Under the pieces are notes generated by a model. The model searched no databases. It had not been told where the DNA came from and saw only the letters and a program-made list of their open reading frames with translations. From the NCBI RefSeq assembly GCF_964355755.1, contig NC_092676.1, positions 29,399,871 through 29,463,870 of the forward strand: a stretch of DNA of 64,000 bases. The letters run 5' to 3'. The DNA comes from Antedon mediterranea. Its lineage: Eukaryota > Echinodermata > Crinoidea > Comatulida > Antedonidae. The number at the start of each line of letters is the position of its first letter. Position 1 is the stretch's first letter. Position numbers and translations under genes: made by a program. This document shows positions 1 through 64,000 of this stretch, piece after piece.

Positions 1-1824
1 TGCATAATTGTTTCGCGGGCTATCCTAATATGGGTATGACATATCCATATTTGGGATTTACTTTTAACAGATTCCTTAGCTTTTATTAATCTTTTTGTGA
101 GGCGGTCATCACCCTTTTGTTCAAAATACACAAAACTGTACAATAAAACGCCCTGCTATATAAATACGACATCGGACCAGGGAGGTGTCGGACAATACTT
201 TTGTTGTTAAATCTTGTTATTCATGTACTGCTTTAAAAAAAAAAATGTAAGCATTTAATACTGCAGCAGCAGATCTACTATTTTTACAAACAGAGTAGAC
301 TAGCAGCAATGAAGCATTGTGTAAAAGAATCATTATTCTTTACTCCATGTTATAGGCCTATTTGAATTTAGGTATCTTTATTTTTATAAAGTAAAATTTC
401 GACAGTTCTTTTTTTAAAATTCTATAAGCATGTATAACACCAATCCGTCAGCCGTCTGGAAAGAAGAAATAATTGATTATTTAATTTGAAAATAAACATT
501 AATTAAATGATTAGGCCATGGAGGATTTCTTTTCCCGACACACATCAGACTCGCCTTCCAATGTATTAGGTACACTGCTGGCATCGGTTTTACATAGACA
601 TATGTTATTTTCAATCTTCTTAAAATGTATCTCACAAAAACATGAAAAATGAAGATTAATAAAAAAGACTTTGAATAGGCCATTTGGCAGTTTTAATAAA
701 GGTAATAATCACTTCCGTAGAAAAAACCTTAACAAAGATTTTATAAATAAAAATTCTGCATGCTTTCGACATCGAGAAATAAGTTCTCTGAACGTCTTTT
801 GTTTGTAAATGTTTATAAATTTCTGAAAACTCTGAAATTTAACACAAGATGAAGACAGATTGTATCACATAGGCCTAAGCACCGTAAGGATTTTTTTCAT
901 CATGTGCGGCGTCCGACTGATGTTTGTATATAAGATAAGATAAGATAAATCTTTATTGTCATGAACACAACAAGGCGAACATGAATTAATATGCATTAAT
1001 TATGTCATTTGTACAATATGCCTACCACTTTACATTACCATAACACTAACAGCGGCGTTTATTTTTATATTTTTATTATATTTATTCTGTGTAGGCCTAT
1101 TTGTTTTTTACGATTTGACGTTAAACGAAAAAATAACTAATGTTTTCTGTTTGATTTCAATACGTCACACCACGATTATTCTTTATTTATTCTGGAGTAT
1201 TGGAGAGCCACTTTGATAGTGCTTGCACTGTTGGCAATCCTCGGGGTACTCCATCCACACTTGTTTTGATAATCATGTTAGTTCTTTCTGTTTGTATACC
1301 TGAAAATTGAATAAATAAATAAATGTAGACCTAAAAGAGAACAATTTATTCAGTATACTTTTGCAAAACATGTATAGTAAATAACAGAGGCGTTTCTATG
1401 TATTTAGTGTATTTATTTATACTGTGTATTTGTTGTTTTTTTACGATGTGACGTTAAAACAAAAAATAACAATTGTTTTCTATTTATTAAATGAATGAAG
1501 AACGTGTTGTACATATTAATTTTTGATTTAACGATTTCAACTTTTGAATCAACAAATCTATATAATAATAATGACCCTAAGTTTAACATCTATGGTGGTA
1601 TGAGAACAAAAAAGTATTTTGATAATTTCACCAGGGCGTTAAATACCATGGAGGAAAAATGGTTATACCTTCCTGATTTGACACTGTACTGTAATTACAT
1701 AACAAGGAGAGCAGGAGAGAAGAACAAAATGCACTCAATACAATTGACAGAGCGCCCTCTCCTTAATAGATATTCATAAATATTTATGAGGTAGATATGA
1801 CACGCGAACCATAAACATAAATAG
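1..1824. other. Gene-free left flank
   Basis: No convincing exon is visible. The stretch is AT-rich and carries LINE 3'-end remnants (about 930-1010 and 1190-1325). A diverged direct repeat occurs at about 1064-1150 and 1405-1490; both copies share a stretch reading roughly TACGATNTGACGTTAAA. A 94-codon open frame at 1495-1779 has no recognisable domain and no splice context, and is not annotated as a gene. Confidence 0.6.
1190..1325 (+). mobile_element. LINE 3'-end remnant
   Basis: The segment ends in a run of AAAT units (GAATAAATAAATAAATG) after text resembling a non-LTR retrotransposon 3' UTR. This is the usual form of 5'-truncated CR1/L2-type copies. No coding part remains, so the family assignment is tentative. 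Confidence 0.35.
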
Positions 1825-1838
1825 GCCACCATGGCAAC
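1825..1838 (+). promoter_or_regulatory. X-box-like RFX site upstream of CCDC81
   Basis: GCCACC-AT-GGCAAC fits the degenerate X-box RYYNYY-N(1-3)-RRNRAC in every position and differs from the canonical palindrome GTTGCC-N-GGCAAC at few bases. It lies about 170 bp upstream of the CCDC81 start codon, the usual distance for ciliary gene promoters bound by RFX factors. That RFX factors drive ciliary genes through such sites is established; binding here is inferred. Confidence 0.6.
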
Positions 1839-2008
1839 ATCGCGCTTCAACGACAGATTCACTGTGGCCGATTTGTGTGGAAAGGAGGCGGAGAAGTTTT
1901 TATGTCACACATGACTGGAAATCAAACTTTAAAAACTCGGTTTTAACCACAAAACTTGCATTTTAGTTTTTTACCATCGACTTTATTATCAAGTCGTAAT
2001 AAGTTAAA

Positions 2009-5000
2009 ATGGCTGAGGTTATGCAAGAATTGGTTTCGGATGTGAAGAGGAATAAATTGTCTGCCATCCCAAAACTCACAGACGAAGGTAGGAATGATGT
2101 TTCCCCTGTGTTTTGTGTCTATCAGCTGTCTAGATCATCCTCTTTCTCTCCAGTATTGGTGGTCTAGCTAAAGGACCTAATAGACCTACAATATTCAATA
2201 TTTAAGTTTTCTACAGTAGGCCTATAAAAATTCCATTTTCATTTGAATTATAGATGTTGTTAGTGTTTGGGAAAATGTATCAAATTTTATAGAACATCAC
2301 ATGTCAATGCAGAAGGTAAATTTCAAGTTATATTTTTATTTCATAACACTATATTTTTATTATATTAATCCTACTTATATTTTTGATGAATTATAGGCCT
2401 AACTAATATTATTTTTATTTGATGTCTTGCATTTATATTTTTATTTCATTACTACACTTAATATATTTTTAATCCTTTTTATATAATTGATAAATAACAT
2501 CACATTTTTAATAATAATAATAATAATTTAATAATTAATATCCTGCCTGGATTTATATAGCGCCTGATGTTTTGAGCTGAACATTATTACCCAACCAATC
2601 ATTTTTTTTGGATCAAACACGTGACACGTATGGAAACATACTCCCATAATGCAACTAGTAATCAGCGCAAAGTTGTGTCTTGATCTAACCGGTACCCATT
2701 TATATACCTGGGTGGCAAACGCAAGTAAAGTGTCTTGCCTAAGGATACAAGCAATGCGGCGAGAGTTGGATTTGAACCTTGATCAGTAGTCGAACGTCCA
2801 ATACACTGCGCCACACACAGACTATTATGTAAACCTACTACTAGGCTATGTGTTGAGTGGGAGAAAATAAACAAAACAGCTAAACTATAGACCTAATTTT
2901 CTGAAAAATTTATTTTTGTATAATATAGTAGTACAGTATGGCGAGGTTTACACTACAGAGACTAACTTTCATTGTAAAATTCAATATTGTTTTATAACAT
3001 TCGCAAATTTAAAAATTTGATTTTATTTTTAGGGAGTGCAGATTCACGGGCTTGGTACGTTCACATTTAGCCAGAAAAAACTAGACATAGGAAACAACAA
3101 ATTTATCCTGATTCAAAGGCCAGTTTTTGTTCTAGCAGAAAAGTTTGCTCAAACCCATGGACTACACTACACAAAACACTATACCCTGGGTAAGAAAATA
3201 CATTTTTAATGTAAACTATTTTTACTGAGGATCTTTTTTCTTAAAAGTGTGTATATTTTAAATAAACAGATGTTTTTATATTCCAGTTCAGTGTTTTATC
3301 GTCTAATTTATTGGCCAAACCTTAGTCAAAAGCTTCAACTCTATAATTACCTATAATCAATCAATGTGTATAATTGAGAAAATTAAACTGTAAAGCTCTC
3401 AAATCTGTTAATTAGCAAAAAGGATTATACTCAAGATATAATATTCAAATTGATATACACTTGATTTCCTGTATGTATTATCATTACAAAATGACAGTGA
3501 TAAACTGGATTACTCTTCGTCTTATACCTATCTATCAATTTGTTTTCTTAGCTCTGGTAACACCTGCTTTCACATTAGATATTTCCGATTTAAAAGATGT
3601 TTTTTTCTATGATGATCAATAAGAGAACCATGCTAAGTTATTGTCTATCGGGCATTACTTAAACCTGCTTGTACTTCTTTCGGTTTAGATAATTAACAAA
3701 AATAAATGATCCTCTGACTCTCAGTGTATTAAAAAAATTCTTTATGAAAATTTGTTTTTATAAACTGTTCAGCTGCTACTTGCTAGCTATCCAATAAACA
3801 CTCCTGTTATGATTATCACACTATTCATTTATGTATACATTTTATTGCCCTAAGTACTTTAAATTTATAATTCTGATTTCATATCCCATTTTTATATATT
3901 TGTTAATTTTAATTTTGTTTTAATTTTTTCACCAAATATTTTTTCAAACATCTATTTGATTGAAGACAGTATGGCAGAGATATCGCTTTTATAATAGATT
4001 TCTTGTTTATTTAATATTTGTCAGTCCATCATAAACTCACTCTAAAGGGTTCCTTACTGTAAGTGGTAGATTGAGGCTCCTCTCAGTGTGAAAACAAATC
4101 TATATGCCAAATCCTTAATCCCCTCCGGTATCATCCAGTACAACAGGAAGTCAAGAAGATAATAACTTAACTTATTTTGTATTTTTTAGATGTTTTTATT
4201 TGAATGGTTGTTCTATCCTATAATTGTATTTATTGTGTTTTCTTTTTTTGATGAGCAATGAATTTCCTTTTTGAGGATCAATAAAAGTTATCTTATCTTA
4301 AGCTCTGTCAACACTATCAAACATTGTGACAAAAAAAGTGTGCCCAAATATGGTAGTGATATGACATCATCATGTCCATATTTGGACACATCATACTTTT
4401 TTGTCAAGTGTAAACAATTAGCCTTATAATTATTTTTATAATTCTCATGACTCGTGTGCTTGACAAGTTTTTAATAAATTACAAATGTAATGCTGATAAT
4501 AATAATAATCTTAACTGAATTTTTTTAGGCCAAATTCCAATTGTGCAACTCAACTTTTCGGCCCTCTCAATGGAGTCTCCATTTGACCGAGATACAAATG
4601 AAGCATGTGTGAAAGAGGTACTGCTGGCGTTGTCACGCTCCGTGCAATCACGTAGAAACGTTGAATTCACATTCACTGGTATCGGTAAACTGAGCATACG
4701 AGATGGAAAAGTGAAAATGAAATTCTACAAAGATTTTATTAATATGATGGATGGCTCGGGGCATCTTGCAGAATGCCTCAGAAATGTAAGTTGTAAACAT
4801 TAAAATATTTTCTTTTCAAAAGACAGACATGATTTCCTAAGAAGGTATATCCTTCCACTACTGTACTCACAAGTTTTCTTTTATGTTTTCTTTACAGAGA
4901 CCCGATACAACTGACTCGGTAATGTCTCGTGGAACTACATTTCGGCCTCACACCAGCAACACGCTTGTCTTACCAAGGTAGACTGTTTAAGCTATACAGT

Positions 5001-8000
5001 ACAATACCACTATCTGATGTTACCCAGTAGAGTAATTTATACTTCAGTACATATGCATTGTTTCTGGGTTTTGTACAAAACTTCCTCAACTCATTTAAAT
5101 GAAGGTTATCACAGGACATTCTGCTAATGTTCATGTTGATTTTTCAGCTTTGTCTCTTTGTGATATACTATTTATAGCACATTTTAAATGTTACAACAGA
5201 ATTTCAAATTATTTTTTTGTAGTGTGAACATCATTCTCTTGAATTTGAGACTTTTCAAAGTTCTGTACCTTTAGTAGGAATAATCATATTTTTCACACTA
5301 GAGTTAAATCCATTGAGAACCACTCAACCAGTTTGTAGGCCAACCTTATCCCTTTAGTTAACATTAACCAACCTAAACACTTAGTAACTGATCATTACAC
5401 CATCTTTTACCTCCGCCAAGGAGGTATATGTAATCGGTAGCGTGTTTGTTACTTGGCAAAAAGAATTTTGCCAAGTATAGTATTTACTTTGTTTGTATGT
5501 ATGTATGTTTGTATGTATGTTTGTTTGTTAGCACGATAGCGCCTACAGTTTTCAAGTTATCTTTCTGAATTTTTGGGTGTAGATAGGTATTTACTTTCAG
5601 ACCATGCCTATTGAAAATCAACAAAATTGGTTTATTAATAACTTCACAAATAACAAAAATGATATTATTTACAGACCGGCTAGTGTTAAAAGATAGGAGA
5701 CAATTTTCAAAAGCCGGCGAGCAGTCTTAAAGTAACAAGTGTACTGAAATTGCATTTTCTCGAGAACTACTTGTCCAAAAAACATCATTTTTGTACAAGA
5801 GGCAAGAGTTATAAATTGTGATTTGTAATTTTTAAAATATAATTTGATTTAATATACAAGTTTTTTGATACGAGTAGTTTTAAAAAACCTATTTCTTTTC
5901 AAATTCACCTGTTTGTTTTTCACGTTGCCGTTCTATTGTTATTCAAATTAAACTATTGTTAGTTGATAATTAGTTTTTTTAGTACTGTACTTGCGTGTGT
6001 CCTTCCTTATTTCATTCTGTACATAGGTATATATATATATTTACAGAACATGCCTATTAATTTTCAGGAAAACTGATATATTGGTCATGTCTCAAAAGCT
6101 TATCTTCTGTACGATATATTAAATAGCACGCATTCTGTCTTTTTTTTAATATGGGCATATTCTTTGATATGGACCAAAATATTAGTCGACTGGTCACGCG
6201 GTTAAGCTTACTACATGGGGTTAAGGCAGAAGCGCCGCAAATCCGCACAGCTTCAAGACACTCCTCGACCATTATTCTGGTCAATCTTGATTTTAGAAAG
6301 GTCATTGTTGCAATGCCGGAATTGTTTGTATTAAAAATTATTTAAACAAATTATTAACCTTATCACTATTTTAACCATGTAAAGCTAATACCTAAAGCAA
6401 AAATTGTATCTTTCAACATGCTCCCAGTCAGTGGATATATTTTGCCAAGTACTTCACTCAGTTTCTAAGTGCTTTCATTTGTTTGTTTGTTTGTTAGCAG
6501 GATTACTCAAAAAGTAATTAAAAGATCTTTACCACAATTAATATACGGATAGATATGTGGTCAAGGACCATTCCATTAAATTTTGGGACCATGGTCCCAA
6601 TTCTGGACCACTTTTTCGGTATACTGTTCAGACCTGCTAGTGTTAAAAGATAGGACAGAATTTTCCAAAAGCCGGCGAGCAGTCTTAAAGTAACAAATAA
6701 ACTAAAATTGCATTTTCTTGAGAACTACTTGTCCAAAAAACTTCATTTTTGTACAAGAGGCAAGAGGTATAATTTGTGATTTGTAAATTTAAAACATAAT
6801 TTGATTTAATGTGCAAGTTTTTTTGATGCGAGTAGTTTAAAAAACCTATTTCTTTTCAAATTCACTCGTTTGATTTTCGCGTTGCTGTTCTATTGTTAGT
6901 CAACTGAAGCTATTGTTAATTGAAAGGCTTGTTACATAACCATTACACCAAACTCGCATACACATGCTTGTAGTGAAATTAGCCTAAATCACAAACAGCA
7001 TTAAGACACAGACAAATATATATATATATATATTTCTTTTTTACCGGAGAAATCTTATGTAGGAGAATTTTACAGTAGGTGGAGGTATGCACTCTCGGAG
7101 CGTCTTTCTATAGTTAACAAATGTTTTTTATCCCAATATCTTCAGAATTACTCAAGGTACTGATAATAGCTTTGCTCCGCAAGATGAGGGGAAGACATCA
7201 CAGAAACCAGGAATGGATGCCATTAGAGAAGATGAGGGGAAGACATCACAGAAACCAGGAATGGATGCCATTAGAGAAGATGAAGAGATCGAGCAACAAG
7301 AGTTTCAAGATGATGACAATGAAATTGGAAACACTGAACAAGGTGATTGTAAGTGAAACAAGGTTTCCAATTCTGCCTCCAGCTCTATAATACAGACCCC
7401 TGATGGCCTCATTATCAGGAGTTTCGAATGAAATACTAAAGTGCCTTTTCAATTTTAAGACCAGCAGCGAAATTGGCCTAAATTCAGCCTAAATCTCTGT
7501 CTACAGTATCAAAGTTTATGTGACCAAAAAAATGTGATCGATGCCCATAATATGGAATGAACATGATGATGTCATATCACTACCATATTTGGGTATATCA
7601 CTACCATATTTGAGCATATCACACTTTTGTTGTTAAACAAGTTTGATAGTGTAGACAGAGTTTAAGGCTACAGTATATAGTTCATAAATTGTTAGCCAAT
7701 CATACATTGTGTTGTATTACAATGAGTGTATTAGATTTTGCAGCTGCTTATAAATTTTGTTTTGTATTATCATTTTAGATGTAGAAAAGAAATTTATTGG
7801 TCGAACATCCTCCAGGCAGGTAGCACCAACTGCAATGGCTACAGGCATCAGTTTGGCTGCTGAGGATCTCACACCAGTTTCGCCTCCAAGAGGTATCAAG
7901 GGAAGCCAAGTAACACCGTCTCCACCTACCAGTAAACCAGCTTCTCCTCGAGGTGACCTCCCTCCCCCTAGATCACCAAAGGGCCGACAAACCACGTTTG

Positions 8001-11000
8001 CAGATTGTATGAACGAGGTCCGTGAGATCTCACCAGTTTACTGCAGTCATGACAATGCAGGACAGGAGCTATGTTACTTGTGCCATCAAAGAGCTGTACG
8101 CAATATACCGGTTAACTTTGATGCTGAAAGGCGACGCAAGGAACAGGAACAAGATCGTCTTTTACAACAGTACCAACATATGAAGGATACGGAAGATATC
8201 ATTGTAGAGCAGGTATGAAGTTTATTTCTCTATCAACTGTACTTAGGTATATGGATATCAGAGTGGTGCAGTTTTATTTGGTTTAGATGCTTGGCTACCT
8301 GTCAGATGCCACAATTCTTTACTCATGACATCTCATGACAAAAAACTATTTCATTCACTTTATGTGTCAAAAAATATGATGTGCCCATATATGGACATGA
8401 TGATGATATCATATCACTACCGTATTTGGGCATCTTATTACCACCATCTGGGCACATTTTGTCAAACTAGTTTGATAGTGTAGACAGAGCTTAAGACTTA
8501 TGTTTGTGTAGAGCATCTTGTGTATGTTTGCCTTGTGAACCCTCACTCCTGAATATTATTTCATTAGTTTTACATTACAATAATATTTAAATAGGCAAAG
8601 AATATGTCAGATCGTCATCATAGCCAAAAGGTGGCAGCATTCAATCTGGGTGTTTCCGAAGCAATCAAGCATAAGAAGAAAGAGCGCTCGAATGAATTTC
8701 ATGTAAGTGATACACACAATTCTTTTTTATTTATTATATGAATTTAAAAATATAATTTGATAATGTTATTAATATCTCATAATTTTAATCAAATGCTTTC
8801 TCTTTTTGTGAAACAGAGATCGTACCTCTTCCAACGTCGAGCCATCACACCTCCCAGTCATATCCGTCAAGAAGAGTATTCTAAGTTTTTATCCGGGCAA
8901 GTTGAAGCAAAAACAGCAGATAAGATGAGAAGAAAACATGATAAGGAATTTTTAGAACGGTTAGAACAAGTGCAATTAGCTGAAGAGTAAGTTGAGGTTT
9001 TATTACTTTTACAACAAAAAATAGATATACCATCAGAAATAATGAAAATGAATTTAAAAGAAATAATATACATATACTGCTATGGAGAGCTATACCCTTT
9101 GTTGGACATATCTGAGATCTGAGTTTTCTAGATCTGTGTTTTCTTACACCCTGTCATTTATGCTTCACTGTAAAAGTGAAATGAATATTATGTAAAATAA
9201 ATGAACAAACTTGGCATGAGGGGATATCTTTCTTTTTTTTCTATTAATTATCATTAAGTAATTGTTTGATGGTTTTCTCCACCAGACTTGCATCACAAAG
9301 AGAACAATATTTGATGGACAAAGTGAATCAGACCAACATGTACCAAAGAGCTCTATCTGCTCAGGTAAGGAGCTTGTTTGTTGTGCCGTCCATGCTTTGT
9401 TTGTTTTTCTTTTTTTGTGATGTTTGGTTCACACTTTCATCTATTTTTCAACAATTTCTGTTTGCACTTTTTATCTAATTTAATCATTTTATATTCTGCA
9501 CATTGTACTAATAATAATTTTAGATGTGCTTCTTGGGATTCTTGTAATATTCCTTAACTTAATTTCTAGGGCGGGGTTCAAAGAAGAGTGTTATGAGTGT
9601 CTATCTCAGTTGCCCATATCATCATTGATCTCAGTTAGCCATACTACTTGTCCTTTATCCAGTGGCTCAAGCCCTAGTTGCCCCATATCATCATTGATCT
9701 CAGTTAGCCATACTACTTGTCCTTTATCCAGTGGCTCAAGCCCTAGTTGCCTTTAGTTGACCCCGGATTCAGATGCCCAAGGTTAATCCCTGGTTGGTCA
9801 CTAGCCCTGGATTCAGTTGCCCAAGATTAGGCCATAGTTGGTAACTTTTCCTGGATTCAGTTGCCCAAGGTTAAGCCCTTGTTGCCCATGTTAAGCTCTT
9901 GTCCTTGATTCAGTTGCATAAGGTATCATGTTCCTAAACCTATGCTTTTTGTTTGCACATTTTCACTTGTTTGCTGTGATGCACTTTATCATTTTTAGAT
10001 TCACATTAGGGACAAGCTTTCTCATTGTCATGGCAACAAACTCAAAAGAGATAATGATTATGATGAGGCTGATGGTGCCGAGTTTGTCACACGAACTAGA
10101 AATTTGCTAGGCCCTCTTTCGCTTCCAGTTCCTAAAATCATTCTGCCCTTCTGCAAGACTGAGCCTCTGAGATTAGAGATGCCAGACAAAAAAACGGTAG
10201 CGTAGCATGGATTAAAGTTTGAAGATTCTACTAGATACTACTATCATCAATTAATCTAGACAATAATTGTCCAGTCATTAAATTATTTTTAATTATGAAG
10301 GCTGCTAAACAAACTGCTTTTCAAATTTCCAAATTTAATATGAACAGCTATGAAATCCCATTACAACTCTAGTCCCAAAAATGGTATTATTATTCAAACC
10401 GCCTTTGTTTTTAGGTTCGATTTAAGCCGCTTCCGCTGCCAGCAGCTGTCCCTGACTCTAAAGCTCCAATATTTGGCAAAAACGATGCTACTAATGAAAA
10501 GCTAGCTGAACAGCGCCGCCGTGCTATTGAAGTTTTCCGAGACCAACTCGCAGCAGTTGAGGCTTCACGTCAGAGTAAGGTTTTGAAGCATATCAAGCAA
10601 CAGAAAGAGGAGAGTCAAATCTTGGACCGAACACGAAGAGAGTGAGTAATAAACCTATTTAAGTGAATACTTCAAATTTATTTCAGTCAAATACTAAGGG
10701 AAATATCTCACTTAAGTGTGATTGGTGAATACTTAAATGAATCAGTAATGGAAGGATATGTTCAGGGAAAGGGAAACACTTTTAAAATTAAGAAAAATCT
10801 CCTGTGAATATAATTTATGTGAAATACTTAATATTTAATGGAAATATTAGTAAACTAATTAAATTCAACAAACATTTATACAGGCTTTTACTTCATACAG
10901 TCTGAACTAACAATGTACAGCACATTTATACCGGCTTTTACTTCATACAGTCTGAACTAACAATGTACAGCACATTTATACAGGCTTTTACTTCATACAG

Positions 11001-11337
11001 TCTGAACTAACAATGTACAGCACATTTTATGTCTTTATTTCTTCTATTTTATAATTGATTTTAATTTTCTAGACTTGTATCAGATAGAGCTGCAAGGCAC
11101 GAGAAAAGCTATGAAATGCGCAAGACGCTGGAGAACAGCTGGCAAAAAGCAGCGCATTGTAAACACAAGCAGGAAGAGAAGGATAAGTTACGAGTACAAA
11201 GTCCCGGAATTCTACTCCACGAACAATGCGAGGATTACCATCGCTGCGGACAATGCATGCGGCAACTCGCCAACTGCGGGGAATCGAACATCTGGAGTGA
11301 ATCGCGATACATACCAGGATCACGGCTTATGGTTTGA
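2009..11337 (+). CDS. CCDC81: Coiled-coil domain-containing protein 81 (HU-domain centrosome/cilium protein)
   Basis: Thirteen exons: 2009-2087, 2254-2315, 3033-3189, 4529-4785, 4898-4977, 7146-7348, 7779-8212, 8595-8702, 8817-8986, 9286-9364, 9999-10196, 10415-10641, 11073-11337. All introns are GT-AG, phases agree at every junction, and the product is 772 aa. Exons 1-3 and 4 encode two HU-like domains typical of CCDC81 (GLGTFTF and GIGKLSI motifs, about residues 1-185). A linker with an exact 16-residue duplication and a Pro/Ser-rich stretch follow. Next comes the family hallmark around CYLCHQRA (Cys368, Cys378, Cys381), then long charged coiled coils. The conserved tail has CEDYHRCGQC and NCGESN. 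The start ATG opens the first HU helix (MAEVMQELV). CCDC81 is known as a centrosome/centriolar-satellite protein; its molecular role is unclear. The clustered cysteines suggest metal binding, which is inference. Weakest point: whether a small exon is missed between 9365 and 9998. Confidence 0.93.
2505..2835 (-). mobile_element. tRNA-derived SINE in CCDC81 intron 2
   Basis: Read on the minus strand, a tRNA-like head carries an A-box-like TGGCGCAGTG and a consensus B box GGTTCAAATCC. The body contains AGGCAAGACACTTTAC. The 3' part contains GGCGCTATATAAAT and ends in a TTA-repeat tail (2508-2530 on the plus strand as TAA repeats). This is the full architecture of a tRNA SINE with a LINE-like tail. 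It sits antisense to CCDC81. Confidence 0.7.
4020..4298 (+). mobile_element. LINE 3'-end remnant next to a MITE
   Basis: AT-rich 3'-UTR-like sequence ends in GAGGATCAATAAAAGTTATC followed by a short TTATC/TTATCTTA tail, as in CR1/L2-type elements. The left end of a MITE copy begins immediately at 4299, so the two insertions abut. There is no coding remnant; the 5' limit is a guess. Confidence 0.35.
4298..4412. mobile_element. TTAA-type palindromic MITE, copy 1
   Basis: Left end TTAAGCTCTGTCAACACTAT, then the family core (CCAAATATGGTAGTGATATGA, broken here by spelling differences, and GTCCATATTTGG) and a degraded right end near ACACATCATAC. Intron 3 of CCDC81. Confidence 0.7.
5400..5965. repeat. 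Dispersed repeat, first copy in CCDC81 intron 5
   Basis: A block with CTCCGCCAAGGAGGTATAT, TGTA/TTTG microsatellites and a roughly 300-bp segment starting at GCTAGTGTTAAAAGATAGGA (5663-5965) recurs at about 6420-6925. The two copies share GCCGGCGAGCAGTCTTAAAG and ACTACTTGTCCAAAAAAC and differ by scattered substitutions. Probably a degraded transposon duplicated or inserted twice; no coding frame is recognised. Confidence 0.6.
6420..6925. repeat. Dispersed repeat, second copy in CCDC81 intron 5
   Basis: Second copy of the 5400-5965 repeat in the same orientation. It contains TGTTTGTTAGCAGGATTACT and the shared GCCGGCGAGCAG block. The roughly 450 bp between the copies (5966-6419) hold short open frames on both strands without recognisable domains. 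Confidence 0.6.
7183..7278 (+). repeat. Exact 48-bp tandem duplication inside CCDC81 exon 6
   Basis: Two identical 48-bp units (7183-7230 and 7231-7278) encode DEGKTSQKPGMDAIRE twice in frame. A third, broken start (DEE) follows. Being a multiple of three it preserves the reading frame, and the lack of any mismatch suggests a recent or length-variable event. Confidence 0.9.
7491..7665. mobile_element. TTAA-type palindromic MITE, copy 2
   Basis: Left end CTCTGTCTACAGTATCAAAG, inverted right end TTTGATAGTGTAGACAGAGT, family core in between. CCDC81 intron 6. Confidence 0.8.
8283..8545 (+). mobile_element. SINE fragment split by a MITE
   Basis: GATGCTTGGCTACC at the left and GTAGAGCATCTTGTGTATGT at the right match successive parts of the SINE at 25500-25725. 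A MITE copy (about 8358-8494) interrupts them. This nesting dates the MITE insertion after the SINE. CCDC81 intron 7. Confidence 0.6.
8358..8494. mobile_element. TTAA-type palindromic MITE, copy 3
   Basis: The right end TTTGATAGTGTAGACAGAGC followed by TTAA is intact; the left end is eroded. The core ATGTGCCCATATATGGACAT is present. Inserted within a SINE. Confidence 0.7.
9600..9925. repeat. Minisatellite in CCDC81 intron 10
   Basis: Two near-identical units of about 68 bp (TTGCCCATATCATCATTGAT...GGCTCAAGCCCTAG, about 9609-9750) are followed by several shorter degenerate units around GGATTCAGTTGCCCAAGGTT up to about 9925. Open frames here come from the repeats and are not exons. Confidence 0.75.
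10871..11020. repeat. 50-bp tandem repeat, three copies, CCDC81 intron 12
   Basis: Units start at 10871, 10921 and 10971 and contain CTTTTACTTCATACAGTCTG. They are almost identical. The array ends about 50 bp before the acceptor of the last exon. Confidence 0.9.
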
Positions 11338-11687
11338 TAGCCATCTCTAAATTATTTGGATCACCGATTTTGTAATTATTAATGTCAAGTGCTTTATATA
11401 TAAATATTATTGTATATTGTGGAGAATTGTTATTAAATATGGTTAAATACTGATAAAGACAAACTGTTTTAACTCTTGATTGTACAGGTTAAGAATAGTT
11501 TATTTATTTTTAGGATTATATCTATTTTTACTATCAATTTTCTTATAAGAAAAAGAAAACAAATGTATTAACAATCATGTGAATATCTATTTCCTTTTAT
11601 AGATATTAATAATAATATAAAACAAATTTTGTCTCTTAAACAAATATTTAGATTTACATCCCACTTGGTAATTTTAAGTGTTTGCAC

Positions 11688-11693
11688 AATAAA
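11688..11693 (+). promoter_or_regulatory. Candidate CCDC81 polyadenylation signal
   Basis: AATAAA about 350 bp after the stop codon, followed by a T/G-containing stretch. Another AATAAA lies at 12366-12371. The transcript end cannot be decided from sequence alone. Confidence 0.4.
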
Positions 11694-12664
11694 GACCTTT
11701 GTAGAAAAAGTGTATTTTAAACGGTAATTAATGCTAATGTTTTTAAGTCATTACTTGTGGTGTGCTATGATTATAACCAAACATTAAATGCACATTAGCA
11801 AGACGTAAATCATGTTTGTAATTCACATTCCTTCCAAAGTCAATCCCACCAAAGATTAATTGTTAAATATATATAACCAAATTGTTTAATTTTATAAAGT
11901 AATATGTGCTGAATGTATATATTTATAGGCCTACAGTTGTAGTAATATTCAACAATATGTTAGAATAATACATTTTTAGAAACAGGGTGTATTATATTGT
12001 GTATTTGGTTGGCGTCTTTAAACCAGTTACGATTTTTAAAAAGATAGTTATGTTTTAACGAGAGGTATAATTCATAAGCCAGTTTTGTATTGAAATTTTG
12101 TGATTATTATTATTACCAATTTTATTTATAATATTACTCACTAGTTCATCGTTTCTGCATGGTATCTATTAACTAATTACATTATCATATTATTCTATTA
12201 TTACTGAATTCTACTTTTTCATGTTGTGTCAGCTCACAATGCTATGGCTTCCTTTAATTAATGATTCTTTATTTTTTATCAAAAAGTATGATAAATGTTT
12301 TCTGTTGCACTAAATATATTGTATATAATTAACGTGAGTTTATATCCATGTATTTCCATGAGTGAAATAAAAGAATCAAACAATGAACTTGTTTGTATAC
12401 TCAAACAAACGATAGTCAATAGAACTTTCTATTAACTATGAACAACCAATGGAATTTCCGTGGTTATTTCAAGATTATAGTCATCATTATAATCATCATC
12501 GATATTTTGGGAAGGTGGGTATTTCCGAAACATTTTTTGTTCACATTTTATACTAATTTAGGCAGACGTGTGTAGAGTTTATTTCTTGTGTTGTTCATGC
12601 ACCTGTTAGCTACAATTTTATCAATTTTAAGTCAATAGAAAGTTACACTGACGTAAGTACAATA

Positions 12665-12816
12665 TTATACAGATATTGACTGCTTAGAGGTTAAATATAA
12701 GATTTGACATCCCCGAGGGAATGATATTAAGTTCGAGGGAATATATATTTCCCGAAGCGCCAGCCGAGGGGATGTCAAATCTTATATTTAAGCGATATAA
12801 AAGGCAATATCTGTTA
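12665..12816. mobile_element. Palindromic MITE-like hairpin
   Basis: A perfect 24-bp inverted repeat (12691-12714 with 12768-12791; core GATTTGACATCCCC / GGGGATGTCAAATC) lies inside weaker outer arms with ACAGATATTG and its complement CAATATCTGT. The loop contains a nested GAGGGAA...TTCCC palindrome. Likely a non-autonomous DNA element able to form a stable hairpin. Confidence 0.65.
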
Positions 12817-12879
12817 TATTATATAGCCAAGAACAAGTCTGCTGGGTTGGGTGACGTGAAGCTAGGCTAGGCTTCCTCT

Positions 12880-12960
12880 ATAGTTTCGTGGCGCAGTGGT
12901 TGAAACGTTGTCTTGTGATGGAGTGACAATTGCATCGCAAGTTCAAGATCAGTAGATGAC
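12880..12960 (+). mobile_element. tRNA-derived SINE head
   Basis: GTGGCGCAGTGGTTGAAACG matches the Pol III A box TRGCNNAGYNGG. About 30 bp on, GCAAGTTCAAGATC resembles a decayed B box. No cloverleaf of a functional tRNA was found. It resembles the head of the SINE at 2505-2835 but is shorter. Confidence 0.5.
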
Positions 12961-12994
12961 TTGTTTATTTATCGGCAAACGCGAGTGTTGCACA

Positions 12995-13109
12995 CGAAAA
13001 TTACACAGTCAATATCATCGTACTCGAGAATATATGATTAATGACAGGGGACACGATTATTACGCGAAAATTACACAGTCAATCATCGTTCTCGAGGATA
13101 TATACGATT
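12995..13109. repeat. Imperfect 45-bp direct duplication
   Basis: CGAAAATTACACAGTCAAT followed by a CATCGT-CTCGAG-ATATAT stretch occurs at 12995-13039 and again at 13065-13109 with small indels. Confidence 0.75.
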
Positions 13110-14145
13110 TACGATCCTCGCAGCGGTAGTCATGTGATGCAGTTTCAACCAATCACATTCGTGTATTTACATAGGCTATGTAATATAACTTATTACAAAT
13201 GTAACGCACTTGATGCTGATTTGGCATTGTGGTCATTGCTGTATAATGCCTCTATATAAAAACGTATTCTTTTTATTTATTCAACTTCAAGATGAACATT
13301 AGTGAAGGGAACACCTTTAAAATGGTCCGGTCCCAATTGCACAGTGGCTGTATAGTAGTGGACTAGCATTTTTGTTATAAATAACGAATTGCGATATAGC
13401 TCTGTATTAAAAGTCACGCCAAGTAGAGTGTACAAACCCTGTAAATGACATGCCATTTGGCTATAACACACAATGCTTGTTCCAGCAGGAAAGCCGTAAT
13501 AGTAATTGTCAATTCTTACGCGGCTCGTTATCTACGAGCCAATTATGTTATAGCAGAAATAAGTATAACTTCACGTTTTCTGCATTGACACTACTGTACT
13601 GGGGGGGGGGGGGGTTAAGGGATGGGGGTGATATTGTATAAATCGTTCTTTGGTCAGATATGCCAAAATTTGACTATTTGTACATTTACTAAGGCAATCA
13701 AACAGCAGGGTGCTGAGCTCGACTTGCCAAGATGGCACATTCAATTGTTTTTTAATAGGCACAGACACAATATTTCAGATTTAATAGTAATTTTTTATAA
13801 TAATATAATACAATTCTATAATTATTTCATAATCAAATGTACATAATACAGTATTACAGATACAAAGCTCTTTAACTAATGTACATCATTACATAATAAA
13901 ACAATACAACAATAATACAAAATCCTATGTACCACAAACTGATAATACGTGAACATTACATCTCTCAGGGTAAAAATCCCCAGTTTGCATCCATTGATGA
14001 GCCGTTAATATTCCTATGATGCTGGGCAAATATTGTGTTGTTTTTAGTTGTGTTGATTTGTTAAATATTATTATTTGTTTTGTAGATCTGTGCCTCTATG
14101 CAATACAATCATTAATATTTAATTACACATGTATTTATTTTTCAG

Positions 14146-14757
14146 TAGGATTGAAGGATGTTATCAATAGGCATGTATATGATTGTGTGGCAAACTGTTT
14201 TTATAATATTCTCAGACTCAAGATTTATTAAAAATTTCACTGAAGCAACTAACAGCAGAGATGTTTTAAAAACACACTCACCCACAAGCACGTCTGTACA
14301 TTATCAAGCTACGATTGGATGTGAATTAACACTTCGTTTCTCCTGCACCGGAACACCTTGGGATGTATTTCTGGTTCGGGTTCTAGATCATACAAAAATA
14401 AATTGTTCATTGGCAACAAACAATTGTAATCTGACTAATCATGAAGGCAACACAGTGATAACGTTTCTGAGTGTGACACTTGAAAATGCAGGAAATTTTA
14501 TTTTTCGATGCTATGGAGCAAGTTCACCTCATCATTACATTTCACACTTTGAGGTGTTTGTTGGTACTGGCGAATGTAGTGATCATGCGCCGACACAATC
14601 ACCAGCGGAATTTGATACAACCATCAAGCACGACAATTACAAAGTAGGCCAACCACAAGCCCCAAACGATGCTACAACAAAAACAAACAGCATTATTACT
14701 TATGCAGCTATGTGTCTCATTGCACTAGCTATTATGATAGATCATCCATAAAATAAA
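14146..14757 (+). CDS. Unrecognised small Ig-like surface or secreted protein
   Basis: An open frame of 197 codons (ATG 14158, stop 14749-14751) follows a strong acceptor (TTATTTTTCAG ending 14145), so at least one non-coding 5' exon is expected upstream. Residues 1-18 are hydrophobic and fit a signal peptide. One Ig-like domain spans about 45-136: Cys63 and Cys118 are spaced as the B- and F-strand cysteines, Trp68 fits the core Trp, and ENAGNFIFRC resembles the F-strand motif. N-glycosylation sequons include NFT (26), NCS (82) and NLT (91). A Thr/Pro-rich stalk (140-177) leads to a hydrophobic C-terminus (178-194) without a cytoplasmic tail, consistent with a GPI signal or short anchor. AATAAA follows the stop directly. 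I cannot name a family; the role may be adhesion or immune recognition, which is guesswork. Confidence 0.55.
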
Positions 14758-14977
14758 TCAGCAACCGAAGCAATTTTAACAACCAGTGCCGCTGTGGCGG
14801 TAGAACTCAATAACTAATGATCGCCTGTGCTTCTGACATCAAGCATCAAGGACACAGGCTTTTTTCCATTCTATAGCAATCAGTTTAACCCGTGTATGGG
14901 ACCAGCTTCCCAGACCGTTGACAGATGCTGCAGTCCTAGAAAGCCCATCAGCCTTCATTAGAAAAGTTCATATTCAT

Positions 14978-15158
14978 TTTGATTTGCTGTAACTGTATTT
15001 TGTCTTTACGTCTTTTATGTCTAAACTGACTTTGGGGTTGGGTCAACCGGCTCAGCTACAGTGATTAAGTTCACTTAGGTTGACCCTGGTCTCCCCAATT
15101 TCAGTTTTTTTTTGTTATGTATATACTCAAATAGACCAAATAAATAATGAAATGAAAT
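14978..15158 (+). mobile_element. LINE 3'-UTR remnant
   Basis: Text with TTGACCCTGGTCTCCCCAAT leads into AAATAAATAATGAAATGAA, a short tandem tail typical of CR1/L2-like non-LTR elements. No coding sequence remains. Confidence 0.45.
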
Positions 15159-16082
15159 GAAATATTATGTAGAAGATGAAATAAGCGCCACATCAATGTA
15201 TGTAATGTAAACGCTGTATAGTGTAGGCATACAGTGGCTACAAAAATGAGTAGTCATGCTGCAGGAATTCTCAACAGGCTGTTGAGTGCCCGCTGGTGCT
15301 TTATGTCCCGCCAAAAGATTTTTAGAAAATAGACAAAACAATAAATTCAAAAGCGTTTATATCCTCCATAAAGGCCCAAGGCCGAATCACATCATATATT
15401 ATTTAGACCTTTAGAACTATATAATTTGTGAGATTATTTATATTTACAACCAGGCTAGAAAATTGTTGAGAAGCCATAGATAGATACACGAGATCAACAC
15501 ACGGAAATTATAATTATAAAATTTATATTTTAACTTGCCCTAACTTGACCGTGATTATATCTATCAAATTCAGAGCCATAACTGTATATACAATGTACAT
15601 CTCTTCTGCATATTTTGTATTATCTTTTTAGCAATTAACGTATGTCACCCGACCGGTACTTATAGGCCCAATTAGACAACGTATGTATACCGGTACTTAT
15701 AGGCCCAATTAGTAGACAAGGTGCCACAGCAAATTGTTGAAGATCTAAATTATTTAATTTGTGACTTAAGCTGGTAAACATTAATAAGTTTGAGCACACA
15801 TTTAATGTTCTTAAAGTTTTATAAGTGTAATATTGCAGTTTATCTCTTAGTGTACGTGAATTATGTAATCCGATTGGTCAATATGTATGAGATATAATTC
15901 CGTATTACGCCCATTTACTCAGTCAAGCGGATCAGAAGGGTAATGTATCCCGTATTACTTGTTTGATGTTTCTACGCGCGCATTGTTTATGTATTGTATT
16001 TTTATCGTTGAGCGCATGCGTAGTTGTGATTTCAACCTGTATTCGACCAATTGCTTATATGTGTACACTACGAGATAAAATC

Positions 16083-16209
16083 GTTGCACCCTACTTGTTC
16101 TTATGAAATACGGGAAATATCTACGTTCTGGTTCCATATTCCAGACCTCATGGATTATGGAACCAGAATGTAGATATTTCTCGTTTTCATTGAACAAGCA
16201 GGGTGTAAC
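16083..16209. mobile_element. Hairpin MITE with about 55-bp inverted arms
   Basis: The left arm (GTTGCACCCTACTTGTTC ... TATCTACGTTCTGGTTCC) pairs with the right arm (GGAACCAGAATGTAGATA ... GAACAAGCAGGGTGTAAC) with few mismatches around a loop of about 15 bp. Such foldback structure is typical of non-autonomous DNA transposons. Open frames on both strands here are by-products. Confidence 0.8.
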
Positions 16210-16773
16210 TAATGATATCCATACCATAGATTTGGTGTTTAACGGCATTTATAATTTGTATGTACAGAACGTTAAGTACAACTATCGATCTCTTAAAACT
16301 AGAGAGGTCACCTGTTAAATCTTGATGTTTTTATTGCATATAGGAAACATTTTACTTATTTAGTTAAGTATATAGGCTTAGAAATTAGATCAGTAAATTA
16401 ATAGCAATGCATGGTAAACATTTAAAAATTAATAATCAACATCTGTAGCGATTACTTTTTCCGTAATTACGAATCTCGGTAGGCTGCGAATGTTTTGTGC
16501 TTTATCCAAACAAAGCTGTACACGGCGGAGCAATACCTAGACCAACAACTATTAAACAAAATAGTTAATTATTAATACAAACGAGCACAAATTTAAAAGA
16601 AACAAAATATTCATCATTTTATAAACCTCAATTGTAAATATAATTCCATTATCTTTAGTAATTTCTATTTTTCTGAAAATTAGGTATTGTATTTCTCTTA
16701 AAAGCATAATTGTCTGTACATAATCATTTAAGCTTAATCTAAAAAGAATAATTAATAAAAAGAACTTGAAAAA

Positions 16774-16985
16774 ATGGCAGGCCAACAACTAAGTTACTCA
16801 GTCATAGTTTTCAATTGGTGCCTTGCACTGTTGATTGTAAGAAGATGGCAGGCCAACAACTAAGTTACTCAGTCATAGTTTTCAATTGGTGCCTTGCACT
16901 GTTGATTGTAAGAAGATGGCAGGCCAACAACTAAGTTACTCAGTCATAGTTTTCAATTGGTGCCTTGCACTGTTGATTGTAAGAA
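16774..16985. repeat. 71-bp tandem repeat, three copies
   Basis: Units begin ATGGCAGGCCAACAACTAAG at 16774, 16845 and 16916 and are essentially identical, implying recent duplication. Confidence 0.9.
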
Positions 16986-17700
16986 TAAAGCATCGTACAA
17001 AAAAAGAATAAAAAAACTGAAATATTTATTTTTAAAAAAAGGTTTCACATTCCGTTCCTCAAATGACATTTTGTAGTAGCCTACTATTTGTAAAGTAGGC
17101 CTATTTACAAAAATTCAGTAAAAAGAATCACTGATCATTTCTTCCATCATGATCAGGGTCGCCAAGCGTTCCGAGTTTTGTATATACGGCAACAGAACTT
17201 TCTGGTGATGTACATCACAATTATATACATATTTTGTATGAATTCAGAAGGCATCTTGACAGACTCTCCGGAAAAATACTGTTGGATAGATGGCTCCATA
17301 GAGGAACTAGTGGGGTAACGGCTGAGTGTTCACTCGTTAAATCCGGAGACTTGGCTTCCCAACCAGGGACAAACATAACATGTTGATCTGGGTTTCCTCT
17401 GTTTATAAAGTTGATACACACACACACTGCACATTGATGCACCAATTCTTTATGGTTTTATTCACCATTCACAAAAACACGTTTAAAACATAAACAAAAC
17501 AAAATGGTTTTCAGTAAATGTTTGTTTTATTTACAAAGTCAAATGATATTTTAAATACAGAATTAAATAAACTTGCACATACATAAAATTAACCAACATT
17601 AATTGTTGAACATTAGGTGCATTTATTGGTTTCCAGGAAATAGTTTCATATTCAAATACTTTTTTATTTTGCAGTTTTTTTTGTTGCATTTTTTCATCGT

Positions 17701-19987
17701 TTAAAACAGTGCCTCTTTTATTAACTGTTTCTTTTCAGGTGTTAATTGTTTTGGGAATTCGATGTCAAATTGTATAATAAGGTTGCCTTTCTGCTTGGTA
17801 TCTGCAGACGAGAGTGGCATTCCTTCTCCAGGAACAATTTTTTGGTAGCCAGGGCTAGGAAAAAAAAAAAGCAGACACATTATACAATTGTGTAAAGGCC
17901 AATTTACACAGACGAGCAGCAACGGTAATAAAAGTATAGAGGTATGTTATTCCATATGACCATTTACACACAACGCGGAGTGGATGGGCGAATTCTGCTC
18001 AGGATAGATATGGATTCTACTTGGAACAAGCTTTCAGCTTACCGTTACCGCTTGTCTATATAAATTGGCCATAAGGATTTAAAAATTCAATTACAAAAAA
18101 ACAATTACCTGACTATGTCATTTATTGGAATATTCAGGAGACGGCCATCTAATGTTGGTATTTCCACACTACAGCCAGTTAAAGCTTTACCCAGAAGAAC
18201 CTTCGCTGTAAATATCAGATCGTTTCCGTTGCGTTTAAAGCGAGGATGAGCTTTGTCACGGACGATAAACACGATGTCTGCGGGAACGTTGTTCGGGCCT
18301 TGATCGCCCTCTTTGGGAAATGTTATCCTAGTGCCTTCTTTCCAACCTTTTTTTACGGTAATTGTTAAAATCTTGTCTCGTTCACTAGATGTATGGCCAT
18401 CTTCATTCATCACCTAAAAGATTTAATTTTCAAAGAATAATTATAAAGGAAACATTTATTTTCATGAGGGAAAAAAGCAGAGCTTAAAATGTCTGAAGCT
18501 CTGTCTACACTATCAAAGAAATGTTTTTTAAAAAGTGCAACCTTCACTTTGCTACTCATAATTGATATTGATAAATAAATTACTTAAATAAATAAATTCC
18601 ACAACTCACCCTCCTTGATATCTTCATCTTCTTTGTGCAACCATGAAATACCTCTTCTAATGACAACACAAGATCTCTTTCAATAGAGGCATCCTGCTTC
18701 TTTCTGCCTCTGCCATAAAGACCGCCAAATCCCATACTAAGATCTCCATCCACACCATCATAAAATTCTACCAAAAAAAAAAAAAACCCCACAAAATGTA
18801 AATGTTTGTTATCAGTAGATAAGGAATGTTAATAGGATGAACTCTATACTTCAAACTACTCAAGTATGGATTCCGTGGTCGTATTCACCAATCACCAAGT
18901 GATTTTACTTAACTAAATATATATTTAAGTATTTCCCTTAAATTGTATTCACTTAGATATGAGATTGTTTTATTTTAAGGGTAAGCGTATGAATGGTAAA
19001 TACAGATCTAGGATTGTTTAAACAGGGAAGCGTTAACAAATAATATTAATAGTCTATCAAAAATAGATAGTAGGGGGAAAGTACGCCCCTAGCGCTACCC
19101 AACTGGACCCTCCCCTGAGACTTCAATTGATTATGGAATTCTGCCAGCAACCTGATAACAAACGTAATTACCATTAAATGGGTTATCACCACCAAAAAAT
19201 TCTTTGAAAACTTTATTAGCGTCACCGTGGAACGTGTAGCCGTGTGTAAAAGCTCCTGTCTGTCCACTGCCCTCTGGAACGCCACATTTCAATCCTTCCT
19301 CTCCAAACTGGTCATACACAGCTTTCTTTTTACCTACAAAGAAATTGTGTTGAAAATTATATAATTTAAATAATTATCTTCAGATTCCTATTTATTTATT
19401 TTTGTTCTGCTTAATTGTTTGATTATGATGCTGTGAACCAACATGCTGGTGGGTAATGTATGTTGTCTGGTGATCAATTAAGGTACTTACAATCACTTAG
19501 AACATCGTAAGCCTCTGCAACGCGCTTGAATTTTTCTAATGTTCCTGTTTCTTGATTTTTGTCTGGATGGAATTTTAATGACAGTTTTCTATATCTGTAA
19601 TTTACAAAACACAATTATTAATTAAGATGAAATAAAATAAAGTGGTTAAAAAAGTCAGGGTATCTACAGTGCTGACAAGTAATTAACTAGCCTAGGCTAG
19701 ACAACAAAAAACCACCACCACTCTGACTTATTAATATTAGGGCTAGCCTAGGCCTACATTTTTATCTCTACCCAACCAACTGGACGTGTGTGACTGTCTC
19801 TCTGCTGTTGTTGCTGCTGCGGTCTGCATGCTGTGTGCAGCTAGCAGGGTGGGCAAAAAACTAAACCACTAAAACGGATTCAATTCTTTAAAAAAAAAAA
19901 TATTTATTATAACACTTACGCCTTTTTTATATCTGCATCACCTGCTGATTTGGTTAAAGTTAAAATAGCATAGTAATCTTGACCCAT
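17701..19987 (-). CDS. DNAJB13: DnaJ homolog subfamily B member 13 (radial-spoke HSP40)
   Basis: Six exons on the minus strand in transcript order: 19987-19920, 19594-19491, 19333-19172, 18767-18610, 18413-18109, 17854-17701. All donors and acceptors are GT-AG, phases fit, and the 316-aa product has, from memory, the length of the human protein. Residues 1-70 form the J domain (MGQDYYAIL start, helix II, HPD at 32-34). A short linker with GGDNPF follows, then the two beta-sandwich substrate-binding domains of type II HSP40s ([68 protein letters not shown]). DNAJB13 (RSP16 in Chlamydomonas) sits in the radial spoke of motile axonemes and is needed for normal ciliary and sperm beating. It is divergent with CFAP47. 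As I recall, mammalian DNAJB13 lacks the Asp of HPD, whereas this copy keeps it. Confidence 0.96.
18498..18520. mobile_element. TTAA-type palindromic MITE, terminal fragment (copy 4)
   Basis: Only the left terminus AGCTCTGTCTACACTATCAA is left, in a DNAJB13 intron. Confidence 0.5.
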
Positions 19988-20414
19988 GTTTGTTTCTAAA
20001 TTCTTTTTAAAACACACACACCACCACTCTCTACAAAATCGCAAATGTTATTGTTTTGGTTGGTTGCTAAGACCCATGTCATAGGTGAATATGCTATGCT
20101 TGAGTAGGTTTTAGAATTTTAATTATTTCACAAAATATTTGTTAAAACATATAAAAAAGAATTTATAGAAACAATATTAACTTCATAATTAAAGTATTCA
20201 TTTTTTATTTGCTTCTTGTAATGAAAAAGCGATGCTATTTTTGAAGAAAACAGATCAACAACAAAACCCACTCAATTAGCACCCTGGCAACACTTGATAC
20301 AAAACAAAATGGTAGACGTCTGGTTTTGATTTGATGACAAACATGGTATTCAAAAATCAGAGTGAAAAATAGGTTAATATCTAGTGATTGTGCACTATAA
20401 ATTTAATTTAAAGC
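19988..20414. promoter_or_regulatory. Bidirectional promoter DNAJB13 / CFAP47
   Basis: Only 427 bp separate the two divergent start codons, so both 5' UTRs and promoters must share this AT-rich interval. GCACCC-T-GGCAAC at 20279-20291 matches the degenerate X-box RYYNYY-N-RRNRAC except at one base. A half-site GTTGCT (AGCAAC on minus) lies at 20063-20068. No TATA box stands out at a convincing position. Head-to-head pairing of two axonemal genes suggests joint ciliary regulation; this is inferred. Confidence 0.6.
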
Positions 20415-23400
20415 ATGGGAATGGACGGGGATGTAGCAGGAGTGAGAATTTCTCCTCCTGTTATTGAATTTTTTGATGCTGACGCTGATACATTGTACAC
20501 TGTAAACTTGAATGTTCAAAACATAAGCAAATTCAGCAAGCAAATTAAATTTCATGGACCAGAATCAGCAAAGGTACGTATCAAAAAGAAATGAGATTTT
20601 GAATTTGTAATAGACATAGGCCTAGGCCTAGCCTAGGCCTACGTTTCTTTTCCAGATGTTGTCAATGTAGGCCTAGGTTACTAATACTATTTATTTGTTG
20701 TTGTTTTAAAAAATAAATGCATGCATGTCTGTTTTCAATTAATAATTTATATATTTTGTTGCAACTAAAGTTTGAATTGAAAGTCAAAAACCCAGAGAAA
20801 CCTATAGCACCAGGGTTAGAAGTGACAGCTACTCTATCATATACAACAGAAGAACCTCAGGATTGTCAAGACAGAATTATTCTTTTGGTAGACGAAGACA
20901 TTATTGAAATTCCAATTTTTGCGTAAGTGAACAAAATAGAATCTGAAACTCAAAAAAATTTGGTTAAATATTCTAATTTAAAAAAATATATATTTGTAAT
21001 TATTGTTATTTGTAAAAATAATTTATCTATATATCTGTAAATTATTAATATTAATATTAGATAATTATTATTTATTATTTATCATCATAAAGTCACCTTT
21101 TATTCCTTTATTTTTCAAAATATTTTCTTTTTTTTAGTTACAGCCCTCAACCACTTCTCGATGCGGATGAAGAGGTCGATTTTGGAACAGTCGTCTGCAA
21201 CGGCAAAGTGCTAACAAAGCAATTCTCTATCTTCAACCATGGAACTGTGTCTGGTACATTTAAACTGCAGTATAGCGGAACAGAGCCTATCACTATTATT
21301 CCAACCAGTGGTACAATTAAACCAAATTCTGGGCAGTTTATCAAGGTAAAGTATTAACAAGTTTACAAGCATTATGTACGCCCACATCTCAAATTTTGTG
21401 TTCGAGTATGGAATCCGTATCTTCAAAAGGACATAAATGTAATTGAAAGAGTACAACGTCGTGCGACTAAATTAGTTCCATGTATCCGTTCATATTCATA
21501 TGAAGATCGACTAAAGCTTCTTGGCCTAACAACCTTGTACGACAGAAGAATTCGAGGTGACCTGATTGAAGCATATAAAATTGTTAAAGATTTCGAGGGT
21601 GTAGCCAAGGATGACTTTTTCCAAATGAGAAGTAACATTAGCCGAATTACTCGAGGACATCACCTGAGATTTTTCAAGCCTATTTTCCATAAAGGATTGA
21701 ACTGTAGAAGACATACCTTCTCGCAACGAGTAATAAACCATTGGAACAGTTTACCAGCTGACGTTGTTAATTCTGAGACCACTAACACCTTCAAGAATTG
21801 CATCGACACAATGTAGTTGATATGGGGTTAAAAAGGCATTCGCCTAAACTTTCCCATTATAGCTAAACTAAACTAAACTAAACTAAACTAACATATATTT
21901 AAAATAAAAATATTGATATAATAAGGAATTTATTCTGAAATAGCATTTTGATGTATGTATGTGGAATTAAAACTGACTGGCAGATAACTATCTTTAGGAA
22001 TAACTTACAACAGTATCCAATAAATGAATAAAAAACATGAAAACAACTTTTAAAATCTTTTTATTTTGTCATGGTCATTCTTTTTTTTTTCAGGTTGAAT
22101 TTATCACCAAGATGACTGGTACACTAAATGAACAAGTTCAGTAAGTCATAGTAAAATTAATGAAAATTTATACCGAATTTTATAACAAAATTAAATTTGT
22201 AGTGTCTATTCTAAGATAATTATTCCACCATCATAATTCTAATACTGTCTGTATGTGTATTGTCCTAAATCAAGGTATATCAAGGTAAAGTATAATTCTA
22301 TTACTGTCTTTTTTTCTGCTCTCTAGACTACAACTCGCAAATCAAGATGCTTCTACCATAACTATCAAAGCCGGCATTGTTGAGCGTTGTCTTGAGTTGT
22401 TGTCTGTTGATGATGAAGATCAGATTGACTGTGTAAGGTTTGGGTGTTCTTATTATGGCACAGATAAGATGGAGGCTGCTTACCTTTATAATAACAGTCC
22501 ACATCCTGTTAGTTTTGTCACAGTTTTGCTGGAAGACGCTGAAGGAATGGAAATTGTAAGTATTTTTATTTAGCGTATATCGTCTGGTTAATTCCACCCC
22601 CGTAGAACACAAAATTGGGCTGACGTTGGGGTGGGAATATACCCGGGGAAACCCTGGTTCAGGAAAAAAATGATCGTGGTAAGCATTTCTTGTAAAAACT
22701 CACCTGAACTGGCTATAGAGAGAGGCCTATATCCAGATCAAAAGTCAATACTGGGATTATACCTAGGGATATGCCTGTTTGTGAAATCAGACATAAAGTA
22801 GGGAATTAGACCAGAAGTGGGATTATACCAGAGGATATACGGTAATATACTGTTAACTTTGAAGTAATTTTCACGCCCTAGTGTGTAGTGGTTTTTTCTG
22901 CATTATCATTCCGTAGATGATATTGGATTAATAGTTTGTTAATTTTAAAACTTTTTGTTTGTTGAAAGTGAAATTGAATAAATATTATACTTTGTTTCTT
23001 TTCTAGGGGAATGATCTGACCAAGTCCACTGTCGGAACTTTAGCTACCACTAACCTACAAAAAGTGTTAGCCAGCACTAACCCTCTGACCACCCTGGTCA
23101 CTACGTACCCAAACCAGGGTAACCTAGGTGCTTACGAAAAGATTCCAGTGTTCTTTCGTTTTAGCCCCAGATACAACACCCTTAAGCAGGGTTGGAAGAG
23201 TACAGCGACACCTCCACCTAGGCAGGACTTCTCACTCTTTATGCATTTTGTCATGGTAGGCAGCAGTAAAGGATTTGCAGAGGAGGAGGGCCTGGGGGTT
23301 GGAAGCCCAGAAGGTGTGTTTATTGCTCCTATTTTTATTGATTAAATGCTGAAATATTTTAAAGTCTCTTTATTCAGGATGAAATAAGATCTATCTATTC

Positions 23401-26400
23401 ATCATCATTGTTAGATTTTATTGATTACATCTTTTTGTCAAAAATTGTTTGGAAATGATTACTGCGTTTTTCAGGAGCAAAATTGGAGATTGCATTAACA
23501 GGGACAGCTCTTCCAGTCCTGTTGACCCTTAACCCCATGACCCACTTTGACATGGGTAACTGTCCTGTCGGGGAACATGTTGATGCTCTGTGTGAACTAC
23601 GTAATGAATCAACCATACTACCAATCGAGTTCATCTTTAACAAAATCGCTCAATACACAATCTATCCAGAGTTTGGCAAGCTTAGGCCTGGGGCTGTACA
23701 AGATGTTATCATATCGTTTAAGCCAAATCAGTTTGGTACATTCAGGTAAGTGCTTTATAGAAATAATAATAATATACTTTATTTTCACACGAAACACTTG
23801 AATTACCCAAGGGTGTTTTTCATCAAGGCCGTGCAAGGCCATACATTAATACTGAACATCAACAAAAACGAATAAAAGAGGAAAATAAACATAAAACCCG
23901 ATATTTTTAAACTATGTTTCGGGGATAACAATGAAAAAAAGATTTATGTAGTTTAACTTAATTTTAATATATTTACATTTAGGATTATCCCAAAGGTTAT
24001 TTCAAAGCTTACTGCCATAAAATGATAGACTATTTTTCTTATATTCAGTTTTTGCTTTAGGAATTTTAAAATTTCTACTATTTGCTATATAAGTTATAGT
24101 TAAAGGTGCTTATCTTTAGTTTAAACCAATTCAGTTTAGCCAATCAGTTTTAAGTGCCAATTGCCATGTGTCTTGTTCATGTCATAATAGGAGTATGCAG
24201 TTAATGGATGTATTGGGAGCAGTTGCTGATAATGCTCCTCAATCACACCCTACTGACATCCACAGGGAACCAATCCACACCCTGCATGTCTCACTTCATG
24301 GTACTAGTAATGCTGTCACAACTGAAAAGAAACCAAAGTTTAATCCAGGTATATATATTGTGTCCTATAAAAAAAACTACATGTACTTCAATTGAGTTCT
24401 TCTTGCAAACTATAAAAAAAGATTTAAAATATGGTATTCATATACATAACTGTAGACTGTATATGAGTAAGAGATAACTAGATTGTCTTGTGCTTGATAC
24501 CATTGGTTAGATATATATAATATATCAAAAATAAAAATAAAACTTGGTTACTATATGTACTTTGTCTTTAATAGGAATAACACCGCTAGTGGTTGGTGAA
24601 GTTGGCCAGTTTGTCTCTGTTACAACAGACGAAGCCTCTTCCTATAAACCTAGAGCTGCTATGTTGAATGCCCCAAAGACCAAGGGACTGCACACATCAA
24701 AGTCTGCGTCAGGCATCCGCGACTCCTCAGCACTTGTTGCATTTCCTAATGATAGGGCACGAAGTATCAGGCCTAGCTATCGCAGAGAAAACTATAAGTG
24801 AGTATGGAAAAAATTATTATTAAATTGAAAAGGTCACAAAAACTATGATGGAAGTAAAAGTTACCAATATCTTTGAATTAGAAATAATTTGTATGTTATT
24901 TCTTTCTTCAGAACCATCTTTACAAAATCCGACAGACATACTTACGTTGATCCTGATTATGCGTATGATGACAATGAGATACAAGACATACAAGAACACA
25001 AGAATAAATACAATCAGTATTTAGTAGAATGCAGAGAGAAAAGAAAGGAGAAAACAAGTTCAAAGTAAGTCTTATTCATGTACATATAACAAACTAGTTA
25101 AAATAGCTGTTCAGATTTCAAACGTAGTTTAAAACCGTTAGATGTATGGATATGTGTAATAGCAAATAGTAAGACACAAACGTGCAAACTCTCTTTTAGT
25201 ATAGATATAATTAATTGAAGCAGCAAATTGTATTGCTGTTGTATTAGTGTGTAATTCAAAAGTTTAGTTTAACAGACTAATAACCTTCCTAACTCTATTT
25301 TCTCTGTTTTATTTTAATAGGGAGTTCAAAACATTGAACACTGCTAAAGATATTGGAGTGAAGCCAGCATCCGGACTAAAACCATCAAAACTGAAGATTG
25401 AAGACATGAAAAATGTTGTCAGAAGTAAGAGACATCATTAATGTCATTTCCATCACCAATATATGCATTTTCAAAAATCTACAGTAGTAATCATTTAATA
25501 AAAGTGGAGTTGTGGCTTGGTGGTTATGATGCTTGGCTACTAATCCAAGGGTCTTGGGTTCAAGTCCTATCATATGGCAGAATTTTGTTTATGTAGAGCA
25601 TCTTGTGTCTGTTTGTCTTGTGAACAGGATTGCCACCTTTAAGAAGGATAGTCAATGAATTCACTTATGGTTATCCTTGGCAATTTGCCTAAATAGAAAA
25701 AAATTAATAAAAAATTAATAACTTTTGAACATTTTTTCTCTTTTAGCTCCAACCCCACCAAATAGTGGAAATCGTATGTTAAGCTCCAAGTGGTTAAATA
25801 ACAAGGAGATGTTATCAACTGGTAGGCCTAGTAGTGGGGGCTTGAACGCTGTACCTATGACACCTCAAGAGAAAGCTGACTGTAAGCTACAGCTGTCACC
25901 GCAGCAGCTCTATCAAGTCATCATTGGTAAGTTAATACCGTTCTTAAGCTCTGTCTACACTATCAAACTTGATGTGACAAAAAAATGTGATGTGCCCGTA
26001 CTGTATATGATGATGTCATATCACTAGCATATTTGGGCATATCACACTTTTTTTGTCAAACTACTGTAGTTTGATAGTGTAGACAGAGCTTTATTTGAGG
26101 GTATGATGAGTATGGTTTCCTCTTCCTCAATTAAGACCACCCAATGAAAGAACACTTAACACCCAAGCCAGTTCTGGGGGTAGACCTTCTTTCCTCCATA
26201 GCAATACCCGTTAAGAAGATATACTCAGTTCATGTAGTTGATTCATTAATTTTGTTTATACCATTTTAGGACCACCAGTGATTGACTTTCGTCGTGTTTG
26301 TCTCAAATCAACAAGTGCAAGAAGTTTAAACATTGTCAACAATCTTGACCAATACATTCACATCCTAGTTGAGGTAAAAGAGATTATATACTGTATTTTT

Positions 26401-29400
26401 AGAATTAATTTACATTTATTATAAATTCTTAGTGTAAGGCTATCTTCACTATCAACATGTATATGAAAAAAAAATTTTATGTGCCCATATATCTGAAGAT
26501 GTCATATTGCTACCATAATTATTTGGGTATATCACTATCGTATTTGGACAAATCACACTTTTTTTAGTCAAACTAGTTTGATAGTGTAGACAGAGCTTAA
26601 GGGAGTGTGCTGAATAGAACAGTCAATGATATGATATATTCTTTCTTCAGATTGATTGCCGTGAGCTGCGACAGACAAGTCCTCTATCTCAAGTTGTTCC
26701 ACCAAACTGTAAAGCAGAACTTCCACTAATCTTTGAGTCAAACACTAAAGGTGTATTCCAAAGGCAAGTCTTTCTTCATTTTTCAGGCAGTAATGTGTCC
26801 CTGTTACTCTCATCATTGCTTCAGTATTTGGTTTCTTACAGGAGAAAGTCTGCAGCACCTTGGTTCTCTTTATACATTTATTTCTTTTTTACTGCTTAGT
26901 TTTACTAATGTTAAAAGTCTCTTTTATTTTGTGTAGAAATGTGAAATATTCAGTGAATAAACATCATAAGGATCACATTGTGGTGAAGGCAGATGTTGTA
27001 GCAGTATCTCTTACCCTGCCTACAGACCTGCTAGAAATCAAACCAACTCCAGGAATGCCTGCTGAAGCTGGTATGTTGTATATTATTACTATCTTATTTT
27101 ATGTTATTATTACCTTAACTAAAGCTCTGTCTACATGATCAAACTAGTTTGACAAAAAAGTGTGATGTGCCCAAATATGGTAGTGATATGCTCAAATATG
27201 GTAGTGATATGACATCATTGTGTCCATAATATGGGCACATCACTATAATGTTTGATAGTGTAGTTAGAAATTTAGCTTTAGTTAAGCTCTGTCTACACTA
27301 TCAAACTTTGTGACAAACAAATGTGATGTGCCCAACACTACCATATTTGGGCACATCACACTTTTGTTAATAGTGTAAACGGAGCTTAAAGAGGAAACAA
27401 GTACTACAGTATGTTAAATTAAAGTATATTCATAAATTGTATTTCAAGACATCCTACATCTTCACTATCATCACTATTCATAAATTGTATTTCAAGACAT
27501 CCTACATCTTCACTATCATCACTATTCATAAATTGTATTTCAAGACATCCTACATCTTCACTATCATCACTATTCATAAATTGTATTTCAAGACATCCTA
27601 CATCTTCACTATCATCACTATTCATAAATTGTATTTCAAGACATCCTACATCTTCACTATCATAACTATTCATAAATTGTATTTCAAGACATCCTACATC
27701 TTCACTATCATCACTATTCATAAATTGTATTTCAAGACATCCTACATCTTCACTATCATCACTATTCATAAATTGTATTTCAAGACATCCTACATCTTCA
27801 CTATCATGACTATTCATAAATTGTATTTCAAGACATCCTACATCTTCACTATCATCACTATTCATAAATTGTATTTCAAGACATCCTACATCTTCACTAT
27901 CATCACTATTCATAAATTGTATTTCAAGACATCCTACATCTTCACTATCATAACTATTTTCCTTAAAGGGTTAAGAAGTGTGATAAACCTGAAAAATGAA
28001 AGAAATTTCCCAGCAGAGTTTACCTGGCAACCCGTGCTTGGAGAAAGAGGAACTGCATTCTCAATTCGTCCTGCTACTGGTGAGTGGCTCCTACAGATTA
28101 CCAATTTGGTGCCTCCTACATGTTACAGATAATGAGTTTCAGTTTCAGTTTATTTTCCATTTCAATTTATGAAAATAAGATAAACAACTTATATGGATGG
28201 ATAACCGTAAGAGCGAAGCTCGATAGCCGGTCACCTGTTAGTGCAGTGACATTACGGACAACATAAAGACAGGACAAAGGTGCAATACATAACAAGACAT
28301 GTGCACACTTGTGTTGCAACCCCTTGGATAAAATAATATATTTATATAAAGGAGAAAACTGAAAATTAGATATTATATTTCTTTTTGATCATAAAATGAT
28401 AATTTTTAACTTACTTCTTAAGAAGGTTAAGTGAGTGAGTGATTGTTATTGTTCTAAATAAAGCCTTTTTGAGAGAGGGGACACTTGAGGACCAAACTAA
28501 GTTTCCCCATAATAGTGGTGTCTACTGAGTAGAGGTATCCCTATTGTAGCCATTGATTCATGTCAAGCCTTGCGTTTAATTAATCTAAATGTATTTATTT
28601 CAAGGAATGGTTGATGCTTTTAAGGACCTTGATTGTGAAGTGGTGTTCCACCCATCTTACCATGCACCTGAAGAAGGAGAGTTCATTCTACAGGTTCATG
28701 GTGGTGAGGAATCAAAGCTGAAATGCATCGCTGATGTAAGTTTTGCCTTTTTTTAAGTTTAAGTTTAAGTTTCATATTAATACAAACAAACACAAATTTT
28801 TAAGAAAAGATTTGAAAAAATAACCGAAACGAATCAAAACGAAACTGACAAAACAATCAATAACTCAGTAAAATATTCATCATTTTTAGATTGGTCCTTT
28901 TACATATTTAAGGAAAAAAAAGAAGTATACATTGTATTTTAGTTTATAATGAATGCATTATACCTTGAAATAATTTGGTGATAAATTTCTTTTTCCAGCT
29001 TGGTCCCACACAAGTGATGTTTATGGAAAGACGTATTTTATTTGGACAAGTTCCACTCCATCTTACAACAACACAGACAGCTGTATTGCATAATAACAGC
29101 CAAAATCATGCTTACTTCCAGGTAAATCTAGCCTTAAAAGAGCACTATATAATTCTTTATTATTATACACAGATAATACTTAGGTAGCCCTAAGCTCTGT
29201 CTACACTATTAAACCAGTTTGACAAAAACAGTGTGATGTGCTCAAATATGGTAGTGATATGCCCAAATATGCTATAATAATAGTGATATGACATAATCAT
29301 GTATATATATACACATTTTTTTAACCAAACACCAGGCCACAGTGCTGCTATGACTGAATTGCTATATCATAAACATATTTTTTGTTTTTTAAGATTATAG

Positions 29401-32400
29401 ACCCAAATCCAGTTCCTGGCCTGATGGTGTCCCCCGTTCAAGGTGTGGTACCGGTCGGTGGTAACACGGAGCTTAAGATATATCTCACACCAGGTGCTAT
29501 TATGAAGTTTGATACCAGACTAGAGGTCTCAATTCGAGGATGGAAGACAATTGAACTAAGAATGGGAGGAACAGTCTGTCCCCCTTCTGTTAATATTGAT
29601 GTGGTATGAGCTTTTAATATATTTGATTGTCACTGTCGGTTTTGGTCCATTGCATAGTAAGCAGTTATTTATGTATTTTGAACAACTATCTGATCCAATG
29701 AACCAGGCAGCTAATTGCCATACTGTAGGAACAATGGAAATTCTCGCTTCCCACTTACAGTATTTAATTTGTATTTTCTATTTTATTTGAATAACTTCTC
29801 TTTTTATTTCAGCCTTCATTCCACTTTGGTGGTGTTTATTGTGGTTCTAAGCATGTGCTTCCATTTAAGCTTATCAATAAGGTGCGGACACCAGCCAAAG
29901 CGATCTTTGACCTTTCACGCTATCGAGACTTTTCCCTCAAGTTTGACACTGACGTGATGGCAGGTATACATTGTTTTCTTATTTGTAGCAACATTCAAAT
30001 TTGGTTAATATAAAATCTCATTTTTAGTCTTTTATTTGAAAAATTTACCTAAAAATATCTTACCACAAGACCAAATAAGAAATGAAAAAAACATTAAAGT
30101 ATAAATTATTAATGTTTATTTTTGTGATAATAAGATTGTTTACTAAGTATTTACTTCTTTTTTATTTTTTATTCAGAAACTGAGGACATCTTAAGTCCAG
30201 GCATCTATAAAGTTTCTCTTAGAAGAGAAGAAACAATCAAGTGCCAGTTAATATTCCGTCCAACAGAAGTAGCGTCTTACGACTTCAACATCATTGTCAC
30301 CATAAACCAGACAGATCCACCATCACCGAACCCGACTCCTTTCCCACCAACGCCTGCACCATCATCAAAGAGCATTCAACACATCATCACTCCGAGACCG
30401 ATGGTTGTGACCATTGCAACTCCCAAAAGGAAAATCATTGCCACAGCTCTGCGACAACCACTCCAGTTATCAAACTATCACATTGACTTCTCTTTGCCTT
30501 CTGGATTCAGAGACAATGGAAGTCTTCTTGGTGAAACAAGAGGAACGCTTCTTGTGAATAACAGCGATAAAGACATCACTTGGAGTCTGGATCTGGATAA
30601 ATGTGGGAAGGCCACTGAAGATGGTGTCTTCCGGTTCCTGATGCCTTCTGGTGCGCCATTCTTTACTCACAGGAAAGGTGGTGCGGGTGTTGAAGATACT
30701 CTTTCTTCTGGAGAGACATACCCGCTTGGAATCATGTTCTGTCCAGGTAAATTTGACTTCGTTTTACAAATTGTACACAATTAATAGTAGGGTAGGCCTA
30801 CCTGTATCCACAGAATTTAATTAAGGGGCTTACCATGAATTTTAACCTTAACACAACAAATTTGTTCTTTCTTATACTGAGCTGCACCCATCCACCAAGT
30901 TTGAAGACCATGCAACCCCTAGTCTCTGAATAAAGCCGGACAGACAGAGAGAGATTTGGTAAATTATAGTAAAATTATTTTTTTGGTTGAATTCTTATTC
31001 TTTCTAAATGTTTAACTCTTTAGAGGAACCAGGTGAATACAAAGCTGACATTCCTATTATCCTGAATGGTAACAAGACACACACTTACCAACACCTCAAT
31101 ATCCATGGCACGCTGAAGTCACCCAGATTGACCTTTGACCCTATTGCTCTTGTTCTTACACCAGTTCCTTTGTCAACTGAAGTGTCTGCAGATTTCACTA
31201 TACAAGCTGCAGGCTTTACAAAGTGAGTTTTGTTTTTTTGATAATTGTTTTGAATTTTGGTCTTTGGTTCAAACCATGTAAAGCTCTGTCTACACTATCA
31301 AACTAGTTTGACAAAAAAAGTATTATGTGCCCAAATATGGTAGTGATATTCCCAATTATGGTACTAGTGATCATCATGTCCATATATGGGCACATAACAT
31401 TTTTTGTCACATAAAGTTTGATAGTGTAGACAGAGCTTAAGTCCTAAATGTTCCCCTTTCTATTGTTCATACATGGCTGACTTAGATATAATTAGGCCTA
31501 TAGCAAATATAATATGTTGGATTTGATTATGTTTATATTTTTTCTACCATCTATAGAAAATGTGTAATTGATGTGGAACTCCCTGACATCGAGCTTGAAG
31601 ATGGTAGTACTTCTTCCATTTTATCGGTCACTTTTCCAGATGGTCAGACCATTCAGCCATGCTCTGGTGATGATGGACAAGAGGAACCGTTTGTTCTAAA
31701 GTGTAGGGTCACGTTCAGTTCCCCAAAACCTGTCTCATTCTCTCAGCCAATCAAGTTTATTGATGAGATTGGTAATAGGTAACTGGTTTTATAAATTGTT
31801 TAATTAATTAATTAAAGTTATAATACAATCTTTTATAATAGTTTGCTATGCTACACTATCAAACTTGTTTGACAAAAAAAGCGTGGTGTGCCCAAATATG
31901 GTAGTGATGTGCCCAAATATGGTAGTGATGTGCCCAAATATGGTAGTGATGTACCCAAATATGGTAGTGATGTGCCCAAATATGGTAGTGATGTGCCCAA
32001 ATAAATGGTAGTGATGTGCCCAAATATGGTAGTGATATGACATCATCATGTCCATATATGAGCACATCACATTTTTTGTCACATAAAGTTTGATAGTGTG
32101 GACAAGGCTTTAGGATAGGATAGAGTACTATTTTATACAACTGTTTGTATACATGGGATGTAACAAACTTGTACCTTTAATTCAAATTTTTGTATTTCAC
32201 TGTTTAATGTGACCACCTTTGCTCATCATATGAAACTTTCTTCCGATTTGATTTCATATTAATAATATATTATAATTTTATATTTGATATAAATTATTTT
32301 AAAGTTTTTCAATTATGGTTACCGCCACTGCTGACAATTGTTTGCTTACTGCCTACCACTTCATCGCTAAGCATCGAACTGACTACCAGATAGTAACAGA

Positions 32401-35400
32401 GCAGGGGCGGTCGCTGAAAGGCAGACGTTCATCGTCAAAGGAGAGCGTGAATGTTGGAGAAGCTGTGATCCTACCTGTAGAAACACCTTCCAGGCCTTCA
32501 ACACGTAACAGTTCAAGTACAAGCTCTAGATTTGGTGCTACATCGTCAACTTATGATGAATCAACTGCTAGTGTTACAGGTAATATAGGTTAACAAGTTC
32601 CCCTTTTACCTTGTTTATTTGTTATTCATTATTTACATAGTTAAAGAAAAGGATTCTACACATTTTACAGACTATTGTTTCTTTGTGTTTGATCAAATAA
32701 ATAATTTTCTTTCAAAAAGACATTTATTTTCCTTCATAGCAATACAAAATAAAATACAGAAATGATAAGGTTTAAATAAAAACTTGATTCTAGTGAGTTG
32801 AGATTCTTCACAAATTCAAGAAAATTTACACAAAATTGTTAAAAATTTAAAAATAGATCTGTAATTAGCATGAAAGAATACATATATTTAGGAGGACTTA
32901 GCAATAAACTTTCAAAAGGCAGACACCGATATCAAATTATTTTTGCCTATATTTTGACATGACATTACTTGCCACATTATTATATACCGCAGAATCAACT
33001 TATCGTAGTACTCCACGGGATGGCGCTGTAAACCACGCAACAAATGGTAGCTCCAGTTATGAACATGAGAGCAGGCTAGGCCTAGTGTCACGCTCTCTAG
33101 GCTCAGCAGCTTTCCCTGATGAAGACTCAGAAGAAGGGGTGTTTCATCATGAGGTGCTCATGGCTATCCAGAGGTGGATTACTCTGCATGGATGGACTGG
33201 AGGACCTTGTCCAGCCTCTGTCCCAGATACTTTGAGAAGGTACTTATACAATTACTGCTATAGTCAACTCTCCTAATACCGGACTCTTTGAAAACTGGAA
33301 ACTCTAATGAAACCAGACTTCTTGAAGACCAAAATGTTCCAAATTCCTTTTTACCATTAAAAGCACATTCCGAATACCAGACTTTCCTGAAAACCATACA
33401 TATTTGGCCAGCCCAAGGGTGTCGGGTATTGGAATACTACTAATTAACAGTAGTTGTCTCTACTACATCAGTTCTAGTACATGAGTGAAGCATATTTTAT
33501 TTAACAATCAATGTGTGTTACATGCTTTCATTTTTCTTTTATAGTGGCATGTCTAAGAACCCAGTCAACGATACTGTTCGTGATAAATCAGTCCAAGGAA
33601 ATCCAGCCACCAACAACCAGAAGAAAAAGTTTGCCAAAACCATCTTTGACATGATCGCTCATTTGAGTGGTAGATCTATTCCAGGTATCCCGATTGACCA
33701 TGCACTTCCAAGTGACCCAACTGAGAGGGCACTGCAACTACATTGGATGTACTCAACATTGCTGACATTCTTAAGGTGGGTATGCTTCAAATGAATTACA
33801 ATTTTATTTTAATTGCCATTAACTAACATTGGTTGCATGTAATGAACCTGACCAATGGTCTTTGATACATGCATGGTACCAAAGACTATGATACAGAAAC
33901 TGTCGTGGTGTGGTCATAGCCTATGTAACCTTTCCAATTTCAAAATGTTGTATTCTCAGAAATGCATAGAAAGATGCAAACATTTAAACTTATTTTACTT
34001 TGGATTTATACAGGGGATTTCTACTTATAATCTGTGCTTCAGAGATTCCTCCTTTCCATTCATTTGTTTTGTAATGATTATTTATGTATGTTTATGATTT
34101 TTGTGAATGGAAATAAAGAAACAAACATACATATTCAACGATTTATATATGACAGGAGTCAAGGTGCATCTGTAGCTAGCATCAAACCCGAGTACTTATT
34201 TGAGCCAGACGATTATCAGAGATACATGATGATACAACAGAAGCTGCAAGAGAAGGTTGAAGGCAAGTCCCAGGTGTCACCTCTCCAGGCACTCAGAGTA
34301 GACACTACCCTGGATGAGGGCCTCTTTGAATCTGTATCTAAGAGAGCCTGGACAGATCTACTGCTTCAGTCAATCAAGGTAAATATTATTTTTATTGTAT
34401 TATTAGAATAGTTTTTATATTTTTCTAGTTTTGGCTCTGTCTACACTATCAAACTTTATGTGAAAAAAACTTATGTGATCTACCATATTTAGGTATATCA
34501 CTGCCATATTTGGCCACATCACATTTTATTTGTCAAAATTGTTTGATAGTGTAGACAGAGCTTTAAAATATAACTAATCTAGGAAAGTAGGATAAAATAA
34601 TAAATGTTCCTTCATACCTTTCGTTTAATAATGTTTTTTTATCATTTTCATTTTTACTCAAACTGCACGTAACGTATATCATTTGTTTTCACATCATCTT
34701 TTCTATAAATATCTTTATTCCATTTTATTATTAAAGCACACTTGTTTGCAACTAATGGTGATTACAATGTATTGGTGAAATATTGTGTTCATTTCTTATT
34801 TACTATACTCAAGTGATTAGGTACCTGGTAATGAATAAGTTTGCAAATAGCATTGTGAACAGAGTAGTTTAGCTAATCAAATAGGTTTCCTCTAGTTATA
34901 GGCTTTTATCTCTACAGTATACTAGTTTGGTGTTTTTGTTTGGAACTTTTAAAATTCTTAGTCTTCATACTTTATCAAGGCATTTCCTCATTTTATTCAA
35001 TATTCTTCTCTCTATACGTCTATTTATGCATATTTTTCTCTAGATTAGCATTACTTCTCTTTTACTCTTTATCAAATGCACTTTTTTATACCGTACATTA
35101 TTGCAACTCTTGACTATAATTACGTTTTCTTTATTCTTTATAATCTACAGGCTGATACATCTTGCTTTGTTTTCATATTATATTTATTCCATCTTTTTAA
35201 TGTATTTACATTTAATTGTTTCAATGACTGTGATGATTGCAATTATCTTTAACTCATTCCATCTAGTTGTGATTATAATATTCTTTTTAATGTATTTACA
35301 TCTATACATTTAATTGTTTCAATGACTGTGATAATTGCAATTATCTTTAACTCATTCCATCTAGTTGTGATTATAATATTCTTTTTAATGTATTTACATC

Positions 35401-38400
35401 TATACATTTAATTGTTTCAATGACTGTGATGATTGCAATTATCTTTAACTCATTCCATCTAGTTGTGATTATAATATTCTTTTTAATGTATTTACATCTA
35501 TACAGTTAATTGTTTCAATGACTGTAATGATTGCAATTATCTTTAACTCATTCCATCTAGTTGTGATTATAATATTCTTTTTAATGTATTTACATCTATA
35601 CAGTTAATTGTTTCAATGACTGTGATGATTGCAATTATCTTTAACTCATTCCATCTAGTTGTGATTATAATATCCTTTAAATTTAATGTTTTGTATTGTA
35701 CAAAATTGTATTGTGAAAAAAACTATATTCTTTTGTATTTAAAGTTGTATTAGTATATAAGTCTAGTATTGTCTTATTTTCTAACAACTTGTACAAGATA
35801 AAGTATATAGTGAGAATGTTACACATCCAACATTTAAATTTTTAGAAATTAATTTGCCTACATTACAAAATTTTTTCCTTTTAGGTTCTTGTTTTGTCCA
35901 GAGTTACACCCAGGAGCGTAAAGACGCATGCTACCCCAGGAGGTCAAACACTGCCCTCTATCAATGCAGATCCGCAATCAAGTAATATTTATGGAGTTGG
36001 GGAAAGAATTCTACTTGCCTGGCTGAATCATTACTATGAACAGCAACGGCATTCTATATGGGTCGAATGCAATAAAGGTAAATAAAATACTGTTGAAATA
36101 ATAGATTTGGTTAACCAAGACAAACAGGACACTGAGCTTGCCTTGCCAAGATAGGAACTCGTTAAAAGTCCTTTGATCAAATGTGTGGCTGCGACAAATA
36201 CCAACTAGGTAGGTACTATACTGTACTATGTACATATTCTCCGCAGCACGCAGTGCCTGTTAAGAGGCATGGAACTGATCGTGTCGCAGCCACAGATAAA
36301 CACTTTGATCTTCAGAGCACAGTATCCTGTTGTTAGTTTGCCTTGGGTTAACCCTTTAAGTGACCAATTGAAATTATTATTATTTAAAATATTCAATTTC
36401 TTTAATGCCATAAAGGTTTTTAAATTAAGCTTGTTTTAACACAGCATATTAGTACAAAAAATAAACTGGGAAAACCTAGAGATTTCTTTATGAAAAGTAG
36501 AAAACTTTCCAGATATCTGAATCTACTGACCTACTGTAATAGAGTGGCTGTGCTTTATCTTTGTTTTTTTTGTATGTACTATATGTTACTCTTCTCTTCA
36601 ATAGAAGCACAGTACCTTGTTTTTCATCGCCCAACAGGTAACATTAAGCACAATAAGTTGAACATTAAAGCACTATCAATTGAACATTATGCATGATCAG
36701 TTGAACATTATGCACGATCAATTAAACATTATACATGATCAGTTAAACATTAAAGCATGATCAGTTGAACATTATGCATGCTCAGTTGAAAATTATGCAT
36801 GATGAGTTGAACATTATGCATGATGAGTTTATTTTATCCCTCATGACCATATTAACCCATGTGTATGTGTGTATTGAATGTTGTCCTAATGAAAACTAAT
36901 GTTAAAGTTTTGAATTATTAATTGGAATTGCATTCTGAGGTCAGTAAATAATCCCAAAACTTGGAGAATACTGGGTAATCTTTTCGGATACGGACATGAC
37001 CCACCATCTTGAAGAAATGGAAGAACAGCATCCATCTGACATAACTGCTTCCTTCAAAACACCTCATTCATTCCAGATAATAAATAATATTTAACAACAT
37101 GGCATCCATAAAGGTAAACAACACAGCCTGAGCTAACAGTATTTCAGTTAAATATAAATCTGTTTCAACCATGCTCTACAATAACCTGCTCTGTCTTTAT
37201 TGCATGAATGTTTTGTGATTTTATTTATGTGTTAAAATATGTCATCATAAATCAACATTAATGGTAACATTTAGACATTTTCTTTATACTGAAATGATTA
37301 AAGTGTGGACAGATAAATCATGCTTTTAATTTTCAAACGTAATTCATCTAATTAAATTTAACGACCTATAACTTAATTAGAAACCGATGAGCTTGACAAA
37401 TATATTTGTTATTTTTAGTATAACATAAAAATGATTGCGTATTTTGTTGATTTGAAGTGTAACAATAACAATCTTGTTTTGATGTGAAGGTATTGTTTTT
37501 TTTTTGTGAAATAAGGCTGTGTTCTAATTTGTGTGCTTAATATTGATCAATATTGATTAAGAATTTCAGAAACAAAAACAACTTTTGCATCCTAAATATA
37601 TCACCAGAGTTTACTTCTAAAAATAAATTATTAATTAAAAAACTCTAAATCCCCAGATGAGGACAGTATTGCAGAATAGAAACCTTAGGATGGTGCCATT
37701 TTTCGCACCAGCCATTCCATATTCTTTTATAAAGATTCTTACGAAAGATTTTCACTGTGTTTTTGTTTAATTTCAGGAGGCGTTCCACCGTCCAGATGGG
37801 TAGTGAACTTTGACTATGACCTTTTGGATGGCTTAGTATTGGCTGCACTACTCGCAGCTTACGTTCCATTTCTGGTATGATTCGACAACTATTTTCTTCT
37901 TTGTTTCCTAATTAAACTTAAATGTTCAATTTTTCATATGCCAGGTCTTATTGAGCTTTCATTAAACAAAAAAACACTGAAGAAACAAAATAGAAAAGTG
38001 TTTTTACAAGTTGAAATCATAAGGATTTAATATATTTAATTCCTTTTAATTGTTATTATTTTTAACGGCTCAGATTTAAATTGTATTTCATCTTTAAGGT
38101 AACGACACATCTACGTGATATGTACACACACCCTGCTACAGCTGAGCAGTGCTTACACAACGCACTTAAAGTTGTCAACGCTTTTAAGAGCATTGGTCTT
38201 GATTATGATATACAGGTATGTCTACCTTCTCACTGCAATAAACATGAACTATTTTTTACTTGAACACTTTGGTTAATGACTTAGTTGGAAAATAATGTGA
38301 AGAAGAGCTGTAAAGCCCTTGGCAGTGTTGAAGATAATTTAGTGACATGCTTAACTACCTCTGGCTTATTACTCTACTTAAAATTGTTGAACTCAACTTA

Positions 38401-41400
38401 ACTACTTTACATAAAGGTTATAGTTATTGGGGCAATCTATTTAATGTTTGCCTGGAGATTGTGTTTGCCAATAATGATTATTTTTCAATAATAGACAACT
38501 TGTATGTTGAGGTATTGGAATGATGTATGTATTTGCAACCTCAAGGAAATACTTGTTTATACAACATTGATTTTAATGTACTTTTATCTTTTGTAATCTC
38601 TTATTTTTTACATTATTAAAATATTAATCCCAGGCTATGATCCTAATCTCAGGCTATGATCCTAAATTAATATCATTATATCTTTGTGTCCATTGATACA
38701 GATGTTTACCGGAACTTGTTTATTTCACATTTTAGCTAAAGATATAATTGATCTAATCCGATATCTTGATCTCCAGGTCATAGATATAACTGATCTTAAT
38801 CCAATATCTTGATCCCCAAGTCATAGATATAACTGATCCTAATTCAATACCTTGATCCCCATGTCATAGATATAATTGATCCTAATCCAATATTTTGATC
38901 CCCAGGCTAAAGATATAACTGATCCTAATCCAATAGGTTTATCCCCATGCTATAGATATAACTGATCCTAATCCATATATTGATCCCCAGGCTATAGATA
39001 TAACTGATCCTAATCCAATATCATTGATGCTGCTATGTGTTCATTTATACCAACGTCTGCCACAATATTTACCAAAAAGCTCTGTGGATTTTCTAGGATC
39101 CCTTCATGCAACTGTCACTCGGCAGGTAAGATGAAACAAATCAAACAATTATTTTTGATAGTCATAGCTCAAAAAGATTCCAAAAAGAAAAAAGAACTTT
39201 CTGTTTGGTCAGTTGGAGTGTCATTTTTTTTTTTTTTTTAATATGAAAAAATGCTGTAATAAAAGAAAAAAAAGCTGCACACTTAATGTTTTAAATCAGT
39301 AAATGATACAAAGTAAGCTGCACACTTAATGTTTTAAATCAGTAAATGATACATTGTCTAACTTTCCTTCCTGAAGTTTCTTGATTTTAGCTTTTGTACT
39401 TTTTTATTTTTTTACGTTTTTATCCTATATGGCGTGATGTGTGTTATGTACTGTAAGCATTGTTATTTATGGTACTATAAAGCTTTATTCTCTGTCTGCC
39501 TATCTCATTTAAATTGATGCAGTAATCTTCTACAACACAAGATTTATGTTGTTAAAGCAATTAAGGAACGTAATGAAATGATTAAACAAAAATAAACAAA
39601 CTAGTTAGAACATTTAATTAAAAAACAAGTATATTCTTGTCAAGTATAGTCAAATAAACATTTATTTCTTTCATTTTAAAATTAAAATTAATACATTATT
39701 ATTATTATTTTTGCTTGATTTCCTTTAGGTTCGGTTAACTAATCCAAGTAAGAAGCCGTTGATCTATCATTCATTCATTTCTGGACGGGATGCGAAAGAC
39801 TTCCGACTACCACACGTTAAACAGATTACAGTTGCACCAAAAAGTAACTATGATCTAGTGGTGGAGTTTACTAGCAGGTTTCTTAGACCAGCAGAGGGAG
39901 TGTTGGTACTAGTTGGAAGAAGGCTTGGATCAGCTTGTGGTACAACATTGGTGTTCAATTTGAGGACTTCAATTGATAATATTACCCCCTCTGTGAGTCA
40001 TGTCATATATTATTTATTTTGCCAAATACAATACAAAGTAAGACATAAAACAGTACCAAAGTTAATGAATGAGGCAGGATCACCTAAAAGTTAGAAATAA
40101 AAATAACCATCGAGATGCCTCCACATAGAAATACTTGTACTTATAACATGAATTCCTGAAGAGTCAGTTAATTTTGTATTTTGTTTTAGCATTATGCAGA
40201 TGCCCAGTATGTTTTGTGTAATTTTCTATGCCTTGGTTTTTATAAATACTATTACGTTTTGCAGGCTACCATTAAGTGTGAATCCCCTTGTTATGAACTC
40301 AATAAAGTGGAAATCGACGTTATCAACCCATTCGATGAAGATTGTGAGTTCCGGATGGTTCTGGTTGAAGCAAACGACACATTCCCGTCGATGCCGTCTG
40401 CGAGTAAAACTACCGGTTTGATGAAAACAAAGACCGATAAAACCAAACCCAAAAAAGTGCGCTCACGGGTTGATCATGGACAGAGAGTAGAGCAAACAAC
40501 ATTGCCAACAGTAGAGGATATACAAAGTGAGAAAGACAAGAAAGAAAGTATGTTATTATTATTGATTAGTTGCACATTCCTGTTTAGTTTTGTTATTTAT
40601 ATCTTTAGGCAAATTGCCAAGGATGGCTATAAACAAAATCATTCACTATCCTTCTTAATAACAACAATAACAACATGCTCTTCATAAACAAAGTCTTATT
40701 ACACGTCTTTGGGAGTGGATTTGTAAATTGTCATAATAGAAAAAGTCCTGATTTGAGCCCAGGACCCTTGGCTTGGTAGTCATGCACCACCTAAGCTACA
40801 ACTCCACTCCACTTAACACCCTTGACTTGGTAGTCACGCACCACCTAAGCTACAACTCCACTCCACTTAACACCCTTGACTTGGTAGTCACGCACCACCT
40901 AAGCTACAACTCCACTCCACTTAACACCCTTGACTTGGTAGTCACGCACCACCTAAGCTACAACTCCACTCCACTTAACACCCTTGACTTGGTAGTCACG
41001 CACCACCTAAGCTACAACTCCACTCCACTTAACACCCTTGACTTGGTAGTCACGCACCACCTAAGCTACAACTCCACTCCACTTAACACCCTTGACTTGG
41101 TAGTCACGCACCACCTAAGCTACAACTCCACTCCACTTAACACCCTTGACTTGGTAGTCACACACCACCTAAGCTACAACTCCACTCCACTTAACACCCT
41201 TGACTTGGTAGTCACGCACCACCTAAGCTACAACTCCACTCCACTTAACACCCTTGACTTGGTAGTCACGCACCACCTAAGCTACAACTCCACTCCACTT
41301 AACACCCTTGACTTGGTAGTCACGCACCACCTAAGCTACAACTCCACTCCACTTAACACCCTTAACTTGGTAGTCACACACCACCTAAGCTACAACTCCA

Positions 41401-44400
41401 CTCCACTTAACTATTCTTTTTTCCTATTTAGCAGATACCAATGGCCTGGTAAGCGCATTCTTCTGTTCTCAGAAAATGGTTCACATTGAAGCTAATGGTA
41501 CCACGTCAGTTCAAATTGATTTCTTGCCGTTCAACGTCGGCAAGCGCCAGTGCTCTGTCCTGTTCATCAACGAGAAGGTTGGAGAGTTTCTGTACTCTAT
41601 CGAGGCCACGGCACTTCTACCACTACCATCGTGTTTACCGTTTACGCCAAGTAAACATAGCGTTAGAGTAAGCAGTGCCGCTGCTGCAGGTTGGTATGAT
41701 GTGTCAAAAGGGGTCGGGTCAACCAATTACTTAGTATTAATCTAATGTTTTGTTTGTAATCACTAAGTTTGAGTTTGAAGAATACAGTCCACAATAATAA
41801 TAGTCTATAATTCCCCATGGAATTTTTCAATTCAACTTCAATTTATTGTAGATACATAATAACAAAAATCAGAGTTGTAAATGACAATTGTAGCCCATCA
41901 ACTTTGATAACATTATATATCTGAGATTGAACAACAACAACAAAGTCATTTTTAATTCTCGCAATGTTACCCATTTTGATTTATTAGGCACCGGGAGAGG
42001 TCTCTATGGCGGTGATGATCGAGTTATCTATTGGCGTTGTGACTGCAACCAAGTCCTCAAAGAGGATCTCGCCATTCCACTGACAAACTCGGCCTATGAA
42101 CAAGCGCTGGTCATAGCGGCCCAGCAGCGTATGAACACCACAGAAATCAAGCGGCGGCAAAAGACTGGCACGTTAGCTGCTGCAACCGTCACGGCCGCTA
42201 TTGCAGCTTTGGGATTGTCAGACAGCAAGATCATTCCTGAACAGTCACTGGTGATGTCTGGCAAAATGCAGCCAGAGTCAAAAACATTTGTCGTTGAAAC
42301 AAGCTCAAAGTATTTTTCTGCTCCGTCTACCATTACAATGCCGTCACCATTAGAGGTCAAGGCTCGGTCAGCACAAGAGATCATGAGAAATGGGCAAGTT
42401 GCCAAAAGGTCATCAGTGGGACTGATTGGAACAAAAGGTTAGAGTTGTGTCATATTCATTTGAGACCATACTTTGTATTGACTTGTATTATTGGAAGAGG
42501 TGTTGATTTGTTGACCTTCTCTAGTTCACTTTTTTCACATTCACACATACCTGAAATAAAAATCATACAAATATGGAATGAAATGTTTCTTTTAGGTGTA
42601 ATTCTTGATGAGGGAAGTGTACGTTTACCTGTCAAGTTTATTCCCAAAGATCCCGGACACTACCCTTGTCAGTTGGTGCTTCGATCGTCCAATGACATTA
42701 GAGTTTACCATTTGGAGTGTACGGTCAGCGCTGAGGGCACAGCCGCTCAGATTGAGTTCACTGCTCCTGTTCATCAGTCAATTACGCAGGATATTCCAAT
42801 TGTAAGACTTCTTGTTCAGTTTATGCTATAAAAATACAACTAGAAGTTTTAGATGAACCTTTTCACCAAGAAATTTATAAATAAAAATATGTCCGGTTTT
42901 TCCGGAAAGTCTGGTATTCGGAATGGGTTTTTGAAAAAATGAATTTGAGTGGCTTTAGAGTTTTCAGTTTTCAAAGAGGTGACTGTGTTTTGATAGCAAA
43001 AATACTTTACTTTATACTTTCTTATTACTGTAGATTAACCAAACTAATTTTGACTGGCCGTTGAATGCCTGTGTTGAGGGCGTTGGTTTCTTTGGCCCGC
43101 CCTTCATCCTAGCAAAAGCGATGCAGACAACGTTATACCCGCTTATGTTTAGACCATCTTTTGAATCAGTAATTGAGGTAATTTGATTAATTTACTATTA
43201 TTAATACTATATACTAATATAATATTTTACAATTCACTTTTATTAATCCAAAGGCAAAATGACAACGCTGTGCGTATCAGTGGTTGGAGGCGGCACTCAA
43301 TGAAGATACAAAATAAAATAAGCAAAAAGCTAAATCAAAATGTTCCTCAGTTTAATTTTATTAAGATTTTATAAAAACAAATGATCATTATTTTAAAACA
43401 TTGCAAACAACACCTTTGTATGAACTTTTGAAAACTAAACTAAATGACGTTGATAGTTAAAAGTTTAATGTAAATGTGTCATTCATATTTATGACAACCT
43501 TTGGTGAGATTGTGTTTATCATCTTTGAATGTCAAACATCCCTTTATCTGAAAATGTCAAGAAACAACCCGTAGGTTGTCTAGTAAGAAACAACCCGTAG
43601 GTTGTCTAGTATTTATGATTCCCTGTTCAACATGTCATAAGTTTGCTGTTGGGTTCAATTGATTATTGGAATGGGATGATACAGTTTATTGATTATTGGA
43701 ATGGGATGATACAGTTTATTGATTATTGGAATGGGATGATACAGTTTATTGATTATTGGAATGGGATGATACAGTTTTTAAAGGAATATTTTAAAGTAAT
43801 CAAGAAAATGTATTTAATTAATGTGTTCAATTACAGTATTTTAATTATGACTTTAGAATAATGTTTATTATATAAATTATATAATTTATATAATAATGAT
43901 GAAGGGCTAGTGTTGCCCCAAAGCTCTGCTAACTTTTCTGGCTGTTTTACTTTATCGTTTTGATTTAGCTTTTAGCTTTTTCATGTATCTCCATTGAGAT
44001 CTAGCCACTGATACACACAGCATTGTCATTTTTCAGTAATTTGCCTTTGGATTTATATAAATTATTTTTTTTGTCTTGTGTGAGTTCATCTCACGTTTAT
44101 TTAAATTCTCATTGGTGAATATATTATATACGTATAAGTACATATGTGACAATTAAAAGTAAGTGGATTTATATAAATTATAGTATACACATGGTGAGAA
44201 TATTTCATGAGTTAAAAAATAGAGCAGTCAATTTTTATGCTATTCAGAATTAGCCCTACCCAATACTGAATGACATATGTGATGCATAATTAACCAATCA
44301 AAATATTGGAAGAAAATATCTTTGGAAGGTGGTTCATGTATTTTGAATTGAAATATAGTGAAAGGATGTGTATATAACTTAAAATATTATTACATTTTGT

Positions 44401-45458
44401 TTAAAATGCTAGCCTTTATGTCATGGCTCCAGAATATCATTTGCACACACTTTCATGGTGAGATATAAAAATGGACATTTTTGATGCACCTCAATTGTCA
44501 CCTAACACAATAAAAATGTCACTTAACATGAAAGCACAATAGTCAAACACAAGTGTTTTAAAGCAATATTTATGAATGCACTAAGCAGACTTGTGTTGGC
44601 TTGATGGTTTTTTCCCTCGGCCGTCGTTTTAATGTTGACGCACATGGAGACGTACATGTACTTTACTATATGCACTAATTGAATATAGTGCCGTGAAAAT
44701 AGTGTTTTGACTCTTTATTGTGTGTTATCCAACTTGTCAAATGTGTGAAAATAATTATTATATAATACATCTGATGTTTTTTTAGTACAAATGATTACAT
44801 TAGCCTGATTGTGTCATCAAATTGTAATGTATCGAGGCACAATCTCTATTAGGCTTTTACATTTAATGCTTGTTACATTGTTTTTACATCCATAGGGTAA
44901 ACTTATATTATGTAACACTGAAGATGGAACAGAACATTATTTTAAGTTGAAGGGTGAAGGGCAGAAACCACTGGCCCTCGATCACATCACAGTTGAATGT
45001 GAAGCGAGATCAAAGTAAGTTTAAAGTTCTGTCTACACTATCAAAAATATGATGTGCCCATATATGGACACGAAGACATCATATCACTACCATATTTGGG
45101 CACATCACACATTTTTGTCAAACTAGTTTGATAGTTTAGACAGAGCTTAAGAACAGTAGAAAATGCAGTAGAACCTCTATATAAGGACAAATTCTTTATT
45201 TTATTTTGTATTTAATCTGTATAAAAAGAAATACAACTCGGGACTAAACAAAGTAAGAGGTGTTTGTTATAGGTTGGTCGTAGTTTTAGTACAATATGGA
45301 CACTTTCGGGATACTTTTGACACCAAATAAAGTATCACCCTAATAGGAATGTCTTCTAAAGACAGTGTTAAAACATAAATTACTTGTTTTTGGGAAAGGT
45401 GTATTGTCCCAAATAGGGGACTACTGTAAATTAATTGGATATAGAAAGAGAAAACTAA

Positions 45459-45500
<42 letters not shown>

Positions 45501-48500
45501 TACCTTAATATTTAGTATCAGAACATTTACTTGAGCTATATATTACAGGATCAATAACGTCGCATTTCATGTTAACAGTCAGTCTGTTTTACAGTCTTTG
45601 TGATAATTCATGTTAAACATTCCAAAACATTAACCCATGCCATTAAATAGGTCAACCAATTGTAACCTTTTTTTTTAAAGAAATATGATAATAATATGTT
45701 AATAATTCTTGTGTTTTTGTCTTTCACCATTTTAAATAAATAAACTATTTGATTGCTTTGGTTTAAACCCAAGTGATTAATTGTTTATGTGTATTTTCCT
45801 GATTGTCCTTTCAGTGTACAGAGAATGATACGAGTTCCAAATGTGACATCAAATAAGCTTATATATCACATTGTGTCTGATCTTCCGATCGTCAGTGGGC
45901 CGTCATCCGTAACGGTCCTACCTGGAAAGGATGAGGAATGTGTCATTTTATTTTCACCATGGAAACGCGGTGTCTTCAGGGGCGTGTTATCGTTTGTTGC
46001 TGGTGGTACAGCTAATCTTAAGTGAGTCACTAATCAGTCTATTTTGGTATTTATCAAAATCTATCAAGCAAACTTTGACTATTTTCAATACTGCCTGATC
46101 AGTTCTCTATTTTTAAAGTTTTTTTATTACGCATCCAAAAGCAAGTACAAGCTCGTCAATTACAGTTACTATTTTATAATTTCTCATTTGAGGCTCGGGG
46201 AGTGGAGTTAAAAGAATCTTTAATTACAACCTTGGGATTGGAAGGCAAGCAAATATATTATATTTATAAAAAAGAAACTATTCTTACAGGGATACCAAAG
46301 CTGATGATAGTGATGTTGAGAGTAGAGGAAGCAGAGCCACCAGTGGAACCAAGAGGGCGTCTAGCGGTAAATCAAACAAAAGCCTGCCCTCATCGGCTGA
46401 AAGCTTACAGGACAGTGTTAGGGAAAACATGAAGGGATACAGAGTCTGGTACTCGGTCGAAGTTCAAAGTTTAAAACCTCCTCCCGAGAAGATACTTAGT
46501 ATTAGTTGTCCTGCTCAGGTACAGTAAAGTTACTTAAATTTTTTTTAATTATTTAAAACTTGTTAGTGTATATACTGTTAAACTGTTTAGCTTTTAAATA
46601 ATTTAAATTCTAATTTTGTCATTTTCTCAAGTCTACCACTATAAAAAAATTGTTTTTTTCTTAGTCGGCAACCGTGATGGAAGTAGAGATAATAAACCCA
46701 ACAACAGAACATCTGACCTTTGACATTCTGATTGAAGGTGATGGACTAAGAGGAGAAAGTGAACTATCATTAACTGCTGGACAAAAGAAAATGTATCAGC
46801 TAGTCTACTCTCCAGCTGTCATTGGTAAATCAAATGGAAGGTAATGTTTTGTCATTTTACTGAACATCAAAATAATTTATCTCCCAATGTAACACTACTT
46901 TAACATCCAATGTAACAGATGAGGCAGTTTAACACCACAGCCACCTTGTGTACTGCAGGCTGCTGGCTGCCGATGGTCCGTGGAGGGGCAAATCAAATTT
47001 TGCTCAGTTTCCAGTTTAGGCAGTGTGAGGACCAGTTTTACCATTATTCTTCTCAATATTTATTTCTGTTTTTTTTCTCTTCAGCCTGATATTTCAGAAC
47101 AAAGTAGTTGGAGAGTTTTGGTACAAGCTAAACTTGTCATCCAAAAGCCCAGGACCCACGGTGTTACCCCACATGGAGTGCGAGTTGGGTAAATGGAGTC
47201 GTCAGTTTGTGACACTCAGTAACCCAACTGAAGAAACTTTGGAGCTTATTCCGTCCTGTAGCAATACCAACAACTTTACTATTGACATTGAGTATGATAA
47301 TAAGGTATTGAAACTCCTTGTACTGTATTTGTTTGTTTACAATGGCATAACGCAGAGGGCCCCTGGTGTAGCACTCCTTGCTGTGTAGTTGCATTAGACT
47401 GCTCATGCTCTGGGGCCCCTGGTGTAGCACTCCTTGCTGTGTAGTTGCATTAGACTGCTTATGCTCTGGGGCCCCTGGTGTAGCACTCCTTGCTGTGTAG
47501 TTGCATTAGACTGCTTATGCTCTGTGGCCCCTGGTGTAGCACTCCTTGCTGTGTAGTTGCATTAGACTGCTTATGCTCTGGGGCCCCTGGTGTAGCACTC
47601 CTTGCTGTGTAGTTGCATTAGACTGCTTATGCTCTCTGGCCCCTGGTTTAGCACTCCTTGCTGTGTAGTTGCATTAGACTGCTCATGCTCTGTGGCCCCT
47701 GGTGTAGCACTCCTTGCTGTGTAGTTGCATTAGACTGCTCATGCTCTGGGGCCCCTGGTGTAGCACTCCTTGCTGTGTAGTTGCATTAGACTGCTCATGC
47801 TCTGGGGCCCCTGGTGTAGCACTCCTTGCTGTGTAGTTGCATTAGACTGCTTATGCTCTGTGGCCCCTGGTGTAGCACTCCTTGCTGTGTAGTTGCATTA
47901 GACTGCTTATGCTCTCTGGCCCCTGGTTTAGCACTCCTTGCTGTGTAGTTGCATTAGACTGCTCATGCTCTGAGGCCCCTGGTGTAGCACTCCTTGCTGT
48001 GTAGTTGCATTAGACTGCTTATGCTCTGGGGCCCCTGGTGTAGTACTCCTTGCTGTGTAGTTGCATTAGACTGCTCATGCTCTGGGGCCCCTGGTGTAGC
48101 ACTCCTTGCTGTGTAGTTGCATTAGACTGCTTATGCTCTGGGGCCCCTGGTGTAGCACTCCTTGCTGTGTAGTTGCATTAGACTGCTTATGCTCTGGGGC
48201 CCCTGGTGTAGCACTCCTTGCTGTGTAGTTGCATTAGACTGCTTATGCTCTGGGGCCCCTGGTGTAGTACTCCTTGCTGTGTAGTTGCATTAGACTGCTT
48301 ATGCTCTCTGGCCCCTGGTTTAGCACTCCTTGCTGTGTAGTTGCATTAGACTGCTCATGCTCTGAGGCCCCTGGTGTAGCACTCCTTGCTGTGTAGTTGC
48401 ATTAGACTGCTTATGCTCTGTGGCCCCTGGTGTAGCACTCCTTGCTGTGTAGTTGCATTAGACTGCTTATGCTCTGGGGACCCTGGTGTAGTACTCCTTG

Positions 48501-51500
48501 CTGTGTAGTTGCATTAGACTGCTTATGCTCTGGGGCCCCTGGTGTAGCACTCCTTGCTGTGTAGTTGCATTAGACTGCTTATGCTCTGTGGCCCCTGGTG
48601 TAGCACTCCTTGCTGTGTAGTTGCATTAGACTGCTTATGCTATGGGGCCCCTGGTGTAGTACTCCTTGCTGTGTAGTTGCATTAGACTGCTTATGCTCTC
48701 TGGCCCCTGGTGTAGCACTCCTTGCTGTGTAGTTGCATTAGACTGCTCATGCTCTGTGGCCCCTGGTGTAGCACTCCTTGCTGTGTAGTTGCATTAGACT
48801 GCTCATGCTCATGCTCTGTGGCCCCCTTAAGCTCTGGGGTCCCTGGGTGTGCCAGTAAGCACTCATAGCCGCTGTTTATCTGTCATTCTTTGAACTCATA
48901 TAAACAGTAGGAATCATGTCTATATTATCTTTTCTCTTAATAATTAATTCAACTTTATTCTTCAAGCTAAAAATCTCAACATATCTCTCTCTATTCATAA
49001 TTTGTTAAACTCCTACCAACTATATTCCTCACATTACAATCTGTAACTGCTTATCTCGTTCAACTTTATTCCTCAATAGTTAAAGACCGCAGGCTCCTTT
49101 GCTATAATAAAACGCCTACCAACTTTATTCCTCACATTAAAATCTGTAACTGCTTTATCTCATTCAACTTTATTCCTCAATAGTTAAAGACTGCAGGCTC
49201 CTTTGCTATAATAAAACGCCTACCAACTTTATTCCTCACATTAAAATCTGTAACTGCTTTATCTCATTCAACTTTATTCCTCAATAGTTAAAGACCGCAG
49301 GCTCTACCTCCATTAATTAATGGCTTCAAAACCTACCTATTACTACTGTATCATTTGCTTTATTCATCAATATTCATAAAGCATTAGCCTGAAAACTCAT
49401 CTATTTTTTCTTTGTTGTGATCAAAAGTTTAATTAATTACATTTGATTTTAAAGCATCTTGCTGTACCATAAGAATTGTTTCTATTAAAATAAATAATTT
49501 TAGTAACTCATGTTTGTGTTGTTTAGATTGTGTTGGCGCCAAATTCAACAATTGAGGTTCCGCTTCAATTTATGCCATCGTCGCTTGGTCAGAGTAATCA
49601 CACAGCTAAAGTGGCGTTCACCTGTCACCAGGTATAGTGTCACTTTATTGCTAAATATTAAAGCCTTGTCTACACTATCAAACTTTATGTGACAAAAAAA
49701 TGTCCTATTCAATTCAATTCAATAAAACTGTATTATCCCAAACTTTTATCCCAAATTCATTTGGTTGTGGTATACAAAGTTGAAACTGTATACAGTTTGT
49801 ATGTGTTTTGTTTTCTAGCTTGGTGAATGGGTATTCATTGCCTCTGGTACCGGACTCACTCCAGCGCCTCTAGATCCCGTGAGCGTTAGCGCCACCTTAC
49901 ACTCAAACACCTCGTTACTCATTCCATTTAGGAATCCAACCAATGAAACAGTTTTTGTTGATGTTGTCCTTACTGGTGAGTTAAAATAGCTTTCAACACA
50001 CAATAATGGTATAACAGTAAATGGCATGGATGAGATATATATCACCCACACCATCCCAGTCTTATTTTTGGTTCATTCATCCCTGGAGGGAAAATAAACT
50101 TTGCATTTAACAAATTTCATATTTTAGTTTATACATCCCTGGAGGAAGTGAAAATGAACTTTTGTTTTAACAAATTTTATATTTAGTTCGTAGGATTAGG
50201 TGAAGATAAATTTTGTTTTTAACAAATTGTTAATTTTGGTTTATATACATCCCTGAAGGTATTGAAAATAAATTCTGTTTTTAACACATTTTAATTAATA
50301 GCCTATAAATATTCATTTTGTTGCATGCATCATTAGATATTTTTGATTTATTACAAAATGTAGTATTGTTTGTTTTTTTGGATACCTTATTTCTATCCTG
50401 CGATGATTCATCATTAGCTATTGTAATGGCCTCCATGGAATTCTCAACAGTTTCATGAATTTTTGTATGTTAACTTTCAGTCTAGTAGTTTGTACTGTTT
50501 TTCATATTTTTGCATTGTTTTTAATTGTTTGTTTTGTGTCCCCTTAATAGGGGTTATACTGTGTAATACTATGAATTTGAAGTAATCATTTATGGTTTTC
50601 ACCAATCTATTTTATTTATTTAAATTATGTAAACTTTGTGTCACTGCTGGATGTGGCGTCCCAGCGAAAGTGATTGAGTTTGCTGTTGGAGTGCCGCCGG
50701 GGTCTAGCATGTTTGCTGTTGGAGTCCCGCCGGGGTCTAGCATGTTTGCTGTTGGAGTCCCGCCGGGGTCTAGCATGTTTGCTGTTGGAGTCCCGCCGGG
50801 GTCTAGCATGTTTGCTGTTGGAGTCCCGCCGGGGTCTAGCATGTTTGCTGTTGGAGTCCCGCCGGGGTCTAGCATGTTTGCTGTTGGAGTCCCGCCGGGG
50901 TCTAGCATGTTTGCTGTTGGAGTCCCGGGGTCTAGCATGTTTTTTATTTTATTGTTTGTATTCATTGTTTGTTCATGTGAAATCCGGAAAAATAGATTTG
51001 AATCATAAAACTATTGTTTTATAGTTAGGAGTACACCATGTATGAGGTTAAATACCTACTAGTACTACGTATGTGGTGTACTGCAAACTTGATATCAATA
51101 AAAAACCTACAATGAACATCATGTTTCTTTATTTTACAGATAACACAGATTTCCTTCACGCCAATCTAGATCACCTGGAAGAACGTAACCAAATCAATCC
51201 AGATTCCGCATTTTGTCTTCTTCTCAAACATTCCACTAACATTCAACTTGGCCCAAAAGCTACTCTAGATGTTCCGTTTACATTTGTCCCTGGTAACATG
51301 CGTTTGCACGAGGCACTGTGTGTCGTGTCAATCCGTCGTATAGACAATTCTGATTGGTTGTATGAAATGCCGGTCGATCCTAATCACCCTTATGGCCGAA
51401 GGTGAGGAAATCTTTATTCTTAATTGGTAGTAATGTTATTCTGATTTCTGCCAAATTAACCTACGGTAAGGTCACCAAAAGTTCAGACCATGATAACTAG

Positions 51501-54500
51501 GACTTAATAAGTGGGGTGAATAAACTGAGAAATTACTGCCTTCATCTCAAAGGTAAATTAACATAGTTTAGATGGGTTTTAAAAGGTTGAATATGGAATC
51601 TGTTCCATTTCTAATATTTCCAGTTGATGTCATTTGTGGCTTTTCAGTTCCAATTATTCATCTAGTTTTCTGTTAATTTAATTGAAAACTTCTTTCTCTT
51701 TGTATTTTTTTTGGACGAAAATAAATGTTATTTGAATTTAATAGAAAAATGCATGATGTGCTTCATAAGTTCCAATTAATTATTATTTTATTTTTTAGTG
51801 TAACCAAAGCTTTCCTACCTTATTATTTATACTTTTAATAATATTTTTATTAATTATTATTTATTTTTAGGTATGCGGATAAAGCGGACTATCGATCCGG
51901 TATGAAACAGATCCGCTGGATTTACCCAATACACGGAATCCCAGAATCCCTTCCAGTAATCGATCAAGGAGCTAAGATCAGCTGTCGAGCAAGAAGTCGT
52001 ATTGAGGAGTATCTGGAAGTTTCTCTGACGGGTGCTGTTCCAAGCTCTGCTACTGGTTACAGGCCGATAAGGACTAGATCGATCACTCCAGAAGATCTGC
52101 AGAGATCAAAAACAGAAGGTGTAATTGTTGGAGAAGGTAAAATCAACTATAAATTTGTATTTATTATTTTTATTATTATATATTTTGGCAAATTGCCAAG
52201 GATAACCATAAGCGAATTCATTCACTATGCTTCTTAAAGGAAGCAATCCTGTTCACAAGACAAACATACACAAGGTGCTCTACATAAACAAAGTCTTATT
52301 ACAATTCTTTGGGAGTGGAGTTGTAATTTGTCTTGCAAGAGTTGGTTGGAGAGGCATGCCTTTTGCGATAGTTGGTTGGAGAGGCATGCCTTTTGCGATA
52401 GTTGGTTGGAGAGGCATGCCTTTTGCGATAGTTGGGTTGGAGAGGCATGCCTTTTGCGATAGTTGGGTTGGAGAGGCATGCCTTTTGCGATAAAGTAAAT
52501 ATAAGAGCACTGGATGAAAAAAGATGTGTTCAGTTTGGGGAGGCATTCTCCCTGCAGTGGTGGCTTTGGGATGATTAAGATGGTATATATATAAATAATA
52601 AATATGTTTATCTTTAGGTAACAAGATCACTGAAGAGTTTTCATACAGACTGATTTATGGTAGTGAAGAAGAAGAAGCAGGAATGAAGCATTCTGTCTCA
52701 TTAACCCTTGTGAAAAAAGTTAGAGATAAACTAACAGGCATTGTGAATCTAGTATTCAATGTTATATACGCACCATTTAAAGTAATGAGGTAATTAAAAG
52801 TTACTTTTCAAATTCTACCTAGGTTGCCAAGGATAGCTATAAGTGAATTCATTCACTGTCTTTCTCAAATGTTATATATACGGTATATATAATATGTCCG
52901 ACTTCTGTCGTAAACGACAATGTCAATTAGTCTTACATTCATCTGAATGATGACTAAGCCAGGATTGTTTAAAGTACATTTGGCTGGTCCCAACATTGCC
53001 AGTGACCACCTTAACCAGAGGAGAGGCATAAGCAAATACGTCCTGAGGCAGATACTAGATGTAGGGGCTTTCTCAAATGTGGCAAACACGTTTACAAGAC
53101 AAACATACACACAAGATAAACAAAGTCTTATTACAAATGCTATATGTAGAGTTATCATGATAAAGATATTTAAGGGAGCTTGCGATTTGTGATGACCAAT
53201 GACCTACGACCAGGTCATGTCAATTCATTGTGTGAATACAAGAAAGTTAAGACATAATTTTGATTGGTTTTCTAGTTCCAGAAGGACCAGTCATCACAAA
53301 TTGAGAGCTTCCACTTAATTAAAAACAACCATCTTGGTTTTGTATAGGTACGATGTGCAGTTGTGTATTACAGCAACCACTGGCGGAGTCTGGCGTTTCC
53401 CTGTCACCTTCCAAGCCACGGAAGCCATCGTTGATGATGTCATCACTATCGAGTCGGTTGGTCTTAACCGTGAGTCCTCTGTAGGATTCAGATTAACAAG
53501 CCAAAGAAAGTAAGTGTAATGTATTATAATGTATTGCTTAATTTTGCATAGTCATAGTACATATTAGGCAAATGATTCAGATTTAGATTTATTTATTTGG
53601 TCTTTGCGGAAATTCATGACAGGCACAAACAAGTGAAGGGTTGATAATTAAGATAAATAAGTTTTTTAAATATTCTTAAGACAATTAAGAATGAATAAAG
53701 TTTTAAGAAATGTAAGTATGACAAATTGGATAGAAAAATAAATTGTTTATCATGACTTTTTAGTGGCAGTTTCATTGCTGTTGGTTGTGAACTGAATAAA
53801 ATTAAAATTAAATAAAAAAAATCTTCCAACTTGTTTACATATAATAATCCGTGCACAGCCATTGTTCAGTTTTTAGTAATAGAGTTTTTTTTTTAAATCA
53901 ATGGTATGTTCTTATTATATATAACATAAGAGAACAAATTGTTTTATGGGATTAGTTTGGGATTGCAATGCAGGATTAATGTAGTTATCTTAATGTTTAT
54001 TACAACAATTACAAATCCTAGATTTTGTAACAATCCTAAATTCACAATTTTGGATTTATATTGTGAAGTTTTTTGTTAGTCTCTATGTGACCATTATCGT
54101 CTCGGCCTTGTATGTTTGGTCATTTAAATGTAGTTATTTTAATGTTTATTACAACAACAATTACAAATCCAGGATTTCGTAACAATCCTAAATTCACAAT
54201 TCAGAATTTATATTGTAAAATTTTGTGTTAGTCTCTATGTGACCATATTATCCTCTAGGCCTGGTAGGTTTGGTCATTTAAAGTACTTGAGCTAATGTAT
54301 CCGTCACGCTTAGTGCATGTGTGAACACAGGTTTACCATAAAGTCCCATGTTTATTTGAATATTAATGTGCTTTTTTTCCTGTGATAGCAATTAGCACAC
54401 TGGAAGTTCAATTGTTACAAACCATCATCATGTAGTGTCCTCAATAAATGCCACCTAAATCGGTACCTAAAACAATGTTGTATTCCCTCAGTGGATGTAC

Positions 54501-57345
54501 ATCTAATGCTATCCAATTTCTAACACAGATTTAAAGTATAAGTGTAATTGAATGGTAATTATCGTTGTCTCGTATACTATGTTATTGTAATTCCCACAAC
54601 ATTATCCAATATTGGCGGTAAATGATAATCATTAGAAAGTATCTTCACACACAGTATAGATATAAACTTATTATTTTTCATTGAAGTCAACAGATAAATT
54701 CCTCTCCTATAGTATATTTCTTATAGTATATGTATTATTGGTAATACCTTAGTTGTGCCTTATAAACCCATTAGTGAACTTTCTTAGTGGTGTAACAGGG
54801 ATAAATAATTGACCTTGGAGGGAGGTTTAAGGGATATAAAAATGCTAGACACTTGCTGGGACTGTATGTATTACCCGTATGGTTCCAGGGGCTGCGACAA
54901 CTTATTGTGTTTTGGTTTCATTTTAATGATGCAGACCATGGGATCTGCTAAATAGATAACCAAGTTTTAACGTGTTTTAAACAACTTTAAATTGTTAAAA
55001 TATGTTAGAAGCCACTGTATTATTAACATTGCTGGGGGTCAATTAAAGGTCAATGCCTTAACAGCTGATATTATAAAAAGTAGGAACAAATTGTTTTATC
55101 TAATTTCAGTAGTGTTTACGACTTAAATATAATGGCAGTTTTAACATGCGGCGCGGCTTAACGCCATCTTGGGTATTTTATGTCTTGGTTAAAAAACCTA
55201 TAAAAATGTTCCTAGATGACATGATTTCCGATGACACTTAAGCTAAAGTACGTCATCGATAGTGAAATGTATTGCAGCCTTTCTTACATTAATTTAATTT
55301 ATTACTCTTGTTAGATTTACGACATAACATATAAAATTGTAATTTTTCATGTTTTATGACATTATAGTTAGCAAAGAACAAACGAAATTTGCAAATAAAT
55401 AGGTTATTAAAAATACTAAAAGACTACACAATGACCGGCACGATTGAAATATCATGTGAAATTTTTCAAATGGTACGCATTGCGACTGTGTTGAAGGTCT
55501 ATCATTATCTTCATTTTGGGAGGGTTGATGACAGACACATTTTATACTCTGTATTCTTTTTTCCGAAATAAAATGAAAGACGAACATTATATCGACTATA
55601 GATACAGTCACAAAAAATTGATCAGAATGGTACATACTTTGATGCAGACGCAGATTACTTGACTGTTGTGAAATGAAAGCGTGGTTATGTGGACTTTACA
55701 TGTTGTTAGCAGCGCGATATTTACATCTCCCTGTTTAATATCACATTGATATTGAAAATTTAAAAAAATCGGAAAAGCTACCTAAACTTGTAAATGTTGT
55801 GACCAGAGTGTGAACTTCTCAGTCATTGGTATTTCATGGCCAAGGGAATCGTTTTGTTTGTTGTTGTTTAATTTAATACTTCTCTGGGCATTTGAATGTC
55901 TTTGTGAACTTCAAAGTTGACATATTGATGTATCAGAATTTCCTCAATGTATCTTGCTACATTTCACAAATATGCCCACAAGTTTATCTTGTTTGCTTAC
56001 AAAAAAAAATTATGATTTATATTTTGTTTTTAAAACTTTGTTGAGAAAATGTTTTACTAAATTATTTCTTAAATATTTATTTACTATTCTCTGCTTTTTG
56101 ATATTTAATCAATCTGTGTACAATTACAAATCTTGTTCAAATATTCAAATATTCTTTATTCATCATCAATCATGAAAATATACAGCAATATATGAGAACA
56201 TAAAATAAAGATGAAAAGGAAACACATAAAAACTCAAAAGAGCTTGATTAATTGTGTCCCCCTACGTCCCTAACTAGCCTAAAAACTAAAACATAAATAA
56301 TAAAAAAAGCTAAATCCTGCAACAAGTATTATTTTAAAATTATTTGTAAAATGATAATAAATGTTCTTTAAACAATGATTTATGCTAGAAGACATCACCC
56401 CTCCCCCCCAAAAAAACCCCAAATAAATGAAAAACAGTCTTACAGTACGTAGGGACGGAACAAAATGTTGCCATGGCCATAGTCTATATATTTCCCCTTG
56501 TTCATTTCACAGCAAAGTATCCCTTTAATTACATAGGTGTGTCCCAAAGAAGGGTGTACTCTACTTTATTCAATTTTATGGTTATTTGCTTTAATATAAG
56601 ATGGAAATTGAAACACTTCTGTTTTATCGATAGACATCCGACGTTGTTCAACGCTTACTTTGTGGCTGGTAGTGATCAAGAATTCAGCGTAGCGCCACAA
56701 ACTGGTGAATTACAGCCTCTGGGAACTAAAGGCACACTCATTCAACTAGCATTTACTCCGAAGGTTTACGGCAAAAACTATCAGGCTAAACTTGTTATCC
56801 AGGTGCGTTATATTTAACTATTTGTTTTACTTATTTAGTAGTCACTGGTTGGAGGTACACAACTAATAGGTGACAGTGGCTTAGGCTGCTTTTGTGCTTT
56901 CCTGGCAGCTAGTGACTATGATTTTATTTGTTCTTCTTGCGTTGTGCTTGTTTAATTTGTTGATTTGTATTACATTTTGTAAAATGTATCTTTTGCCTGA
57001 ATATATATAATAACAATAATTCATCCTACTTTCAACAACAATGTTTGTTAGATTCAGGGAGGGTGGTGGGTTACATTTTGGTTGATGTATGATTATAATT
57101 AAAACTGTTTTTTATTTTAGACATCTGATATGCAGTGGACATATGATTTGATTGGCACGACACCAGAATACACACCGCCCTCAGGCCAATCACAGAAGCC
57201 AATTGCAGGGCCGCATAACGCGCCTTTAAAAAGAGGAAAACATCGCAATTTTGTGCGCGACAACTTACAACTTACTACCACGGCTGTCTCGTCCCCCGTG
57301 AAAGGAGCACCGATTTTAGGAAACATAAATTTGTTGGATATCTAG
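20415..57345 (+). CDS. CFAP47: Cilia- and flagella-associated protein 47
   Basis: Fifty exons: 20415-20573, 20771-20922, 21138-21345, 22094-22140, 22327-22555, 23007-23313, 23475-23745, 24191-24348, 24575-24797, 24912-25064, 25321-25424, 25747-25926, 26270-26373, 26651-26763, 26937-27070, 27969-28079, 28605-28735, 28999-29121, 29394-29603, 29813-29963, 30177-30746, 31024-31222, 31557-31778, 32305-32579, 32993-33239, 33545-33775, 34156-34378, 35885-36077, 37777-37874, 38099-38215, 38991-39125, 39729-39992, 40265-40547, 41435-41689, 41988-42437, 42596-42801, 43034-43177, 44896-45014, 45815-46021, 46290-46518, 46665-46840, 47085-47304, 49527-49631, 49819-49975, 51140-51401, 51871-52136, 52618-52789, 53348-53509, 56634-56802, 57121-57345. 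The sum is 9,849 nt (3,282 aa), in frame throughout; human CFAP47 is about 3,190 aa as I recall. The protein is a chain of ASH/Hydin-type Ig-like beta domains with one calponin-homology domain near residues 1780-1925. Known role: axonemal protein required for sperm flagella in mammals. Intron 14 is GC-AG; intron 33 has an ambiguous TAGCAG acceptor. Confidence 0.95.
21355..21895 (+). mobile_element. 5'-truncated CR1/L2-type LINE, end of reverse transcriptase
   Basis: An open frame from about 21361 to the stop at 21814-21816 encodes the C-terminal part of a non-LTR reverse transcriptase protein. Hallmarks are YVRPHLKFCVRVWNPYL, ERVQRRATKLV, YEDRLKLLGL, RRIRGDLIEAYKI and FSQRVINHWNSLPADVV. The 3' UTR ends in CTAAA/TAAAC pentamer repeats (about 21867-21890). 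It is 5'-truncated and in the sense orientation within CFAP47 intron 3, starting only about 10-15 bp after the exon 3 donor. The frame is open across this fragment, suggesting a fairly young copy. Confidence 0.85.
23762..23960 (-). mobile_element. Antisense LINE/SINE 3' end
   Basis: Begins with AATAATAATAATATACTTTA on plus, which on minus is a TAAAGTATATTATT tail after a 3'-UTR-like body with GGCCTTGCACGGCC. Typical of a minus-oriented truncated retroelement. CFAP47 intron 7. Confidence 0.35.
25500..25725 (+). mobile_element. tRNA-derived SINE, most complete copy of its family
   Basis: The head has an A-box-like TGGCTTGGTGGTTATGATGC and a perfect B box GGGTTCAAGTCC. The body contains GTAGAGCATCTTGTGTCTGT and CTTGTGAACAGGATTGCC. 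The 3' part reads GGTTATCCTTGGCAATTTGC, then an A-rich tail. Relatives: 8283-8545, 40600-40800, 52185-52335 and 52815-53135. CFAP47 intron 11. Confidence 0.75.
25944..26093. mobile_element. TTAA-type palindromic MITE, copy 5
   Basis: TTAAGCTCTGTCTACACTAT at left and TTTGATAGTGTAGACAGAGC at right form a near-complete foldback. It begins 18 bp after the exon 12 donor of CFAP47. Confidence 0.85.
26434..26600. mobile_element. TTAA-type palindromic MITE, copy 6
   Basis: The right end TTTGATAGTGTAGACAGAGC-TTAA is intact; the left end (GGCTATCTTCACTATCAA) has diverged. CFAP47 intron 13. Confidence 0.75.
26764..26936 (+). other. CFAP47: GC-AG intron (CFAP47 intron 14)
   Basis: The exon 14 end CAAAG is followed by GCAAGT, not GT. 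Joining to the acceptor GTGTAG keeps frame and gives the continuous sequence SNTKGVFQRNVKYSVN. Apart from the C at +2 the donor matches consensus strongly, as usual for GC-AG introns. Confidence 0.85.
27120..27270. mobile_element. TTAA-type palindromic MITE, copy 7
   Basis: Left AAGCTCTGTCTACATGATCA, duplicated core motif CAAATATGGTAGTGATATG, right end degraded (TTTGATAGTGTAGTTAG). Starts 49 bp after the exon 15 donor. Confidence 0.75.
27282..27389. mobile_element. TTAA-type palindromic MITE, copy 8 (flanked by TTAA both sides)
   Basis: TTAAGCTCTGTCTACACTAT at left and AATAGTGTAAACGGAGCTTAA (21st base shared with the flank) at right. TTAA lies at both ends, which supports a TTAA target duplication. 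Inserted directly beside copy 7. Confidence 0.8.
27430..27957. repeat. 48-bp minisatellite, about 11 copies, CFAP47 intron 15
   Basis: The unit contains CATAAATTGTATTTCAAGAC and CATCTTCACTATCATCAC and repeats with single-base changes. Because 48 is divisible by three, both strands show long open frames (16-residue periods) that are artefacts. The array ends about 10 bp before the exon 16 acceptor and supplies much of its upstream sequence. Confidence 0.95.
28127..28320 (-). mobile_element. Antisense LINE-like 3' end
   Basis: AGTTTCAGTTTCAGTTTATT on plus is a GAAACT-repeat tail on minus. It follows a GC-richer body with GTAAGAGCGAAGCTCGATAG. Fits a 3' end of a CR1/L2-like copy in antisense orientation; no coding part is visible. 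CFAP47 intron 16. Confidence 0.4.
29188..29318. mobile_element. TTAA-type palindromic MITE, copy 9
   Basis: Left end TAAGCTCTGTCTACACTATT and family core are present; the right end is lost. CFAP47 intron 18. Confidence 0.7.
31279..31440. mobile_element. TTAA-type palindromic MITE, copy 10
   Basis: AAGCTCTGTCTACACTATCA at left; TTTGATAGTGTAGACAGAGC-TTAA at right; full foldback. CFAP47 intron 22, about 56 bp after the donor. Confidence 0.85.
31846..32113. mobile_element. TTAA-type palindromic MITE, copy 11, with internal expansion
   Basis: The ends CTACACTATCAAACTTG and AAGTTTGATAGTGTGG bracket a core in which the unit GTGATGTGCCCAAATATG is repeated about seven times in tandem, doubling the element's length. 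CFAP47 intron 23. Open frames on the minus strand here are repeat artefacts. Confidence 0.85.
33263..33435. mobile_element. Degraded DNA-transposon remnant (copy A)
   Basis: Contains ATTCCGAATACCAGACTTTC and CTCTTTGAAAACTGGAAACT, which recur in reverse orientation at about 42889-42990. The alternating 'ACCGGACT...AAAACC' style is reminiscent of pogo/Tigger-type termini; the family is not certain. CFAP47 intron 25. Confidence 0.5.
34431..34566. mobile_element. TTAA-type palindromic MITE, copy 12
   Basis: GGCTCTGTCTACACTATCAA at left and TTTGATAGTGTAGACAGAGC at right, with a shortened core. CFAP47 intron 27. Confidence 0.8.
35190..35675. repeat. About 98-bp tandem repeat, five copies, CFAP47 intron 27
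   Basis: Units contain TTGTTTCAATGACTGTGATG and TCATTCCATCTAGTTGTGAT and differ by single bases (GTGATAATT, GTAATGATT variants). No gene content. Confidence 0.9.
36111..36351. mobile_element. TTAA-flanked MITE of piggyBac type
   Basis: The left end TTAACCAAGACAAAC and right end GTTTGCCTTGGGTTAA are inverted copies, each bounded by TTAA. Inner arms TGTGGCTGCGACA and TGTCGCAGCCACA also pair. TTAA target sites and CC-starting termini fit piggyBac-related non-autonomous elements. CFAP47 intron 28, 34 bp after the exon donor. Confidence 0.75.
36635..36835. repeat. Degenerate 20-bp tandem repeat
   Basis: About nine variants of GATCAGTTGAACATTATGCA in series within CFAP47 intron 28. Confidence 0.8.
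38630..38990. repeat. Minisatellite derived from an intron-exon boundary (CFAP47 intron 30)
   Basis: Units of about 40 bp carry CCCCAG-like acceptor text followed by TATAGATATAACTGATCCTA and end in ATCCAATATCTTGATC. The last unit runs directly into exon 31, whose first codons (AIDITDPNPIS) are this same motif. The array is therefore tandem copies of the exon's 5' end together with its 3' splice site. An older, more diverged copy reaching further into the exon seems present at about 38660-38720. Confidence 0.85.
39274..39353. repeat. 40-bp direct duplication
   Basis: GCTGCACACTTAATGTTTTA ... AGTAAATGATACA occurs twice in tandem, following a poly-T/poly-A stretch, in CFAP47 intron 31. Confidence 0.85.
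40600..40800 (-). mobile_element. Antisense tRNA-SINE
   Basis: Plus-strand text GGCAAATTGCCAAGGATGGC, ATAAACAAAGTCTTATTAC and TTTGAGCCCAGGACCCTTGG is the complement of the SINE at 25500-25725 (tail, body, B-box region). Its tRNA-like head continues into the minisatellite at 40769-41414. CFAP47 intron 33. Confidence 0.75.
40769..41414. repeat. 54-bp minisatellite made from a SINE head, about 12 copies
   Basis: The unit CTTGGTAGTCACGCACCACC ... CAACTCCACTCCACTTAACA is the reverse complement of the A-box part of the adjacent SINE plus flank. It repeats about 12 times with few changes. The unit length is divisible by three, giving a spurious 238-codon frame. It ends about 20 bp before the exon 34 acceptor. 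Confidence 0.9.
41825..41910 (-). mobile_element. Possible antisense retroelement tail
   Basis: TCAATTCAACTTCAATTTAT on plus resembles the tail of minus-oriented non-LTR elements (compare 58017-58135). Short and degraded. CFAP47 intron 34. Confidence 0.25.
42885..42990. mobile_element. Degraded DNA-transposon remnant (copy B)
   Basis: GAAAGTCTGGTATTCGGAAT and AGTTTTCAGTTTTCAAAGAG are reverse complements of blocks in 33263-33435. CFAP47 intron 36. Confidence 0.5.
43566..43611. repeat. 26-bp direct duplication
   Basis: AAGAAACAACCCGTAGGTTG plus TCTAGT occurs twice in tandem; each unit contains the small palindrome CAACCCGTAGGTTG. CFAP47 intron 37. Confidence 0.8.
43661..43780. repeat. 30-bp tandem repeat, four copies
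   Basis: GATTATTGGAATGGGATGAT plus ACAGTTTATT, four near-identical units, in CFAP47 intron 37. Confidence 0.95.
45021..45150. mobile_element. TTAA-type palindromic MITE, copy 13
   Basis: TTAAAGTTCTGTCTACACTA at left, TTTAGACAGAGCTTAA at right. Starts 6 bp after the exon 38 donor of CFAP47, so close that it forms part of the donor's downstream context. Confidence 0.8.
45160..45430. mobile_element. DNA-transposon remnant with CAGTAGAACCTCTAT end
   Basis: Starts CAGTAGAACCTCTATATAAG and ends near CCCAAATAGGGGACTACTGT, whose terminal ACTACTG complements the start. A related end (AAATAGGGGTTACTGTAG) is at 58285-58305. The style fits pogo/Tigger-like MITEs seen in many invertebrates. CFAP47 intron 38. 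Confidence 0.5.
45462..45498. repeat. AAT microsatellite
   Basis: About a dozen AAT/ATA triplets in CFAP47 intron 38. Confidence 0.9.
47359..48832. repeat. 56-bp minisatellite, about 26 copies, CFAP47 intron 42
   Basis: The unit contains GCCCCTGGTGTAGCACTCCT and GTAGTTGCATTAGACTGC, period 56 bp. Variants (TTTAGCAC for TGTAGCAC, CTCATGC for CTTATGC, CTCTGG for CTGGGG) recur in blocks: TTTAGCAC units sit at about 47645, 47925 and 48317, five and seven periods apart, each followed by a CTCATGC unit. This indicates duplication of multi-unit blocks. It is GC-richer than its surroundings and has no coding function. Confidence 0.95.
48950..49310. repeat. About 110-bp tandem repeat, three copies
   Basis: Units contain CAACTTTATTCCTCAATAGT and GCAGGCTCCTTTGCTATAAT. 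CFAP47 intron 42, just downstream of the 56-bp array. Confidence 0.85.
49659..49703. mobile_element. TTAA-type palindromic MITE, terminal fragment (copy 14)
   Basis: AAGCCTTGTCTACACTATCA plus ACTTTATGTGACAAAAAAAT, then an abrupt end where a TTCAATTCAATTCAATAAAA retroelement-like tail begins. CFAP47 intron 43, 28 bp after the donor. Confidence 0.7.
50060..50295. repeat. Degenerate about 60-bp tandem repeat, four copies
   Basis: Each unit has ATACATCCCTGGAGG-like text, GAAAATAAACTT and TTAACAAATTT, with considerable divergence. CFAP47 intron 44. Confidence 0.75.
50672..50940. repeat. 33-bp GC-rich minisatellite, eight copies
   Basis: The unit TTTGCTGTTGGAGTCCCGCC plus GGGGTCTAGCATG repeats nearly perfectly; the last unit has lost CCG. 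Period 33 opens frames in several frames on both strands, none with splice sites that fit CFAP47. Intron 44. Confidence 0.95.
52185..52335 (-). mobile_element. Antisense SINE copy
   Basis: GGCAAATTGCCAAGGATAAC, CCTGTTCACAAGACAAACAT and CATAAACAAAGTCTTATTAC are complements of the SINE at 25500-25725. The head is replaced by the adjoining 30-bp array. CFAP47 intron 46. Confidence 0.75.
52339..52495. repeat. 30-bp tandem repeat, five copies
   Basis: AGTTGGTTGGAGAGGCATGC plus CTTTTGCGAT, five units, two with an extra G. It directly follows a SINE copy, as does the 54-bp array in intron 33. Confidence 0.9.
52815..53135 (-). mobile_element. Antisense SINE interrupted by a 195-bp insert
   Basis: GTTGCCAAGGATAGCTATAA ... 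CACTGTCTTTCTCAAATG on the left and GTTTACAAGACAAACATACA ... AACAAAGTCTTATTACAA on the right are consecutive parts of the SINE. They are separated at 52873-53067. CFAP47 intron 47. Confidence 0.75.
52873..53067. mobile_element. 195-bp insertion with 13-bp target-site duplication
   Basis: CTTTCTCAAATGT lies at both 52860-52872 and 53068-53080. The insert has a TATATATACGGTATATATAA stretch at one end, a small inverted motif GTCGTAAACGAC, and no coding frame. A long target duplication plus a low-complexity end suggests LINE-driven retroposition of an unfamiliar short element. Confidence 0.7.
53981..54281. repeat. About 150-bp tandem duplication
   Basis: Two adjacent copies start GTAGTTAT(C/T)TTAATGTTT and end GGTTTGGTCATTTAA with roughly one change in ten. 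Confidence 0.85.
56140..56290 (-). mobile_element. Possible antisense LINE 3' end
   Basis: AAATATTCTTTATTCATCAT followed by ATATGAGAACATAAAATAAA resembles reversed 3' UTRs of non-LTR elements. No coding remnant. Confidence 0.3.
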
Positions 57346-57377
57346 CTTTTGAATTGCAATCTTTAAAATTCGTCATT

Positions 57378-57387
57378 AATAAATAAA
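57378..57387 (+). promoter_or_regulatory. Candidate CFAP47 polyadenylation signal
   Basis: Two overlapping AATAAA hexamers about 33 bp after the stop codon, followed by T/G-rich sequence (TTGTTGTTG at about 57429). A very short 3' UTR is implied. Confidence 0.6.
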
Positions 57388-57584
57388 ACATTTGGAATGA
57401 TATATAGAGCAGAAATAATTGGATTCCTTTTGTTGTTGAATTTTTATTAGCAAAGTGTTTGTACATAATATAATATTTATTCAATGCTTTCTACATCATT
57501 TCTGGATTTTATAACTGTATCTGTTAACACTGCATATAAACCAGTGAATTCAGAAGGGTCTTAGATGACGTGCCTAGTTCTTCA

Positions 57585-57781
57585 ATATTGTGCCCAAATA
57601 TGGTAGTGATATGCCCAAATATGGTATTGTTGTGACATCATCATGTCCATATATGGGCACATCACATTTTTTTGGTCATATAACGATTGATTAACACTCG
57701 CACTGTTACCTGTATTTGAGCATACCACTACCATATTTGAGTACATCACACATTTTTTGTCAAACTAGTTTGATAGTGTAG
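57585..57781. mobile_element. TTAA-type palindromic MITE, copy 15
   Basis: GCCCAAATATGGTAGTGATA core and right end AGTTTGATAGTGTAG. The outer ends are eroded, and a stretch of unrelated sequence (about 57683-57705) interrupts the core. Just downstream of CFAP47. Confidence 0.65.
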
Positions 57782-57787
57782 TTTATG

Positions 57788-58925
57788 CCACAAAATGTGT
57801 TTAAGCATATGCTGTATTTCAAGTTAACCTAAATAAAATTGTGTCAGCGATTAAATATGTATGATTGAAAAGAGTATAACTTTTATTATTTAGAAGTGAT
57901 TGAAAAGAATGTGTTTGTAAATAGTATTTCAATGTGCACATATTTAAATTAGATTTTATTGATTGAATATATTATTGTTGCATATTCTGTGTTTGCTTAG
58001 TTTTTATTTCGCGATTTCAATTCAATTCAATTCAATTTCTTTATTGCTGCAAATGCCATCAAGGGCTAATATCCGCTTAAACATACTACATCATACAAAC
58101 ATAATTATACATATTTACATTTGAGTCTCACCCTATTCAGGAAAGGACCCAGAATTTAAGGTGTAACGAGTAGATATACAGAAACGTCCTTTGGGACTCA
58201 TCAAAAGTATCCCTTTGATAGGGAGGCTGGAATTCTTGAAAATTGCCCCTCTTTCTCGTGAAACTGTCCCCTTAGTCCCAAAATAGGGGTTACTGTAGGC
58301 TAATTATAAGTACACTGTTACATTTTTCTATAGAATTAAATAAAGTCACGTCCGAGTCCGTGATCATGCCCTTATTCTTTGATTCTCTCCCTCATCTTTT
58401 GATTCTCTCCCTTATTCTTTGATTCTCTCCCTCATCTTTTTATTCTCTCCCTTATTCTTTGATTCTCTCCCTCATCTTTTTATTCTCTCCCTTATTCTTT
58501 GATTCTCTCCCTCATCTTTTTATTCTCTCCCTTATTCTTTGATTCTCTCCCTCATCTTTTTATTCTCTCCCTTATTCTTTTTTTCTCCCCATCATCTTTT
58601 GATTCTCTTCATCATTCTTTTTTTCTCTCCCTCTAAACTTCAAATGATGCATTCTCAGTGACGTTAACAAAATTAACTCGCTTGTTTTCTGATGAAGATC
58701 TGTCACTCGTTGCCCGTTTTGAGCACCCTCAACCAAATGAATCAATCAATCTACACCTTGTAACTTCAACGTACATTCGTTCGTTATTGATGATAAGGCG
58801 AATGGTGATTATCAACATGAAACTATAAAGTTCGAATGAATACGTAAACATGATGAGATATGTTACCTGCATTAATCCTCGTGGGTATTTTAGTCTGCAG
58901 GTCGTCTGAGATGTCGTAATTCATC
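57788..58925. other. Spacer downstream of CFAP47
   Basis: Contains a retroelement tail-like TTCAATTCAATTCAATTTCT (58017-58135), a transposon remnant ending AAATAGGGGTTACTGTAG (about 58200-58305) and a pyrimidine-rich tandem array (58370-58625). No exon is recognised up to 58925. Confidence 0.5.
58370..58625. repeat. Pyrimidine-rich 40-bp tandem array
   Basis: Alternating CTTATTCTTTGATTCTCTCC and CTCATCTTTTTATTCTCTCC half-units, about six double units. One strand is almost pure C/T, which could adopt non-B structures. Confidence 0.9.
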
Positions 58926-59490
58926 ATGCTTAATGAAGTACTTAGAGGTAAGTAGGTAAACAAGGCCTAACTTTTTCTGTTCTGGTTTATTCACTGCATT
59001 GCAGAATAAAATAAATTGCGTTATACATTCAAATAAACATCTATAAGAATATAACATTTCTACAAAAGTTAAATGTTAAGGCACAAACGCCGCGAGATTA
59101 TAAAACTGTGCAAATGAGCTAGTATTTTATTTTTAATTCGTAACAGACAAACGACGAAAAAATAGGCCTACATTAAAATGAATGTGCCAAAATAAAAAAA
59201 ATAGTTTAGATACGCAATAACAAAAAAGGGCAAAAATACACCTAAGATTATAAAACTATTGAAAGGAATTGGGGTTAATGCACTGCCACTTAAAATGTAA
59301 ATAATGTAATTATAGATGATTTATTAACGTTTATAAATCGAATAAAAACATTTTTGTGATTAGACATTATTTGTTCAATTCATTCATGTTCCAGAGAACT
59401 TCACTCAATGTGGTATAACCTTTTTCATTTCCTCACCAGATATTGATGCCATGCCTGTAGGCCTTGTTATCTTGTCTTCGTGTGCCCTGG
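58926..59490 (+). CDS. Tentative first two exons of a secreted-protein gene (incomplete)
   Basis: Exon A would be 58926-58947 (ATG start), ending in the strong donor GTAAGT. Exon B 59440-59490 follows a good acceptor (TTTCATTTCCTCACCAG) and ends in GTAAGT. Joined, they give MLNEVLRDIDA then MPVGLVILSSCALG in frame; the second part resembles a signal peptide and may itself be the true start. No further exon could be joined before the window ends, and no homology is recognised. This rests on splice sites and hydrophobicity only. Confidence 0.25.
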
Positions 59491-60406
59491 GTAAGTTCTT
59501 ATTCTTACTTTGACATTTCAATAGTCCTTGATATTTCCAAAACTGGAAAGCAAGCGTCAATGTTGCAAGTACACATCAAACTAATTACAACATCAAAACT
59601 ATTTGAATTCACATGAGAGCGTGTTTGTAATTAATGTTTAAAGCGACCGTATTTGGAATTAGTTTGAGAAGACGTTGTGGGCCATGAATGAATGAAATCA
59701 ATAACATTGAATTGAAATGTCATAGCTACTGTTTAATATGCGTTAATGAAAGTTCATGCAAAATGTTGCAAACATTAGCAACGATTTTTCAAATCTAATG
59801 TAATTTACAAGGTAATACATATTATGTGTAACCTATAAGAACAAGCATGTGTAACAACCAGCGACACATTTTATAATTAAAGCAATCAGTGAAAATTAAA
59901 AATCGATTTTTATGAAATTTTTACATAAATCTAAATGTCATTTTCTTATAACTGAAAACACAATTCTATAATGAAAATGTTTTTACTCTCGCATATGGTT
60001 GAAAGATTTGCATCATCGTTTAAATATATGTTCTCAGTGTGTGTCGATAACTTTTTGTTAGATTTGTTGACAACCGACTTAAAATAAATGGACTAGCGCC
60101 ACCTTAGCTTACATGTATAATATCTTAGAGGGTATAAGATCTTTGTTAGAGGGGTCACGGTGGATAGAGGGGTATATTTGTGAAGTGGAGCCTCGTGTGT
60201 AAGGAGAGCCAAAATGTTTTATATTGGGGGCTGAAAACTGTAAAACAACTGTAATTGCATTTTCATAATTATTCATATCAAAATATAACTTTTATTATAT
60301 AACCGTTTTTTAAAGAATTGTCTTATGAGAAAGTTATGTTATATAGTCACAACCCGAGTCACAAGTGTAAAATCCTAAGTCGTGAGAATACAACTAACAA
60401 TTTATT

Positions 60407-60535
60407 ACGCGTCAGGTAACCCCAAAGAAACGCGTCAGGTACCCAACGAAACGCGTCATAGCTCGCGATACAACGCGTTCATGTCGAACACATTTTCAAG
60501 CTTGTTACCCAATGTCATACTTTTATATAACGCGT
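60407..60535. promoter_or_regulatory. Cluster of five ACGCGT motifs
   Basis: ACGCGT at 60407, 60430, 60451, 60473 and 60530, three of them followed by CA (ACGCGTCA), in an otherwise CpG-poor AT-rich region. It may be a regulatory array or a decayed short tandem repeat (GAAACGCGTCAGGTA-like units). Confidence 0.35.
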
Positions 60536-61567
60536 TTACTTGTAGGCGTGGTTATGTATTAGGGCGAGCGTTGACGCTTTATGTTATCAATTCCATCTAT
60601 GATTGGCTGCCCGCCGTCGATAAAAATCATGATAACACGTGATTTGGCAATGTAAATAAATAAAATGATTTCACTAAGAAATAAATAGATTTGATACATC
60701 AAGCTGTAGGTTTTGTTCCTGATACTTACAGTATTAATCAAGGTATTCCAACACACACTCGACGACAAGGAGTACTGATAATGGGTTGAAGATCCGTTTG
60801 AAATCATTACGACGCATTTAAAATCTATTATCTACGAATTCGGATATTGCTACTCTATATATTCTGTTTTGGAATGTTCTCACGAAAATAGTAAGTACAT
60901 CTATTCCTATATGTTATTTTATTATTTGCCTATTGGAATAGGAACATGTATCGTAGTTGTTTATTTTGGTATATTTTTGGTCATTATGGTGCTGATCGCA
61001 TCGCTGACATATCTGCATGAAGGTAGTCCTCTCAGAATAGGCACATGTTATCAGAGAATATCATGATGATAATGTAATTTTGCTGTGAACTTTACTGATG
61101 TTTAAACTCATTACCGCATCGGATTAACTCAAAGGATGTTTGGTTTGTGTGTACGTCTAATTATTGTACAAAGTTCATGTTTTGTTTTTTATTAATGCTC
61201 TGACATTTATAATAGGCTGTGACTGAATGATTGTCACATACTTCCTAATATGAAAGCCTCGTCCATTTAAAAACTTATCCAAATTGTGTTTATTCATAGC
61301 CAATGTTTACTATTCTTTAATTCCCAACCACCACCAGTGGTATATCAAGAGTGACTCATTATGTTTAACCCGTTTAAACAAAACAATCAAGGAGCCGATC
61401 GACTGTCCCTTTTACTTTTGCTCGCGTTATCATATTTGTTTATGCAGTATTCTCCCGAAGCAGGTTTTGCAAGCTAGATTTACAGGTTTAAATTGGCTCC
61501 AATCGGTATATATTAAAAAGGCCATATACATGGCTGCAGTCGCGTGGTCAAATTTGAGTTAGTGTTT

Positions 61568-61601
61568 ACCGACCGACCGACCGACCAACCGACCGACCGA
61601 C
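61568..61601. repeat. ACCG tetranucleotide microsatellite
   Basis: Eight consecutive ACCG/GACC units with one A substitution. Confidence 0.9.
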
Positions 61602-63062
61602 ATAGTAACCCGTAGAGTCGCGTTTGCACTCAACTAAAATGGTGTAAGAAAAGTATACTAATATATTTATTATTATAAACACTAGTATTGTGGTAGGTTT
61701 GGCAGTCATTAAAAACATACAGTAGACTAAGAGCCTATATTTTGTCATTTGGACAGACAAAGTACAATAATTTGACTTCTTTGTAGGCTAGTTGATTAGT
61801 TAAAGTATGTATATCAATAAGTAGGTATTTATTCCCTCCATTTGCCGAACTTAATTGCTATATTGGAAGAACAGTAATGGCAAAATATATAATAATGTAG
61901 ATCGTAATACATTAGATACTATTAGTAGTTTGTTGATTTCCTTTTCTCTGCCGACCTTTTAATATCTTTCTCTTCCTCCCCGAAATAATTGTACCTATAC
62001 TTTCATTTTCTTTAAGCCTCTCTGTCCCAAAATGGTTGTTACCTTTAAACCCACTTGGCGCACCTTCTCATTTCCTGATTTTGTTGTATGAATTACAGAG
62101 AAGTTTATTTTCAAATGTTTGTTTTTTAATATGTTCAGTAATAATCACAAAATCGAAGGATAATCTAGAACATAACGTTCTCATTTCCTTTAAAATCCTC
62201 ATTTGATTAATTTGAAATTCTAATTTCCAAGGCTTACGCACGGACTTGGCTTAATGTATTCTTAGGAATTCGTGAATGATATTACAACGTTATTAGCTTG
62301 TTTGGCAATGAAGGCAACTCACGAAAAGGTTCTCAAATACGAACACCTATTAGTTAAAAAAAAAACTTAAGGAAGAATACCGTAAAATAGAATCACAAAC
62401 ATTGTTAGTAAAAGAAGTAGGCTTAGAGGCCTAAAAATGAACCGTTGCCATTTTGAAAATGTGATAATGTCAGAAAGACGTGAAAATGCTTTTTGGGGCA
62501 CAATACATAGGCCTACTATTAATGTATAATAATGTTTTATTATAAATATGGTATGATGTAAGCCAAATACAGATAATTATCACATTTTATAGTTCCTTTT
62601 CCTTTTTCTCCATCATTTTAAGAGAGGCATCACTTTCTTACTATTGGTATTATTAGCTATTTTTTAATGTCTGTATTCAGTTAAAAATAAAAAATTTGAA
62701 TCTAAAATTGTCCATCGGAATTGCATAGCTGTCGTAAAAAAACATTATCATTGGTGACAATTTAAAATAGTAAAACCCTATTAAAAAAACAACGATCTTT
62801 TTATCATGGCCTTAAGTTCGTCACCTGGAATTAGCGATAGGTAAGTACCAGTAGGTCCCCTGACATCCCACAAATTTGTTAGGATCTTGCAAAACATCTT
62901 ATTCGACAAGTTTAAAGTCGTAAAATTGTCGCCACGGTTCACGGTTAGGTTACATCCTGTGGTGCGTGCGGTGATTATACAATGTTAAAACAACCCATTT
63001 GACGTTTGTATCGTGAGTGGGGTACTATGAAGACGAGAAGGCCGTTAAAGGGATTTGTAATC

Positions 63063-63215
63063 AAGTTTGGTTTCCACTAGCTAAGCAACGCAAGGACGTG
63101 ACGCAACGTACAAGTGATTTGACCACAGTCACACAGTCACAGTGGCTTGTGTTTGGTCAACACGCTTGCGTTGCGTTTACTTCCTTGTGTTACGTCCTAG
63201 TTGGGAACCAAGCTT
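63063..63215. mobile_element. Hairpin MITE with AAGCTTGGTTCCC ends
   Basis: The left arm AAGTTTGGTTTCCACTAG ... CAACGCAAGGACGTGACG pairs with the right arm (read in reverse: AAGCTTGGTTCCCAACTAGG ... CACAAGGAAGTAAACGCAAC) over about 70 bp around a short centre. A classic foldback DNA element; the 66-codon open frame inside is not a gene. Confidence 0.8.
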
Positions 63216-64000
63216 AATATAAGGAACATATCTGGTAATATTCTGAGGTAGTACGATTTGTATAGTTTTTGCTTTATTACAGGTCTATATCTTCTATATA
63301 GACCCACAGTTCACAAATACATCCCATTCAACTTGTTGAAAAGACAACCCAAGAATTGTTCTTCATAAAAAATATAGTTTGAAGTTTTACAAACATTGAA
63401 TGCTTAAATTAGTATAGTACCTTTGGGGGGCCGTGTTCTATATGTTACTGAATAAACTCCCCGATTGGGACATTTGGTACACAAACATAATTATGCCACT
63501 CTTCCATAATATATAATGCCAATCCAGGAGCAAGCACGTTAAAATAATAATTATAATAAAATAAGTTGACAGGTTAAAGTCATTAAATATCGATATAGCT
63601 GTTAAAATAGTTATATCTTGGATGTAGTATTCCCTTAGTACGAAACCTTTAACCCGAACCTTCAAAATAAACGAAAGGGTAAATAGAAAAGCCAGTGAAT
63701 TTAGGACCTCCTGTAGATGACGAAATGAGTTTTCATCGCCAGCAATTCGGCACGTAATACTTAAAGATGTCTCCCAAAAACTTTAAAAATGAAGAATAAA
63801 ATCAGACTTTAAATAGGTTATTTTGTAGTTTTAACAAAGTTATCACTTCTAAAAAGACAAAAGAACGAATAAACCATTTTTTGCTTTAAATTACTTTTTT
63901 TTCGAGGTAAATAATTTTTTTTTTTATTCAGTTTTGGGTCAAATCTTTATAAAATAACTATTACGTGACATTAAAATGGCATTATAAAAAAAAGTGAAAA

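Follow-up and report, generated by a model that had tools for sequence, protein, structure and literature searches.

Within the 64,000-nucleotide stretch of DNA analysed here (the window), a 43-bp tandem array at the 3' end of a CFAP47 intron repeats the intron end together with the first codons of the following exon, and we read it with high confidence as a 'mirage'-type minisatellite (38740–39028), the intron having grown in a splice-neutral way as a segment spanning the 3' splice site was duplicated in tandem. Tandem Repeats Finder gave a period of 43, 87% matches and a score of 401. The array runs over the intron/exon junction and stops 38 nt inside exon 29; it consists of six units upstream of the exon and a seventh that runs into it, with unit starts spaced 43, 43, 43, 43 and 42 bp apart. 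Each unit is built from two parts, the intron end (common form TTGATCCCCAG) and, after it, the initial ~30 nt of the exon (GCTATAGATATAACTGATCCTAATCCAATA). Five upstream units share 27, 27, 27, 29 and 27 of 30 bases with the exon start, and the leftmost one shares 20 of 30 in an ungapped comparison owing to a 1-nt deletion. The best other 30-mer in the window reached 19 of 30 (126,804 places, both strands), a background that rules out chance as the source of the similarity between unit and exon in the five better-preserved units. The initial annotation, made from the sequence of this stretch, had described a minisatellite composed of a splice acceptor and the first codons of the exon, and these identities bear it out; a lack of similarity between unit and exon, which it had named as one of two findings that would count against it, was looked for and is absent. 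The extent of 38630–39125 that it had assigned held in part: the array is real, but the array proper begins at 38740, and the repeats at 38625–38665 form a separate array. As regards the mirage trait that units at the cluster edge escape homogenisation, the first bases of units 1, 5 and 6 and of the exon's own unit are GCTA, and the middle units 2–4 have GTCATAG, the units being too few for a conclusion.

A dispersed repeat was ruled out, as the segment 38600–39130 matched the genome (354 Mb in 18 contigs) at one place, the locus itself, in a search that passes over very common words. Other minisatellites abound in the window, with 16 merged arrays within CFAP47. Even so, the view that an ordinary minisatellite, intronic or dispersed, adjoins the exon here by accident is hardly credible, given that five of the six upstream units carry the first codons of the exon at the identities listed above and that the genomic match is confined to the array's own locus.

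CFAP47 spans positions 20,433 to about 57,190 on the + strand of the window, and our model of the gene has 47 coding exons and hence 46 introns. Queries assembled from the modelled exons matched the CFAP47 chain of PDB entry 9ijj (chain name Cilia and flagella-associated protein 47; we take it to be the mouse protein) across most of its 3,184 residues, and matched FAP47 in 7n6g, presumably from Chlamydomonas, more weakly. The exon at the array is the 29th coding exon in the present model; the initial annotation had labelled it exon 31 and regarded it as a conserved CH-domain exon. Its place in a CH domain is supported by a Pfam CH score of 39.6 bits against a cut-off of 26 when exons 26–29 were joined as the query; a shorter query gave 18.1 bits, which is under the cut-off. 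Both the 9ijj and the 7n6g chains align without gaps over the junction at 38991 and retain DI--PNP, which argues that the coding part of the unit is ancestral and that the intronic copies are derived. Judging from these alignments, the coding part of the 43-bp unit is old and the intronic copies descend from the exon. No Rfam family matched the whole window at gathering scores.

Features of the CFAP47 array and of the kinesin array discussed below. Positions are those of the window unless a contig is given; scores are those of the CFAP47 acceptor matrix.
Feature	Position	Strand	Remarks
Intron 28 (model), containing the upstream units	38216..38990	+	from the exon model; previous exon ends at 38215
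Probable older decayed copy	38625..38699	+	CCAGGCTATGATCC units, then 38657–38699 resembling the exon beyond the 43-bp unit
T-rich acceptor at left edge of array	38716..38735	+	38736 scores 9.0, top AG of the intron; use would give a stop after three residues
43-bp tandem array ('mirage'), 6.7 copies, intron end plus first ~30 nt of exon	38740..39028	+	Tandem Repeats Finder
Upstream acceptor CTCCAG	38771..38776	+	38777 scores 5.1
Upstream unit with AG one base off (CCAAG)	38815..38820	+	38821 scores 3.2
Upstream unit without AG (CCATG)	38857..38863	+	from the sequence
Upstream acceptor CCCCAG	38900..38905	+	38906 scores 8.2, above the exon's own
Sole upstream intron AG with an open frame	38935..38936	+	38937 scores 2.7; would add 18 residues, VYPHAIDITDPNPYIDPQ
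Acceptor position of last upstream unit, AG lost (CCATG)	38943..38949	+	from the sequence
Own acceptor of exon 29, GATCCCCAG	38982..38990	+	38991 scores 6.6, 14th lowest of 46
CFAP47 coding exon 29 of 47 (model)	38991..39125	+	phase 0; starts AIDITDPNPISL; C-terminal part of CH domain; 135 nt
Kinesin intron, 1,525 bp, mostly array	G000:C5:31793978-31795502 (loci L015 and L011)		next exon GSERQSKTGASGQ

Because protein homology and frame fit the acceptor at 38991, we infer that it is the one used, in agreement with the earlier proposal that the real exon uses the last unit. For a comparison of splice acceptors along the array, a matrix was built from the 45 other CFAP47 acceptors, all of which are predicted; their leave-one-out scores had a median of 8.7 and reached down to −3.9, so that a few of these acceptors may be wrong, and the underlying model had misplaced donors at exons 3 and 6. 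The AG is kept in four of the six upstream units (in one of them shifted by a base), and the remaining two read CCATG. Plausible acceptors retained in some upstream units had also been proposed by the initial annotation; the scores of the AGs at 38736, 38777, 38821 and 38906 are given in the table; the CTCCAG that it had placed before GTCATAGATATAACTG was located at 38771–38776. Since two upstream AGs (38736 and 38906) outscore 38991, acceptor strength as measured by the CFAP47 matrix does not explain the choice of 38991. Among 1,191 AGs elsewhere in CFAP47 introns, 3.2% score at least 6.6. When translated in the phase of the previous exon, all of the listed upstream intron AGs lead to a stop except 38937. 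The exon's own unit and four of the six upstream ones carry the branch-point-like motif CTAAT, which sits 20–21 nt ahead of the junction position. Across the gene, YTAAY lies upstream of 17 of the 46 acceptors compared to about 20% of random intron stretches, and CTAAY upstream of two of the 46 compared to about 5%, the latter showing no enrichment.

These observations bear on a reading in which the upstream units would be working decoys that compete with 38991 and yield stop-bearing products, CFAP47 output then depending on unit number. In line with it are the two AGs scoring above the exon's own acceptor and the CTAAT that four of the six upstream units carry 21 nt ahead of the junction position; the loss of the AG in two of the six and the account, in excerpts of PMC3087553, of lancelet mirages without splicing disturbance argue against it. 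We consider this reading quite improbable, and the upstream units are at most putative decoys. The last upstream unit raises another one, as it is 42 bp long, without stops and in frame with exon 29, which makes an in-frame extension of 18 residues from 38937 possible: the unit would be in the course of being absorbed into the exon, the AG at 38935–38936 giving rise to an isoform whose 18 extra residues repeat AIDITDPNP. This is very unlikely, however, because the score of this AG lies at the 7th percentile of the 45 other acceptors, the unit's own acceptor position has become CCATG, and the 18 residues would fall inside a CH domain that aligns gap-free to the 9ijj chain.

The sequence shows that a 43-bp segment, which begins in the last part of a CFAP47 intron and reaches ~30 nt into the exon, was duplicated in tandem to give the seven units. 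According to the favoured model of splice-neutral intron growth, a duplication across the 3' splice site leaves a complete acceptor at its downstream edge, and as long as the acceptor beside the full exon and its donor is taken, the gene would be unharmed and the intron would merely be longer. The complete exon, in frame and with its donor, is continuous with the last unit alone, such that a working protein would need the acceptor at 38991. Our guess is that this last acceptor would be chosen by pairing with the donor over an exon of normal size (135 nt), and messages from upstream copies would carry early stops and be removed. The upstream copies would be intronic and largely neutral, lengthening the intron and decaying.

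Further upstream lies what may be an earlier round of duplication (see table). The separate array at 38625–38665 is made of pieces of CCAGGCTATGATCC (19 bp, 2.2 copies), and the stretch 38657–38699 aligns with the exon and extends past the 43-bp unit. Of 1,000 shuffles, none scored as high as the whole stretch, and seven of 1,000 scored as high as the portion that lies past the unit. An extension anchored at this copy gave 17, compared to a maximum of 12 at 1,500 control positions. It counts against such a copy that the exon body alone scored 21 at the 38657–38699 stretch, when the top score among 1,269 window tiles was 28. With moderate confidence, we regard 38625–38699 as a probable decayed earlier copy of acceptor plus exon.

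All modelled CFAP47 introns were compared with their flanking exons in 92 intron-side tests (46 introns, both sides), for which the same model with misplaced exon 3 and exon 6 donors was used. Four sides scored higher than all of their controls, namely the acceptor side of intron 28 (62, control 22) and the donor sides of intron 6 (33, control 24), intron 3 (25, control 22) and intron 45 (20, control 18), the last being a 10-nt match that we take for chance. In intron 6, the end of exon 6 with its donor recurs once, in decayed form, at positions 24103–24157 (score 37; reached by 0 of 500 shuffles, maximum 33). The intron 3 signal (score 33; 0 of 500 shuffles, maximum 31) stems from a direct repeat (21336–21354 and 22275–22293, 18 of 19 positions alike), one copy of which holds the exon 3 donor CAAG|GTAAAG. 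As the two copies flank a stretch with a frame that we take to be the end of a reverse transcriptase, the repeat resembles a target-site duplication in which a splice donor was copied. The 46 CFAP47 introns contain one clear junction array. Three of the 16 merged arrays within the gene lie within 25 nt of an acceptor, compared to 0.63 expected, in a post hoc and weak test (P 0.023). Two arrays stop shortly before acceptors, namely 27427–27958 (48 bp, 11.1 copies), 10 nt before that of exon 14 (model), and 40764–41411 (54 bp, 12.0 copies), 20 nt before that of exon 32 (model); at this closeness, their units would form the branch-point region. A 21-bp unit like GTGATGTGCCCAAATATGGTA was seen in three introns (27162–27211, 31883–32036 and 34483–34522), in one of them seemingly in the opposite orientation, and may be dispersed. 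Upstream of CFAP47, a 48-bp repeat at 7181–7283 (2.1 copies, 100% matches) is situated in an open frame and repeats a 16-residue peptide.

A survey of exons of other gene families in the same genome revealed a second mirage. The survey covered the exon matches in the fetched loci, i.e. 50 of 134 kinesin, 28 of 140 kinase and 62 of 91 dynein heavy-chain matches, amounting to 140 exon matches and 280 sides, each compared with 100 shuffles; many of the kinase matches extend over almost the entire domain as one open frame and are less informative on junctions, and two dynein genes appear to be recent duplicates. The kinesin and kinase exon matches fall on contigs C1 to C11, of which the eight with a listed length are 22 to 41 Mb long. 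Six of the 280 sides scored above their 100 shuffles, and a kinesin array on C5, a different contig from that of CFAP47, was the only clear junction array among the 140 matches. The intron in question (see table) holds 21 upstream copies of the acceptor and the first ~20 nt of the exon, which are 70 bp apart except for the first step (59) and the last (68), and the AG is present in 21 of 21. By the CFAP47 matrix, the first of its acceptors scores 6.7, the 20 internal copies 2.2–3.5 and the exon's own 7.4; as the exon's own acceptor outscores the upstream copies, acceptor strength may matter in this array. Selection against decoy AGs was considered for the CFAP47 array, in which the G of the AG belongs to the most variable columns (three changes in the six rows with a letter), yet three other columns equal it, and the idea is likewise unsupported by the 21 upstream kinesin units, all of which keep the AG.

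As to the other sides above their shuffles, kinase locus L053 (G000:C10) has a 127-bp stretch at the match end (2162–2288) that is duplicated ~300 bp downstream (2471–2597) and does not form an array. Dynein locus L061 has a 22-bp array of 2.7 copies between two closely spaced exon matches, and the remaining three sides were weak (26–28 versus 23–27), the one inspected (L016) being a 16-nt match. Arrays at most 60 bp away were found for seven of the 50 kinesin matches, including that of L011; the read at L015 turned out to be the far end of the L011 array, and inspection by eye of the arrays near the kinesin exons of L005, L006, L009 and L017 found no exon copies. Clear junction arrays are thus rare yet recurring, with one in 46 CFAP47 introns and one in 140 surveyed matches. 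The two dynein heavy-chain genes mentioned above (C1:2208666-2211317 and C1:2590790-2593453) are situated ~380 kb apart, with alike exon spacing and near-equal scores, and are likely a recent duplication that could be used for comparing array lengths.

The CFAP47 mirage matters mainly through its recurrence, in strong form, in the kinesin gene: since one genome has two such arrays, in genes unrelated to each other, mirages may be more widespread than the lancelet reports suggest. With its succession of similar acceptors, the last alone leading to a working protein, such an array is a natural test of 3' splice-site choice, and mirages may lengthen introns without harm to the gene. A more far-reaching proposal, which we consider rather unlikely, is that outside lancelets the birth of junction minisatellites recurs as a mode of intron growth, that the copies stay live 3' splice sites, and that the number of units (up to 21 upstream ones in the kinesin gene) tunes the amount of productive message per allele.

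In lancelet Adh3, intron/exon boundaries repeated in tandem were given the name mirages, and the lancelet globin genes BflGb6 and BflGb9 contain them too; the BflGb6 mirage has units of 150–160 bp that are 81–100% alike, with six and three units in two haplotypes, and RT-PCR suggested that the globin mirages leave regular splicing unaffected (PMC3087553). Lancelet TnC and PGBD5 are named as further mirage genes in the available portion of PMC3902484. As in the lancelet cases, in which some of the tandem boundary copies carry splice signals and the gene's own boundary stands alongside, the unit of the CFAP47 array spans the intron/exon boundary, and many but not all of its repeats have splice signals, four of the six upstream units keeping the AG. 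As far as the excerpts allow a comparison, the cases differ in that the arrays described here reside in CFAP47 and a kinesin gene, in a genome that is probably not that of a lancelet, have 43-bp and 70-bp units and come from one assembly. Searches of this genome found a let-7 gene, a mark of bilaterian animals, and gave no match for COX1, for GFP (a lancelet sign), for GH6 (a tunicate sign) or, with 60 of 131,623 candidates scored, for mir-2 (a protostome sign). Two observations point away from a lancelet, given the GFP genes and chromosome numbers of lancelets: the lack of a GFP-family match, which is no proof of absence, where the kinesin and kinase searches yielded 134 and 140 matches, and the restriction of these matches to 11 contigs. 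No report of the same anatomy outside lancelets was present among the literature matches listed, which were mostly open-access and available in part. The CFAP47 array also resembles NAGNAG acceptors, at which several AGs three bases apart compete for one exon, in that multiple AGs precede a single exon, but the spacing here is about 43 nt and each AG has its own upstream context. In human genes, repeats located at exon boundaries reportedly give rise to new introns (PMC2812944, in excerpt); these internal tandem repeats in segmental duplications are similar in that boundary minisatellites alter gene structure and may become intronic, but they were derived from recent human paralogs and transcripts, and the excerpt describes no series of acceptor plus exon start. 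Novel introns in Drosophila, reported in a paper whose available part also names NAGNAG tandem acceptors (PMC2891723), share with the CFAP47 array a tandem duplication across a splice-capable site, there coding sequence with a proto-splice site, that later became intronic; in the Drosophila cases as described in that part, however, the intron is new and originates within an exon, whereas the CFAP47 array extends the 3' end of an intron that was already present.
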